DNA from: Diphasiastrum complanatum
Lineage: Eukaryota > Streptophyta > Lycopodiopsida > Lycopodiales > Lycopodiaceae
Direction of reading: 5' to 3'
Length of the DNA: 64,000 nucleotides
Assembly: GCA_029204225.1 (NCBI GenBank)
Contig: CM055099.1
Span: forward strand, 62,976,642-63,040,641
Shown: positions 1 to 64,000 of the stretch, piece by piece
Position numbering within the stretch: position 1 is the stretch's first letter
Layout of the letters: every line of letters starts with the position of its first letter
Position numbers and translations under genes: made by a program
Notes under the pieces: model-generated
Told to the model about the DNA's origin: nothing
Seen by the model: the letters and a program-made list of their open reading frames with translations, nothing else
The model's database searches: none

Positions 1-2049
<2,049 letters not shown>

Positions 2050-2472
2050 TGTGGAAAGTACAGAGTGGATGTGTTGTCTGTAAGAGATCATGGGTGGCTA
2101 CAATCGTTGTCCAGTCTATTAGTGCAGCTACATGGGGTGAGCGTGAAAAGGGTGCGACCTCAATCAGTGCTGAAGTGATCGTTGGTGATGACAATGCAAA
2201 AAGTGCGTCACTCTTACGAGTAGCCTTAGGATTAGATTTATAGGGTGCCTTTGCTTTTAGGACACCTTTGGCATTCTGTAAGATAGTGTCCCCTTTTCGC
2301 CTATCACCATAACGTGTGTAAAAACACAGTGTCGCGATCTTTTTGCCTTTTCTTCGTCTGTGCGAATTTGCGTATAAATATGCAGACTGCGCGACAACGT
2401 TAGTAAATATGCAGCATGAATGGAGGCAGATTAAAATGAGATTTAAGGAGAGTAGAGGGAATAAATCCAACA
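2050..2472 (-). repeat. 3' LTR of the 2.05-6.18 kb copia element
   Basis: This is 423 bp and begins TGTTGGATTT when read on the minus strand, the usual copia LTR start. It pairs with 5754-6176 and adjoins the polypurine tract. Confidence 0.93.
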
Positions 2473-2479
2473 CGCCCCC

Positions 2480-3016
2480 TTAATCTGGATCCGTGAATGC
2501 CTTGATCTTCAGACTGAGCAATGCACAAAATTTGTTGTGTGCATTAACACTGAGTGCTTTCGTGAAGATGTCTCCAACCATGTCCTGCGTTCTGCAGTAC
2601 GTTAAGCTCACCTCTCTGTCGAAAACCTTCCCCCTAAAGTGGTGATATCTGATCTCAATGTGCTTACTCTTAGAATGAAATCTAGGGTTGGTTGATAAGG
2701 CAATAGCACTTTGGTTATCACAAAACAAAATTGTAGGGCTGTACTGATACATATTGATGTCTAACATCAAATTTCTCAACCAAAATGCTTCCTTAATAGA
2801 TTGAGAAGCAACAATGTATTCTGCTTCAGTAGAAGAAAGTGCGATAGAGGTTTGCGTATGATTGTTCCACGAAATAGGACTGCCGTTGAAGAAGAATGTA
2901 AATCCAGATGTGGACTTATGATTGTCTGCATCTCCTCCCCAGCTTGCATCAGAATAACCATTGAGCTGATGAAGATTGTCGTTGCTGACATCTCCATAGT
3001 AGATGCACTGGTCCAT
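2480..3016 (-). pseudogene. copia RNase H region
   Basis: The translation carries copia RNase H landmarks in order: GYSDASWGGD, KSTSG, ALSSTEAEY, the FCDNQSAI block, KHIEIRYH and DIFTKAL. It is the 3' end of the copia polyprotein and lies directly before the polypurine tract and 3' LTR. It is part of a fossil element, not a host gene. Confidence 0.92.
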
Positions 3017-3257
3017 AGTAGCTCAAATATACCTCATGACTCGAATAAGAGCCTTCCAATGGGTAATGCCAGGATTAGCCATGTATTGGTTGAGTGAGCT
3101 AATAGCAAAAGAGATATCTGGTCTTGTACAGACCATTCATACATGATAGATCCTAGTATCGATCGATATGGATACTCTCTCATTTGCTCCTCTTCCAACT
3201 TGGTCTGGGGACATTGGTCCTTTCACAAATGTAGGCCTGGATCCATTGGTAGTGAGA

Positions 3258-3980
3258 TTATTTACAATTCATCAAATTGTATCTGTTAAGAACATTATGA
3301 AGATACCTTTGTTGAGTGATGTAAATCAATCGATTTGCTCTGTCTCTGTGGATTTGAATTCCCAGACATAAGTGAGTTTCGCTCAAATCAGTCATGTCGA
3401 ATTCTGAGAACAGCATCTGTTTCGAATCCTTAACCATATTAGTATCGATGTTGAAGAGCAACGTATCATCCACGTACAAGGTGATGATAATGAAGGATTG
3501 TTGCACTGACTTTGAATAAACGTTGCAATCAGCAGTGCTTGGTTTAAATCCTTGTTCAATGAGGAATGTGTTGATCCTCTGAAACCAAGCCCTGGCAGAC
3601 TTTTTAAGCCATACAATGCTTTATGGAGTTTACAGACACGATTCTTCATGCCTTCCAAAATGTATGCTTCGGGCTGGATCATGTAGATATCTTCTTGTAT
3701 ACTCCATTCAGATAGGCTATTTGTACATCAAGTTGATGTACTTCGAGGTCGGCAGCTGCAGCATAAGACAAGGGCATTCGGATCGACGAATGTTTGACAA
3801 CTGGACTAAAAGTCTCATTGTAGTCGACATTCGAGATCTGGGTGAATCCTCGTGCTACTAGTCTAGCCTTCCTTCGATCAATTGCTCCGTTGGCATTATA
3901 TTTGATCTTAAAGATCCATTTGCAATCAATGATATTGTAGCCAATAGGAGCTTCGACTTATGACCATGTCTGATTCTTGA
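3258..3980 (-). pseudogene. copia reverse transcriptase region
   Basis: Minus-strand blocks resemble copia reverse transcriptase: a VCKLHKALYGLKS-type block, the TLYVDDTLLF catalytic motif and a FDMTDLSE-type block. They lie between the integrase and RNase H regions as expected. Fossil and broken. Confidence 0.85.
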
Positions 3981-4107
3981 TCAGAGAGGAATACTCTCTG
4001 TCCATGGCTTCTCTCCAGAGATCAGAGTCTGGTTGGCTAAGTACCTCTTCGACTGTCGCCGGTTCCTACATTACGAGACAGGCAGACTCAGGAGTATACC
4101 TTGTGGG

Positions 4108-5382
4108 CTATGTGCGCACTCGGCTTGATCTTTTGGGAGGATTCAACTGATGAACCGCTCCTGGGACTTGTTGCTGGATAGCAGCAATATCTTTGTCTAA
4201 TTCGTTGTCTCGAAGTGGGTCGACAATACATACGCCTGAGTTTGAAGCTCGGATTGTCGTGTCAACGACAGGTGATGAAGGTTCTTCTTGAGCAACATCC
4301 TTGCCTTTGAGCTCGACGAACTGATTCTCAATAAAGACTGTATCCCGACTATACAAGAATTGCTGGATATCAGGATCGTACAGCTTGTAAGTATTATCAG
4401 ACGAAGTATATTCGATCAGGATGGTCTTGAGACCCTGGAAGTCCAATTTCTTCCTTGTGTCCTTTGGGATCTGCACGTAGGCAATGCACCCAAACACTCT
4501 TAGGTTTTTCAAAGAAGGCTTAGAGCCTGTCCAAACCTCGTGGGGTGTCTTGTCTAAGAGGGCCTTGGTCGAACATCTGTTCGGGACGTAAGCTGTAGTG
4601 GAGACAGCTTCAGCCCAGAATCTCTTGGGCAACTGCGATAACATACATTTAGAAGATTCGACCAGAGTACGGTTCTTCCTCTCAGCTAAGCCATTAGATT
4701 GAGGACTGTAAGGAATGATGAATTGCTGCTCAATGCCTTGGCTTTGGCAGTACTCCTTAAACTCGATAGAGATATATTCTCCACCGTTGTCTGACCTTAG
4801 GGCCTTGATCGTCCTTCCAGTCTCCTTTTTTGCATGCTCCTTGAAGATTCTGAAGCAGTTGAAGGCTTCTGATTTCTTCTTTATGAAGTATACCATAGTT
4901 CTTATAGAGAATTCGTCAATAACGGTTATAAAATACTTGGCGTCCTTCAGCGAAGGATTTTTCATCGGGCCACAAATATCTGAATGTACAATATCTAGCA
5001 ATCCTCTAGCAACATGTTGATGGCTCGAGTTAAATGGTTTCCTAGTCTGTTTACCAACTAGACAGTCTTGACAGACAGGTAACTCGACCTTTTCGTGAGG
5101 ATAGTCGAGATCAAGAACAATAGATTGTCTAGACATTCGTTGTACATTAGCATGATTCAAATGACCAAGTCTATAATGCCAAAGTACTCCTTTATTTGAA
5201 TGAATTGAAGAACTGAGAGCCTGACTAGAGGCAGAAAAGCAATGACTCAACTTATACAAGTGTCCATGCCTCTTTCCGAGTGCTAGGATCTTGTCTGTTC
5301 TATCAACTACTTTACATTGATCACATTCGAACTCTACTCTATGTCCTAGATCTGTGATTCTGCTTACAGAGAGCAGATTCAT
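4108..5382 (-). pseudogene. copia GAG-pre-integrase and integrase region
   Basis: This is the longest open frame of the window (424 codons). It begins with MNLLSVSRITDLG and a GAG-pre-integrase HHCC zinc site (LWHYRLGHLNH, then CQDC). The integrase core follows, with D in VHSDICGP, D in LRSDNGGEY and E in NGLAERKNRTL, then the RVFGCIAY region and a hinge toward reverse transcriptase. It belongs to the copia element around it. Similar frames occur in several other elements in this window, so it has no claim to be a host gene. Confidence 0.93.
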
Positions 5383-5753
5383 AGATAACTTTGGTACATA
5401 CAGGACTTTAGAGAGTAGCTTAGACTGACCATTTGCAAAGCATAATCTTACAGTGCCTTTACCTTTAATAGCTTGTGTGCTATTGTCGCCAAGGTGAACG
5501 AATTTCTAAGTATTGTAAGGTGTATAGGACTCGAAACAGCTAATGAGGCTAGTCATGTGCTGAGTGGCTCCGAAATCCAAGAACCAAGAACTGTCGCCAG
5601 ATGCTCCTTGATGATTGGTCATGAAGGCATCATGATCCGCTTCTTGAATCGGTTGTGGAGCTTCTGCAGCTACATTTGCCACTTGATTCGACTGTCCTTT
5701 GTTGTTGTTCTTCGCTTTGCTTCGAGCCTTTCTTCTTCTTCTGCTTTGTCAGA

Positions 5754-6176
5754 TGTGAAAAGTACAGAGTGGATGTGTTGTCTGTAAGAGATCGTGGGTG
5801 GCTGCAGTCGTTGTCCAGTCTATTAGCACAGCTGCATGGGGTGAGCGTGAAAAGGGTGCGACGTCAGTCAGTGCTAAAGTGATCGTTGGTGATGACAATG
5901 CAAAAAGTGTGTCACTCTTACGAGTAGCCTTAGGATTAGCTTTACAGGGTGCCTTTGCTTTTAGGACACCTTTGGTATTCTGTAAGATAATGTCCCCTTT
6001 TCGCCTATCACCATAAGGTGTGTAAAAACACAGTGTCGCGATTCTTTCACCTTTTCTTCGTCTGTCCGAATTTGTGTGTAAATATGCAGACTGCGCGACA
6101 ACGTTAGTAAATATGCAGCATGAATGGAGGCAAATTAAAATGAGATTTAATGAGAGTAGAGGAAATAAATTCAACA
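5754..6176 (-). repeat. 5' LTR of the 2.05-6.18 kb copia element
   Basis: A 423-bp partner of 2050-2472. It shares every major block with it and differs at about 27 positions by eye. Confidence 0.92.
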
Positions 6177-6375
6177 GTTATTACATCAATCAAAGATATC
6201 TCAGTCACGTGACAAAGAGAGCTACCTACCCAGCAAACAATGATTGTTTGAAGATTTGCTCGAATCAAACAAGAGCCTGATTGATTCATCCCTTGAGAAT
6301 TCATGATTCTTGATGAATCTACCTCAGTTGCAGAAGCCTTGTAGAAATCGGATGCAGACAATTGGCAAATAGCCA

Positions 6376-6665
6376 TGGACGCTGAGTATAATTCATTAAT
6401 GAAGAACAAGACCTAGAGTCTTGTTGACCCTCTTGTGAATGTGAAAATCATTGACACCAAGTGGATATTCAAGTTGAAGATTAACCTAGATGGATCTATA
6501 TCCAAATGAAAAGCTCGACTAGTGGTGAAAGGCTACGAACAATTGTATGGAATAGATTACACTGAGACTTTCAATTGAGTCGTATAATATCAATCTAGTC
6601 GAACACTACTGGCTATCATGGTTGTAGAAGATCTGGACAATCACTATATAGACGTAAAAAACCAT
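6376..6665 (+). mobile_element. copia reverse transcriptase fragment, plus strand
   Basis: The plus-strand translation shows the start of copia reverse transcriptase: a DTKWIFKLK block, KARLVVKGY, a GIDYTETF block and LLAIMV. It is a broken scrap on the opposite strand from the element to its left and belongs to another insertion. Confidence 0.75.
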
Positions 6666-6690
6666 TACTTAATGGATACATACAGGAAGA

Positions 6691-6945
6691 GTTAAAATAG
6701 CAATAATCAACATGTGGTTCTTTTATGGTTACTTTCTAAGTTCGATGGTAACACCTTTTGTTTAGTTCTAGAGTTATTGGGCCAATTCTATTACGAGCCC
6801 TATGTTAAGTACTTAAGTTGTTTTCTTTGTACATGACAATCAATTAGTTTGAATACATAGTTAGAGTTGAGCAATCATGTTCTTCTTGTCTCAAAGTACT
6901 TGATGTTGTACTATGGTGATTGTATTGATCGATTCTAATTGTGAC
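6691..6945 (+). repeat. Inverted copy of the 18.49-18.75 kb segment
   Basis: About 255 bp matching the reverse complement of 18487-18753. Both copies contain GTGGTTCTTTTA, a TTAGTTCTAGAG-like block and CAAAGTACTTGATG. In both places the segment adjoins copia reverse transcriptase sequence, so it is part of the same copia family. Confidence 0.8.
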
Positions 6946-7198
6946 AGTTGTTGGGTGGTCGTGTAGGGAGAAGCAAACTGGATCGTGTTTGGTAGGGCGA
7001 CTAGGAGCTTCAAAACCTCATTTCCATAGCTGGTTGGAGGAGGAAGGTGAAAGAAGATAAAGACACAGATGACATAGGTCACGCGCAGCCAATCCAGGTG
7101 GAGTGTTAGCAGCCGCAGGGGCTCGGTGTATGCAAGAACTCCTCTCAGTTCGTCGGAGTAACCACGACCATCTGATCGATAACTATCGAAGGTGGAGA
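6946..7198. other. Unassigned spacer between copia and gypsy debris
   Basis: A more GC-rich 250-bp patch with no recognisable coding or repeat content. Confidence 0.4.
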
Positions 7199-7981
7199 TT
7201 AAGCACAATGTGGACCATCAGATTTAAAAGAGTCATTGGATTTGTTTAAATCCATTCTAGACTTCAACGAAGGGTATTTTGCACATAGCCTTGTAGAAAT
7301 CAGGTTAACTCTTGAACCGCCATCTATCACAGCTGCTTCATTAGGAGATTGTCTATGTTGTATCGGCGGAGTGATATTTTTTTGTTCACTTTCCCAAGCT
7401 GCTCCGACATGGAGTACTTCATTAGATTCTTCAAATCCAGCACAAAAAAGTGGCTCCTGATGGACTTCTGGTTCTGCTTGAGCTAACTTTTGCGCTAAGA
7501 CTTCTTTTGCTTTTGGCACCAACTTCAAGAATTCTCCCAATGAAATATTGATCTTACTAGACAAAATATTCACGGGAGGTTCTGTTTGCGGTGCTTTCGG
7601 TCCAGTCATCCTAAAGGGTTCTTCATGATGATGCAACTGATCATTCATATCTGTACGTGAATTTCTTGGTGGCTGCAATGGTGAAGAACAAACTTCGATT
7701 GTTGCTTTAGCAGCTTCAAGCTCATCCTCTTCTTGTAGATGTCTAATCCATTGCCTCATATCCTGATATCTTTTTTTTTCTGCATGAAGATTTGGATAGA
7801 CTCCAGATGTTGTTGGTATATCAGTTAATGGTATGAAATCAGCAGGTACTGGATCTGCTACCAGTTCTTTCTGCTTCTGTGCTCTGGTGACCACCATCAA
7901 GGGTACACTTGGTTTATTCTGAGCTACTAGTCTTCGCTTGATTGTTATCAAATTTACAGGAGCTGTAGCTAGTGGTGGCAT
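7199..7981 (-). pseudogene. Ty3/gypsy gag tail and aspartic protease region
   Basis: An open frame of 260 codons. Its front half is a charged, low-complexity linker rich in Glu and Lys, and near the end lies AAVIDGGSRVNLIS, the usual form of a gypsy retropepsin active site (D-S/T/G-G). Just before the frame, at about 8000-8080, two CCHC-type knuckles are readable (CFACGENHRVVEC and CRDCGYGHCYKGC), as at the end of a gag protein. Part of the fossil gypsy element. Confidence 0.8.
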
Positions 7982-8116
7982 CGGTTTTGCTGGACAGCCT
8001 TTATAGCAATGCCCATAACCACAATCACGACAAAATGGTACAAATTTCTCTTTATTTGGACATTCTACAACTCTGTGATTTTCTCCACATGCAAAACATC
8101 CAAGTGGTGCTCCGGT

Positions 8117-9312
8117 CTAGTTTCTAGATGCTTGTTGTTGCGCGAATGCATAAATAGCATATTGTTCTAAAGATCCACCTTCTTGATCATTACCATAGTT
8201 CCATTGCTCGGCACTTCTGTATGGTTCTGGTTCCATCAAATTGGCAGGAGGAGAGGGGTGCTTTGGTGGAGCAAGTAAGGCTAAACATTTCGGGTATCCA
8301 AGAGCAGATTGTCGAGGTCTAGCTGCTGGATTTTCTCCATACTGTGGTTCTCGATATCTCATTTGGGCATATTGTTGATGAATTATCCGAGGATTGAAGT
8401 TGCAAAACGTAGTCTCATGATCAAGCGAATTACACAAATGGCATATACTGATTTCCATTCGTATTTTCAATTGAGGACACTCATTCACTGTGTGATTTCC
8501 TATATAAATAGAACACCAGACAATTTCTTTGGTAGGAAAAGTCTTCACAAACTTCTTAGGTTCCTTGTGCGCTTGTCCATGAAAATCTTCCAATGTCTTG
8601 ATCTTCTCATAAAATTGCGACTGCAACTTTTCCATCTGTTTCTGCTAGTTCTTTCAGAGTTTCTCGAACTCATTGAATATCATTTCTGCAGTAGCGTTGA
8701 CATTTGTTGATGCAATAGTAGTGGATGTCGTTGGTCTGCCCTGTTGTATAAGGCAACATACGGATATTCGGCTCATCATCTAAATCTTCATCCTCCTCCC
8801 GAATTGCATCAAAGTGCATACTCATTATGGCGTTTCAACTCACGTCTGACCCTTTTAGGTAAACTTGACAAAAACCACATAATCATGGCATTGTCATTAA
8901 TCAGCTCAGGTTCGCACTCAGATCTGAGGCGTTTTACTTGTTCAATGTAATCTCGAATCATTTTCCGCTTTCCCATTTTTATTTTTCTTAAAAGTAGAAA
9001 AAGGTCTTCCATAAACTTCTGAGGTTTGAACCGTGTGATAAGGGCTCGTTTAACAATCTCCCAATCTATACACTCAGTTTCATCTTGATTTTAGTACCAA
9101 TCTTGTGATGCGCCTGTTAAGGCCATTGGAAAAAGCTTAAGTTTATCTTGGAGAAAATTTTTGCCATAGACTTCACAAGATTCAGTACATATATAAAGAA
9201 ATCTAACTGGATATGTTAATCCATTGTATTTGGGTAGATCCAAAGGGGGTGCTCTTCTAACAATGATTGGATTGACTTCTTGAGGAGCACCTCCAGGGGC
9301 AGCCATTTTCAT
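8117..9312 (-). pseudogene. Ty3/gypsy gag region
   Basis: Three minus-strand frames read as gag. The first (9312 leftward) has APPLDLPKYNG and KLFPMALTGASQDWY, the typical gypsy gag start with its FP-L-GAA-W block. The second (near 9000) has FLSSLPKRVRREL. The third (8117-8635) is a proline- and glutamine-rich tail with Cys/His pairs. Fossil and broken. Confidence 0.8.
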
Positions 9313-10523
9313 GGATTCAAATCAAGCAGACAATGAGATTGGATCTAGATTTTCAATCAAAACTATCTCAGATCAGATCTGCTAGATCTCTTCCACTTGG
9401 CAGGAATCAGATTTCTATATTGTGAAAAAAATTTCGAAATTTAATCAATCGATACCTCTTAAAAATGAAAGATTTCTCAGAATTCAAATCAGACTGTATC
9501 AGATTTGATCCAAATTTTGAAAGGGACTTGATCTGGAAAATCAGAACCTAAAAATAGAACTGGCAAAGGTTCCCTAGGTGAAGATTGATTCAGCGAAGGT
9601 TCAACAATATTATTTTTGGAAAAAAAAAAAAAAACTCTCTGATCAGGTTTTTTTGACAATTTCTATGGAAATAACCTTCATCGAACTTTCAGACTAGAAA
9701 TCTGACACAGATAAAGCTAAAGTAAACCCGACGAAGGTTTCCGGCACACAAAAACATAGTTTATATAGTTTGGCGAGGGTAGAAATCAAGATTTTCTATG
9801 ATCTGGATAGGATGAATGTTCATTGAACTCAAAAATAATATTTGACTATAAATAGAATGATCTGAAAACTCGACGAAGGTTTTGACAAAGAATCAAGAGT
9901 AATACTGGTATTTTTGCAAAAAAGAAACTTTTGTGACAAAATATGACAATATGACAACTGATCCTCTCTAAGAAAACTTTCTATTTCTAGTATTATTCTT
10001 CGCCGACTTGGCACTAGATAGATTTGAATCACACCTATGCACAGTGAATCGGACGAAGGTTCTTTTCTTGTATTTTTAGGGTTTTGGTGATTTTTTGGTG
10101 TTTTTTGATGGTTTTTCTGATGTTTCTGAAAATCTGCTGAGAAGGATTGTTCGCCCTTCAAACTGAAGGTTCTGTGATCAAACTTGAAAGTGCCTGCAAC
10201 TCAGCAAAAGTTTCTTGAAAGAGGGCAAAAAGTTATCAGCTCTGATGACAATTTTTGCCTCCTTTTGACCAAAATCTGGCAAATTTGACCGATTTTTTTT
10301 TTTTAGATGTCTTAGATCCAAATGGATCTAAAGATTGGTGATTTGAATAGCTTTCCATGTTCCACAATCAAATTAGATTCCAAACAAGCAAATCCACTCA
10401 AATCAAGTAAAATCACTCGAAAACTAACCCTAAATGCAGATCTAACACTATTCATGCAACGACAAGATGCTTAATGCAAGCTAACCATGCAACAAACATG
10501 CTGCAAACTAAAAAATTGGCGTA
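9313..10523 (-). other. gypsy 5' leader with recurring GACGAAGGTT motif
   Basis: Non-coding leader between primer site and gag. On the plus strand GACGAAGGTT or a close variant recurs at about 9591, 9731, 9871, 10051 and 10161, roughly every 110-180 bp. Poly-A/T runs are common. Confidence 0.6.
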
Positions 10524-10545
10524 GCTCCTCGGCAACGATGCCTAA
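10524..10545 (-). other. Degenerate tRNA-Asp type primer-binding site
   Basis: The minus strand reads close to TGGCGCCGTTGCCGGGGA, the plant gypsy site complementary to the tRNA-Asp 3' end, with a few mismatches. It adjoins the LTR edge at 10548. Confidence 0.7.
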
Positions 10546-10547
10546 AT

Positions 10548-11283
10548 TGTAGTGGTTTTATTTCCTTGCCTAACCTCAACCCAAGATCTAATCAATCTAG
10601 CATCAAAGAGATGAAGTTAGTTGTCACTCATAGATTCATTACCATGAGAGCGATAGTATAGTTCAGATTTCAGCATGAATGAAAGATTCACATCTAATTC
10701 TAACATCCATTAACCCTAAGCATTAACACTACATCCACTAACACTAGATCTACAACAAGATAGCTTACTCCCTCTCTCTTTCTCCCTCATAGAAAGTATA
10801 ATAACATGCAATCCCAATAACAATCAAATCCAACAATTAGCAAAACACAAATAAAGCATGAGAGATGGAGGAAAAGTGATAGAGAGCAAGGACATTCATA
10901 AATCCATTTCACAAGAGAACCAATCTACTTTATTAAAATGAAAAAATGAACCATGTGTAGGAACTCGAGCTGGTCTCTTCTTATAGTAGAGAGGAGCCTG
11001 GCCTCTGAATCCTATTGGTCCATTTCTGCCTCCCTAATTATTTAAATTTAAAAAAGAGTGGGAACCATCCAAATTGGAGGGAAACCCAACTTTATTCACT
11101 AACTTGACATTTAGGCCTGCGACATTAAAAGTCCCCCAAAAAGGCCTAAAGTCCTTTTATTGACTTGTAACTAATCAAATAACTATGTGATCATCGGGTT
11201 GGACTTACACACACATGGTGCTAAATCTCTCTCACTTATTAACTAGGGTTAGGGTTTTCTTGGGAGTCGCAAACCCTCCAACA
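10548..11283 (-). repeat. gypsy 5' LTR
   Basis: About 736 bp. On the minus strand it begins TGTTGGAGGG and ends CTACA next to the primer site. No second copy is recognised in the window. Confidence 0.7.
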
Positions 11284-11780
11284 GATGGTAAGCATTCGAG
11301 TCATCATCTCATTTGCTACTCTTTATGGATGGGATCTATGGCAATTGGACATTACAAATGATTTTTTGAATGGTGATATGGAGGATGAAGTGTAATGGCG
11401 CAACCCGAGAACTACATTTCTTCTACAAAGCCAAAGCATGTGTGTTTATTACAAAAGAGTTTGTATGGCCTTAAGCAAGCACCAAGGAATTGATATGCTA
11501 AGCTTAACACTTTTTTACTCTCTCAAGGCTTTGTTATAAGTTGAGTATGATCATTCACATTATTATAGGTTTGCTGGAAGTTATGTTACCATTTTGCTAA
11601 TCTATGTGGATGATATCATCTTGAGTGGTGGAGACAATCAAGATGTGGAGGATATCAAGAGTGCTCTTAAGAAGGAATTTGAGGTGCATGATCTTGGTCA
11701 TTTGCATTACATTTTAGGAATAGAAGTGATTAGATCTTCTTATTGGATGACTTAAAGGAGATTACAACAATTATAAGCCA
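11284..11780 (+). mobile_element. copia reverse transcriptase fragment, plus strand
   Basis: The translation gives copia reverse transcriptase blocks: YGWDLWQLDITNDFLNGD, LLQKSLYGLKQAPRN, LLIYVDDIILS, then VHDLGHLHYILGIEV. It is a broken piece with no LTR of its own seen. Confidence 0.88.
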
Positions 11781-12112
11781 TCACATTCAATGCGTGTAAT
11801 CATAATACTCCCCCTTAATGACTAGTTTATATTCCTAGAAGTAGATTACCCTACTCCCTTTTTCATAAGTCCCAACAAAAACAATATTTGCCAAAGTAGC
11901 ATTCCGATTCTACTTTTATCTTTGGTCAAATATAACTACATACACAACAACATTATACCATCCATTGTTTTAGTGCTTGTAAAAACACTTCAAGGATACT
12001 TGGATCATTTGACATTTCAATTATCTCGCCAAGCTCACAACATTCTTGTTTAGCACTTAAACATTCACATTCAAACAAGTTAGATTGTGCTTGTTGTAGG
12101 AGTTGATGACAT
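11781..12112. other. Unassigned; possible minus-strand polypurine tract
   Basis: At about 11810 the minus strand reads TTAAGGGGGAGTATTATG, like a copia polypurine tract, but no clear LTR edge follows. A minus-strand open frame (11953-12210) has no recognised domain. Confidence 0.35.
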
Positions 12113-12933
12113 TGTTGGGGGTATTTCCAACAAAGTGTAAATAAATAAAATCGTCCAATAAAATGTGCTGCGAGGGCATGGCATCCTGCGCGCATAAGCC
12201 CATGGCCCAATGAGCACGCAAGTTAAGTTGTAAATAAAATAATTGACTTGGGCCCTTTGTAATTAAAATAAAACTTGAGGCCCAAAGTCAATTTTTAAAT
12301 TAAAGTTTACTTTTTAAAGTTGGGTCCAATTTTGGACTCACATGAATCTTGTGATTTTCAATGTACTTTTTGTGGACCCTTGGATCAAGTTGGGTCCAAG
12401 ATGAATGGATAGGATCAACGTGAATATTAGCCAATAGGATTGAGGGGCAAGGGCCTTCCCCATTTTATAAAAAGACACCATTTGTACACTATTTTCATGC
12501 TTAATAGAGAGAAGGAGACTCTATCATTTTGAGAGCTCAAGCATCCTCATTTGCTAATCACTCTTGCTTATGCTATTGATGTTATTGCTTGTTATTTCCA
12601 TTTCTTCCATGCTTTTTGTTTGTGATTAGTTAAGGTTTCTCCATAAGCAATGACATTGAGCATTTGAGCTAATCTCCATCTCATCTCTCTCTCTTTCTCT
12701 CTTCTCTTCTCTCTTCCTCTTCTTTTCTATCCTTTCCCTTCACCCAAAATCATGATGAATGTTAGTGTAGAGGAGTAGAGTTAAAGAAGGGTAGTGTTAG
12801 TGGAGGTAGAGTTAGATGCAAAGTAGGAAACTAACTAAAATTAGCATCTATGCATAGTTAGGTACCTATCCAGTGATCTAACCCTTGTTGACAGGCGGGA
12901 GGGCCTATACTACGCAAAATCCTCGACCCTACA
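12113..12933 (+). repeat. gypsy 5' LTR
   Basis: About 821 bp, with its right edge fixed by the primer site two bases downstream. It contains a CT-rich tract at about 12685-12735 (TCTCTCTCTTTCTCTC type). Confidence 0.72.
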
Positions 12934-12934
12934 G

Positions 12935-12952
12935 TGGCACCGTTGCCGGGGA
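12935..12952 (+). other. tRNA-Asp type primer-binding site
   Basis: TGGCACCGTTGCCGGGGA; plant tRNA-Asp ends in the complement of TGGCGCCGTTGCCGGGGA. It differs at one position. Confidence 0.85.
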
Positions 12953-13259
12953 TAGGTTTCCACTAACTAGTTTAGAGTAGTTTTAGGTAGATTTTTGGGA
13001 GTTTAGAGTTAGTTTTCTGTTTTTTCTCGTGTTTGGACTGTTCACAGCTAGCGGAGGAGGTGTGACAGGGTAGAGGAGGCCCTGAACAGCCTCTAAAGGC
13101 TTGAAACCCAAACCAACCAGCCAAAAAATCCAAAAAACACACCAATCTACATTTTTGGAGGGAAAAAGAGCCTAAAATCTCATCAGATTTTTATATCTCC
13201 AGAACTAGTGTGATTTAACCCTTGCATGACTGGTAGCAGCTCTAGGGTACTTCCCAAAC

Positions 13260-13990
13260 CTTCATAGAAGCCTGCGAGAGTTAGTTCCAAGCAGATTGTA
13301 AAATCAGAGAAAAATCATAAAAAATTCAAAAAATCCTTGAAAAAATCCAAAAAATTCAAATCTTCATAAGAGCTCTTGCAGAGCCCTCTAAAGTTCCATC
13401 TCAGTGAGACTAGGACACAGAGAAACTTGCGAGAGTTAGTTTGATGTCTAAGTGCCTGTGCGAGAGTTCCCAGTGAAAAAAAAATGGAAAAGTACCAATG
13501 AACCTCGCAGACAACAAATTTTTCAGTTCCAGTGAGCAAAAACTCTCGTAGAGGATTCTGAAGTTCCATCTCAGTGAGACCAGGACACAGAAGAGCTTGC
13601 GAGAGTTAGTTTGATTTCCGTGATCAGAAAATTAGGTTTAAGTGCTAAAAAATCACTAAAAAGTGAAGATCCAACAAATCCTTCCAGTAAGAACTCTCGT
13701 AGACCCCCTCAATCGATTCAGAATGTTAATTTCCATCAGTGATGAAGCCTGCGAGAGAGTTCTGAGATTTGGTGAAGATCAAGTCAAAAAAGTGATTTTG
13801 AATCCTCGTAAACAGTGAAATTTTCACTTATTGTGAGAGTCAACTCTCGCGAGATTTGACCTAGATCCAGCTACTGTGAGCCTTGTGAGAGTTACTTCCC
13901 AAAGATCTGAGAGATATCATGTTTTTTATCTGCAAAAATAACTAAAGAACCCTCACATAGCCAACCCTCGCACAAGAAAACCCTTGCAGA
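13260..13990 (+). repeat. Leader with recurring GCGAGAGTT / AACTCTCG motif
   Basis: The motif GCGAGAGTT or its complement AACTCTCG occurs about ten times (near 13273, 13430, 13458, 13545, 13598, 13689, 13750, 13849, 13889, 13967). One 80-bp block containing AAGTTCCATCTCAGTGAGAC is repeated about 168 bp apart (near 13390 and 13560). Confidence 0.75.
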
Positions 13991-14439
13991 CTAGATCAAT
14001 GGAAAGATCTACATCAGATCCAACTATTGTCAAAATCTCAAGTCAATCAATGCAAGGAATAAAAAATTATCAAGGAAAAACTACCGCAAAAGGCCTAAAA
14101 TTCATTTCCGGCCGATCAGATCGATCAGATCCTTGAGATCCAGACTGCATCCTACTATATAAGCAAGATCCAATCACTTTGGAACCCACCATCGGATGAA
14201 TCTGAGATCGGGACGATCAATAGCACGAAGGATAGCAAATCCGGCACCACACCTTCCCAGATTAGCATCTGTGCAACAAGAGGTAGAACTGGAACCAACA
14301 CCAATGGATCCAATGGGCCAACCTGTACCTGTCACTCCCTTGCAAGCAGTCCGGAGAGCACCACGGATGGAAATAATAAAATACGATGGACACAAATATT
14401 AGAGTGTTTGGATGCAAAGCTTCGAATCATATCTCTGTT

Positions 14440-15997
14440 GACCAACAGAAAAATCTGACCTAAGGATCGAACAGTCAAAATCTGACCATAGGGTTGACCA
14501 GTCAAAATCTGATTCAAGGGTCAAACAATAGCAGATGAATCCTTATTGGCTATTCTCCAGATCATAAGACATATAAGCTGTACAACCTGGACACTCAGAA
14601 AGCATTCACAAGCAGAAATGTCAGTTTTCTAGAAGACCAATTTTTTGACCACAAAGAGAAAGTTGCAGCAAATTCCGACCCAAGTATCGAATAGCAGAAT
14701 TCTGATTCAAGGGTCAAATAGTCAAAAATCGATACTGACTCAAAAAAGGAGTCAGAATCTCAACGGACCAAATCACATTAGAGGATCGAGTTTCAAAGAT
14801 TAAATTGATCTAGACAACCTCCATATCTATTTAATGATGATCCAGCCTACTACTTCATGCAAGAAATCAACTTAGCAAACTCGAATTTTCATTTCAAGTA
14901 TGTATCGGATTTCTTCATCAACTACACACTGTATGTAGATGATACTCTAGTATCCAGTATCAATATAAAATTGATGAAGGATCTTAAATGCAATTTAGCA
15001 CTGGAGTTCAAAAGGCCTGATAAAGTTTCAGCCAACTGCTATAACGAATTACAAAAATCGACCTAGCATAGTAAATTTGATGGCAGTAGATTACTTCATA
15101 TCGACTCTGGCAAAAGAGCACTAGCTCAGATTCAACGACAAGTTAAATCTGAAGACCAAAGATTTATAGGATCCACATTAAGGGGGAGTGTTGGAATTCG
15201 ATGCTCAGCCTCAAATCCATTTATTAATGAGCATCATGAAAACTTTACAAAAAACCAAAAAATAGGAGGCTCGAGTTTTTCATAAGCTCGAAAAATCCAA
15301 TATCGGACTTTTTTGACCCAATGTCAAGCCTAATAAATAGAGATTTTCAGACCCTGGATCTGATCGAATCGAGACAAAATTATCCGGGCATCTTCGACCC
15401 TAGATCAGGTTGAATTGGGTCTGATTTTTTGACCCTAACTATTTTTTGACCCAGTATAAAATCGATCATTTGTATATTTTTTGATACTTTGTAAAGCTCG
15501 ATAATGTCAGTCTAAAATCCGCGTGACCCAACGACTTTGCGTTGACAGTCCACCTACATTGTACATACAATTATAATTATGAGGCAGTTGTAATAACTGT
15601 AGAAGAAGTAGTTGTAGATATTTTGAGTATATCAAGATAAATATTTTCATCAAAAAACTTTCTCAAGGATTCTGATAATCTTCTGATATCTAAAACATAT
15701 GATAATTGTTTCTATCAATTCATTCAAATAGTTCTGCTGCATGTGTTATCACACACAACGATTAGAGTTCTCACTTTGTAGCCAGCGTTATCACGCTCAG
15801 CCAGCTGAAGTTTTCAATCCATGCGATTGTACTCCTTGTGGATATCAATCAGATCACATTTTGTCTACACTCAATTGTTGTTCCATTGCGCATTCTTCAT
15901 TCCTTCATTTTGAATGTTCTTTTGCTAATTGTGGCGCTTCCGATCCCTGCACCAAGCTCGCTCAGTCTTTTGCTGCCAATACCACCGATTTTCGACA
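14440..15997 (+). mobile_element. copia element B, 3' half (fossil)
   Basis: Plus-strand copia debris: an integrase-tail block (IGYSPDHKTYKLYNLD), a NYTLYVDDTLV reverse transcriptase motif near 14930, a polypurine tract at 15179-15188 and a 3' LTR (15189-15997). A three-fold ~29-bp repeat of the form AATCTGA(C/T)...GTCAA lies at 14450-14530. The front half of the same kind of element is on the minus strand at 20915-23654. Broken in several places. Confidence 0.8.
15189..15997 (+). repeat. LTR of copia family B, plus orientation
   Basis: 809 bp beginning TGTTGGAATTCGATGCTCAG and ending TTCGACA. It is an inverted match to 22842-23654; a 130-base sample differs at roughly one base in ten. Confidence 0.85.
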
Positions 15998-17024
15998 ATA
16001 CATGGCATCTTTCAATGACAAATTTTGCATTGGGCCACACATGTTTGTATGTCCAATGTCTAATAGGTCTTTAGCTACATGTTGGTGACTTGATCTAAAC
16101 GGTTTCCTTGCCTGCTTTTTGAAAATGCAGTCTTGGTAGACATGAAATTCAACCTTCCTATATGGATAGTCGAGATCGAGTAATATATACTGTTTGGACA
16201 TATACAACACAAATGCATGATGCCAGAGTCTATAATGCCAAAGTAATCTTTTATTGATGTGAACAAAAGTATTCAGAGCCTGATTGATAGTAGAATAGCA
16301 ATGACTTAGTTTATACTAGTATCCATGTCTCTTCTGAGTGCTAGGATCTTAGTTGTCCGATCAATAACTCGACATTGATTAGATTCAAATTCTATTCTAT
16401 GTCCTAAATTTGTACTTCTGCTAACAAATAGCAGATTTGTAGATAAATTCGGTACATGTAGAACATTCAACAATAGTTTGAATCGATCATTCAAGAAGTT
16501 TAATCTTATAGTGCCTTCACCTTCGATGGCATGTGTGCTATTATCGCCAAGCTGAACGTACTTTTTGGTACTGTAAGGTGTATATGACTAGAAGCAACTG
16601 ATAAGGTTAGTCATATACTGAGTGGCTATGGAGAACTAAGAGCTATCGTATGATGCTTTTTCATGATCCACTAAATCTAAGTGAGTCATGATGATCATCA
16701 CCCAGTTTTCATATGTGCATGGCAGACTTGATAGTAGTGTCATCACCATGTGGTGATCCTCTATGAATGATCTGAAAGCGGCCATTTGTTGCATGAGGTT
16801 CTTGAATTGGTTAATGTTCTTGAACTGGTTAATGCCTTACTTTGGGAATCCATGTGGAATTTAGTCTATATAATAGTGACTATCAATGACTTAATAAAAT
16901 GAAATCTAATGCTATTATCAAAACCAAAAAAAACAATTATTTAATAGGTCAATAGAATCAAGCTATGTGAGAAGCTTCTAATATCAAGCGGTTGAGATCA
17001 ACTGTAGAAATCAGATAATCGTCA

Positions 17025-17036
17025 GCTCTAATACCA
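17025..17036 (-). other. copia primer-binding site (initiator Met tRNA)
   Basis: Minus strand TGGTATTAGAGC, 11 of 12 to the standard TGGTATCAGAGC, directly beside the LTR. Confidence 0.85.
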
Positions 17037-18045
17037 TGTTGAAATTTTTTTGAATGAAATCCCTCGGTGCATGTACTACGCCTATTAATTCAAATAAGAG
17101 TGTCGAGTTCAAAGACTTAGCTAATTTGACTTGATTCTGACTTCAAATCATCATGACCAATAGAAGTGATTACAAATACAAACAAAAGTCAAATTAGTTA
17201 CAAAAATGGAGGTCAGACAGTTCAGACAAATCTATCAAGAGTAGTTAGATAGAATGATAAAGAAAGCATAATATGCACAATGACATTATCCTGAACACAA
17301 TAAGACAATGAATCGATTCAGAAAGTAAAGAATACAAGTCAAGTGATGTGGAGAGCACAAGACAATTACATTAATAATCGTGTGCTTGAAACTAACTCTT
17401 CATTTTGTAATAGCTACAACGACTTGAAGATCGATCGATAGCCTATTCTAACTCTCTGTCTGAATCCAATTGATGTGTAAACATCTACTATGTATGCTGA
17501 TTAATTACAATGATTGTCTACTTTCGAAGGCTCGTTTACTTGATGCAATGATTCAGCTTATTCTAAATTGATGATTATAGACATATATACAAATGCATAA
17601 AGAAGTTGAGCTTTCATTGTCTGGTTCGGATCTTGGGATGGTCATGGCTATCATTATTTGGAAAAGTGGTGATAGTGGATGTTTTCATTGTCAAAACAAT
17701 TGTACAGTAGTGCAGTAGGTAGCTAGTATAGGTGATCAGCTTTGATTCGAGTGCTATGAGTTCAACAAGACAGTCGATAGTTTGTTGATTTGAGTTAGAG
17801 TCGATTAGGTTGGATTTGGCAAGGGTTCAAATGTTTGATTTGATGATTGTTTGAATTGACCATTCAAACACCTATTGATAGTTCAACTCTTTCGATATCT
17901 TGACTGTCTTCGATAGTTTGACTATCATGAAGATACATGTCTTTGAATCTTGTGTAGATTGTGAGACAATACGAGAAAAAATGCAGCAACATTAATGAAT
18001 CTAGATTAACAATGGGATTTAGAGAGAGAAGGAATAAATCCACCA
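17037..18045 (-). repeat. 5' LTR of copia H
   Basis: About 1.0 kb. The inner edge is fixed by the primer site. The outer edge, ending AAATCCACCA on the plus strand, is set by likeness to other LTR ends here that read AAATCCAACA. It resembles the LTR at 59039-61560 at both ends (TCGGTGCAT...CTACG, and AATGAATC/GG-ATCTAGA). Confidence 0.7.
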
Positions 18046-18049
18046 CTAA

Positions 18050-18753
18050 TAGGGATATTTGCACATTTTCTTCTGCTCTTCCTGAGACTTTGGACACATG
18101 TCCTTCGATAGTTTGAATCTTGGATGCATAGGTGAATTCATGGCTTTGTAGTCTTCCATGCCATACTTGTGAAGTCAATTGATTAGAAATCTTTGCTAGC
18201 TTAATGCTTTGGTCTCATGTAGCAGCTAATTTGAATTGCTAATGATTAGAAAATCATTGACATAAAGTGTTATTATGACATAGCTTGAGCCTTTGTACTA
18301 TAGATACACATTAGAATTTGCAGAACTGGAAGTAAATCAATGCTGCAACAACAATAAATTTATTCTTTCAAAACATGCTCTTGGAGCTTGCTTTAATTTG
18401 TAGATGGCCCTTTTGCAATTTGCATATTTTATGCTCTTGACCTTGAAGGATGTAACCTTCTGGTTGATAGATATAAATGTCTTCTAGTTAACAATCAACA
18501 AGAATTGATCAATACAATCACCACAGTACAACATCAAGTACTTTGAGACAATAAAAACATGATTGCTCATCTCCAATTGTGTATTCACACTAATTAATTG
18601 TCCATTACAAAGAAAACAACTTAAGTACTTAACATAGGGGTCATAATAGAATCGGCCCGATAACTCTAGAACTAAGCAAAAGGTGTTACTGTCGAACTTA
18701 GAAAGTAACCGTAAAAGAACCACACGTTCATTATTGCTATTTTAACTCTCTCA
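18050..18753 (-). mobile_element. copia reverse transcriptase fragment, minus strand
   Basis: The minus strand shows EDIYIYQPEGY with CKLQKG (about 18380-18490) and TLYVNDFLIISN (about 18230-18290), the middle of copia reverse transcriptase. The segment 18487-18753 is the inverted partner of 6691-6945. Broken, with no LTR pair assigned. Confidence 0.8.
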
Positions 18754-19397
18754 CTCACCGTGCATTGAGCTGAAACAAGAAAGAATCAATAATATTCTTG
18801 CAATAACAATAATGAATGGCACAATAAATTATGTACATCAAATAATTGGATGGACACTACATTTGTACACAACTACAATATCATTGTTTGAATCACTAAC
18901 ATAGAAATTCCAACTACTATAAATCACTAACATAGAAATGTCAGCTATTGTTACCTGCTATAGAAAGAAACATGAATCCGTAGTAGTGTGCCACATTGTA
19001 AAATGCTGCAAAACAATCAGTGATGGAAGGCGGAAACATCACAATAGTAATACTACATTTAATCACTCACATAGAAATGTCAATTGCTATTGCCTGCTGC
19101 AAGAAGAACATGAACTCAGAGTAGGTCCGCCTTGGCTGCAAAAGAAGTCTGATCTATCAATATATAGAGGAGACTGTTGTTGGATTAGCTTACAAGATTT
19201 GCTTAGTGACAATAACGGATTGATTTGTTGGAGATTAAGTCTGGTCATGACAAACGTACTGTTGAGTCGCCTATTTGATTACATCAACTTTTGAGAGTTG
19301 GCACTGACATTGACTTTTGAGAAAGTCGGATAGTCGACATCGGAGGTCGAGAAACTTTGATGTCAGACTCAAAAGTTGGACGAGGCTAAGAAGTTGA

Positions 19398-19557
19398 AGA
19401 CTTCGGATAAGTCGCAAACTTCAGACAAGTCGAGTGTTGCTCTCAAGTCTTCAATAAGTTGACTTCAGTTCCGTCATAGACTTCGGATAAGTCACAGACT
19501 TCGGACAAGTCGAGTGCTACTCTCAATTCTTCAATAAGTCGACTTCGGCTAAGTCGA
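19398..19557. repeat. 80-bp tandem duplication inside an LTR
   Basis: Units 19398-19477 and 19478-19557 both start AGACTTCGGATAAGTC and share ACAAGTCGAGTG and TCTTCAATAAGT. Confidence 0.9.
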
Positions 19558-20235
19558 TGTCGGGCTCAAAACTAGAGATGTATTTGCCAACAGTTCTGTA
19601 GGAAGGTAATGAATAGATCCACATTACTAGTTGAATTTAAGGAAAATCTCAACACTCCCCCTAAATGTGGATATGTACTACAGAAAGATAGAAAATAATT
19701 GTGTTGACAAATTGCATGCGGAAAAATATAGTTTGCTTCCATCACTCCCCCTCATGATTGATTCAGGAGTGTAGAGCTTCAACATTAAACAATATCAACA
19801 AAGAATCCTTGCTACTCCACGGGTTTTGTAACCTGTTGCTGAAAGCAGAATAAGTTATCTTGGTTTAATAATCTTTCTGTGACGGTAGAAAAATCTAGCA
19901 TCTTGATAAACATGAGGAATGAAACCTCTTTCCTTTTTTATCTTTATGGGAATGAAACCCCTATTGAGGAATGTAACTTCTTTGCTCATACGACTTTGAC
20001 ATAATCATCTTGATAACTTGTTGTTGCTTGCAAAAATCTTGGATAGCAATAAAATTGATATTGACAGTTTAAAAACAATGTCTCAAAACATAAAATCTTT
20101 TCACACATACTTTGAACTCATTTCAAGTGGATTATTAGATCTTGAAAGATCTGAAATGGTGACCAAAAACTACAAATATAACTAATGCCAAATCTATTTC
20201 AGTAGATTCAAGATAGCATGTCAGGTTCATAACCT

Positions 20236-20247
20236 GCTCTGATACCA
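20236..20247 (-). other. Perfect copia primer-binding site
   Basis: Minus strand TGGTATCAGAGC, complementary to the 3' end of plant initiator Met tRNA, directly beside the LTR edge at 20248. Confidence 0.92.
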
Positions 20248-20914
20248 TGTCAAAAAATCGGAGCGAGCGCAGCGGAAAGAAGAGCGAAAATGAATCAACA
20301 ATGAATGAACTGTGTGAGTCATTGTGTTGTGGGAGCATTTCATTATCAGTGAATTGGTCATGTACAATATGCATTTAAGATTGTCATTGTCCGTGCATGA
20401 ATTGTTATAGCAATGACTAGAACTACTTGTGATTAGTGGACACAATCACTTAGAAAGATAGCTACTTAACAGTCACAAATGGAATGGATTAAGCAAGTGA
20501 TTGAGGTTTCATAGATCACCATGCACTGAGCTGAAACAAGAAAGAATCAATAACATTCTTGCAATAACAGTAATGAATGACACAATAAATTATGTACATC
20601 AAATAATTGGATGGACAATACATTTGTACACAGTTGCAATATCGTTGTGTGAATCACTGACATAGAAATGCCAACTACTATAAATCACTAACATAGAAAT
20701 GTCAGCTATTGTTACCTACTATAAAAAGAAACATGAATCTGTAGCAGTGTGCCACATTGTAGAATACTGCAAAACAATCAGTGATGGATGGCGGAAACAT
20801 CACAGCAGTAATACTACATTAATTACCGACATAGAAATGTCAGCTGCCATTGCCTGCTGCAAAAAGAACGTGAACTCAGAGCAAGTCCGCCTTGGCTTCA
20901 AAAAAAGTTTGATC

Positions 20915-23654
20915 TTGTCCACACCTGATAAGGTGTCTTGTCATTCAAGGCTGTTGTAATGGATCGATTTTGTAGATAGGCTACTATAGTAACAGCTTCT
21001 GCCCAAAATTTCTTTGGAAGAGACACATGGGCCAACATTCTCTTGGCACTTGCAATGAGTGCCTGATTCTTCCTTTGAGCTACACCATTAGACTGAGGTG
21101 AGTAGCTGGTTGTATGTTGTGGTTGTATTCCGTTTTGCAATAGACTTTGAACTCGATGGAGATAAATACTCCTCATCCATCAGAGCGTAGAGCCTTAATT
21201 CTTCTCTGGGTCAATTTTTCTGCTGATGTCTTGAACTGCATGAAGAACCATGAAAGTCTCTAATTTGTTTTTCAAGAAATAAGTTGCAGTCCTCTGAGAG
21301 AAGTCATTGATAAAAGTCAAGATATAGATAGCTTCCCTTGTGGAAATAGTATGCATAGGGCCACAAATGTCCATGTGTACAAGATCTAGCAAATTTCTAG
21401 AAGTATGGACTATATCGGAAAATCGTAGGACTTCTAGTATGGACTTGTACTAAATTCTATTTGGACATTTGTTGAATACCATTACAATTGTGATGGCCTA
21501 ATCTGAAATGCAAAGACATATCAACTGATTCAGAAGTGGAAGGTACAGAGCTTGACAATTAGAAGAATTGTAGTGGCTGATTTTATAAAGATTGCCACTT
21601 CTTTTACCAAACGCTAGAACTTTTCGGGATTTGTCAAAGATGGTGTAGCCTTGTGTGTCAAATTCGACCATCCGACCCAAATTTGTAATTCTGCTAACTG
21701 AGAGCAGATTTTTGGTCAAATTTGGAATGTGGAGAACATTGGTCAGTAACTTGATTACACCCCTCTGAAATTAGACCCTGACTATTCTTTCACCCTCAAT
21801 AGTATGTTTTGAGTTGTCACCAAGTTGTACAATTTGAGAGTGGGTGTATGATTGATAGTCTTTGAACTAGTCCTTGTGGTGAGTCATATGTTGAGTTGCT
21901 CACGAGTCTAGATACGAGGAATCGATATCCTGATTTTGTCTGACCTTGGTCAAAAAGGCTGTTTCATCTTCATTTTGTTGCTGGATCCAAAAACTAGCGG
22001 AAGCAGGATTTGCTTGTTGTTGGAACTGCTTCTTTTTCTCATTGTTGAATTTTAAAGTTATGCAGTCCCTGATAAGATGGCCTCTCTGACAATATTTGCA
22101 GAATAGATTCTGTGTAGGCTGGGATGATGAAGAATCAACATTCGACCCTGAGCCATGACTATGTAGATATGTTTGATCTAACCTTTTGATTTTTGAAATA
22201 TATAAAAGTTGAGTATCTGACCCTAAGCTTGAGGAGGTTGCAGATTTTCTGACTTCCTCTTGTAGGAGCAATAAAAAACTCTTGAATGGGTGAGATGCTC
22301 CTGGATCAAAATTGCCAAGGCCCAATTTTCATAGGCTTCAGGTAGACTCGATAATAGAGTCATAACATCATCAAAATCTTCAATCACTGAGCCAGTTGTA
22401 GCCATTTGCTCCAGAAGGGTTTTGAAAGTGATGAGATGGCTCGAGACACTTTCTGCTTTAGACATCTTTATGTTGAAGAATTTCCTCCTCAAATGTAATT
22501 TGGATCCCTGATACCACGCAAAATTGCTAGGATGTCCCATGCATTCTTGGCAGACTGAGCAACACTTATGTGAATGATTTGAGTGTCTTTGATGTTGAGA
22601 GTGATGTAGGCAAATGCCTTGCCATCTTTTAGTCTCATCAATGATGTCCCACAGTTCTTTGGCTAATAGTATGGCCTTCATTTTGAACTTCAAGACATGG
22701 CAGTTCCTTCTATCGACTCTCTTGATGACAGAAGAACTAGTAGGTAGATCCATTCTAGTTGAGTGAGATCATTGGTAGATACAACAATTTTTAAATACTA
22801 TTGGTTGCGCGCTTGCTAGAGCAACGACTTGGTAGATACCATGTCGGAAATCGGTGGTATTGGCAGTGGAAGATTGAGCAAGCTTGGTGCGGGTATCGAA
22901 AGTGCCACAGTTAGCAGCTAAACATTCAAAACGAAGAAATAATAATAATGTGCAATGGAACAACAATTGAGTGAAGACAAAATGTACTTTGATTAATATC
23001 CACAAGGAGTACAATCACATGAAGTGAAAACTTCAGCTGGCTAAGCGTGATAATGTTGGCTACAGAGTGAGAACTATGATCGTTGTGTGTGATAACACAT
23101 GCAACAGAACTATCTGAATGAATTGATAGAAACAATTATCAGATGTTTTAGATATTACAAGATTATCAGATTCCTTGAAGAAGTCTTATAATGAAGTTAC
23201 TTATTTTGATATACTCAAAATATCTACAACTACTTCTTCTATAGTTATTACAACCGCCTCATAATTATAACTATATGTACAATGTAGGCAAACTATCAAC
23301 GCGAAGTGATTGGGTCGGATTTTAGACCAACAATATCGAATTTTACAAAGTATCAAAAAATATACAAAGGATTGATTTTATACTGGATTGAGAATATAGT
23401 CAAGGTTGGATTTGCCAGGGTCAAAAAAACAGACCCGATTTGACCCGATCCAGGGTCGAAGATGTCCAGATAATTCCGCTTCAATCCGATCCAGGGTCAA
23501 AAAATCTCTGTTTGTTAGGCTTCACATTGGGTTGGAAAAATCTGATACTAGATTTTTTGATCTTCTGAAAAACTTGTGCCTTATGTTTTCTAGTTTTTTT
23601 GTTTTCAGGATGCTCATTAATAAATGGATTTAAGGCTGAGCATCAATTTCAACA
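20915..23654 (-). mobile_element. copia element B, 5' half (fossil)
   Basis: Minus strand, right to left: 5' LTR (22842-23654), a primer-site-like TGGTATC, gag (22223-22753, KFKMKAILLAKELWDII) with a CCHC knuckle CKYCQRGHLIRDC near 22090, GAG-pre-integrase (21498-21719) and integrase with LVHMDICGPM and SPQSNGVAQRKNQAL (20915-21392). It stops at 20915 against the non-coding LTR element. The 3' half is at 14440-15997. Broken in several places. Confidence 0.85.
22842..23654 (-). repeat. 5' LTR of copia family B, minus orientation
   Basis: 813 bp. On the minus strand it starts TGTTGAAATT, then GATGCTCAGCC, and ends CCGACA before TGGTATC. Inverted partner of 15189-15997. Confidence 0.85.
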
Positions 23655-24840
23655 TGTACTTCATAATTTTTATTGATAAATATTCTAGACGAACACTTAT
23701 GTATTTTATCAAGCATAAATCAGAGGCATCCAACCTCTTCAGGACATTCAAAGAGCGTGTAGATAACGAGACTAGTAAGCGAATTAAAGCCCTGAGATCC
23801 GACAATGATGGAGAGTATATCTCAACCAAATTTAAGAAGTATTACCTAAGCTGAGGCAATAGTTCATCAACTCCTTATTCGCCTTAGTCGAATGGGCTTG
23901 CCAAGAGGAAGAATCATACCTTGGTCGAATCAACCAAGTGAATGATTGCTCATGCATCACTACTGAAATGCTTATATATTGAGCTTGTTTCTACTTCAGC
24001 TCACATCTAGAATAGGTGTTCGAGTAAAGTCTTCTCAGGTAGAACTTCTCACGAAGTTTGGATAGGACCAAAGAACCTCAGAGTATTCGGTTTATCACCT
24101 ATGCACAAATTTCGAAAGAGACAAAGAAGTAATTGGACTTCAAAAGTCTCAAATCCATCTACATTAGTTATGCATCTTCTAATAACACCTACAAGCTATA
24201 TGGTCTTGATACCTCGAAGACATTCTTCTACATGGATGTTGTCTTTATCGAGGATCATTTCATCGACCTGAAAGACAAGAGCAACATTCCCAACAAACCA
24301 TCGAATGCTCATGTCATCGACACGACTATTTGACAATAATCCGAATAAGATGTTGCTTCTTAGGAGTGACAAAACCAACTATAGGATAATCAACCTCCGC
24401 CACCTCCAAAAAGATCAACCAGAGTGCGTACACAGCCTACGAGGTACATTGATAAGTCTATCTACTATCTAGTTCATGAATCGACTATTGTCGAAGATGC
24501 ACTCAGCTAATCAGACTCAGATATCTCAAGAAAAGTGAGATAGAGAGTATGTTTCTTTGATCAAGAACCATATATATTCAATTGTCGAACTGCTTGCCAG
24601 CAACAATCTTGTCAATTGCAAATGAGTCTTTAAGATCAAGTACAAAGCTGATGGTAGTATCGATCGAAGGAAGGCTCAGCTAGAAGCGCGGGGATTTTCA
24701 TAGATTTCAAACATCAACTACAACAAGACTTTTACTCCTATAATCAAGAGCTCCTCGATTCAAACACTCCTATCATATGCTATTACAACGAACCTCAAGG
24801 TACATCAGCTCGATGTACAAACAACTTATCTGACAAGAAT
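23655..24840 (+). mobile_element. copia element H, 3' part (fossil)
   Basis: Plus-strand copia integrase (IIFIDKYSRRTLMYF, KALRSDNDGEY, a RKNHTLVES block), integrase tail (YASSNNTYKLYGLD) and the start of reverse transcriptase near 24600-24835. It begins exactly at the outer edge of LTR B. No 3' LTR is identified. Broken. Confidence 0.82.
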
Positions 24841-25302
24841 TGTAATTTTTACATTCTCTTATTATTGAGTATAGAATAAAGATCTAGTGAGTTATGATTG
24901 ACAAATCATAGTCTAGATTATAGTTTTTAGTTGATTGTTAGGAGAGGGTAACGTGTGAGATCAAAAGATCAGATGCTATCTGCATATGTCTTTTGATGGC
25001 AATCTTCTTGGAGAGGTATCTTTGATGGAGATTGCTTGTAATAATTGCAAGTATTCGACTACCGGTTATAGCTTATTTATGCTTATGTTTTTAACCTAGA
25101 TCACCCATTGCAATTGAAACTCGATCGATTAAGTTTAAGCCACATCACGACTTTCTTGAGACCATTCTTTGTCTTTGCTGTAGTTGTAGAAAATGTGTGC
25201 AATGTCAATCAATAGAAGACCGAGCTCCAACAAAGATTTTGATATGCCAACTATGTTGCACAAAATATTTGGTAGACACCATTGGACAAAGTTTTGAATT
25301 TA
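24841..25302. other. Unassigned AT-rich stretch
   Basis: No coding region, LTR edge or repeat recognised. Confidence 0.4.
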
Positions 25303-25840
25303 TTATGCTTTGAAGCTCCTAAAATACTTGCTAGGGACGTTTGGCCAATGACCATAATGTACAAAAGATGGAGCCACTTCATACACATTTCTATCGATGG
25401 TATCAATTGTTTTTTTCCCTTCATTTGTGCGCTTATTCATTAGGTTGACTATGTACTTGCGAAATATATTCAATGACAAGATGTGCATAGCATCATACAC
25501 CAAGTCTGTTGAGAGATCAAAACTGTACAAGGCATTTAATTTTCAAAGAATGGATTCTCTGGACAACCCAACATTTTAGTATTTCTTCTTTTTCATTCCG
25601 ATTGCAAGTCTTATTATGCATCGACAATGCATCAATTATCTCACTAGTTGATCATTTGGGAGGAGGATATCTTGCATGGTATCGATTCCACCATAAACAT
25701 AGTGACCAATCGAACCATTGTAAGTTTGATCCAAAGTAGCTTCAACGTTGTCCATCGGACAAAAAAATTGACCACCATTTTTGAAGAGTCCGATTTTACA
25801 TCATGCTGGATGGTCCATAGTCACCATCATTAGCATAACA
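25303..25840 (-). pseudogene. CACTA-like (Transposase_21 type) transposase fragment
   Basis: A minus-strand frame of 75 codons contains LSTDLVYDAMHILSLNIFRKYIV. Immediately upstream (about 25530-25570) the same reading gives GLSRESILWKLNALYSFD. Family members have a GxxGPSxL block followed by a [DE]xMHxxxLG block, so this looks like that core. It is about 100 residues out of a usual several hundred, with no terminal inverted repeats seen, so it is an old fragment. The call rests on motif likeness only; a search against Transposase_21 would settle it. Confidence 0.5.
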
Positions 25841-26654
<814 letters not shown>

Positions 26655-26979
26655 ACAACACCACAAGTATCTCTACAACTATACACTCTTCCATTGCAAT
26701 AAATACAAAGTCATATGATGAGGGCTTGGGCAGCTTCGAGGAAGCTCACAATTACAAGCCTCAACAAACAAAAATATCAAACAATCATTCATAAACTTAT
26801 CATTACTTTCTCTTACAAGCTTCATTATATGATTTAGGTTCATTACTCTGAATAATTGCAACCATCAAAACATAATTAACACGCAATTTGGGCTCTCTTG
26901 GCTATAAGATTCTCCTAGTTCCTTGTTCACTAGACTTGGGAACATCCACATCTTGACTATTTCCCATAACTTTCTTTCA

Positions 26980-27400
26980 AATACTATTTTAAATATCTAT
27001 TGATAGTAGTAGGTTCAATCAAATCAATAACAATAATAAAGTAAACATGAGGAGTGAATTGAGCAGTATTTATCTCATCACTTGATATATTTGATGCATC
27101 ACTAAGAAAGAAAGAAAATGTGTACTCACTAATGGTATCTCCTTCATCATCGTAGATAATCAATAGCTCACTTGATTGATTTTTACAAGGCAATTTAGGA
27201 GTGCTTCCTTTCTTGAACATGACATCCCAAATGGACTTTGAATCAAATTTTCTACATATGTCATCTGGAACATAAACATATGTGGTACAACAAAAAATTG
27301 TCAAATGAGAAACACTAGTCTTATGCCCAATATAGGCTTCTTCGAAAGTTATATCTTCAAAGCTTTTGTAGGCTCACTTGCAAAAATCAATTCCGCCTTC
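26980..27400 (-). mobile_element. copia integrase-tail fragment, minus strand
   Basis: The minus frame reads GHKTSVSHLTIFCCTTYVYVPDD then CRKFDSK, matching the copia block usually written SVSHLRVFGC-AY-HVPD followed by KLD. Broken scrap. Confidence 0.75.
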
Positions 27401-27824
27401 ATTTGAGCTCCATTTTTGGGACTGCTAGTTTGAAACATAGACGAAATTATAGAGAATACAATGGTGACATCATATGTTCATTCAAATGTGTCCCCTATGT
27501 CAAATTAATATCCTATAAATGAAACAAGTTGCACAGTGGGAAAGCCCTTCAAGTTGAGGACAATTTTAAAAGGACCCAACCCCGTTGATGTTTTTGTAAA
27601 AGAAACAAATTTTTGGCCCTTCAAACTTCTCTTTGAAGAATCGGGACCCAATGAGGTTTGGCCAATGATATCAATCAAGTATCATTCAGTCTCAACCTTT
27701 GACAACTTTCTAATTTGAATCATGAGGCCAACTTTGGTGTGCAATGAAAAGAGGCTAGTGTATCATAGAAACCCCAAAATACACTATGTGGACAATGCAA
27801 ATTCAACATGCTAGGAAGCCACAT

Positions 27825-27968
<144 letters not shown>

Positions 27969-28420
27969 ACACAGTTTCTCATAGTTCCTCTTGACAAAGC
28001 AAGACTAAACACTTTGAAGCCTTTATTCATATTCCAACAAGGTAACATAAAGTTGAAAAGAAAAATATAGTAATGAAAAGCACCATAAGCATAATTATTT
28101 TCCAAACATCCCCAGCTGATACCTGCCACCATCCCACAACACAAAATTGCACGAGTTAGTACAGTGGGGAAGTTAGGTGTCATAGCTGAGCGATAGTTGT
28201 TATCCATGTCCAAAAGAAGTTATACCATTTAACAACTTAAATAGCATTTAAAATCATAGTACTATCTTCCCAAGCAACAGAATGTTTTTTAGCGATAAGT
28301 CAAGCCCTAACATCACCGTATCAAGGCTTGTGCCGTGTTGATCAATTTATGGGCAAATGGTTCGTATTAGTTTATATTCTTTTGAACAATAGTATGAATA
28401 GTTTTTAGCTAAAAGACATG

Positions 28421-28531
28421 GTTTGGATACGTGTGTTGGTATGGATACGTGTGTTGGTGTGGATACGCGTGCTGGTATTAGGGCAAATCCATGGTGTGGA
28501 TACGTGTGCTGGTGTTAGGGCAAATCCATGC
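28421..28531. repeat. Short tandem repeat of GGATACGTGTG(T/C)TGGT
   Basis: Four copies of an 18-bp word. The last two are followed by ATTAGGGCAAATCCATG, giving a longer ~37-bp unit. It is not telomeric despite two TTAGGG words. Confidence 0.9.
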
Positions 28532-28609
28532 CATTCTAAGCCATGTGACCCTTTCTTCAAAAAACAAGTTACTATTGTCCATACTCTCGAGCATATCCAT
28601 GCTTTCTAG

Positions 28610-30050
28610 TCGTACTTTACCATAAATCTAATGTGACATCCGAATGGGTAGCATTTACTATAGCCGTGATTGAATTGTGTCATTTTGGGCAAACTCATGT
28701 CTATCAGAATTACAAATTCAACCCATGGTATTTAGGACTTCATTATGGATAGGTTATAGATTATAAAAGAGGTCTTTCCGATTTTTACAAGGTATTAAGG
28801 CAGATCCATGCCATTCTAATCCTTATGTAAGAACCACGTATCTTATGCATATCCATGTTGTCTAAGATCGTTCTGTCGAAAACCTTACAAATAGATAACT
28901 TATACGTCTTTATTATTGGATTGTTAAACAGGTTTGTAAGCGATAGACACTGGAATTTAAGAAGTATGGCGTTTAAGCATAAAAAGTCTTTATTTATTCT
29001 GGTTTCATCCATATAACGAAAGTATGATTTCCTTTACAAAACTAAAAACGTAGATGATTTATACACAAGCTGAGATTTGTTGCTGAGAAGTCGTACTTGG
29101 ATGATTGTAGACGCGTTTTCTTGAGAAGATGCCATATTATTCCTAAGAGTGATTTTTTTTCGTTAGAACAAAGTCATTCAAAGCGTTATTGTCACATAAA
29201 GCATAGACAAGCAAACAACAATGTATATATGTCATAGATCGTTGGTGAACCGATCAGAGACAAAACCAAACAAATTACCAAATGCTCCATCAATGTCCAT
29301 GTAGTGTGAGCACAATCATTTAGAAATGAGTGAAAAGTATGAGGTAGAGCCATCACTGGCCAACTGGCTATCAAGATGCTATGACAATTAATGTGGAGTG
29401 AGAACACTTCCCACATAAATATGAAATGATTGCATAACTAAAGAGGTGATTGCATCAACAAGAGATGAAACAAACCACTTACGATGAAGTAGAAAATGGA
29501 GAAGGCAAGCTTGATAGGGCACACTTTATGCAATTAGCAACCTGCTGAATCGTGTTGTGAAAAAACGTTGGTCGAGAATGAGTGATATATACATTAGAGA
29601 AACTTAGAGCCCAACGAGGGCCTATAAAAAAGATGTTTTTTTTTTTCTCATTTTCGTAGCCATGTGGATCATTAGAAACCTTGATATCAGGCTTCTACGT
29701 AACGTAGCTTTTTTCAGATATAAATAAAATAAAAAAAATTTAAATATAAAAATGTTTTATCGGGCAGCATGTGGAAATGCTTTTAGATGTTGAGGCCTAT
29801 CCTTCCAGCTCATCACTGTCCAAAGAGGCCCAAAAATGTTGAAAATGAATATGACAAATGGTTGGATTGAGAAAATTGATGTAACATTAATGTACAAATC
29901 ATGGTTTACAAGGTTAACTAGAGCTAACTAGTAGCGCCAAATAGTTTTGTATTTTCAATTTTTGCCTACACATATTTTCAGATTCATGGCTTTTGGCCTA
30001 CACAGATTTTCAGATTCATAGTTCAGTGTTTCAAATTTTGGCCTACACAT
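28610..30050. other. Unassigned AT-rich stretch
   Basis: No gene, LTR or RNA gene recognised in about 1.4 kb. Confidence 0.4.
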
Positions 30051-30055
30051 AACGA

Positions 30056-30391
30056 ATGGCGCCATCAAGGAAGTCGTGCTTCTCAATCGACTATGTGATT
30101 CTCTTCAATGAGAAAGATGACAATGGATTATGGGTGCCAAGAAAATATTCAAAAAACTCTTGGGTTCTGATGCATCCATCATCAAAAGGAACATTTCGAA
30201 AAAGCAAAAGGACAAAACTATCATTTCGATCTTATTGGAAGGGCATAATTTTGGATTTCAAAACATCATCAGGAGAAAAATCTATTTTTGAAATTTTAGT
30301 CCAACATGTATATATGCATTCAGAGATAAATGTGCAAGGATTCAATCGTCAAGATCACAAAAAAAGCAATTGTAGTATTGATATATTATAA
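30056..30391 (+). CDS. Unrecognised 111-codon frame, possible first exon
   Basis: I do not recognise this protein. It starts MAPSRKSCFSIDYVILF and is rich in Lys and Ser, with aromatic residues spread as in a folded domain (VLMHPSSKGTF, YWKGIILDFKTS). No signal peptide or membrane segment is evident. About 75 bp after it lies a textbook plant 3' splice site (TTTTTCTCTTACAG at 30448-30461), followed within 11 bp by the left edge of a copia LTR. Coding-like sequence resumes beyond that element at 33238. It may therefore be the first exon of a host or transposon gene later split by the insertion. A chance open frame cannot be excluded. Confidence 0.3.
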   Translation: MAPSRKSCFSIDYVILFNEKDDNGLWVPRKYSKNSWVLMHPSSKGTFRKSKRTKLSFRSYWKGIILDFKTSSGEKSIFEILVQHVYMHSEINVQGFNRQDHKKSNCSIDIL

Positions 30392-31369
30392 TACTTTGAT
30401 TTTTTTGTCATTCCTTATCATCTATTACTAAACTTGTCAATCTAATCATTTTTCTCTTACAGATTTATATCATGTTGGAAATTAAGCCCATAGTTGTCTC
30501 CTATTTCAAAATTCTTCTTGCATGTTTATTGATCTTTGATCTAAGGTCAGGTGAAACCTATTTTGGGGTCAAAGTCTGCTCATCTGATACTTGCAAAAAT
30601 CACAACTTAGACAGCCAATCTATTTGAAGAACGTCTACAATGACCTCCAACAAAAGATAACCAATCCTATTATTCTCCATGTTCAAATGTTAAGTTCAAC
30701 TATTTGAAGACCATTGAAGACTTGGCCATCTTCAAGGACTTCCACAAACTATCATTTAGAACAAGTCTGCAGAAATACATTACTTTTTAACAGTTTGCAG
30801 AAATACACTAAGTGTCACATTTTTCGTCCTTTTCCAAAAAATGCGACACTTGCCTTCGACTTCTTCCGTTCAATTATTTTGAAAAAGTCAACTTATGCAC
30901 AGTTCAAAAGTTTAACTATTTTCAACACCTTCGGCTTTTTCACAAAATGTGAAGAGAGATTAAATTTCCGAAGGTCATCTACTTTCAAGAGTTGTTTGTT
31001 CGAAGCATATAGGCACCAATTCAGTTCTCATAGCTCTTTACGTAGATGATGCATTTATTTTGTCTAACGACACTTTCCTACTGCACAGTACTAAGAGTGA
31101 TCTATCAAAAGACTTTGACATGACTGATCTGGGAGTTGTCCATTCTTTGCTAGGAATTCACATTACTAGAAATAGGCTTAAGAAGAAGATCTATCTTAGC
31201 CAATAAACATATCTAAAAGACATTTAGAAAAATTTCATATGTTTGATTGCAAGCCAATTGATACTCCAACGGATCCAAGTATAGTATTGACTAAAACTAT
31301 TTGTGCTGATTCTAATTGTGAAGTACTCGACTTAGCGAAGTACCCTTATCATTCACTCATATAAAATCT

Positions 31370-31977
31370 TTGATGTATGCAATGTTGTGTAGTAGACCAG
31401 ATTTAGCATACACTGTTAGCATGTTAAGTCAATTCATATATAATCCTATGATCTCTCATTGGAAAGCATTAAAAAGAGTGATGAGATATATTCAGGGAAG
31501 TTTAGATCACATTTTATCTTATGATGGAAATGTCATTGACCCACTCGTCCTGCGAGGCTACTCCGACTCAGATTGGGGAGGAACAGTCTCTACCAGAAAG
31601 TCTACTTCGGGTCCTATTTCTATCTAGCAGGGGGACTGATTTCGTGGAACTCAAGGAAGCAAAAAACAGTTGCGCTTTCTTCGACCAAGGCAGAGTACAT
31701 CGCATCATGTCAAGCTTCAAAAGAGACTGCATGGATCGGATTATTACTTCACGACTTACATCACACTCAGTTCAGTGCTACAACCATTCTATGTGACAGC
31801 TTGAGCTGTAGTTCACTGTCACTGAATCCCAAATTTCATGGCAAATCCAAGCACATAGAAATCCAGTATCATTCTATTCAAGAGAAAGTTTTCTCAGGGC
31901 AAGTGATCCTTCAACACTGCACAACCAAAATGGTCGCAGACATCTTCACCAAAGCGCTTCTCAAGATCAAGCATTAG
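31370..31977 (+). pseudogene. copia RNase H region
   Basis: Blocks in order: SRPDLAYTVSMLSQF, HWKALKRVMRYIQGS, GYSDSDWGG, STRKSTSG, ALSSTKAEYIA, FHGKSKHIEIQYH, VADIFTKAL. Typical copia RNase H before the polypurine tract. Fossil. Confidence 0.88.
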
Positions 31978-32041
31978 AAGTTCTTCAATATGCTAGACCT
32001 AAGGAAGATACCAAGGCACCAACCGTGACCTTAAGGGGGAC

Positions 32042-33237
32042 TATTGGAAATTAAGCCCACATTTGTCTCCTTGGTGAACAATAATTTCTATTTCAAGATT
32101 CTTCCTACATGTTTATTGATCTTTGATCTAGGGTCAAGTGAAACCTATTTTGGGTTCAAAGTCTGCTCATCTGATACCTGTAGGAATGACAACTTAGACA
32201 ACCAAACTATTTGAAAAACGTCTACAACAGGCTTCCGGCTGATCTCCAGCAAAGGGTAACCAATCCTATTATTTTCCATGTTCAAATGTTAAGTTTAGCT
32301 ATTTGAAGACCATAGAAGACTTGGCCATCTTCAAGGACTTCCACAAACTAGCATTTAGAACAAGTTGAACTGTTGAACTATGCTTAAGAATCGCATTTTG
32401 AAAAAAGCCAACACTGTCGCATTTCGTAAAAAGCCGACACTATTAAAAACACAGGTCATTTCTGCAGACTGTAACGACACTTAGTGTATTTCTATAGACT
32501 GTTGCACCTCATCCACATCAACATTCCCTACGAGTTGACTATGTACACAATGTATAGTTGTCATCTCAAGCCAAATACTTTCAAGTACAACGACTTACTT
32601 GATTAGATGACAAATATTTATTGAAATTAATACATGGATGCAATCTATAAATAGATCATCCCAGCACACTCTATGTGATGCTCTATCTATGAGACGAATG
32701 ATTTTGAGCTTCCCAGTTATGTCGTCATTCTGGTTGTAACTGTCATTGTTGTGCTTCAGTGTAATATAACAGCAATACGCTTTTCTATCTGTGTATAATG
32801 TAGATGAATGCTTATTGTGATTGGAATGCACTTCATTTGATCACACTTGTTCACTCACTCTGATCAGAACACGGACGTCTACGACTCCTCAGTTTTTGAT
32901 CAGACGATGGCTATCTTTGACGCCTGAGGAACTTGCACTATCATACTGCTTTGTCAATTCATTCAGAAGTAAACTTCTCATTAAATCCATTTCTAGTAAT
33001 ACCACACACAAACCATTTCTAATCTCTTCGGTGGACTGTACTCATTTTGTTTTTGTGAGTATGAATTAATTTATAAGATCCTGTTGGGCACAGAACGTTT
33101 AAGTTGTGATTACACTTAGCATAAACAATCTATTAGATTGTTTTGCATCTAGCAACCCTTTATAACGAGAGAGTTGTTCCACAAATATTCCTACTCTCTT
33201 CTCCATTCACGTTCTCTGTACTCCCTTGTCCCCATCA
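32042..33237 (+). repeat. 3' LTR of the 30.5-33.2 kb copia element
   Basis: It begins directly after a polypurine tract (TTAAGGGGGAC) and repeats the start of 30473 onward. The right end at 33237 is inferred from the CA ending and the near-match flank. Confidence 0.6.
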
Positions 33238-34260
33238 TATCCATCCAATATAAATGAATGGGATCCAAGTGGATCTCTTGTTGGTGTGTTAGATGCAATA
33301 CATACTGATATTGAACATCTGCAATATAGAGGTAGAACTGTAAAAGATCTTGCTGATTGTGAAATCTTCTTTTATAAATCAATGTACATTTCTGATATAA
33401 ATGAAAATTTTGGGCAAATAGTCCCAATTCCATTACCTAGTTTTGAAAGTGATGAATGGGTTGCTCCAGATGCTGTAGCATCATAATCATTTCGTTGCAA
33501 ACTATATAATGATATAAAAAATTCTTAAAAAATAAGCACGTGTTCAAAAACAGTTCGAACAAGTTGATTTATTTCTTTGATATATTTTTGGATTTCTTTT
33601 CAAGTGTCAATGTACACAAAACTCCAACAATGTTTGAATGCAAAAATTTATCAAATAGTTTATTATCTGAATTTATGGATAAAGGCTGGGACAAAAAATC
33701 AAATGGAGAAATAGAATGCAGAATTAAAATGCCTTTATGTGCTTTCGCTATCAAATAGAAAAGCAAATGTTGAGCTTATGCTTCCATTATCAAAGATGGA
33801 AAAAGAACAGGAGTAAATGAGTGCCACTTGATCAAGACTTGGAAGCCACTGGACATTCTAAGCGAAAAAAGATTGAAATAATATACAATGATGCACTTTT
33901 GACATGTGTTTATGTGGAAGATGATTGGAGCCTAAATTACATCAGGCAGGAACTGTTGCTCCTACAAGATAATATATTTTCCAACTTCAGATTCATTTCA
34001 AATGGTAAACTCGTAAGTAACTGTAAACATTCTATTTTTTTGTATAATTTCTTTCAAAAATTGCTCATATAATCTTTATACAAAATGTAACATACTTTGT
34101 GTTAAATTTATGCATGTACGTAAAAGACGAGCTTGAGATCAAATGCAAAGATATTGGCGAAACTATCCAACTGATGAAAGAACACTGAGATTTACTATCA
34201 GAAAATACACGTCCATCATCATTACTCAAGATGAAAACAAGAATCGTCTTTTATCAATGT
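33238..34260 (+). pseudogene. Unrecognised coding-like blocks, probably a degraded gene
   Basis: Three plus-strand stretches read like protein but not in one frame. The first (33238-33486) includes NEWDPSGSLVGVLDAIH and SFESDEWVAPDAV. The second (about 33600-33757) includes NLSNSLLSEFMDKGWD. The third (33821-34010) includes TCVYVEDDWSLNYIRQEL and FRFISNGKLV and ends at a good donor (CTCGTAAGT at about 34009). I recognise no family; the third block has the feel of a small ubiquitin-like fold, which is only an impression. Together with 30056-30391 this may be the remains of a multi-exon gene split by the copia element. Low confidence. Confidence 0.3.
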
Positions 34261-34639
34261 AAAAAAATTGCAATCTAGTATTGTACAATGGACACAACTT
34301 GATTGTAGGAATTCATATTGATATCAATAAAATTCCCATAAATGGGTTGTCTACATTTATGATTCTGTCTCCTTTTTTGGATAGTAATATATACACATTT
34401 ACAATTGAAATTCTATTTAGTAAATTTATCTATATTCTCTATATTAGTATCAAGAGCTGTGATGGCAACAATCTCTTGTCTTGTAATTTCGCCTTCCTCT
34501 ATATTAGGAAGGACTCCTCCTTATTTATTTTTATTGAAAGAATATTTAGGCTCCAATGCCGACTGCAACAAGCAAAATAAAAATTAGAATCTATTCTGAC
34601 ATGAGCATAATGATCAAAATAAAAGGAATCAACAACATA

Positions 34640-35040
34640 TAGCAAAGCTTACTTATTCTCATATGGAATCAGGCAGAATTTGGCCACAGGACTGCAATCG
34701 ATGAAATATACAACCTTTTTAAATTTGGCCTCTTTTGCCTTCACAACACCCATGAAAAATGGACTCACAACAAAAATGAGTCCCTCCGAATCCATACTAA
34801 TACTATGCTGCAAAAAAATTTGGTCGACATCAACAATCACATCTGTGATTTCTGAACTTTTATATTTAAGCTCTATACAAAATTTGGGACCTAATCTATA
34901 GTTTCTATTTCAATTTGGAAGGAAAAAGTCAAAATCATTTCCGAGCAAATCAATTTTATTGCCTAAATAAGTCTCATATTGATTGCAATGATCAGAAGAG
35001 AAAAAAAAATTGATTGGGATTGCATGGGATTCTAACAAAA
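34640..35040 (-). pseudogene. Unrecognised degraded coding-like region
   Basis: On the minus strand, downstream of the H3-like frame, a protein-like reading ends at a stop near 34649. It includes NDFDFFLPN, KFCIELKYKSSEITDVIV and SEGLIFVVSPFFMGVV, with an internal stop and an apparent frame change. No family is recognised. It could be a separate gene remnant or a decayed downstream exon of the H3-like locus. Confidence 0.25.
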
Positions 35041-35244
35041 AGGTTATGTACAGGTTTTGAATCTGATGCCCCAACAATACTAATGGATTTTTAAGTTATC
35101 TTATCAAGCTCCTCTTGGGTAATCTCCACCTTCGGTGAAGAAACCTTCTGAGGATCTGGACAAATAACAACAGGAGGAGATGGAGATTCTCTTAATCAGA
35201 ATCTGATTCAGAGGACAAAAAGATCCAAGGTCACTTTTCAGGGA

Positions 35245-35769
35245 TTACCTTAGAGGAAGGGAAGTAGCTAGCCTATGAGATCCAGCTTTCTTAGAAACAG
35301 CATGTTTTCTTTTCCTTCTTGAGGTAGCTGGCAAGTAAGTTCTATCCAAAGGCAGGTCTCTGGAGGTGCTAGCGTTATCCACATGAAGACCTAAATACCG
35401 GTCCCGAAGTCGTTTGAGAATAACAAAATCTTTAGGCATGATGGTAACACGCTTACCATGCATTGCCAGAAGACATGAATACTCAAAAAATTGGGATAGG
35501 AAATCTTCAACAACACTTTGTGAGACATGCATGGCTGTCGCGGCAAAACGAACATCTAGCCCAAGTGACAGGGTGACATTTCTAACAGATCGGCCAAAAG
35601 GAGCTCTAGGGATCAACAATTCTGTTGATCTCTGGAGTTTTCTGATCTCCCTCAACCAGACCTCCTTCCTACCATGTCTATGGCTAGTACCAGGGGGGAC
35701 ACGGGCACGGGAGAGATGTACAGAGGTAATAGCATGGGCAGTGGTCTTCATCCTAGCCATCATGGTCAA
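35245..35769 (-). CDS. Divergent histone H3-like protein with C-terminal extension
   Basis: A single intact frame of 174 codons. If the fourth codon is the start (35760), the tail reads MARMKTTAHA against the canonical H3 MARTKQTARK: Lys4 is kept, while Arg8, Lys9, Ser10 and Lys14 are replaced, and the tail is about 13 residues shorter than canonical. The histone fold follows: LREIRKLQRSTELLI, PF-R--VR, DVRF, a FFE block and GKRVTIMPKD, with about 40 of 85 positions (H3 numbering 48-132) identical by eye. His113, Arg116, Thr118, Lys122 and Asp123 are present. Loop 1 has canonical length and Phe84 is kept, which speaks against CENH3. A ~50-residue extension follows, with a basic patch (SRRKRKHAVSKKAG) that could be a nuclear localisation signal. 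It presumably packages DNA in nucleosomes; this is inferred. It has no intron in the frame, and a possible donor sits at the stop (CTAAGGTAATC). Expression is unknown. Confidence 0.75.
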   Translation of the reverse strand: MTMMARMKTTAHAITSVHLSRARVPPGTSHRHGRKEVWLREIRKLQRSTELLIPRAPFGRSVRNVTLSLGLDVRFAATAMHVSQSVVEDFLSQFFEYSCLLAMHGKRVTIMPKDFVILKRLRDRYLGLHVDNASTSRDLPLDRTYLPATSRRKRKHAVSKKAGSHRLATSLPLR

Positions 35770-36100
35770 ATATAAAAGAAGGACACAAAAAATATTTGTA
35801 GAAGAAAAGACACAAAAAGATTTTCGAAAGAAAGGACAAAAAATAAATTTTGCAACAGAAAGAAGATTGATAGACAGAGTATCGGTTTGGAGCGCAAGAT
35901 TATTAATAGAAAAAAAAGGAGTTGAAGTTCTGTGCTTAAAAGCGATATTGAAGATATCGTGGTATTGATCTCGAGCGCGGGGGATGTTGGCGGGTACTAG
36001 GAGGCTGTTGGACGCGCTTGAATTCGATATTCAGATGTAAAAACTGAAAATTTGCGAGAAAAAATCAAAAATCCGTGGGGATATTTAGAAAATTTTTTTT

Positions 36101-36237
36101 GCACGTGTGGAAAATTGACATGGGACATGTGGCATTATTTCGGTGGTCCACGTGTCAGTCCGTATAGTAATTATGACTCATTGATGAGGGTCATGTGGGT
36201 ATTTGCCATGTGCCCTAATCAAATTTAGCCACGTGTC
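36101..36237. promoter_or_regulatory. Cluster of three CACGTGT (G-box/ABRE) words
   Basis: GCACGTGTGG at 36101 and CCACGTGTC at 36148 and 36229 lie 330-470 bp upstream of the H3-like start codon on the minus strand. CACGTG words bind plant bZIP/bHLH factors. No canonical histone octamer (CGCGGATC) is seen nearby, and a link to the H3-like frame is only positional. Confidence 0.4.
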
Positions 36238-37135
36238 ATTCGGCACGTAACAACTATCACATCAATCATTTTATGTACGGATTAATCCGAATAGTAATCA
36301 TCCTCACACCTTCTAAAACACTCTCACAAGAACCAAGCCACATTCATCACTCACACGCTCAACCAAATACTCAATCCATTCAATCAAACCATTGCAATCT
36401 CAACACCATACAAACTTTGAATCAAACCCTAATCACCACACTAACATTAGTGGCCTCCATAAGAGAGTGGGGGAGTGGTGCATTCAAGGCTCTCTTCCAA
36501 AACTAGCCAAGATGCCATTTTTGTCAAAGGCTAGGGAGGCCATTCAAGTTTTTCCTTTTGTACACTCTAGAAGCCCAAAATGTCAATGGCTAGTGGGTGT
36601 ACCTCCCAAAGTTTTTAGCCTCCAAGGTGTTTTGGCATTTATTATCCAAATTTTGGGTGAGGCCTTTTTTCAACCCCTATTTTTAGTAGGCGGCCTTCAT
36701 TTTTCTTTGTGTACCTTTGTTTTTGGCCTACCTTCAATTTTTCAAGAGTCGTGCGCCTACTGCTCATTTGTCTGGGTTTTTAGTCTGTTGGGTAACCACT
36801 TGGCCCACACATTTCATTAATTGCTCGTAAATTGCCCAAACCTTGCCGTTAGGATTTCTATGATTCCTTGACACTGAATCCATATTTCTCGGTCTCATTT
36901 TTACCCAAAACTTTTCTTTCTTGGTTTTTTCTTCTGTGGTTGACTTTTTCGCCCTTCAAAATTCCAAACTAGCCCACTATTGGGCAAGTGCACCATTTTC
37001 CACTTACACTTTGTATCATTCGAGCACATTGAACAATGCAAGTGATGTAATTTTTTTGAGCCCAAGAGCAATCCCCATGATAGATTGTTATGGGCTGCTG
37101 ACCAACTCAAACCATTCTTGGCCAAGGGCCAGGTT
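36238..37135. other. Unassigned stretch
   Basis: Plus-strand open frames (for example 36392-36820) show no known domain. Its right end carries the AGGTT copy of the target duplication, so this DNA continued into 42519 before the copia insertion. Confidence 0.4.
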
Positions 37136-37234
37136 TGTTGGATTTCTTATGCTCAGTCTTAAACAAATCGTTCAAGTAATGAGCATCCTGAAAATTGAAG
37201 GCTGACAGCATATTTTAGGCCTTTACATTCTCTA

Positions 37235-39499
37235 AAGAGGATCCTAGTCTTTCCCCTTGAGGAAAAACCCAACTGACATTGGATATCACCCATACTTAGT
37301 GAGTTTCAGTTCTGAAGGTAGCCGTCCGAAATGAAGACCAATTGCTCCATAGAAGATCTCCTTTGAAATTGCCCTTTCCAACTTTTGACTTCATGCTTGC
37401 ATCTGGCGGGCATTGTCGCAAATGAAACTAACCCAAGAAACAGGCTAGCCATCCATCCTTTGCAAATATTGAGTTGTTTTGTTGCCGTTCACGTGCGAGT
37501 ACTTGAACTGCAAATCCACCCCAGAGATTCTATAGTCCTCTTTGTTTAATGGTATTAGCCTTCAAAAGAAAGGTTCCTTCTCAAGCCATCAGCTCCTTGT
37601 ATCACAAGCAATCATGCAAACTAGACAAAGCACGAGTACTAAGACTCACCATGAATACATACAAGCAAGACACTCAGGCAGGTTTACTGACATATAACAA
37701 AGACAAGGTCCCCCTTTGAGATAGTCCTGCCAAAGGACCTTTGCCTGGCTGCGCCCATACAGATCGATCATAGAATCAGCCCACATAGGACACCCCTCCA
37801 ACTATCTGTGCTTTCACCATTAAGCAGCACATTATCTCAGTCACGCCCCACCACTTTTTGGTCGATAGCCCTTATAGCCAAACGATCGGCAGCTATCCCG
37901 CACCGACAGCTAACCACCCGTGCTTTACACCCGAATTCGAGCAGCATCTCTGTATCAATGGTTAACCCGTACAGTTCGAATATGTCGCCCCGCACTCCAC
38001 AAGGCACAGATCGTGCTTACGCCAACCTAATGGCAGCACACTGCCTCATCTGTCCTACGTGCAGACAGCGCCAGGCCCAAACGGAGAGAACTGGCCGTGC
38101 TTACACCTCAAGGGCATCACCTTGACTCATCAAGTCCCTCCGTTCTGTCGACCACCCCGACTATGGACGCACCCGTGCTTACATTGTGGGCAGCACCTTG
38201 CACAACAATTGTCTTGATGAATCCCAAATAGTGGCCATTTCCGTGAGATCCGCATAGCTGACCGGCCAGTTGGCTCTGATATCACATGTAGCGCAGGCAT
38301 TCCAAAGGGAGCCGAGAACCACGACTTAGCTTCCCAGCCTTCAACTCTTGCCGTCCAAACCCACTTGACATACAAGTAGCCAACTCGCCAACAACGATCA
38401 GACTTAACCAGCTGGAAGTTCAGAAACCAACATTGAGATCCAACCCGGCGCCATGCTAGATCGGGGGTCCCGATGCAGGTGACTTCCCTCCAAGCAAGCC
38501 GCCCGACATAACCAAACTTAACCAACTCGAAGCTTTAACGAGTAACATCCATTCCAAGCAAGTGGTCTGACTTGCATCATATTTAACCAACTGAAAGCTT
38601 TGTCACAAGCGCTGGAAGCCAACCTGGCGCCATGCCAGACTGGACAGCCATAAACAGGTAACTTCCACCCAAGCAAGCCATCCAACGCAGCCGATAGGTT
38701 AGAGCCCGTTCTCCAAGAGATTAACCCATTCACGTTCATGCAAGGAACACTCAGAACCACAAGCCGCGACAGATATGGAGACAACCAGTTCCTAGACCAA
38801 ATGGTCCCGACATCATACCGCTAGCGCCACAGACCGAATGGTCCCGACGGCATATCGCTGGCGTCCCGGGATACGACCCTCAGCTATGTGCCAAATTAAA
38901 AAGTTTGAAGTAGCCTTACAACTGGCGCTTTTACCGAACACTGAAACCCAGAAGGTAATCATAGTCAGTTTGAGGAAAATCCCACTTTATTGATAAATCT
39001 GAGAAGGTTACATTTCAAGTGTGTGACCGACCCTAGTCTCCGGGGCGCTGGCATGCCAAGGCGAGTGCCAAGACAACGTTCCAGCAAGGGAGCCTGAGAC
39101 TTGGTTGGAGCTCGCCCTGAGTCGCAACTCGCACTCCCCTATAGTATTGGTGGGATTCGCCACCTCCCCTCATACCAATTACTCTACCCAGACTGGTAAA
39201 GCACGTTCTCTCTCTCTAGAAAGTCATTTTCTCTCTCTAGAATCTATTGATCCCCAAGATTCCTTCAATCATGTCTAGATCGTGTGAGGTGATTGCACAT
39301 AGATCTGAGCTCTCTGGACTTCGCTAGAACCGATCAAAGATTTTCAGCCATAGGAACTTGGCGCCGGCTGGATTCTAGTCACAGTGGCACCGGGAGCGGC
39401 GCCGATGGCGCCGGGAGCAGTAGGGGCACTGCTGTCGCCGGGGACAATGCTAGCGCCTGTGGCGCCGGAAGTAAAGCTTGTAAAGGTAGCTTTACAACA
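37235..39499. mobile_element. GC-rich insert of unknown type inside an LTR
   Basis: 2.26 kb within the left LTR that has no counterpart in the right LTR. It is clearly richer in G+C than its AT-rich surroundings and is built of degenerate short repeats: (C)CGTGCTTACAC...GGCAGCACC near 37918, 38012, 38096 and 38168; CCAAGCAAGC...AACCAACT-GAAGCTTT near 38490-38600; and a GGCGCCGG-rich block at 39358-39470. No recognisable protein and no clear own termini. It could be part of another retroelement or a captured fragment. The right LTR has about 215 bp at the matching place, so the event was a replacement or an insertion with loss. Confidence 0.55.
38794..38867. repeat. 37-bp tandem duplication
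   Basis: Units 38794-38830 and 38831-38867, each AGACC(A/G)AATGGTCCCGAC... ending in CGCTAGCGCCAC or CGCTGGCGTCCC. Confidence 0.88.
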
Positions 39500-39921
39500 A
39501 TTACCCTAAAACAACTGGACAAACAAATATCCCAAAGTCGGTTGGAGATTACCAACTTTTTGTACATATGCAAAGACTGGTATAGATAGTCTTAAAGGCT
39601 TGTAAGATATTTTTGACACTTGTAAATCTCTATATTAGCTTAATCAAGCTATGTAATTTTCAATTTTTGGAATTTCTCTTTCAATCAGAGTTATCTGTAG
39701 CCAGCGTTATCATGCTCAGCAAGCTGAAGTTATTACTTCAAGCTATTGTACTCACTGTTGATATTTTATCAGGGTGTAGTTTTTTGTCTCACTATTGCGT
39801 TGTTCATTTGCGCAACTGTATGAATTCTTCTACTTGAATATTTTTGCTGCTAACTGTTGCGTTTCCATTCCTACATGAGCAACCGAGCCTCCGCTGCGCT
39901 CACGACCACCATTTTATGACA

Positions 39922-39933
39922 TGGTATCAGAGT
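39922..39933 (+). other. copia primer-binding site
   Basis: TGGTATCAGAGT, 11 of 12 to the initiator-Met tRNA site, directly after the LTR end. Confidence 0.9.
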
Positions 39934-40057
39934 AGGCATTTCAGTAATCTGCATTTCTATTGCGGATTATCAGTCTTGTTTCTGTCAAGACGACTTTTAA
40001 ACAAATGCACAGTATTCAGACAATCGTTGTTTCTACCAACAATCTAGTCCAACCAGA

Positions 40058-40620
40058 ATGGATCCGTCATCCAGTTCATCTCTCATTGACAAACTCGATG
40101 AAAAATTGAAGGTTATGCTTCTAGCCAAAGAACTGTGGGACATCATTGGTGGCACATTACTCAAACCAAAAGGTGATGCAGTCGTCATCACCAAGCGCAG
40201 ACTGAGAGATGGCAAAACATTTGCCATGATCACCCTCAACATCAAGGACACTCAAATCAGCCACATACGTGTTGCTCAGACAACTAAGGATGCATGAGAC
40301 TTTCTAGCAACTCTCTACGACATTAGAGATGTTACATTCAAGCTCCATTTGAGGAAGAAATTCTTCAACCTCAGAATGTCTGAAGCAGATAGTGTTTCGA
40401 GCCACCTCAACACTTTCTAAAATCTTATGGAGCAGATGACTGCAACAAGCTCAGTCATAGAAGATTCCGATGCACTCACGACTCTATTATCAAGTCTACT
40501 TTAAGCCTATGAAAATTTACGAATAACAATTTCTACCCAGGAGCACCTCACTCTATCAAGAGTAATCTCGTTGCACTTACAAGAGGAGATTAGAAGATCA
40601 ACATCCTCCTCAGGCTCATG
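40058..40620 (+). pseudogene. copia gag region
   Basis: Starts MDPSSSSSLIDKLDEKLK with MLLAKELWDII, then FAMITLNIKD, SSHLNTF and SSVIEDSDALTTLLSSL, the same order as in the gag at 22223-22753. Fossil and broken. Confidence 0.82.
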
Positions 40621-41310
40621 ATCGAATCCTCAAGCTCTGTATTCAAAAAATCAGAAGTTTAGATCCAAGAGATCTACAAAGTCAGGCTCTATTGACAAAA
40701 AGAGCAACATGCAGTTTGGACCAAATTTTGGTTCTGGATCACTCATTGAAAGTGCCAAGAGCATGCTGACCCATGACTCTTTTCCCAAGAAATTTTGGGT
40801 AGAAGCTGTTACTACAGCCACCTATTTGCATAATCGATCCATCCCCAAAGCCCTGAATGACGACACACCTTATGAGATGTGGACATGATCAAAACCATCA
40901 CTCAAAGATATTCGAGTGTTTGAATGCATTGCATTCGCTTAGATCCTTGAGGATCTAAGAAGAAAGCTGGATGACAAGAGCAAGAAGACGATTTTCATCG
41001 GCTATTCCCAAAATCACAAGGCATACAAGCTCTACAATTTGGATACCGAGAAGACATTCACCAGTAGAGATGTCATTTTCGTGGAAGACCAGTTCCTCAA
41101 CCACAAAGGAAAAGCTGCTAATAATTTTGACTCATGGATCAGGCAACCGGTCAATTTCGATATAGAGATTCAATTGTAGAATCTCGACGCTGACTCAAAT
41201 GATGAGTCAGAAACTCAACAAGTCAACCCACATCAAAGGACTGAAGTTCAACCCAGAAGGTCAAACAGGTCCAGACAGCCTCCATCCAGATTTATGAATG
41301 ATCCGGCTTT

Positions 41311-41793
41311 GTGCAGGAACCAAACACAGTTGCTGAGGCGATGTCTACTCCTGTTGCTGACCAATGGAAAGCAGCAATGGACACCAAATTCGATTCTCTT
41401 ATGGAGAATCAAACATGGACACTCTTTGAGCTGCCAAAGGATCAAAAACCAATTCCATTCAAATGGATATTCAAGGCAAAGTACGACGCTAAAGGAAGGC
41501 TAAATCGTTATAAGGCCAGACTAGTCGCCAAAGGCTTTTCCCAGATTCCAGATTTGGATTATTCAGAAACCTTCAGTCCAGTCGTCAAACATGCGTCGAT
41601 CTGCCTACTCCTCTCTTTTGCAGCCGCAACAGACCTTGAAATCCACCAGATGGATGTCCAGACTGCTTTCCTCAATGGAACCATCGAAGAGGAAATCTAC
41701 ATGACATAGCCAAAGGGATATGAACTCAATGGCAAGCAACAACACCTTGTATGCAAAATCCACAAGGCGCTCTACGGGCTGAAACAGTCACCC
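41311..41793 (+). pseudogene. copia reverse transcriptase, N-terminal part
   Basis: Reads WKAAMDTKFDSLMENQTW, PFKWIFKAKYDAKG, YKARLVAKGFSQ, DYSETFSPVVK, HQMDVQTAFLNGTI and HKALYGLKQSP, then meets the right LTR. It is the best preserved coding stretch of this fossil. Confidence 0.88.
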
Positions 41794-42518
41794 ATTTCTT
41801 ATGCTCAGTCTTAAACAAATTGTTCAAGTAATGAGCATCCTGAAAAACTGAAGGCTGACAACATATTTTCAGGCCTTCACATTTTTTCCTTGTTGAGATT
41901 TTCTATGCCTCAGAAATCATTTTAAGGCACCTTCGTCTTTTTCGTCTTTTTTGCTCCTTAGCGAAAAATGCGACAAACTGGCCAAGTGGCAAGAATATCT
42001 TAGAAATCATTTTTTAGGCACCTTTGCATTTTCCTCGGCCTTTTTCGTTTTTACCGCATTTTTGGGCTGATCGACTTCGCCAACTCATGGGTTACCCTAA
42101 AACAACTAGACAAACAAATATCCCAAAGTTAGTTGGCAGTTACCAACTTTTGTATATGCAAAGATTGGTATAAATAGCCTTAAAGGCTTGCAAAATATTT
42201 TTGACACTTGTAAATCTCTATATTAGCTTAATCAAGCTATGTGATTTTTTATTTTTGGAATTGCTCTTTCAATCGTTATCTGTAGCTAGCTTTATCACGC
42301 TCAACAAGCTGAAGTTATTACTTCAAGCTATTGTACTCACTGTTGATATTTTATCAGAGTGCAATTTTTTGTCTCACTACTACGTCGTCCATTTGCGCAA
42401 ACTGTATGAATTCTTCTGCTTGAATATTTTTGCTGCTAACTGTTGCGTTTCCGTTCCTACACACCTACGCTCTGAGCAACCGAGCCTCCACTGTGCTCAC
42501 AACCACCATTTTACGACA
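41794..42518 (+). repeat. 3' LTR of the 37.1-42.5 kb copia element
   Basis: Shares its start with 37141-37234 and its end with 39500-39921. It ends TTACGACA before the AGGTT duplication. Confidence 0.88.
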
Positions 42519-42739
42519 AGGTTTACCACACCCAACAGCTTCCCCATCTTGCTTGTCCATCGTGAATGAACCACAACCTCAACGTCTTTTAAAAGTCTTG
42601 TGACCTTTGTCCATTTCTAGCGTGTATCTTCCAGCTCACTCTTTATATCATTCTATTTGCATCAAGACTTAAATTAGTTCATTTTTATACTTTGAAAATA
42701 TTGAGAAACTTAAACATTGAGAATACAAGTACCTCGTAG

Positions 42740-42945
42740 AGAATGCGGGCTAGCATAAACCGTGTGAGAGGGTACCACATGGCGTTACCCCACTTCAATT
42801 CAATGGCCTGAATTCTCTCCAATTCGGCCAACTCACTCTTCGAAAAGGACTTTGTGAAGTATTCAGTAGAGCACTCACACAGCCGACTCATGCTATATAT
42901 TTGGTCTCCCAAAGGTAAATGGCCTTGATGACCAAATAGTAACAC
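42740..42945 (-). CDS. Unrecognised exon-like block
   Basis: The minus strand reads GDQIYSMSRLCECSTEYF, FSKSELAELERIQAIELK and WGNAMWYPLTRFMLARILYE, then a good donor (GAGGTACTTGT). Its even mix of charged and hydrophobic residues suggests a real helical domain, but I do not recognise the family and no partner exons were found. It may be a captured or decayed gene piece. Confidence 0.3.
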
Positions 42946-43619
42946 AAGGGCAACCTTCTAACTAGCAACAAGGCCTTGAAGGGAGCTCCTAAGTTTCTCC
43001 AAACAACAATAGTCTTGTCGGGCAACTTTCCAAGCACCATCAAGTCCGTGAAGAGTGGCCTTCAACTTTTTTCAAACGACAATGCTTTTATAGGGCAATT
43101 GCCCAAGCAACAACAAGGCCCCAATAGACAACCTTCAATTTCATATAATAAGGGCTAAAAGTCATATTGAAACGATGAAAAAAGTGTTGCATAAATTTGA
43201 AAGGTGCTGATAGACACTTCAGCCACAACCCAAAGATGTATTTAGTGTTCCCTATGTGTGCACATGCACTGAACCAACTCGTATGCCATATAAGGGTATT
43301 TTTAACTTGAGTATAAAAACCCAAAAAACTCATATACTCCCACAACTCCTATACTTTATCTAGAGAAGCTAGTATAGAAGACTAGGTTCGTAAATTTGTA
43401 AGCTAGCAATGTTTGAAACAAATGTTACAAAGGTAGTTCATCAATGTCAAATTTGACAAAGATTTGATTATCATTAGGATTATAAAGTGTAATAAAATAA
43501 AGACAAACTTTGGGGTTTAAGTTAAAAAACTAATATAAATTACATTGAGTAGCTAAAAACACCTTTCAAATAAAATAAAGGAAATCTAGTCTCTCAATTT
43601 ATTTTCAAAGGTGAAGGTA

Positions 43620-44600
43620 CTTGTCAAAACTTGGGGCTGTATTTCATAGCGGTAGCTTTCATGATGCACAATATGTACTTTGTACATTCATATATTTTGG
43701 CCTTGCGAAGAGGCTCCAAGGTACCCCATTTAGCAACAAATCTTAAAATATTAGGCTAGTATTCTATTCCCCATCAAGATTGGAGCACAAGGTTGGGAGG
43801 TATTCCTATCCTCATTGGCATAGATTTACACCTTGCCATTTATGGGCCTAACACCTAGGGTGGGGGACAAAAGCATAAATTCAAAAAAAACCTCTTTTGA
43901 AAAATGGACAATAATGAGCATTGGTTTCCAACAATAAATATTACAAAGTTTGAAGTGATTAACTATAGGGAAAAGCTTAGGCATGAGGGCTTCCCAACCC
44001 ATCCTCATAGGCATAGATTTACACCTTGACTTTTATGGAATCAACACCACCCTTATCCAGCTTGGCTAGGGTGGGGGATAAAAGCTTGAATTAACAAAAA
44101 ACCTCTTTTGAAAAATGGAAGGTATTAAGGAGCATTGCTTTTTAAAGGATCGCAAAGTTTAAAAGTGATTAACTATAGGGAAAATCTTAGGCGCACACTT
44201 CCTTGGATTTGAGAAGCCACCTTAAACACAAGTAGCCTATTATTTTAAAGGTGACTACTTGTCAAAACTCAAGGTTGTATTTGATCACACTAGCTTTCAT
44301 GGTGTACAATATGTACATTTGACATTCTAGATTAGGCCTTGCCAAGATTGAAACATTAGACTCCAAGGTATCTTATTCCATAACAAGACCGAAGCACAAG
44401 GTTGGGGCCGAGAGGTATCCCTTCCCTCATTGGTCTAGATTCACACATGGCCCTTTATGGACTCAACATAGCCCTTATCCAACTTGGCGAGGGTGGGGGA
44501 AAAAAGATGAATTCTAAAAATTTTGCATCTTCTAAGAAATGGAGGGTATTGAAGGAGCATTGACTTTATGACAACAAAGTCCACAACTTGAATTAATTCA
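43620..44600. repeat. Degenerate tandem repeats, three units
   Basis: Blocks containing CATTGG(C/T)(A)TAGATTTACACC, CCCTTATCCA(G/A)CTTGGC-AGGGTGGGGG and AAATGGA-GGTATT recur near 43815, 44006 and 44430. Units are 190-420 bp and well diverged. No coding sequence. Confidence 0.7.
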
Positions 44601-45290
44601 GTGTAAAGAACAGTCCCCAGGAAGGATTTCATGTATTTTAAAACGCAGAGTCTAGGGTGGTAGCTTAAGGGCCTAAATTTTCAAGTTCATGACTTTTCTA
44701 AAGCTAAAAATTGAAAATAGCTCTATTTTTGTAAAGTGGTTTTATTTCTACTTGCTCATTATGACCCTACTAAATCTACTCATTAGCGACAACGGCTGGT
44801 TCCTTAGAGCTCATGTGCTTTCAGGGGGCATGATTATGATTATGTTTCATGATTATATATGATGGCTTTAAAAATACAAAGAGAAAATCCAATGTAGTGT
44901 GGTCATAGAGGGTTATTGGTGTGAGATCTACCACCCAAGTTCAAGCTCCAAGGACGTGGTGCCTCACCTTTATCTATCATTACGGCTTATTATCGTCAAC
45001 GAGTTTTTATCACTTTACAACGGACTCAGGCATTTGCAATACTTCGACGTGCCGTAGTTGCAAGAACGGCTGCTTCACAGTTTCTTGCGCTACCTAAACT
45101 TCCAACTGACTTAACTAGCGACGTACATCAAGTAGTAGGCTTTATGTAACTACTCTGTGAGATTGTTGTTTTGTTATAGTTGTTGATGTACAGTATCTCA
45201 ATTCGCCTTATGGCCTTTACACTTTCTACATGCATTCCTTTGTACTCCGATGGATCTCCCCATCTTTTATTAATAAAAACAGGAAATTTC

Positions 45291-45712
45291 TTCTCACACA
45301 TGGCTAGTGTACAAGAAAAAATACGATGCCTTGAAAAATACAAAGAAACAATCCGCCCTTGTGTGGTGTGAGATTGACCACTCAAGATGAAACTCCTCCG
45401 ACACATGGGCGACGTTTCTTGGTGTGAGATTGACCACCCAAGATCAAACTCCTCCCACACATGGCCGAAGTCTGAGAAAAAAAATACAAAAAAAAAAAAC
45501 TTTCCACACATGGCTAGTGTACAAGAAAAAATACGATGCCTTGAAAAATACAAAGAAACAATGTGGTGTGAGATTGACCACTCAAGATCAAACTCCTCCA
45601 ACACATGGCCGATGTTTCTTGGTATGAGATTGACCACCCAAGATCAAACTCCTCCCACACATGGCCGGAGTCAAAGAAAAAAAATACAAAAAAAAAAAAA
45701 CTCTCCGAGGTT
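45291..45712. repeat. 210-bp tandem duplication with nested 55-bp repeats
   Basis: Copies begin at 45291 and 45501. Each contains CACACATGGCTAGTGTACAAG and two copies of GTG(T/A)GAGATTGACCACxCAAG followed by CAAACTCCTCC. A related word occurs alone at about 44918. Confidence 0.92.
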
Positions 45713-45859
45713 TATGATATAAAATGCCTTGGAAAATAGAAAGTGAAAAAAACAAGGCTCAAGGCCTAAGAAAAGAAAGGGGTACTTTGTTAGGTCTTGC
45801 TTTTCAGAAAGGCCTGCCCTGAATTGCAAAGGCTGTCCTTGCTGCTGCCCTTACACACC

Positions 45860-46388
45860 CCCAATGTCCTTCGGCGCGCTGCCACGCTACTCACATCATT
45901 TTCTGACTCGCGCACTATCTCCTTGTCAGCGAGGTAGCGAGGGAGCGAGGGAGCGCGAGAGCTTTTCTTTTCCTCTTTATCTCATATCTACTCTCTATCT
46001 ACCCATCCTCACGCGTATCTCAGCTCACTCTGTGATTGATCGGGATTCAGGAGCTCGCAAATGCTGCATTGATGCTAGCATCCGGTAGCGGGATTGTTTC
46101 CACACCTTTTGATCGGCAGCTTGGGCGTTGTCGGCTTGTTCTTACACTGCTTTCAGCTCACCAATAATTTGTCTACATGTGCGAGAGCTGGGTTCTCGAG
46201 GATCTCTTCTCACAGAGTTTTGAGCTCTGATCGTTCTGGTTTGGGGAGGGCAGCAGATTGCAATGCCCAGCAACGGAAGTCATCCAGTGTGGACGTGAGA
46301 AGCTGCTGGCTAATCTCTCCTTGAGGTTTGAGCAGACTGGCGTGTGAGTGTTGTAGCTGACTCAGAGACTCGTGTTGGAGGTTGCAGG
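45860..46388 (+). promoter_or_regulatory. Probable promoter/5' UTR of the DUF3455 gene
   Basis: About 530 bp of mixed-composition sequence, free of transposon similarity, before the start codon. A pyrimidine-rich patch (CTTTTCTTTTCCTCTTTATC, 45962 onward) resembles a plant transcription-start Y patch. No convincing TATA box at the expected distance. Confidence 0.35.
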
Positions 46389-48586
46389 ATGGCGTTGAAC
46401 AACAGGAGAATGGCCTGTGAAGCATTTGTTATCCTGACTAGCTTGTTTTTGCTGGGCAGGACCGTCCATGCAACTGCTGCTCTCAAGCCGCCTCCTGGCA
46501 ACAGGTGCACACGCACTCTTCTTCTCTTAATCTTGTTCACTTAAGAAGCACTCGCATAAAGCAAAATGTCGTAGCTTCTTCCAGAGAGATAGAGAGAGTA
46601 GAGTTAGCTCATACTCTTACATATGTTGTTTTTCCAAAAGTGCAATGTCGCGAGTGATTGGTATGCTTTAAGCTCTTTGTAAGCTGTGTTGACGTGTGCT
46701 GAACTGAAAATCCGTTAAAACTTTGACCTTTGCATTGTATGAGTAGCATGACTCCAATGCTCTTTTGACAACCAACCGAACTCCGAAGTGAGTACGCCTT
46801 TTATCACGATTGATATAAGATTGACGTTGGGCTTAACAGCTTGTTCATGAAGGTAAAAACCCAGAATGGAAGACAGATGTACCAGTGTTTCTCCAAGAAG
46901 TGGATGCCAGTTGGGGAAACCGCAGATCTGGTTAAGGCGATAAATCCCGGCCATCGTGTTGGAGTATTCACTTCCAGAGTTCTACAGGGGCACGGGAAAA
47001 GTCAAGGAACTTGGATTTTACACAATCCTGTTGATGACATCGTTGAATCTGGATCCAAATACAGCTCTGTATCAGGTCTGTTCAACTTCATGGTCAAATA
47101 GGGTAGTGTATGTTTGTATTCTTTTAATCATGTGCTTCTAGTGGCTGGCTTGTCCGAGTAGCTGCCGTTTTGAAACACTTTGTCAGAGCATGCATATATA
47201 TATATATATATATATTGTCGCAGACAAAGAGTCCTTAATGTCATAATTATGCTTGGTTGATATGTTTCAGGCAAAGAAATAGCTTCAATTCCTTCAAAAG
47301 GTTCCATGTCGGAAGCTCTCGTGCAAGCTACATCTCATCATTTCGATGGGATTGCATCTCTCATTTCTTATATTCAACGACTCTCTCCAAAAGGAGGGCT
47401 TCCTCCCTTGCATGACACTTGTGATGACGATTTCATGAAACTAGAAGTTCCATATGAAGCTGAATATTGGCTGTGGCGGCAGGACTTGCAGCCCCCATCC
47501 ATGCCAAAATCTTTGTCGATCACTTCCGAGCGCGCGGTAGAGGGGTTATTTGGTCAAGGCATCGTCCTGTACCGCTTCAATGGTCAAGGCTGGGAGCAGA
47601 TACGAGTAGAAGCCAGCTTATACAACGTACCTGGAGGAATCCTTGCTGGAAAGTATTTTTGGATGAATTCTGGATCCAAAAAATCTGGTGAAGCATCATA
47701 CTGGTGGCAATTGTGGAACCCAACTAGTTTTCAGCTGAACGGAAGGGCTGAAACTGCAGCTGTATATATTACGAGGGATTCCTTGCCGTGGTCTCTTGTC
47801 ACAGTCACTCATCACTCTGGCAATGTGTAAGCCACTTAACTTCTATCTCTTAGTTGCTGAATACCCTTATAACGATCTGAAGCATAAGCGATGTGGTCTT
47901 ACTTATATAGTTCAAGTTTCGACTGTGTCTTGACGTCGCAGAGTGTTACACACAATGTATGTCTTCTTTCTTATGTGAGCACTTATTTTGGAACGTAAAA
48001 ATGAGATAAAAGATACAAAATGGACTTGAGGTCCTCAGTTGTATCAATTTATTGGTAGTGAGGTACGAAAATGTAAAAACTTCAGCTGCTGAAACGACAT
48101 TGCTCTTCATTGCAGGATTTCATCTATAAGAAGTTTTAATCTTACCTTTTGAGTTAGTTTCTCTAGACTTCTAAAAAACTAAAAGTGGTAGAAACTTAGC
48201 ACAGGGATCTGCATGTAACGTATGGAGAACTAATGAAAGTGAACAGCATCTACTTCTTGGGCCGTGGCCCATAATGATGCGTCGTCGTTATCTTGTGGAA
48301 TTTTTTGAAGAAAGAGCCTGCAGACTGAAATCAATATTTGGGTCAATTCTGCGATCTGGGAATGCCCGTCGCAAAATTTTAATTTGCAAGCAAGTATTAC
48401 AGAATAACGACTCACTTAATGTTTTGATATTGGTGCAGCTCTTTGCTGGGTGAATACGCGCATGTGCAGATACTTTCAACAAGAGGCGGGGTTCCATCAT
48501 TCCACTCCGCATTTAAAGTTGTACCTAACATGCTTTGGCGAGCACCATTTTCTGCTATTTTCTGGTTCTACACGAAATCCCACTAA
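46389..48586 (+). CDS. Secreted protein with two DUF3455-like units (four exons)
   Basis: Predicted exons are 46389-46504, 46840-47075, 47271-47826 and 48439-48586. Every junction is GT-AG, the phases agree, and the sum is 1056 nt (351 residues). The start at 46389 gives a signal peptide (CEAFVILTSLFLLGRTVHATA), so export is likely. Residues ~44-190 read as DUF3455: QMYQC then W, a GTWIL block, YIQRLSPKGGLPP (151-163) and VPYEAEYWLW (177-186). Residues ~205-347 repeat the plan: VLYRF then W, YWWQLWN, LVTVTHHSGN, HVQILSTRGGVP (311-322) and APFSAIFWFY (338-347). DUF3455 has no established activity that I know of, so function is not inferred. The donor of the last intron contains an in-frame TAA, so intron retention would end the protein after residue 303 within the second unit. 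It is the only clear intact host gene here and lies in a transposon-poor island. Confidence 0.82.
47194..47215. repeat. (TA)11 microsatellite in intron 2
   Basis: An alternating AT run within intron 2 (47076-47270) of the DUF3455 gene. Confidence 0.95.
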
Positions 48587-49300
48587 ATTTCGAGTAGCTG
48601 CTTCTCCTTTGTCATTACCCAATAGAAGAGCCGCACATGGCCAATTGTCGTAAGTCATGTCAATTGGCTCTGAAGGGCTTGAACAAGCCAGTGACGAGCT
48701 TCTCTGTCTTCAATACATATCTGTTCAAACAGCGCCTTTCAGCTGTCATGTGTGGGTACCGATGGCCATGCAGTTTAGCTTTCAGATGGTCTGCAAAGAC
48801 CACTGTAGTCTGTAGCCGAGTGTCACACGATCAGTTAAGGTCTTCAAGAAAAGAAAATACGCTGATTTCCTACTTACTGGACGCTTGTTCCACGTCAATG
48901 TCTCTGAGCTGAGTCCATGTCTGTCTCTGCCTGCAGCTACTTAATGAATGGATGCTTTTCCTTGTTCTGCCTTTTTCAACCGCCTTAGAAGGCTGTTGAT
49001 GATTGATGTAGAGAAGACTTGAGAAAGCATGGCCCTGGTCCACCAATTATTCAAGCCTTCCATTTCGGACTTTCAGTATTCCTTGATATCTCCTCATAAA
49101 CCCTCTTGCAAAAAAAACTAGCACACTTCAGCGACCCACAAGTTGAAAACAAAGTATGCATAGCAAAAGTTTTGGAACATAACGTAGATGAGTTTTCGCT
49201 TGCTGAGCAGAAGCCTCCACTGCATGTTTGGAAGCACCTAAGACAGGGTTGGTCGACCGAGGGAGGCATAGCCCTTGAGACTCACTAAATTCTCATTTAT
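48587..49300. other. 3' flank of the DUF3455 gene
   Basis: Likely 3' UTR and downstream sequence. Small open frames (48637-48912 and 49051-49269) have no recognised domain. AATAAA-like words are not close to the stop; the nearest good one I see is near 49612. Confidence 0.4.
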
Positions 49301-51690
49301 ATTGTGAAACAAATCACTATCTTTTATAATCTCTAGATATTTAGACAAAGCATAGTGTGCAGATAACCAGATAAAATATACTAGTAGACTGTAGTGTGGG
49401 AAGTCTGATCCGTGATCATCACTACGCTTTAATGAACATTTTTTGAGCTAAAACCAAACGTCTGCAGACTGTGTAGCCTTTTGTTGAGTTACCGATCCTT
49501 GATGCATTTATTCGCCATTACACAACGCGATATGGGTTAGTGATGGGCTGCCGCTGATGGCACTGAATGCGCAAGTCACGAAGCAACCAACCGAAATTGC
49601 TCACCTGCTGTAATAAATACAGTGTTCCGTGTGACAGAGAGTATATTCATAGGTCCATTGAAATGCAAGGAAAAACGTGAAGAAAAGGAAAAACGTGAAA
49701 CTGGTGAGTACTAAGACTGTGTAAGTAGCAGTGCGCAACCTACACTCGTGACCGGAGTAGTAAGTGGAGAAAGGAATGCCCCATCACTCTCCATTATGAG
49801 GTTGTGTGAGGCATGAAGTAAGCAAGTACAACAACAACCTTTTAAGTTCTTGGCATAACCCAATGTTTTCCTCATAAGCCTACTGCAGGAGTTGAATTCT
49901 GAATCCTAATCTGATGAAAAATCCAGCCAAGGTGGGAAAAAATCCAAGACTTGTGTGATGGATCTATTGCATGAAATTTCTGTGCAGAGTTGTACAACCT
50001 TCAAAACTTTGTCTACATCCTTTTATTCCTGCAGAGGTATGCCTTGCCCTTGCTATTTTGTTAGTCCTGTAGTATGGAGGAACTCAATTGCAAACAATGA
50101 GGATCTAAATTTTCCATGGAAGTGAATTAGTTCTTCTACATGCACAACAAACAATGCTTTGCAGTGATAACACTAGTTGAATAATGGGTCCACCAAAAGA
50201 GCAATAACTTAACTATGCTAACCATCTCATGATGATTTTATTAAGAATGACCACGAGTAAAGCCAGATTGAAACTCTTGGTAAGTAGAAACCATTCTTCC
50301 TAGCATGCTCTCAATTTTCCACAACTAAATAGAAACTTAAAGAGTCAACACAAAACCAAACAACTTTAAAATTGCATACTAATCTTTCCACAACTACATA
50401 GCAACTTTGAGACTCTTGACACAGCCTTGCACAGCCTTAAATTTGCACCAAATTAAGGAAGTCTAAATTGTAATTGGACTAGAGAATTTATTTTGCAATT
50501 GATGGCAAAACTTCATGAATTGAAATGTACACACTTTCATAAAATGGTCACATGAATCATAAAAGTCCAAAGCATTTATTATACAAATAAAAAGAATTCC
50601 AATCATATTGTGGGGTCTACTTCTTTAATTAGAGAAATGTATAACTCATATCAAGAATTTTGTGGATTTCATTATCCTTTGTAACTAGCAGCATCTAATG
50701 CACAACATGGGAAAAGCTTTTTTTCTCTCTCAAACGTGCAAAACAAACTTGGTGTGCACAAATGTGAAGGATTTTAGATCATTCAAGATCCAATGCATAT
50801 CCTTGATCTTTGGTTACAAAAAGGAGCAAATTAATAATCCTGCCAATGTAGAAAAATCAGCATCTACATACAAAATGAGATGCAAACTCTAAGAGATACT
50901 GATCAAACATGAACCAAAACATAAAATATAGTTGATGTCCGTACAATTACAGTACTCTATTGTATTTCACATGTGTGAAACCGAAAATAGCAATAAATGA
51001 CCATTCTACACATAGAATTGCAAGATAACATCATGAGAGTGCACCAATGAGTAGTAGAACCCAAAGAGAACCATGTATAATGATGAAATGAGAGAGAGAA
51101 GAGGAAGATCCCTTTCTCCACGAGTTACAACAATATATAGCAGGTCCAAACCCTATTTGGCCACTTGGCTTTCCTTCCAAAATGTAAACCCTACTATTTT
51201 TGGGTCTATATTCAATGTACCCAAAGTTCAAATTTGAATCTCTCTCAAACTCGACTACCAACTTTCCTACACTTTCAAAAAGTGTTTATTGAATGTATTT
51301 TAAACTAATATAACTTCAAAAAGTTTACCTCTAAGTCTAAAATGAGTTTTGGCCTCATATTAACAATTTACCAAAATATGACTAAACTAGACTAAACTAG
51401 TTGAAATATCTCACAACAAATTCTTCATGGTGAAAAAATCAAGACACTAGAAGACAAATTTGATCTTGCATGTGAGATTACCTACTAGGTATCTCATTTC
51501 ATGTAAGCCAAAAATTGACATCACTAGGAAAGTAGTTGCAATTCTTTAACAATAGTAGTAATGCCACTTCTACAATTGCCAACAATAGACTATTTGAATT
51601 GCCTTGACTACATAAAAATCAAAATGACCCTACCAATAAGAATGGCTAGCAAACAATGAATCAAAAAATAAAATCAATGATTCTACAAGT
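49301..51690. other. AT-rich stretch without recognised genes
   Basis: Nothing supportable was found in about 2.4 kb. A 64-codon frame at 50698 has no recognised domain. Confidence 0.4.
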
Positions 51691-51696
51691 GTATAA

Positions 51697-51740
51697 TCTA
51701 TATATATTAAAAGATTAGTGGGGCAGTGCTCACGCTGCCC
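51697..51740. mobile_element. Helitron-like terminus with GC hairpin
   Basis: The plus strand reads A then TCTATATATATTAAAAG, a common plant Helitron 5' start. Just inside, GGGCAG and CTGCCC (51721-51740) form a 6-bp stem with an 8-base loop. Read on the minus strand the hairpin is followed closely by CTAA then T, also the form of a Helitron 3' end. No second terminus or helicase was found. Confidence 0.35.
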
Positions 51741-54212
51741 GCTCATGCTTTTTGGTTATTAAGGAGGTTCGCAGAGTTATTTTATCTTCAACAAATGGAT
51801 GGACAATTTATCCCTAGACTGGACCCATGACCACAAGTTTATCTAATTTCAGATATGAAAAACGATTCCCATCTAAAATATAAAAACAGATGGTAATCAA
51901 TGCCAAAGGCTCTCATGAGTCTCAATTAGGAAGAGAATATCATCGCCAGCCACAAAGACCTTCGATCACCAACAAAAGAAAAAGGGACTATACCATTGCA
52001 ATTTCATTATCCAAATCTCAATTAAAGTGGGTGAGATTGCTCACAAAAACGGAGAACCCAAATGCATATTTCTTGATGTTAAGGGGTTTTCCATCAAGAT
52101 GTCTAACCTATCCACTTCTGTAAATGAATATCCTACCTGAAAGCTTAGCATCCATCATGTGTTTCTGTATTTTAATAAAAGGAAAATCATCATAAAAAAA
52201 AAATTGCATTCCTTTGGCTTTTAATCTTAGAGCTATTCTAGTATTCTCTAAAGATTCAAAAGCAGTTGATAAGTGTAGTGTTGTCTTTTTTCATATGCCA
52301 AGCTCTATCCACGCCATCACTATGGTGGCTGAGTGTGTTTTCCAATAATCTATTGGAGGGCATCATTCATGTTAGGAATGTCTCTTGCACTCACATTATG
52401 GGCTTTTTTTTTTCTTCATTCTCTTTTCTCAAGTAGTAGCCACAACAACATTGAAAAAACTAGAGAAGGGCATACCATCATCATCCTTGAAGTCCAAAGC
52501 CTACGTCTTAGTACTATTTCTCTCTCCAATTTCTAGACTTTGGTTGAAATGTGGGCTTTGTATTGGATTTCCATTTTCAAAAGGTTGATTTCCATGTGCA
52601 TTTATTGCTATTCTCCTTTGACCAGTCGTAGTTCCTCATTAATCCATGACACCTCATCCATGATGGACTTCAATTCTTGTAAAACTTGGGCATAGTTAGA
52701 GATTTGTTGGTGTGTATTCAGATTGTTGGAAAGTTGTATTAACTGAAGGTATAGGCAGAATCGGGAGAAGAAGAAGAAGAGGACAAGGAGAAAGGAAATC
52801 TTGTAGAATAAACAATGATGAAGCAATATACATAGTATAGTTGGACCAACTAGACATTATGCCCATCAAATTTTCTATAAGTTGTATTATTGTAGTCCAC
52901 AGAGACAATTTGAAAATGTTGATTTTTACTGGCAACATTGTACATAAATCAAGTCAACAATGTCTCAAGTTTATATTAAAAGTTGGAATTTGACATATTC
53001 CAAATTTGTTTGAGGATTTGTTAGCGAAGTGGTTTAAGTTTCTACTAAGAATCAAATAAGCAAGTATTATTCAAAAGTTCAATTGCTTTAAGCTAAATGG
53101 TCTACAACATATTTCTTTCCATCTAGCTTTCTATGCCTTGGCATTTTTGTGTTCATTCTAAGGTTGGCCCTTGGAGTAGCTTACAATTCCTTTGTATGTT
53201 TTACCTAGTCATTGATAAGATACACAATTATTTTGAGAGAGAAAAAAAACGATTTTGTATTAACATCATTAGATACTACTCTCAACATAGTTGTACAATG
53301 ATATCCAAATAGCAAGATTTGGTTTCTTTCAGATAATGACAAACTATATGTTTGAAATGCCATGCATGTTATTTTTATTAGCATTCAAAAGCCCTTATAG
53401 ATTCTTTGAACACAACGATGTGAGTTTTGCTAGAATAAAGCACAAAATATAATATACATTTGGAGATTTGCGAAGCTGAAAATACCTATAATACAATAAT
53501 GAATATGTCAAGTGCTCATCTCTAGAAGGCTTAGGTCCTATCGATTTGTAAAGCCATTAATACATTCATAAAATATAAATCATTTCAAAAAAGCTTTCAC
53601 CACTAAGCCCCATCTTTTTAAAGCACATATTGGGTGATGCACTTTTTTTCAAAGTTACTTTCAAAGAAATAAAATTGACAATTTTTTTTACATTTCTCAA
53701 CTTTGAAACTTAAGTTTGGTAATGATGCATGCAAAAGAAACAAATATACCAAGTATAACAAGTAAGAGAGATTTAGCAAAATGCTTATAAGAATTTGAGT
53801 CAAAGCTGAAAATTTAAATTTTGTAAAAGGTATGTAACTTATGTGCATGAATCTACTATGAAACAACAAAAGGTGAAGATGCAATCATATATAATTCCTT
53901 TGCTATGTCCAAGAAACAAAAGATCCATGTTAGGACAATCATGATAGTTTGTTATTATTATTAGTACATTCGTTATGGTAGTACATACATATTTGTTTTA
54001 TATCAAGACAATCAATATGGTGTAATTGGATTTATCTGTACATGTCCTTCAAAAGAGCAACATATTTATATTTGATCCAATTTTGTTTAATTGTAAAATC
54101 ACCATCATAGTTGAATGTTAAAAGAAATTAACAAGCTTCAAAACATTGATGAATTTTTATTGTCGTTAAAATAACAAATAGACGATGCATTTATCTATGT
54201 AGATGCAATTAG
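51741..54212. other. AT-rich stretch without recognised genes
   Basis: No supported coding region. A weak PPR-like reading near 52200 is discussed under rejected items. Confidence 0.35.
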
Positions 54213-54545
54213 TTGTTCAAAAATTCTAATTATGAAATTGTGAACCACTGGAGCTTGGAGGGTCCATTGAATTTATTGACTTCTTGGGCACTTACTGAAA
54301 AACAATCTATATGCCTAAAAGCAATCTACATAGTTGGTTTTTTTCATCTAACTCATGGAAAAAGCTTGATAAACTATGTGATATCTGGTAGGGTGTGTCC
54401 TTTGCTAAATTTTTGTCAAGTTTCTTTGAGTTATTGTAGGCGAACTCAATTTGACCAATCTCAGATGATGATATTTTGCACGAGGAAATGGAGGATGAGG
54501 CACGCACTTCTGACGGTGAGGGTGAGTCCAAGAGGGACACTCAGA
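54213..54545 (-). mobile_element. Possible Ty3/gypsy integrase scrap
   Basis: The minus frame contains IGQIEFAYNNSKKLDKNL and DTPYQI, close to the gypsy integrase block EFAYN-S...TG-SPF-I. No other gypsy part lies nearby. Confidence 0.35.
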
Positions 54546-54689
54546 CTAGCAGTTGATACTTAATGATATGTGATGTACTGTCATATTTGGCACTCTAGTT
54601 TAGATTTATATATGAGAGTTGTTGCTCCACGGTTTCTCAAATTTTTACACATTTTTTTATTGAAAATGTTGTGTGCTTATGCATGTGAG

Positions 54690-54869
<180 letters not shown>

Positions 54870-55589
54870 GGATTATTGTTGATCAACGATTGTTTATTTT
54901 AAATATATTGTGTGATTTCTAATTATGTGATTTCAAATTATATATTGATTTCTCATTATGTCATTTGCTTCGGCATTAATATCACCATCAATATCACTAG
55001 AACATCATAAACCAGAACATCCTTCTTCAATCATACGAGCAAATTCTAGTATTGAAAGACATGTGTGAATCATAGAGCCACGAGGCGTACTCAGAGCATT
55101 ACAAGACTTTTACAAACCATTTTTCAAGACTATGCCTTGTATGCAAGATCAAAACATATACATGTCTGTTTTCCATATGTAGATCATTTTTTTGCAACAT
55201 CGGTACCATACTTGAGGATGTCATTTCAAGCTCAAAAAAAGCACACATGAGTATACTAAACATAAGGACTGAGAAAACATTAAACATAAATAGCATAAGT
55301 CATGATCATGAACATTTTGCAAAACAAGACTAGTATTGTAGTAAATTATAACATGGACTTGAGAAATAGTATGGAATGGCATGGTTACTTTACTAAAATT
55401 ATGATTTCACAATAATCACATGTTATAATGGAAACTGATAACTCTAACAAAAGAACATGACAAAAAGAGATGATGGAGGCAATTGGTACATGTATTCAAA
55501 CGAGTATTATCTATACTGTCATTCAAATATTTGAAAACCATAAATCAATCGACAACGTTCGAAACATCGACAACATTCAAAAGATTGAA

Positions 55590-56740
55590 CGGGAGGTGGT
55601 CACAGATTCGTTAGTTTGATATGAAACAAACTAATCCATTGCTACTTATTTTCGGCATCGTTTGCCCGAAAAAATCCTTTGTGCTAAAAAGGACAATATT
55701 AGCACATAGGAAATGGACTAGTTTTTCTTTTTTTGGTTCATGGGTGCAATATCTAAAAAAATGTCAATTTCTTCTACATTCTATTTTGGCTATGAGCAAC
55801 ATCAAGGAAAACTGGTAGGAATAAACCAGATGTTGAAAGTCTGGGTATGGAATCCAAAACGTTCATGCAAAGTCCATTCCCAAAAAGGTCTTCATGAAAA
55901 TTAGGTTGGTAGAGACCAAGAATGGGTCAGATTCGGTGGATAGTGTCCCAAATATATCACGTGAAATGGTCACAAGTTTATGAACCTGATACTCCTCAGT
56001 CAGATCTTTTGCTGCTTATCTTCAGTGTCGTTTGCCCACTAACACCCTTCATGCCGGAAAGGACGCTATTAGGACATAGGAAATGGACTAGTTTTCACCT
56101 TCTTGGTCTAGAATCACCGAATGGAGTTGGGTTTTTCAATCAACTCTTTCCACCAGGGCGCAACGTTGAGGTGAACCCACATAACAATCAGGACTCTAAT
56201 GGTTCAGCACAGTCAGAGAAACGGCCATGCAAAGTCCAGACCCAAGAAAGGCTTTAGGAAAACTAGGAATGTTGTTGGTCAGAATCAGTTGATACATGCC
56301 AAAACATCAAGAACAGAAGGTGGCCACATGTTTGTGTGTCCGATATGAACCTAGGGGACTCTTTTCTACTCAATTTCAACTTCATTTGCCCAAAGACAGT
56401 CTTTGTGCTGTACAAGAAGCTATTAGGGTATAGGAAATGGACTAGTTTTTCACCCAAATACTGGTTCAATATCATCGAATGGAGTTAGTTTTTTGAACCA
56501 TTTGTTTCAACCATTTGGGCAACATCGAGCTGAACTTGTAGAAAAAATTTGGGCATGGATAGAGGAATGGACATGGAAAGTTCAAACCCAAAAAGGTGTA
56601 AGAAAAACTAGGCCTATTAGACCAAGAATTGGTCAAAATCAGTTGATACATGCAGAAACGTTAGACAAAAGGTGGCCATATGTTCGTATGTCCAATACAA
56701 TCCCAAGAGGCTCTCTACTGCTTAGTTCCGGCTTCGTTTA
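55590..56740. repeat. Satellite-like tandem repeat, ~360-bp unit, three copies plus part
   Basis: The words CATAGGAAATGGACTAGTTTT, or near-copies, fall near 55703, 56074 and 56430, spaced 371 and 355 bp. Other shared words are GGTG(G)CCACATGTT-GT and TTTGCCC(A/G)AA. A fourth copy starts near 56670 and is cut where copia sequence begins at about 56745. Confidence 0.85.
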
Positions 56741-59026
56741 GATAGTCAATATTGAAAATTTGTGAAAATTTCCTTGCCACTAGTCAATCCTTTTTTTATG
56801 TAGCCACATTTCCTTATGTCGATGTTGCCACCTGCTTTGTACTTGATCTTAAAGATCTATTTCTAGTCTATAATCTTTCTGCCTACATGCAAATTAGTGA
56901 TAGTCCAAGTGTTATTTTTTATCATCAAATTGTATTTTTTATCCATAGTTTTCTTCTAAAGATCTGAATCAGCCTGTGTGAGTGCTTCTTTGACTATGGT
57001 TGGCTCATGGGAAAGATAGTAACCATACTCATCAATGAATCTGATAGGTTGAGTTCGAATTCTTGTAGATCTTTGGGGAGGTGCTTCTGGCTACAAAATT
57101 TGATGTTGTGTCGACTGCTCCTGAGTTGTAGCTTCTTGCTCTTTTTCATAATCTATTTGTATAGACTAGCTACTTTAGGGGGAATTGCATTTTGATATTC
57201 ATTAGTATTCAGGATAGGAATGATAGGTAAAATCTAGTTCTTGCCCTTCAAGTTGATAACCTGATCTTCATAAAATGTAACATCCTTGCTAGTGAAAACT
57301 TTATAGGTAACAGGATTATACAGTCTATACATGCCATTTGAAGAAAAAAAATCGACAAAAATTTGTTTTCATAGAATGCTCATCCAGTTTCTTTCTGGTG
57401 TCTTTAGGGACATGAGCATAGCAGTACATTTGAAAACTTTTAAATGCTTTGGTAAGGTTTGAATCCAGTCCAAACTTCATAAGAAGTTTGTTGTTCAATA
57501 AAGCTTTAGTGATACATCGATTCTGCAAATAAGCTGCTATCGAAGGCAATGATGCATGAGTGATTATACATTTAGCAAATTCGACTAAGGTTCTGTTTTT
57601 CTTCTCTGCAAGTCAATTGGACTGAGGAAAATATGAAGTAGTGAATTGTTGTTTGATTCCTTTTGTCAAGCAATACTCCTTGAATGCATTGGATATGTAT
57701 TCACCACCATTGTCCATTCTAAGATCTTTGATCTTTCTTCATGTGTGCAGTTCAACATGCTCTTTATAAATCTTGAAAAAATGGAAGGCTTCGAATTTGT
57801 GCTTCATAAAATAATTAGAAGCTCTTCTCAAATAATTGTCAATAAATGTAGTAAAGAATTTAGCACCAAATAATGTTGGTGTCTACATCAGGCCACATAT
57901 ATCTGAATATATTGTTTAACAAATTTCTCGATACATTTGTTGATTCGACTTGAAAGGCCTTCTAGAGGTACATGATTCAAGTACCCAAGTCTATAATGCC
58001 AAATTGATTCTTTATTAATCAAAAGTGAGCTGCTAAAGGATGATCACTCACAGAATAGCAATGAGTAAGCTGATATAGATATCCTTGTCTTTTTTCAAGT
58101 GCAAGGACTCTCTTCTCTTTATTGAGAATTTTATAAGTATACGATCCAGAATTTACATATGTTCTAAATCAGTGATTTTGCTTATAGACAACAAGTTGGT
58201 TGCTAGAATTGGAACATGCAATACTTTTGGAATGATTTGGATTGTCCATTCTAAGAAATCAGCTTGACAGTATAGAACATTTTCTTTCTGTTATGAGCAG
58301 GTTGTTGATTCTTATTCGAGGTTGCCTTGAGAGATTGCTTCCGATTCATGTCGAATTGTTTGACTACCTTCTTCTTCTTCAATTGTTTCTTTGAGACTCT
58401 CTTGGAGTATAGTGCTCTTGAGTCTTCGATGGAGGGACGAGGATGCACCATTCCTTGGAATCTCCTCCTACAATTATGACTATAGAAAAAGAAAGTTCTG
58501 AGTGGGTCAAAATAACCATCACCTATTTTTAGTATGAGGATGGCAAACTAGGCAATAAGGTCATGACAGCATCTGAGTCTTTGATGATTGAACCTATGGC
58601 TACCATCTGCTCAAGTTGATTAATGTGATTCTGAATAGAAATGGTTTTTGACATTTTGAGAGAGAGAAATTTCTTCCTCAAATGTAGTTTCAAAGTGATG
58701 TCCCTCACTTTGTAGAGTGTGCCCAGAATGTCCTAAGCTTTCTTGGAAGCTTGGAGTTGTCTGATGTGGCCAATTTGTGTGTTTGATAGATTAAGGGTGA
58801 TTAAGACGAAGGCCTTACCCTCCCTGAGCTTCCTTTTAGAAATGGCTTGCTCATCGACACTGGGAAGTAGTTTGACACTTGCAACTATCTCCCATAGTTC
58901 CTTGACCATTAGTATGACTTTCTTCTTGACTTTCCATATATGATGCAGATAGTAGATTGTATGATTTCAAAACAATTTAGTGAATGCTTACTCTTTATTG
59001 GAACGAGAAATGTTCTAATATTGTAT

Positions 59027-59038
59027 GCTTTGATACCA
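59027..59038 (-). other. copia primer-binding site
   Basis: Minus strand TGGTATCAAAGC, 11 of 12 to the initiator-Met tRNA site. Confidence 0.85.
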
Positions 59039-59163
59039 TGTTGGAAATCGGATGACTCCTCGGTGCATAAACTACGTTTATTCGATTTGAGCTATCTTTG
59101 ATAATTCGATGATAGCTCTACTTAATCCAAGCTTCTAAGTCACAAGGATTGGAACAATCGATT

Positions 59164-59268
<105 letters not shown>

Positions 59269-59518
59269 TTCATTCAATGGCAGAAATATGCAAAATAGAC
59301 CAGGTAAAGAGAATTACAATAAATATACACTATTAGTCACAAAATGATTCAATCTACAAATTGTTTATCTACAAAACTTGACTCAAATGAGATAGAGAAT
59401 TATGCAGGCAACACGACACGACAATGCACAATATGTACAGGAACAAATTCAATTAGTTCAAAAGAGTGTACATGTCCGAATGCTTGCAGACACATGATCT
59501 CTCTAAGACAATTATTTG

Positions 59519-59727
<209 letters not shown>

Positions 59728-60410
59728 TAATGTCTATAAAGTGCCCGTGGGCACAAAAGACAAACACAGTACATGCATAGTAGGAGCAATGTCGAAATGA
59801 GGACTTATTTCTAGAAACTCTCTCTCTATCAAAAGTCAACTAAGTATGAATAAAACAACAATCTCTCATCATGCAAGAAGGAGATGCAAGAGCTTAAACC
59901 AACCGCTCTACTGAGGTACAAAGGCAAGAGCTTAAGCACCCGCTCTGCTGAGGCAAACGTCTAAAGATCTCATCTAAATAGACACCAGAAAGAACTGAGT
60001 CACTGAGTGGTCGATCTGAAGAAGCGAGTGATAGGCTGTGAAGTGTGTGTTGGAGGCTAACGAACGACTCGATAAGGCTGTCGTGGGGCTCTGGCTGATT
60101 GTGATGAATGGACTGCATGTCTCAGTCTGGAAGGTGGTCACTGAGTCTGCACAGCCTTTTGTCATGCCGGGATATCAAGCTCATCCTCTGAAACCTCCTC
60201 TTTGTCCCTCTTCTGTAAGAAATGTGTGATGAGAGTTTGACTGTAAACATCATCTCCCTCTGAAGGTAGAAGACATGCTCGCAACGTAAACATCTCTCTC
60301 AATAGGAGTCCGAGACATCTAGAGTCTGCATATGCCAAGAAAGATCCAAGGGAGAGAGGAGTGTATTTGTAGAGACAATAAGAACGGCCTCGGATCTCAT
60401 AATAAATAGG

Positions 60411-60572
<162 letters not shown>

Positions 60573-60863
60573 AGTGCTCTGCTTTGCATGAATTTATTGA
60601 GTCATTGGATGATTAACTTATATATTGATGCACTATCAAATGATGAATTAATGCATTTACAAGATAGATTAAGGCCCTGATAGTTTCTATTGGATGGAAT
60701 ACGATTCTATTGAAGATTTTGCCCGATCGTGAAAGATGAGGCTGGAAATCGCTCAAGGTCGAAAGTTGATACTCAAATCGATAGTCAACAGTCGAATTGA
60801 GGTCAATAGTCGAATAGCTTTGACAATGGCAATAGTCAATAATCGACGATAGTTGTGGGATTT

Positions 60864-61239
60864 GGACTTGAATATGGAGTGCCAAAGTCAAATTATGTCG
60901 ACCTTTGTTTAGTAGTGAAAATTTGAAAGTTGTTATAGTTACCTTCAATAGGTGTCTCAATAATTGGCCTTCGACAGTAGCTTTGACAACTGCCTTCAAT
61001 AGTTGGCTTCAATTGCATAGTTTGTCCTACAGATACCTGTTAGTTGGACTTGGACTTGAATACAGAGTGTTGGAGTCAAATAATGTTGACCTTTGTTTTG
61101 TTGTAAAAAATTGAAAGTTGTTATAGTTACCTTTGACAGGTGTCTCATTAATTGGCCTTCGATAGTAGCTTCAACAATTGCCTTTGATAGTTGGCTTTGA
61201 TTCCATATATTGTCATGTAGATTGTTGTTAGTGATTCTC
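60864..61239. repeat. 188-bp tandem duplication
   Basis: Units begin at 60864 and 61052 with GGACTTGAATA. Shared words include TTGAAAGTTGTTATAGTTACC and AATTGGCCTTCGA(C/T)AGTAGCTT. Confidence 0.9.
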
Positions 61240-61364
61240 ATGTATTTCTAAATATTGTTAGACAATCCTGTGTATTTCTGCAGACTGTCAAATAACCTTT
61301 GTATTTCTATAGACTGTGCGACTGTACAAATAATTATATACAGCAAATGAATGGATCTAGACTA

Positions 61365-61548
<184 letters not shown>

Positions 61549-61639
61549 ATAAATCCAACATCATATCGATAAAGGACATGGTCCCATGAAAACAAAAAAA
61601 TTTACATTATGATCATTGGCCACATCATGTCCAAGATTT

Positions 61640-61930
61640 ATAGTTCTATTCTTCAGTCAGCTTGTGTGGCGAATGACATCTCCATGCTTTGAGACAAGCG
61701 AGTTTCAAAGCCAATTATTTGACCTTCATCATTAAGGAGGCTAGATATAGAGATGAAAGGGTTTATTTGCTATTTTGTTGACTTTAGGAAGGCCTTCAAT
61801 TCTATTTTGAGACATTTATTTATTTATAGATCATCTTAGCTTGGTTTAGACGATGACATTATTTTGGGAGTCATGGCCCTTTACAAAAAGTTTTTTGGTT
61901 GTTTCATGTTAGAAAAGGTGACTTTCCTCA
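61640..61930 (+). pseudogene. LINE reverse transcriptase fragment
   Basis: The plus strand reads IEMKGFICYFVDFRKAFNSI and, after one stop (TAG), LGLDDDIILGVMALYKKFFG. This matches the non-LTR reverse transcriptase block usually seen as (V/C)FVDF(R/K)KAFD followed by a LG-----I-ALY segment. About 75 residues of a domain near 250 long, so it is a decayed fragment. It holds the first catalytic aspartate region (VDF) but not the FADD box. Confidence 0.65.
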
Positions 61931-62439
61931 GTGTATGTACTATGTCTATCAAGTTCAAATTACATTTTCAAATAAGGCAATATATGTGACTTTAAATTGT
62001 CAAAAACAAAATTATTGATTACATAAAGATGCACATAGACTATAAAGCACTACTTGTGTAAGCATTACATAGTATTGGCATGCACTAATGAGTCATCAAA
62101 TTCGATCAAACAAAAATTCTAATATGAATCATCTTATACAAACCAAAAGTGTTATTGTAGCCCAATTCAATAATGCGCTGATCTACAAATGCCTTTTTCT
62201 AAATGACCTGGCCAAGTTGTTGATGAAGACTCAGGACATCTTGAGAATCAGGAGGAACTAAACTAGGGGTAGTGGCCTAACTGGCTGGATCTGCTACAGT
62301 TGTCACCCCGTGCATCACATGTTTAAGATGGTCTATAGGGATGAGGAGCAATCAAGATATATATGGTTCTGATTTAGAAGTGAAATGATTTATAATAAGA
62401 TGTTTACATTGCTATCTATTAGTCTCCTCCTAATACTTT

Positions 62440-62980
62440 ACCATTTTTTGATGACATTGACTCCCCCTATATAGATATGTCAACTAATATGTTTTGCTGT
62501 AACTCATAGAGGGGTCACATTCTCCTAGTGGGGGACTTTAGTGCAAGAATAAGTTTGAGGAAGTCATTTTTTCATGTGACAGAGCAAGATCCTCTTTATG
62601 TCAAAGCTTTGGATAGTGAGGACTTGGGTATCATTCATTTTTTGGCTAATAGAAATGGATTAGTTACTTCATATGGGGAGCACTTTTTCCAATTTAATCA
62701 CATGAGTTGGCCATTTTCAATGGCATGACTTGTTGGCCTTGTTCAAATGATTTTACTTGCCACCCTCATAGTGGCAGACATAACATAGCTAACTATCTCA
62801 TGGAGCCACATCCTCTTGTCTCTTGGATCACATATTTTACCATTACTCACACCATTCTCTCTGGTCACTCTTGTCTCTCTTTTCATATGGGTATCCTTAA
62901 TTCATATACCTTATTATATCCTCCTTCCTTACCACATTACACCTTCCATCTCTCATTTGTCGCTCCTTATTAAGACTCCT
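62440..62980 (+). pseudogene. LINE endonuclease (APE type) fragment
   Basis: Plus-strand frames read GHILLVGDFSARI (the GDFNAR block of LINE endonucleases), a LANRNGLVTSYG segment, then in another frame CHPHSGRHNIANYLM (S-IDY-L block) and LSGHSCLSF (the SDHxPL block). Order and spacing fit the second half of an AP-type endonuclease domain, with at least one frame change. The first half is not seen. It lies 3' of a reverse transcriptase scrap, the opposite of LINE order, so the two are separate fragments or rearranged. Confidence 0.65.
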
Positions 62981-64000
62981 TACCGGCTAGGCTAGGAAAC
63001 TTGATATATCCAACTTGTCATGTGTTGCATGTAATCACGCGCTTACTAAATGCAATGCTAAATATAGTCATGGAGCTAAATTAGACTAGAATTAGTCAAC
63101 AAGACAACTACTAAAGCGGCTTAAACAATCGTGCTATATTTGTGAGAGAGAGTTCATGCTAAATTTGGGGGCTATTGTTCATTTGTCTAATTTAAAATTA
63201 CCGTTCATGAAGCTTCTCTTGGAGAGCTTTCTTGATGGGATTTGTGGTTCGCGTGCCTAAAATCACATGAGAGTTTTGATCTCTAGATTCAGGACCTATG
63301 CTTTAAATGATCAACAATGATGATTAATGATACCTTAATATGTCTACTTTGGTGAAGTTTTGCTACATTTATCCATCTTCTTGATTTTTCACTAGTTTTC
63401 TTGATTTCTTGTCTTTCCAAGCCAATTTGATGTTCAAGAATGGATTAGATGTTTTAATGCTAAGATTGGCACATGATGTTAAAATTCCACAATTCTAGCT
63501 TGACCAATTTTGGTCACATGCATTGTAATTGGCAAGATGGCCATGTAAATAGATGCCACACGTACCAAATAACATAGGATGATTTTGCAAGACTTTATTC
63601 CTCATATTACATTGTGATAGCATCTTTGAAATGAGGTCAAAGTGTGTTTAGATAGGCTAGAGAAATTCTAGGATCTAAAAATAGCATGTTTTACATTGTT
63701 TTTGGATCTTGAGATCTTGACCCCAAGTTAGGGTGGATCCAATGACCTATTAGGCTAGATGTTAGGGTTAGGTTATGATAAGTATAGAGATGCCCTAAAA
63801 CTTTCATATCCAAGCTTGAAATGTATAAATGTATGATGGGATCTCCATCCAAATATAAAGAAAAATCAAGTTTTCCCACTTCTATCATCATTGTCTTTTG
63901 GTGGCGAGATCTAGCTATTGGATGTGAGTGTTTTAATGCATTAAGTGCTTGGTTTGGAAGGTACTGAAGCTATATATAGGTATGAGAAGCTTGTTGTACT
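62981..64000. other. Unassigned stretch at right end
   Basis: No gene, repeat or transposon end recognised; possibly older LINE or flanking DNA. Confidence 0.35.

Follow-up and report, generated by a model that had tools for sequence, protein, structure and literature searches.

Few known proteins are as conserved as histone H3. Its centromeric counterpart, CENH3, is defined by a loop 1 longer than that of H3 and by a Trp (or Tyr) that replaces Phe84. Kinetoplastid H3s are divergent and are not centromeric. In the part of a plant H3 survey cited here, plant H3s are sorted into the classes CenH3, H3.1, H3.3, and 'H3-like', the last characterized by degenerate tails, deviant residues at positions 31, 41, 87, and 90, and variable introns (PMC4357034). 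Divergent H3s are also described from plant generative cells and, in the cited portion of that work, are not clearly separable from the cenH3s (PMC3380720). Beyond H3, flowering plants possess H2B.8, which its source describes as a variant core histone that carries an additional disordered region and occurs in sperm and seed (PMC9668745).

The minus strand of positions 35245-35769 within a 64-kb sequence of Diphasiastrum complanatum, the whole of which is called the window below, carries a reading frame whose product is, judged by its sequence, an H3-family protein with an H3-type fold (Table 1). The Pfam Histone family (PF00125) is matched with an E-value of 2.8e-25 (89.4 bits, where the cut-off is 26.4), and among 178 matching PDB sequences the best 60 are all H3s or CENP-As, with H3.3C at the top (74.8 bits) and human CENP-A at 74.5 bits, which bears out the H3 fold recognized in the first-pass annotation. 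Its estimate by eye of ~47% identity agrees with the 42 of 89 ungapped fold columns shared with plant H3.1 (41 of 85 in a second column set), a provisional reference sequence, as are those for plant CENH3 used below; a BLASTP alignment to H3 that includes the tail has 54 of 132 positions identical (41%) and 13 gap positions. Canonical H3.1 and H3.3 are ruled out by the 42/89 identity and by His, Thr, and His at positions 41, 87, and 90, residue 31 being unassignable. When H3 was searched against the 459 stop-to-stop frames of at least 50 amino acids in the window, this frame was the single match.

Table 1. Positions in the window of the histone frame, its parts, its 5' flank, and the same-orientation repeats on either side
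Feature	Position	Strand	Remarks
Intronless coding frame, H3-like protein	35245..35763	-	ATG at 35763 or 35760; stop TAA 35245-35247; 172/171 aa
N-terminal tail, 33 residues	35662..35760	-	13 residues shorter than canonical H3; ARxKxTA with Lys4 kept; lacks Lys9 and Lys14
Histone fold, residues 34-122	35395..35661	-	No gaps against canonical H3; loop 1 as long as in canonical H3; Phe84 retained
C-terminal extension, 49 residues	35248..35394	-	11 K/R, 3 D/E; predicted charge +8; RRKRK cluster
Promoter-like 5' flank	35764..36290	.	Highest CpG observed/expected in the 64-kb window
TATA-like TATTAATA	35901..35908	-	148 bases before ATG; consensus match only
E2F-like CCGCCAA	35987..35993	-	233 bases before ATG; consensus match only
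Three CACGTG boxes	36102-36107, 36149-36154, 36230-36235	.	Two inside a 13-bp direct repeat
Same-orientation spanning repeat pairs	15761-15951 with 39684-39875; 15777-15946 with 42281-42457; 5151-5409 with 57971-58227

The frame had been annotated as intact with 174 codons and no strand stated; it is indeed intact and open, but it lies on the minus strand and runs for 171-172 codons from an ATG, as TTG and ACC, with which the count of 174 begins, stand upstream of the first ATG and codons 3 and 4 are the candidate starts. From the second of these the protein begins MARMKTTA. The stop-free stretch at the locus extends over 261 codons, and in 200 base shuffles of 33001-37000 the longest such stretch averaged 95 codons and never exceeded 162; the plus strand in the same register contains many stops. 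Within 35094-35248 on the minus strand, the stop codon of the frame overlaps a good splice donor, AAG/GTAATC, and a putative 58-base intron to 35191, with the weak acceptor TTAAG, would create an in-phase join with a 34-codon protein-like stretch ending ...KVEITQEELDKIT. Given this donor and the in-phase stretch, the real C terminus of the protein may depart from the genomic frame.

Read without gaps from the N terminus, the tail retains A1, R2, K4, and A7 and has Ala at position 9 and His at position 14, so the earlier description of a tail with Lys4 but without Lys9 and Lys14 was accurate. Only two lysines occur in the 33 residues, which precede V46, and the YRPGT stretch of H3 (41-45) reads HGRKE. 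Within the fold, Pro replaces R63, Ala replaces L65, and Tyr replaces D106, among other changes, and presumed DNA or tetramer contacts such as R49, R69, R72, R83, F84, K115, R116, T118, M120, H113, D123, and R129 are kept. The extension, annotated as ~50 basic residues, has the expected length and composition, and its GC content is higher at codon positions 1 and 2 (50/98) than at position 3 (16/49, p 0.037), a bias that fits coding sequence; in the fold the codon-position bias in GC is insignificant (p 0.24).

Among the described systems, the Diphasiastrum protein has the formal features of the 'H3-like' class: a degenerate tail, residues off the H3.1/H3.3 diagnostic set (H41, T87, and H90), and a gene structure without introns, which that class allows; as the cited part of the survey treats that class as a heterogeneous remainder, the assignment says little (PMC4357034). 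The 49-residue extension sets the protein apart from that class. Identity of 47% in the fold is also, presumably, far below what is expected of its members. The lily proteins gH3, gcH3, and leH3 are likewise divergent plant H3s without clear separation from cenH3, and the description of gcH3 and leH3 as having fold deletions distinguishes them from this frame, which has none (PMC3380720, in the part cited). The annotation's view that no described plant H3 class shows this combination was therefore too strong, since both a heterogeneous 'H3-like' class (PMC4357034) and divergent generative-cell H3s (PMC3380720) appear in the cited portions of these sources. A search of the open-licence literature by titles and abstract openings, which is weak evidence of absence, found no plant H3 with a comparable extension. 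As outlined in its source, H2B.8 offers an analogy only, that of a core-histone variant plus an added region; it is an H2B and not an H3, and no kinship is claimed (PMC9668745).

The pattern of change within the fold argues for a constrained protein. Seven cenH3s (three plant and four non-plant), scored by fold column, served as the reference. The Diphasiastrum protein keeps the canonical residue in 16 of the 18 columns that all seven keep, in 9/17 of those that six keep, and in 1/9 of those that none keep, and none of 20000 permutations attained the sum that describes this pattern. Across the columns kept by at least five cenH3s it retains 32/47, while Drosophila CID retains 26/47 and the other six cenH3s, each judged by the remaining six, retain 32-35 of 36-38; the protein is thus under weaker constraint than most cenH3s, with a looseness similar to that of CID. 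When neutral decay of an H3 fold to 49% identity was simulated over 91 codons, 21 of 400 runs stayed free of stops; extrapolated to the entire frame, the expectation is about 5 stops, with indels extra. It should be noted that, if the gene were newly copied from a divergent parent that is itself functional, it would owe both intactness and conservation pattern to that parent. The CpG-rich 5' flank is, unlike the pattern of change and the absence of stops, a line of evidence specific to this locus.

In 500-bp windows the CpG observed/expected ratio has a median of 0.48 and rises to its highest value anywhere in the 64 kb, 1.40, at 35791-36290. The 500 bp before the ATG have a ratio of 1.28, a value that only 7 among 6351 windows attain, each of them inside the same peak; with 400-bp windows a peak at 1501 follows close behind (1.33 versus 1.46 at the H3-like flank). 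Further CpG-rich peaks in 500-bp windows occur at 1501-2000 (1.19) and 28751-29250 (1.13). If this genome loses CpG through methylation, the high ratio suggests that the flank has long been unmethylated, as promoters are. When the flank was resampled 5000 times under a Markov model, three CACGTG boxes never arose; across the whole window the motif occurs seven times, a count equalled or exceeded in 18 of 100 shuffles, and is not over-represented. The E2F-like and TATA-like matches weakly point to a promoter. Such motif matches do not prove one, and the CpG-rich stretch could serve a plus-strand feature instead. As regards the annotation's alternative of a gamete-specific histone, a DUO1-type pattern (RRCSGTT) is absent from 35000-36500. 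A bacterial promoter scan, a method unsuited to plant DNA, gave nothing above shuffles.

Taken together, the intact frame, the H3-fold conservation pattern, and the CpG-rich, promoter-like flank fit the first-pass reading of a new, highly diverged H3 variant, and we regard the locus as a genuine, diverged gene of the H3 family that in all likelihood functions, and file it provisionally under 'H3-like'. The gene could alternatively be young and non-functional, having arisen as a retrocopy or duplicate from a divergent H3 gene that functions at another place in the genome. Its lack of introns and its position amid many Ty1/copia pieces would agree with such an origin, and intactness alone fails to separate a young copy from a gene. 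We nevertheless consider a dead copy unlikely: no poly(A) tract of at least 8 occurs within 1.5 kb downstream of the frame, the longest plus-strand T run in 33745-35244 being 7, and the flank argues for an old, unmethylated promoter that a dead copy would not have brought along. The reading preferred here, to which we give about an even chance, is that of a fast-evolving, functional gene that encodes a divergent H3 variant such as plant surveys file under 'H3-like'.

The relationship to CENH3 deserves separate consideration. Counted after VR and up to residue 84, loop 1 has the same length as in H3, 12 residues, against 13-14 in the three plant CENH3s (provisional sequences), and residue 84 is Phe; by these defining features the protein was tested as a CENH3 and is not filed as one. 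The annotation had noted that loop 1 and Phe84 are unlike plant CENH3, and both observations hold, but several derived residues elsewhere are CENH3-like. The fold is divergent, as in CENH3 and CENP-A, and carries P63, A65, and T75 as in the plant CENH3s used, together with W47, L54, F99, and L110 as in human CENP-A; the missing loop-1 insertion, F84 in place of W/Y, the short tail, and the C-terminal extension all differ from that family. By phmmer, human CENP-A (74.5) scores near canonical H3 (Arabidopsis H3.1, 73.2), followed by rice CENH3 (65.7) and Arabidopsis CENH3 (59.0). Among the best 60 of 155 PDB chains matched by an Arabidopsis CENH3 query there was no plant CENH3 structure.

Trees on 88 and 85 columns placed the protein on a long branch (1.45 and 1.29) with no well-supported neighbour; human CENP-A was its neighbour in the first tree (support 45/82), and neither tree joined it to plant CENH3. 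None of the placements submitted to the AU test was rejected at 0.05. Grouping with plant CENH3 gave p 0.196 and 0.162 in the two trees, in both with the provisional CENH3 references. In the first tree the values were 0.067 with the canonical H3s, 0.28 with all cenH3s, and 0.214 with Arabidopsis CENH3 alone; in the second they were 0.113 with H3.1 plus H3.Y, 0.201 with kinetoplastid H3s, and 0.36 with human CENP-A.

Shared departures from H3 provide a further comparison. Where the Diphasiastrum protein and Arabidopsis CENH3 both depart from H3, they agree in 9 of 24 columns, with 1.7 expected from BLOSUM45 draws, and this is the level of Arabidopsis and grass CENH3s compared with each other (8/22 and 10/24). 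Additionally, P63, A65, and T75 occur jointly in 3/3 of the plant CENH3s used, in 0/4 non-plant cenH3s, and in 0/2 kinetoplastid H3s. These agreements, and an AU test that does not reject the plant CENH3 clade, are consistent with a CENH3-derived paralogue, probably processed and hence intronless, that lacks the loop-1 insertion and with it the centromere-targeting signal, and that would have taken on a new role or compete with CENH3. Conversely, agreement with the grass CENH3s is only 4/23 each, Arabidopsis being the best of seven cenH3 comparisons; the others are human CENP-A (5/19), Cse4 and Cnp1 (4/17 each), and CID (5/32), with H3.Y at 2/11. The kinetoplastid H3 controls agree in 3/17 and 4/21 columns, which shows that A65, V74, and L130 are not specific to CENH3. 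Shared constraint may also have led to convergence, since distant cenH3 pairs such as human CENP-A and CID (10/23) or rice CENH3 and CID (9/23) show that such counts can arise without close kinship. With canonical loop 1 and Phe84, and with no union with plant CENH3 in either tree (again with the provisional CENH3 sequences), descent from CENH3 is a real possibility that we hold to be less likely than the preferred reading. The fuller scenario, in which a histone of the CENH3 lineage shed its centromere-targeting loop, shortened its tail, gained a basic C-terminal extension, and acts outside or against centromeres, appears slightly less likely still.

The same residues (P63, A65, and T75, and the 9/24 agreement with Arabidopsis CENH3) could be taken to indicate the plant's own CENH3 with an atypical loop 1. 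In the cited part of the plant survey no CenH3 was found in Picea abies, which was ascribed to assembly gaps (PMC4357034), so a gymnosperm CENH3 might look odd. The canonical length of loop 1, F84, and the short tail speak against this, as does the absence of introns, given the 7 and 4 exons reported for the two rye CENH3 genes in the portion cited (PMC5732303), and we regard it as quite improbable.

The window is rich in Ty1/copia pieces, and the annotation had suggested that the gene may have been captured by a mobile element. A self-comparison of the window, set to pairs of at least 80 bases and E up to 1e-10, yielded a list of 25 repeat pairs. Seven of these span the frame at 68-83% identity, with at least about 4 kb between the frame and the nearer arm, three in the same orientation (68-72%) and four inverted (73-83%); no arm comes closer to the frame than position 23066 below it or 39684 above it. 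None of the 25 listed pairs is LTR-like around the gene, and 34701-36500 has no second copy within the window. The setting among Ty1/copia pieces and the three same-orientation pairs spanning the frame from afar would be compatible with a host gene carried by an element, but the arms of those pairs, separated by 24-53 kb, share no more than 68-72% identity, no pair encloses the frame closely, and the CpG content of the flank is of the unmethylated type. With the poly(A) result as well, the suggestion is unsupported, and we consider capture highly improbable. A scan of viral and prokaryotic contigs with six short exact peptides, which detects close relatives only, found no relative, and the window gave no hits with Rfam (gathering scores) or in a tRNA scan.

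For a functional variant of the 'H3-like' kind, several properties can be predicted. Based on the retention of H113, D123, and R129, presumed to serve pairing, and of R49, R69, R72, R83, F84, R116, and T118, presumed to contact DNA, the protein would pair with H4 and enter nucleosomes. As the tail lacks Lys9 and Lys14, such nucleosomes would escape the marks placed on these residues, and the loss of YRPGT should leave looser DNA ends. The basic extension would provide extra contacts with DNA or linker and promote nuclear import, while the G-box/ABRE-like promoter might confer restricted, bZIP-driven expression, for example, and as a guess, in seed or pollen. Should the gene have been retained, an H3 that has half of its fold residues altered, lacks Lys9 and Lys14, and carries an extra basic domain would mean that some plant nucleosomes run outside the usual marking system; should it derive from CENH3, it would represent a natural test of the residues that make a histone centromeric.

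Several other open stretches occur near the gene. On the minus strand, 34416-34520 (35 residues) and 34652-34909 (86 residues) are exon-like. Fusion of the histone with the coding-like minus-strand stretches 34652-34909, 34416-34520, and 35094-35195 was considered and set aside: none of them matches a Pfam family up to E 1, and 34652-34909 had no PDB match up to E 10. The plus-strand stretches 33166-33483 (106 residues) and 33821-34069 (83 residues) are protein-like and have no Pfam match above the cut-off. Further off on the plus strand, a frame at 47261-47830 matches DUF3455 (PF11937, 1.7e-07). The window also contains long perfect (GA)n arrays of up to 100 copies at 26471-26653, 54693-54867, 59524-59723, 60413-60568, and 61370-61547.
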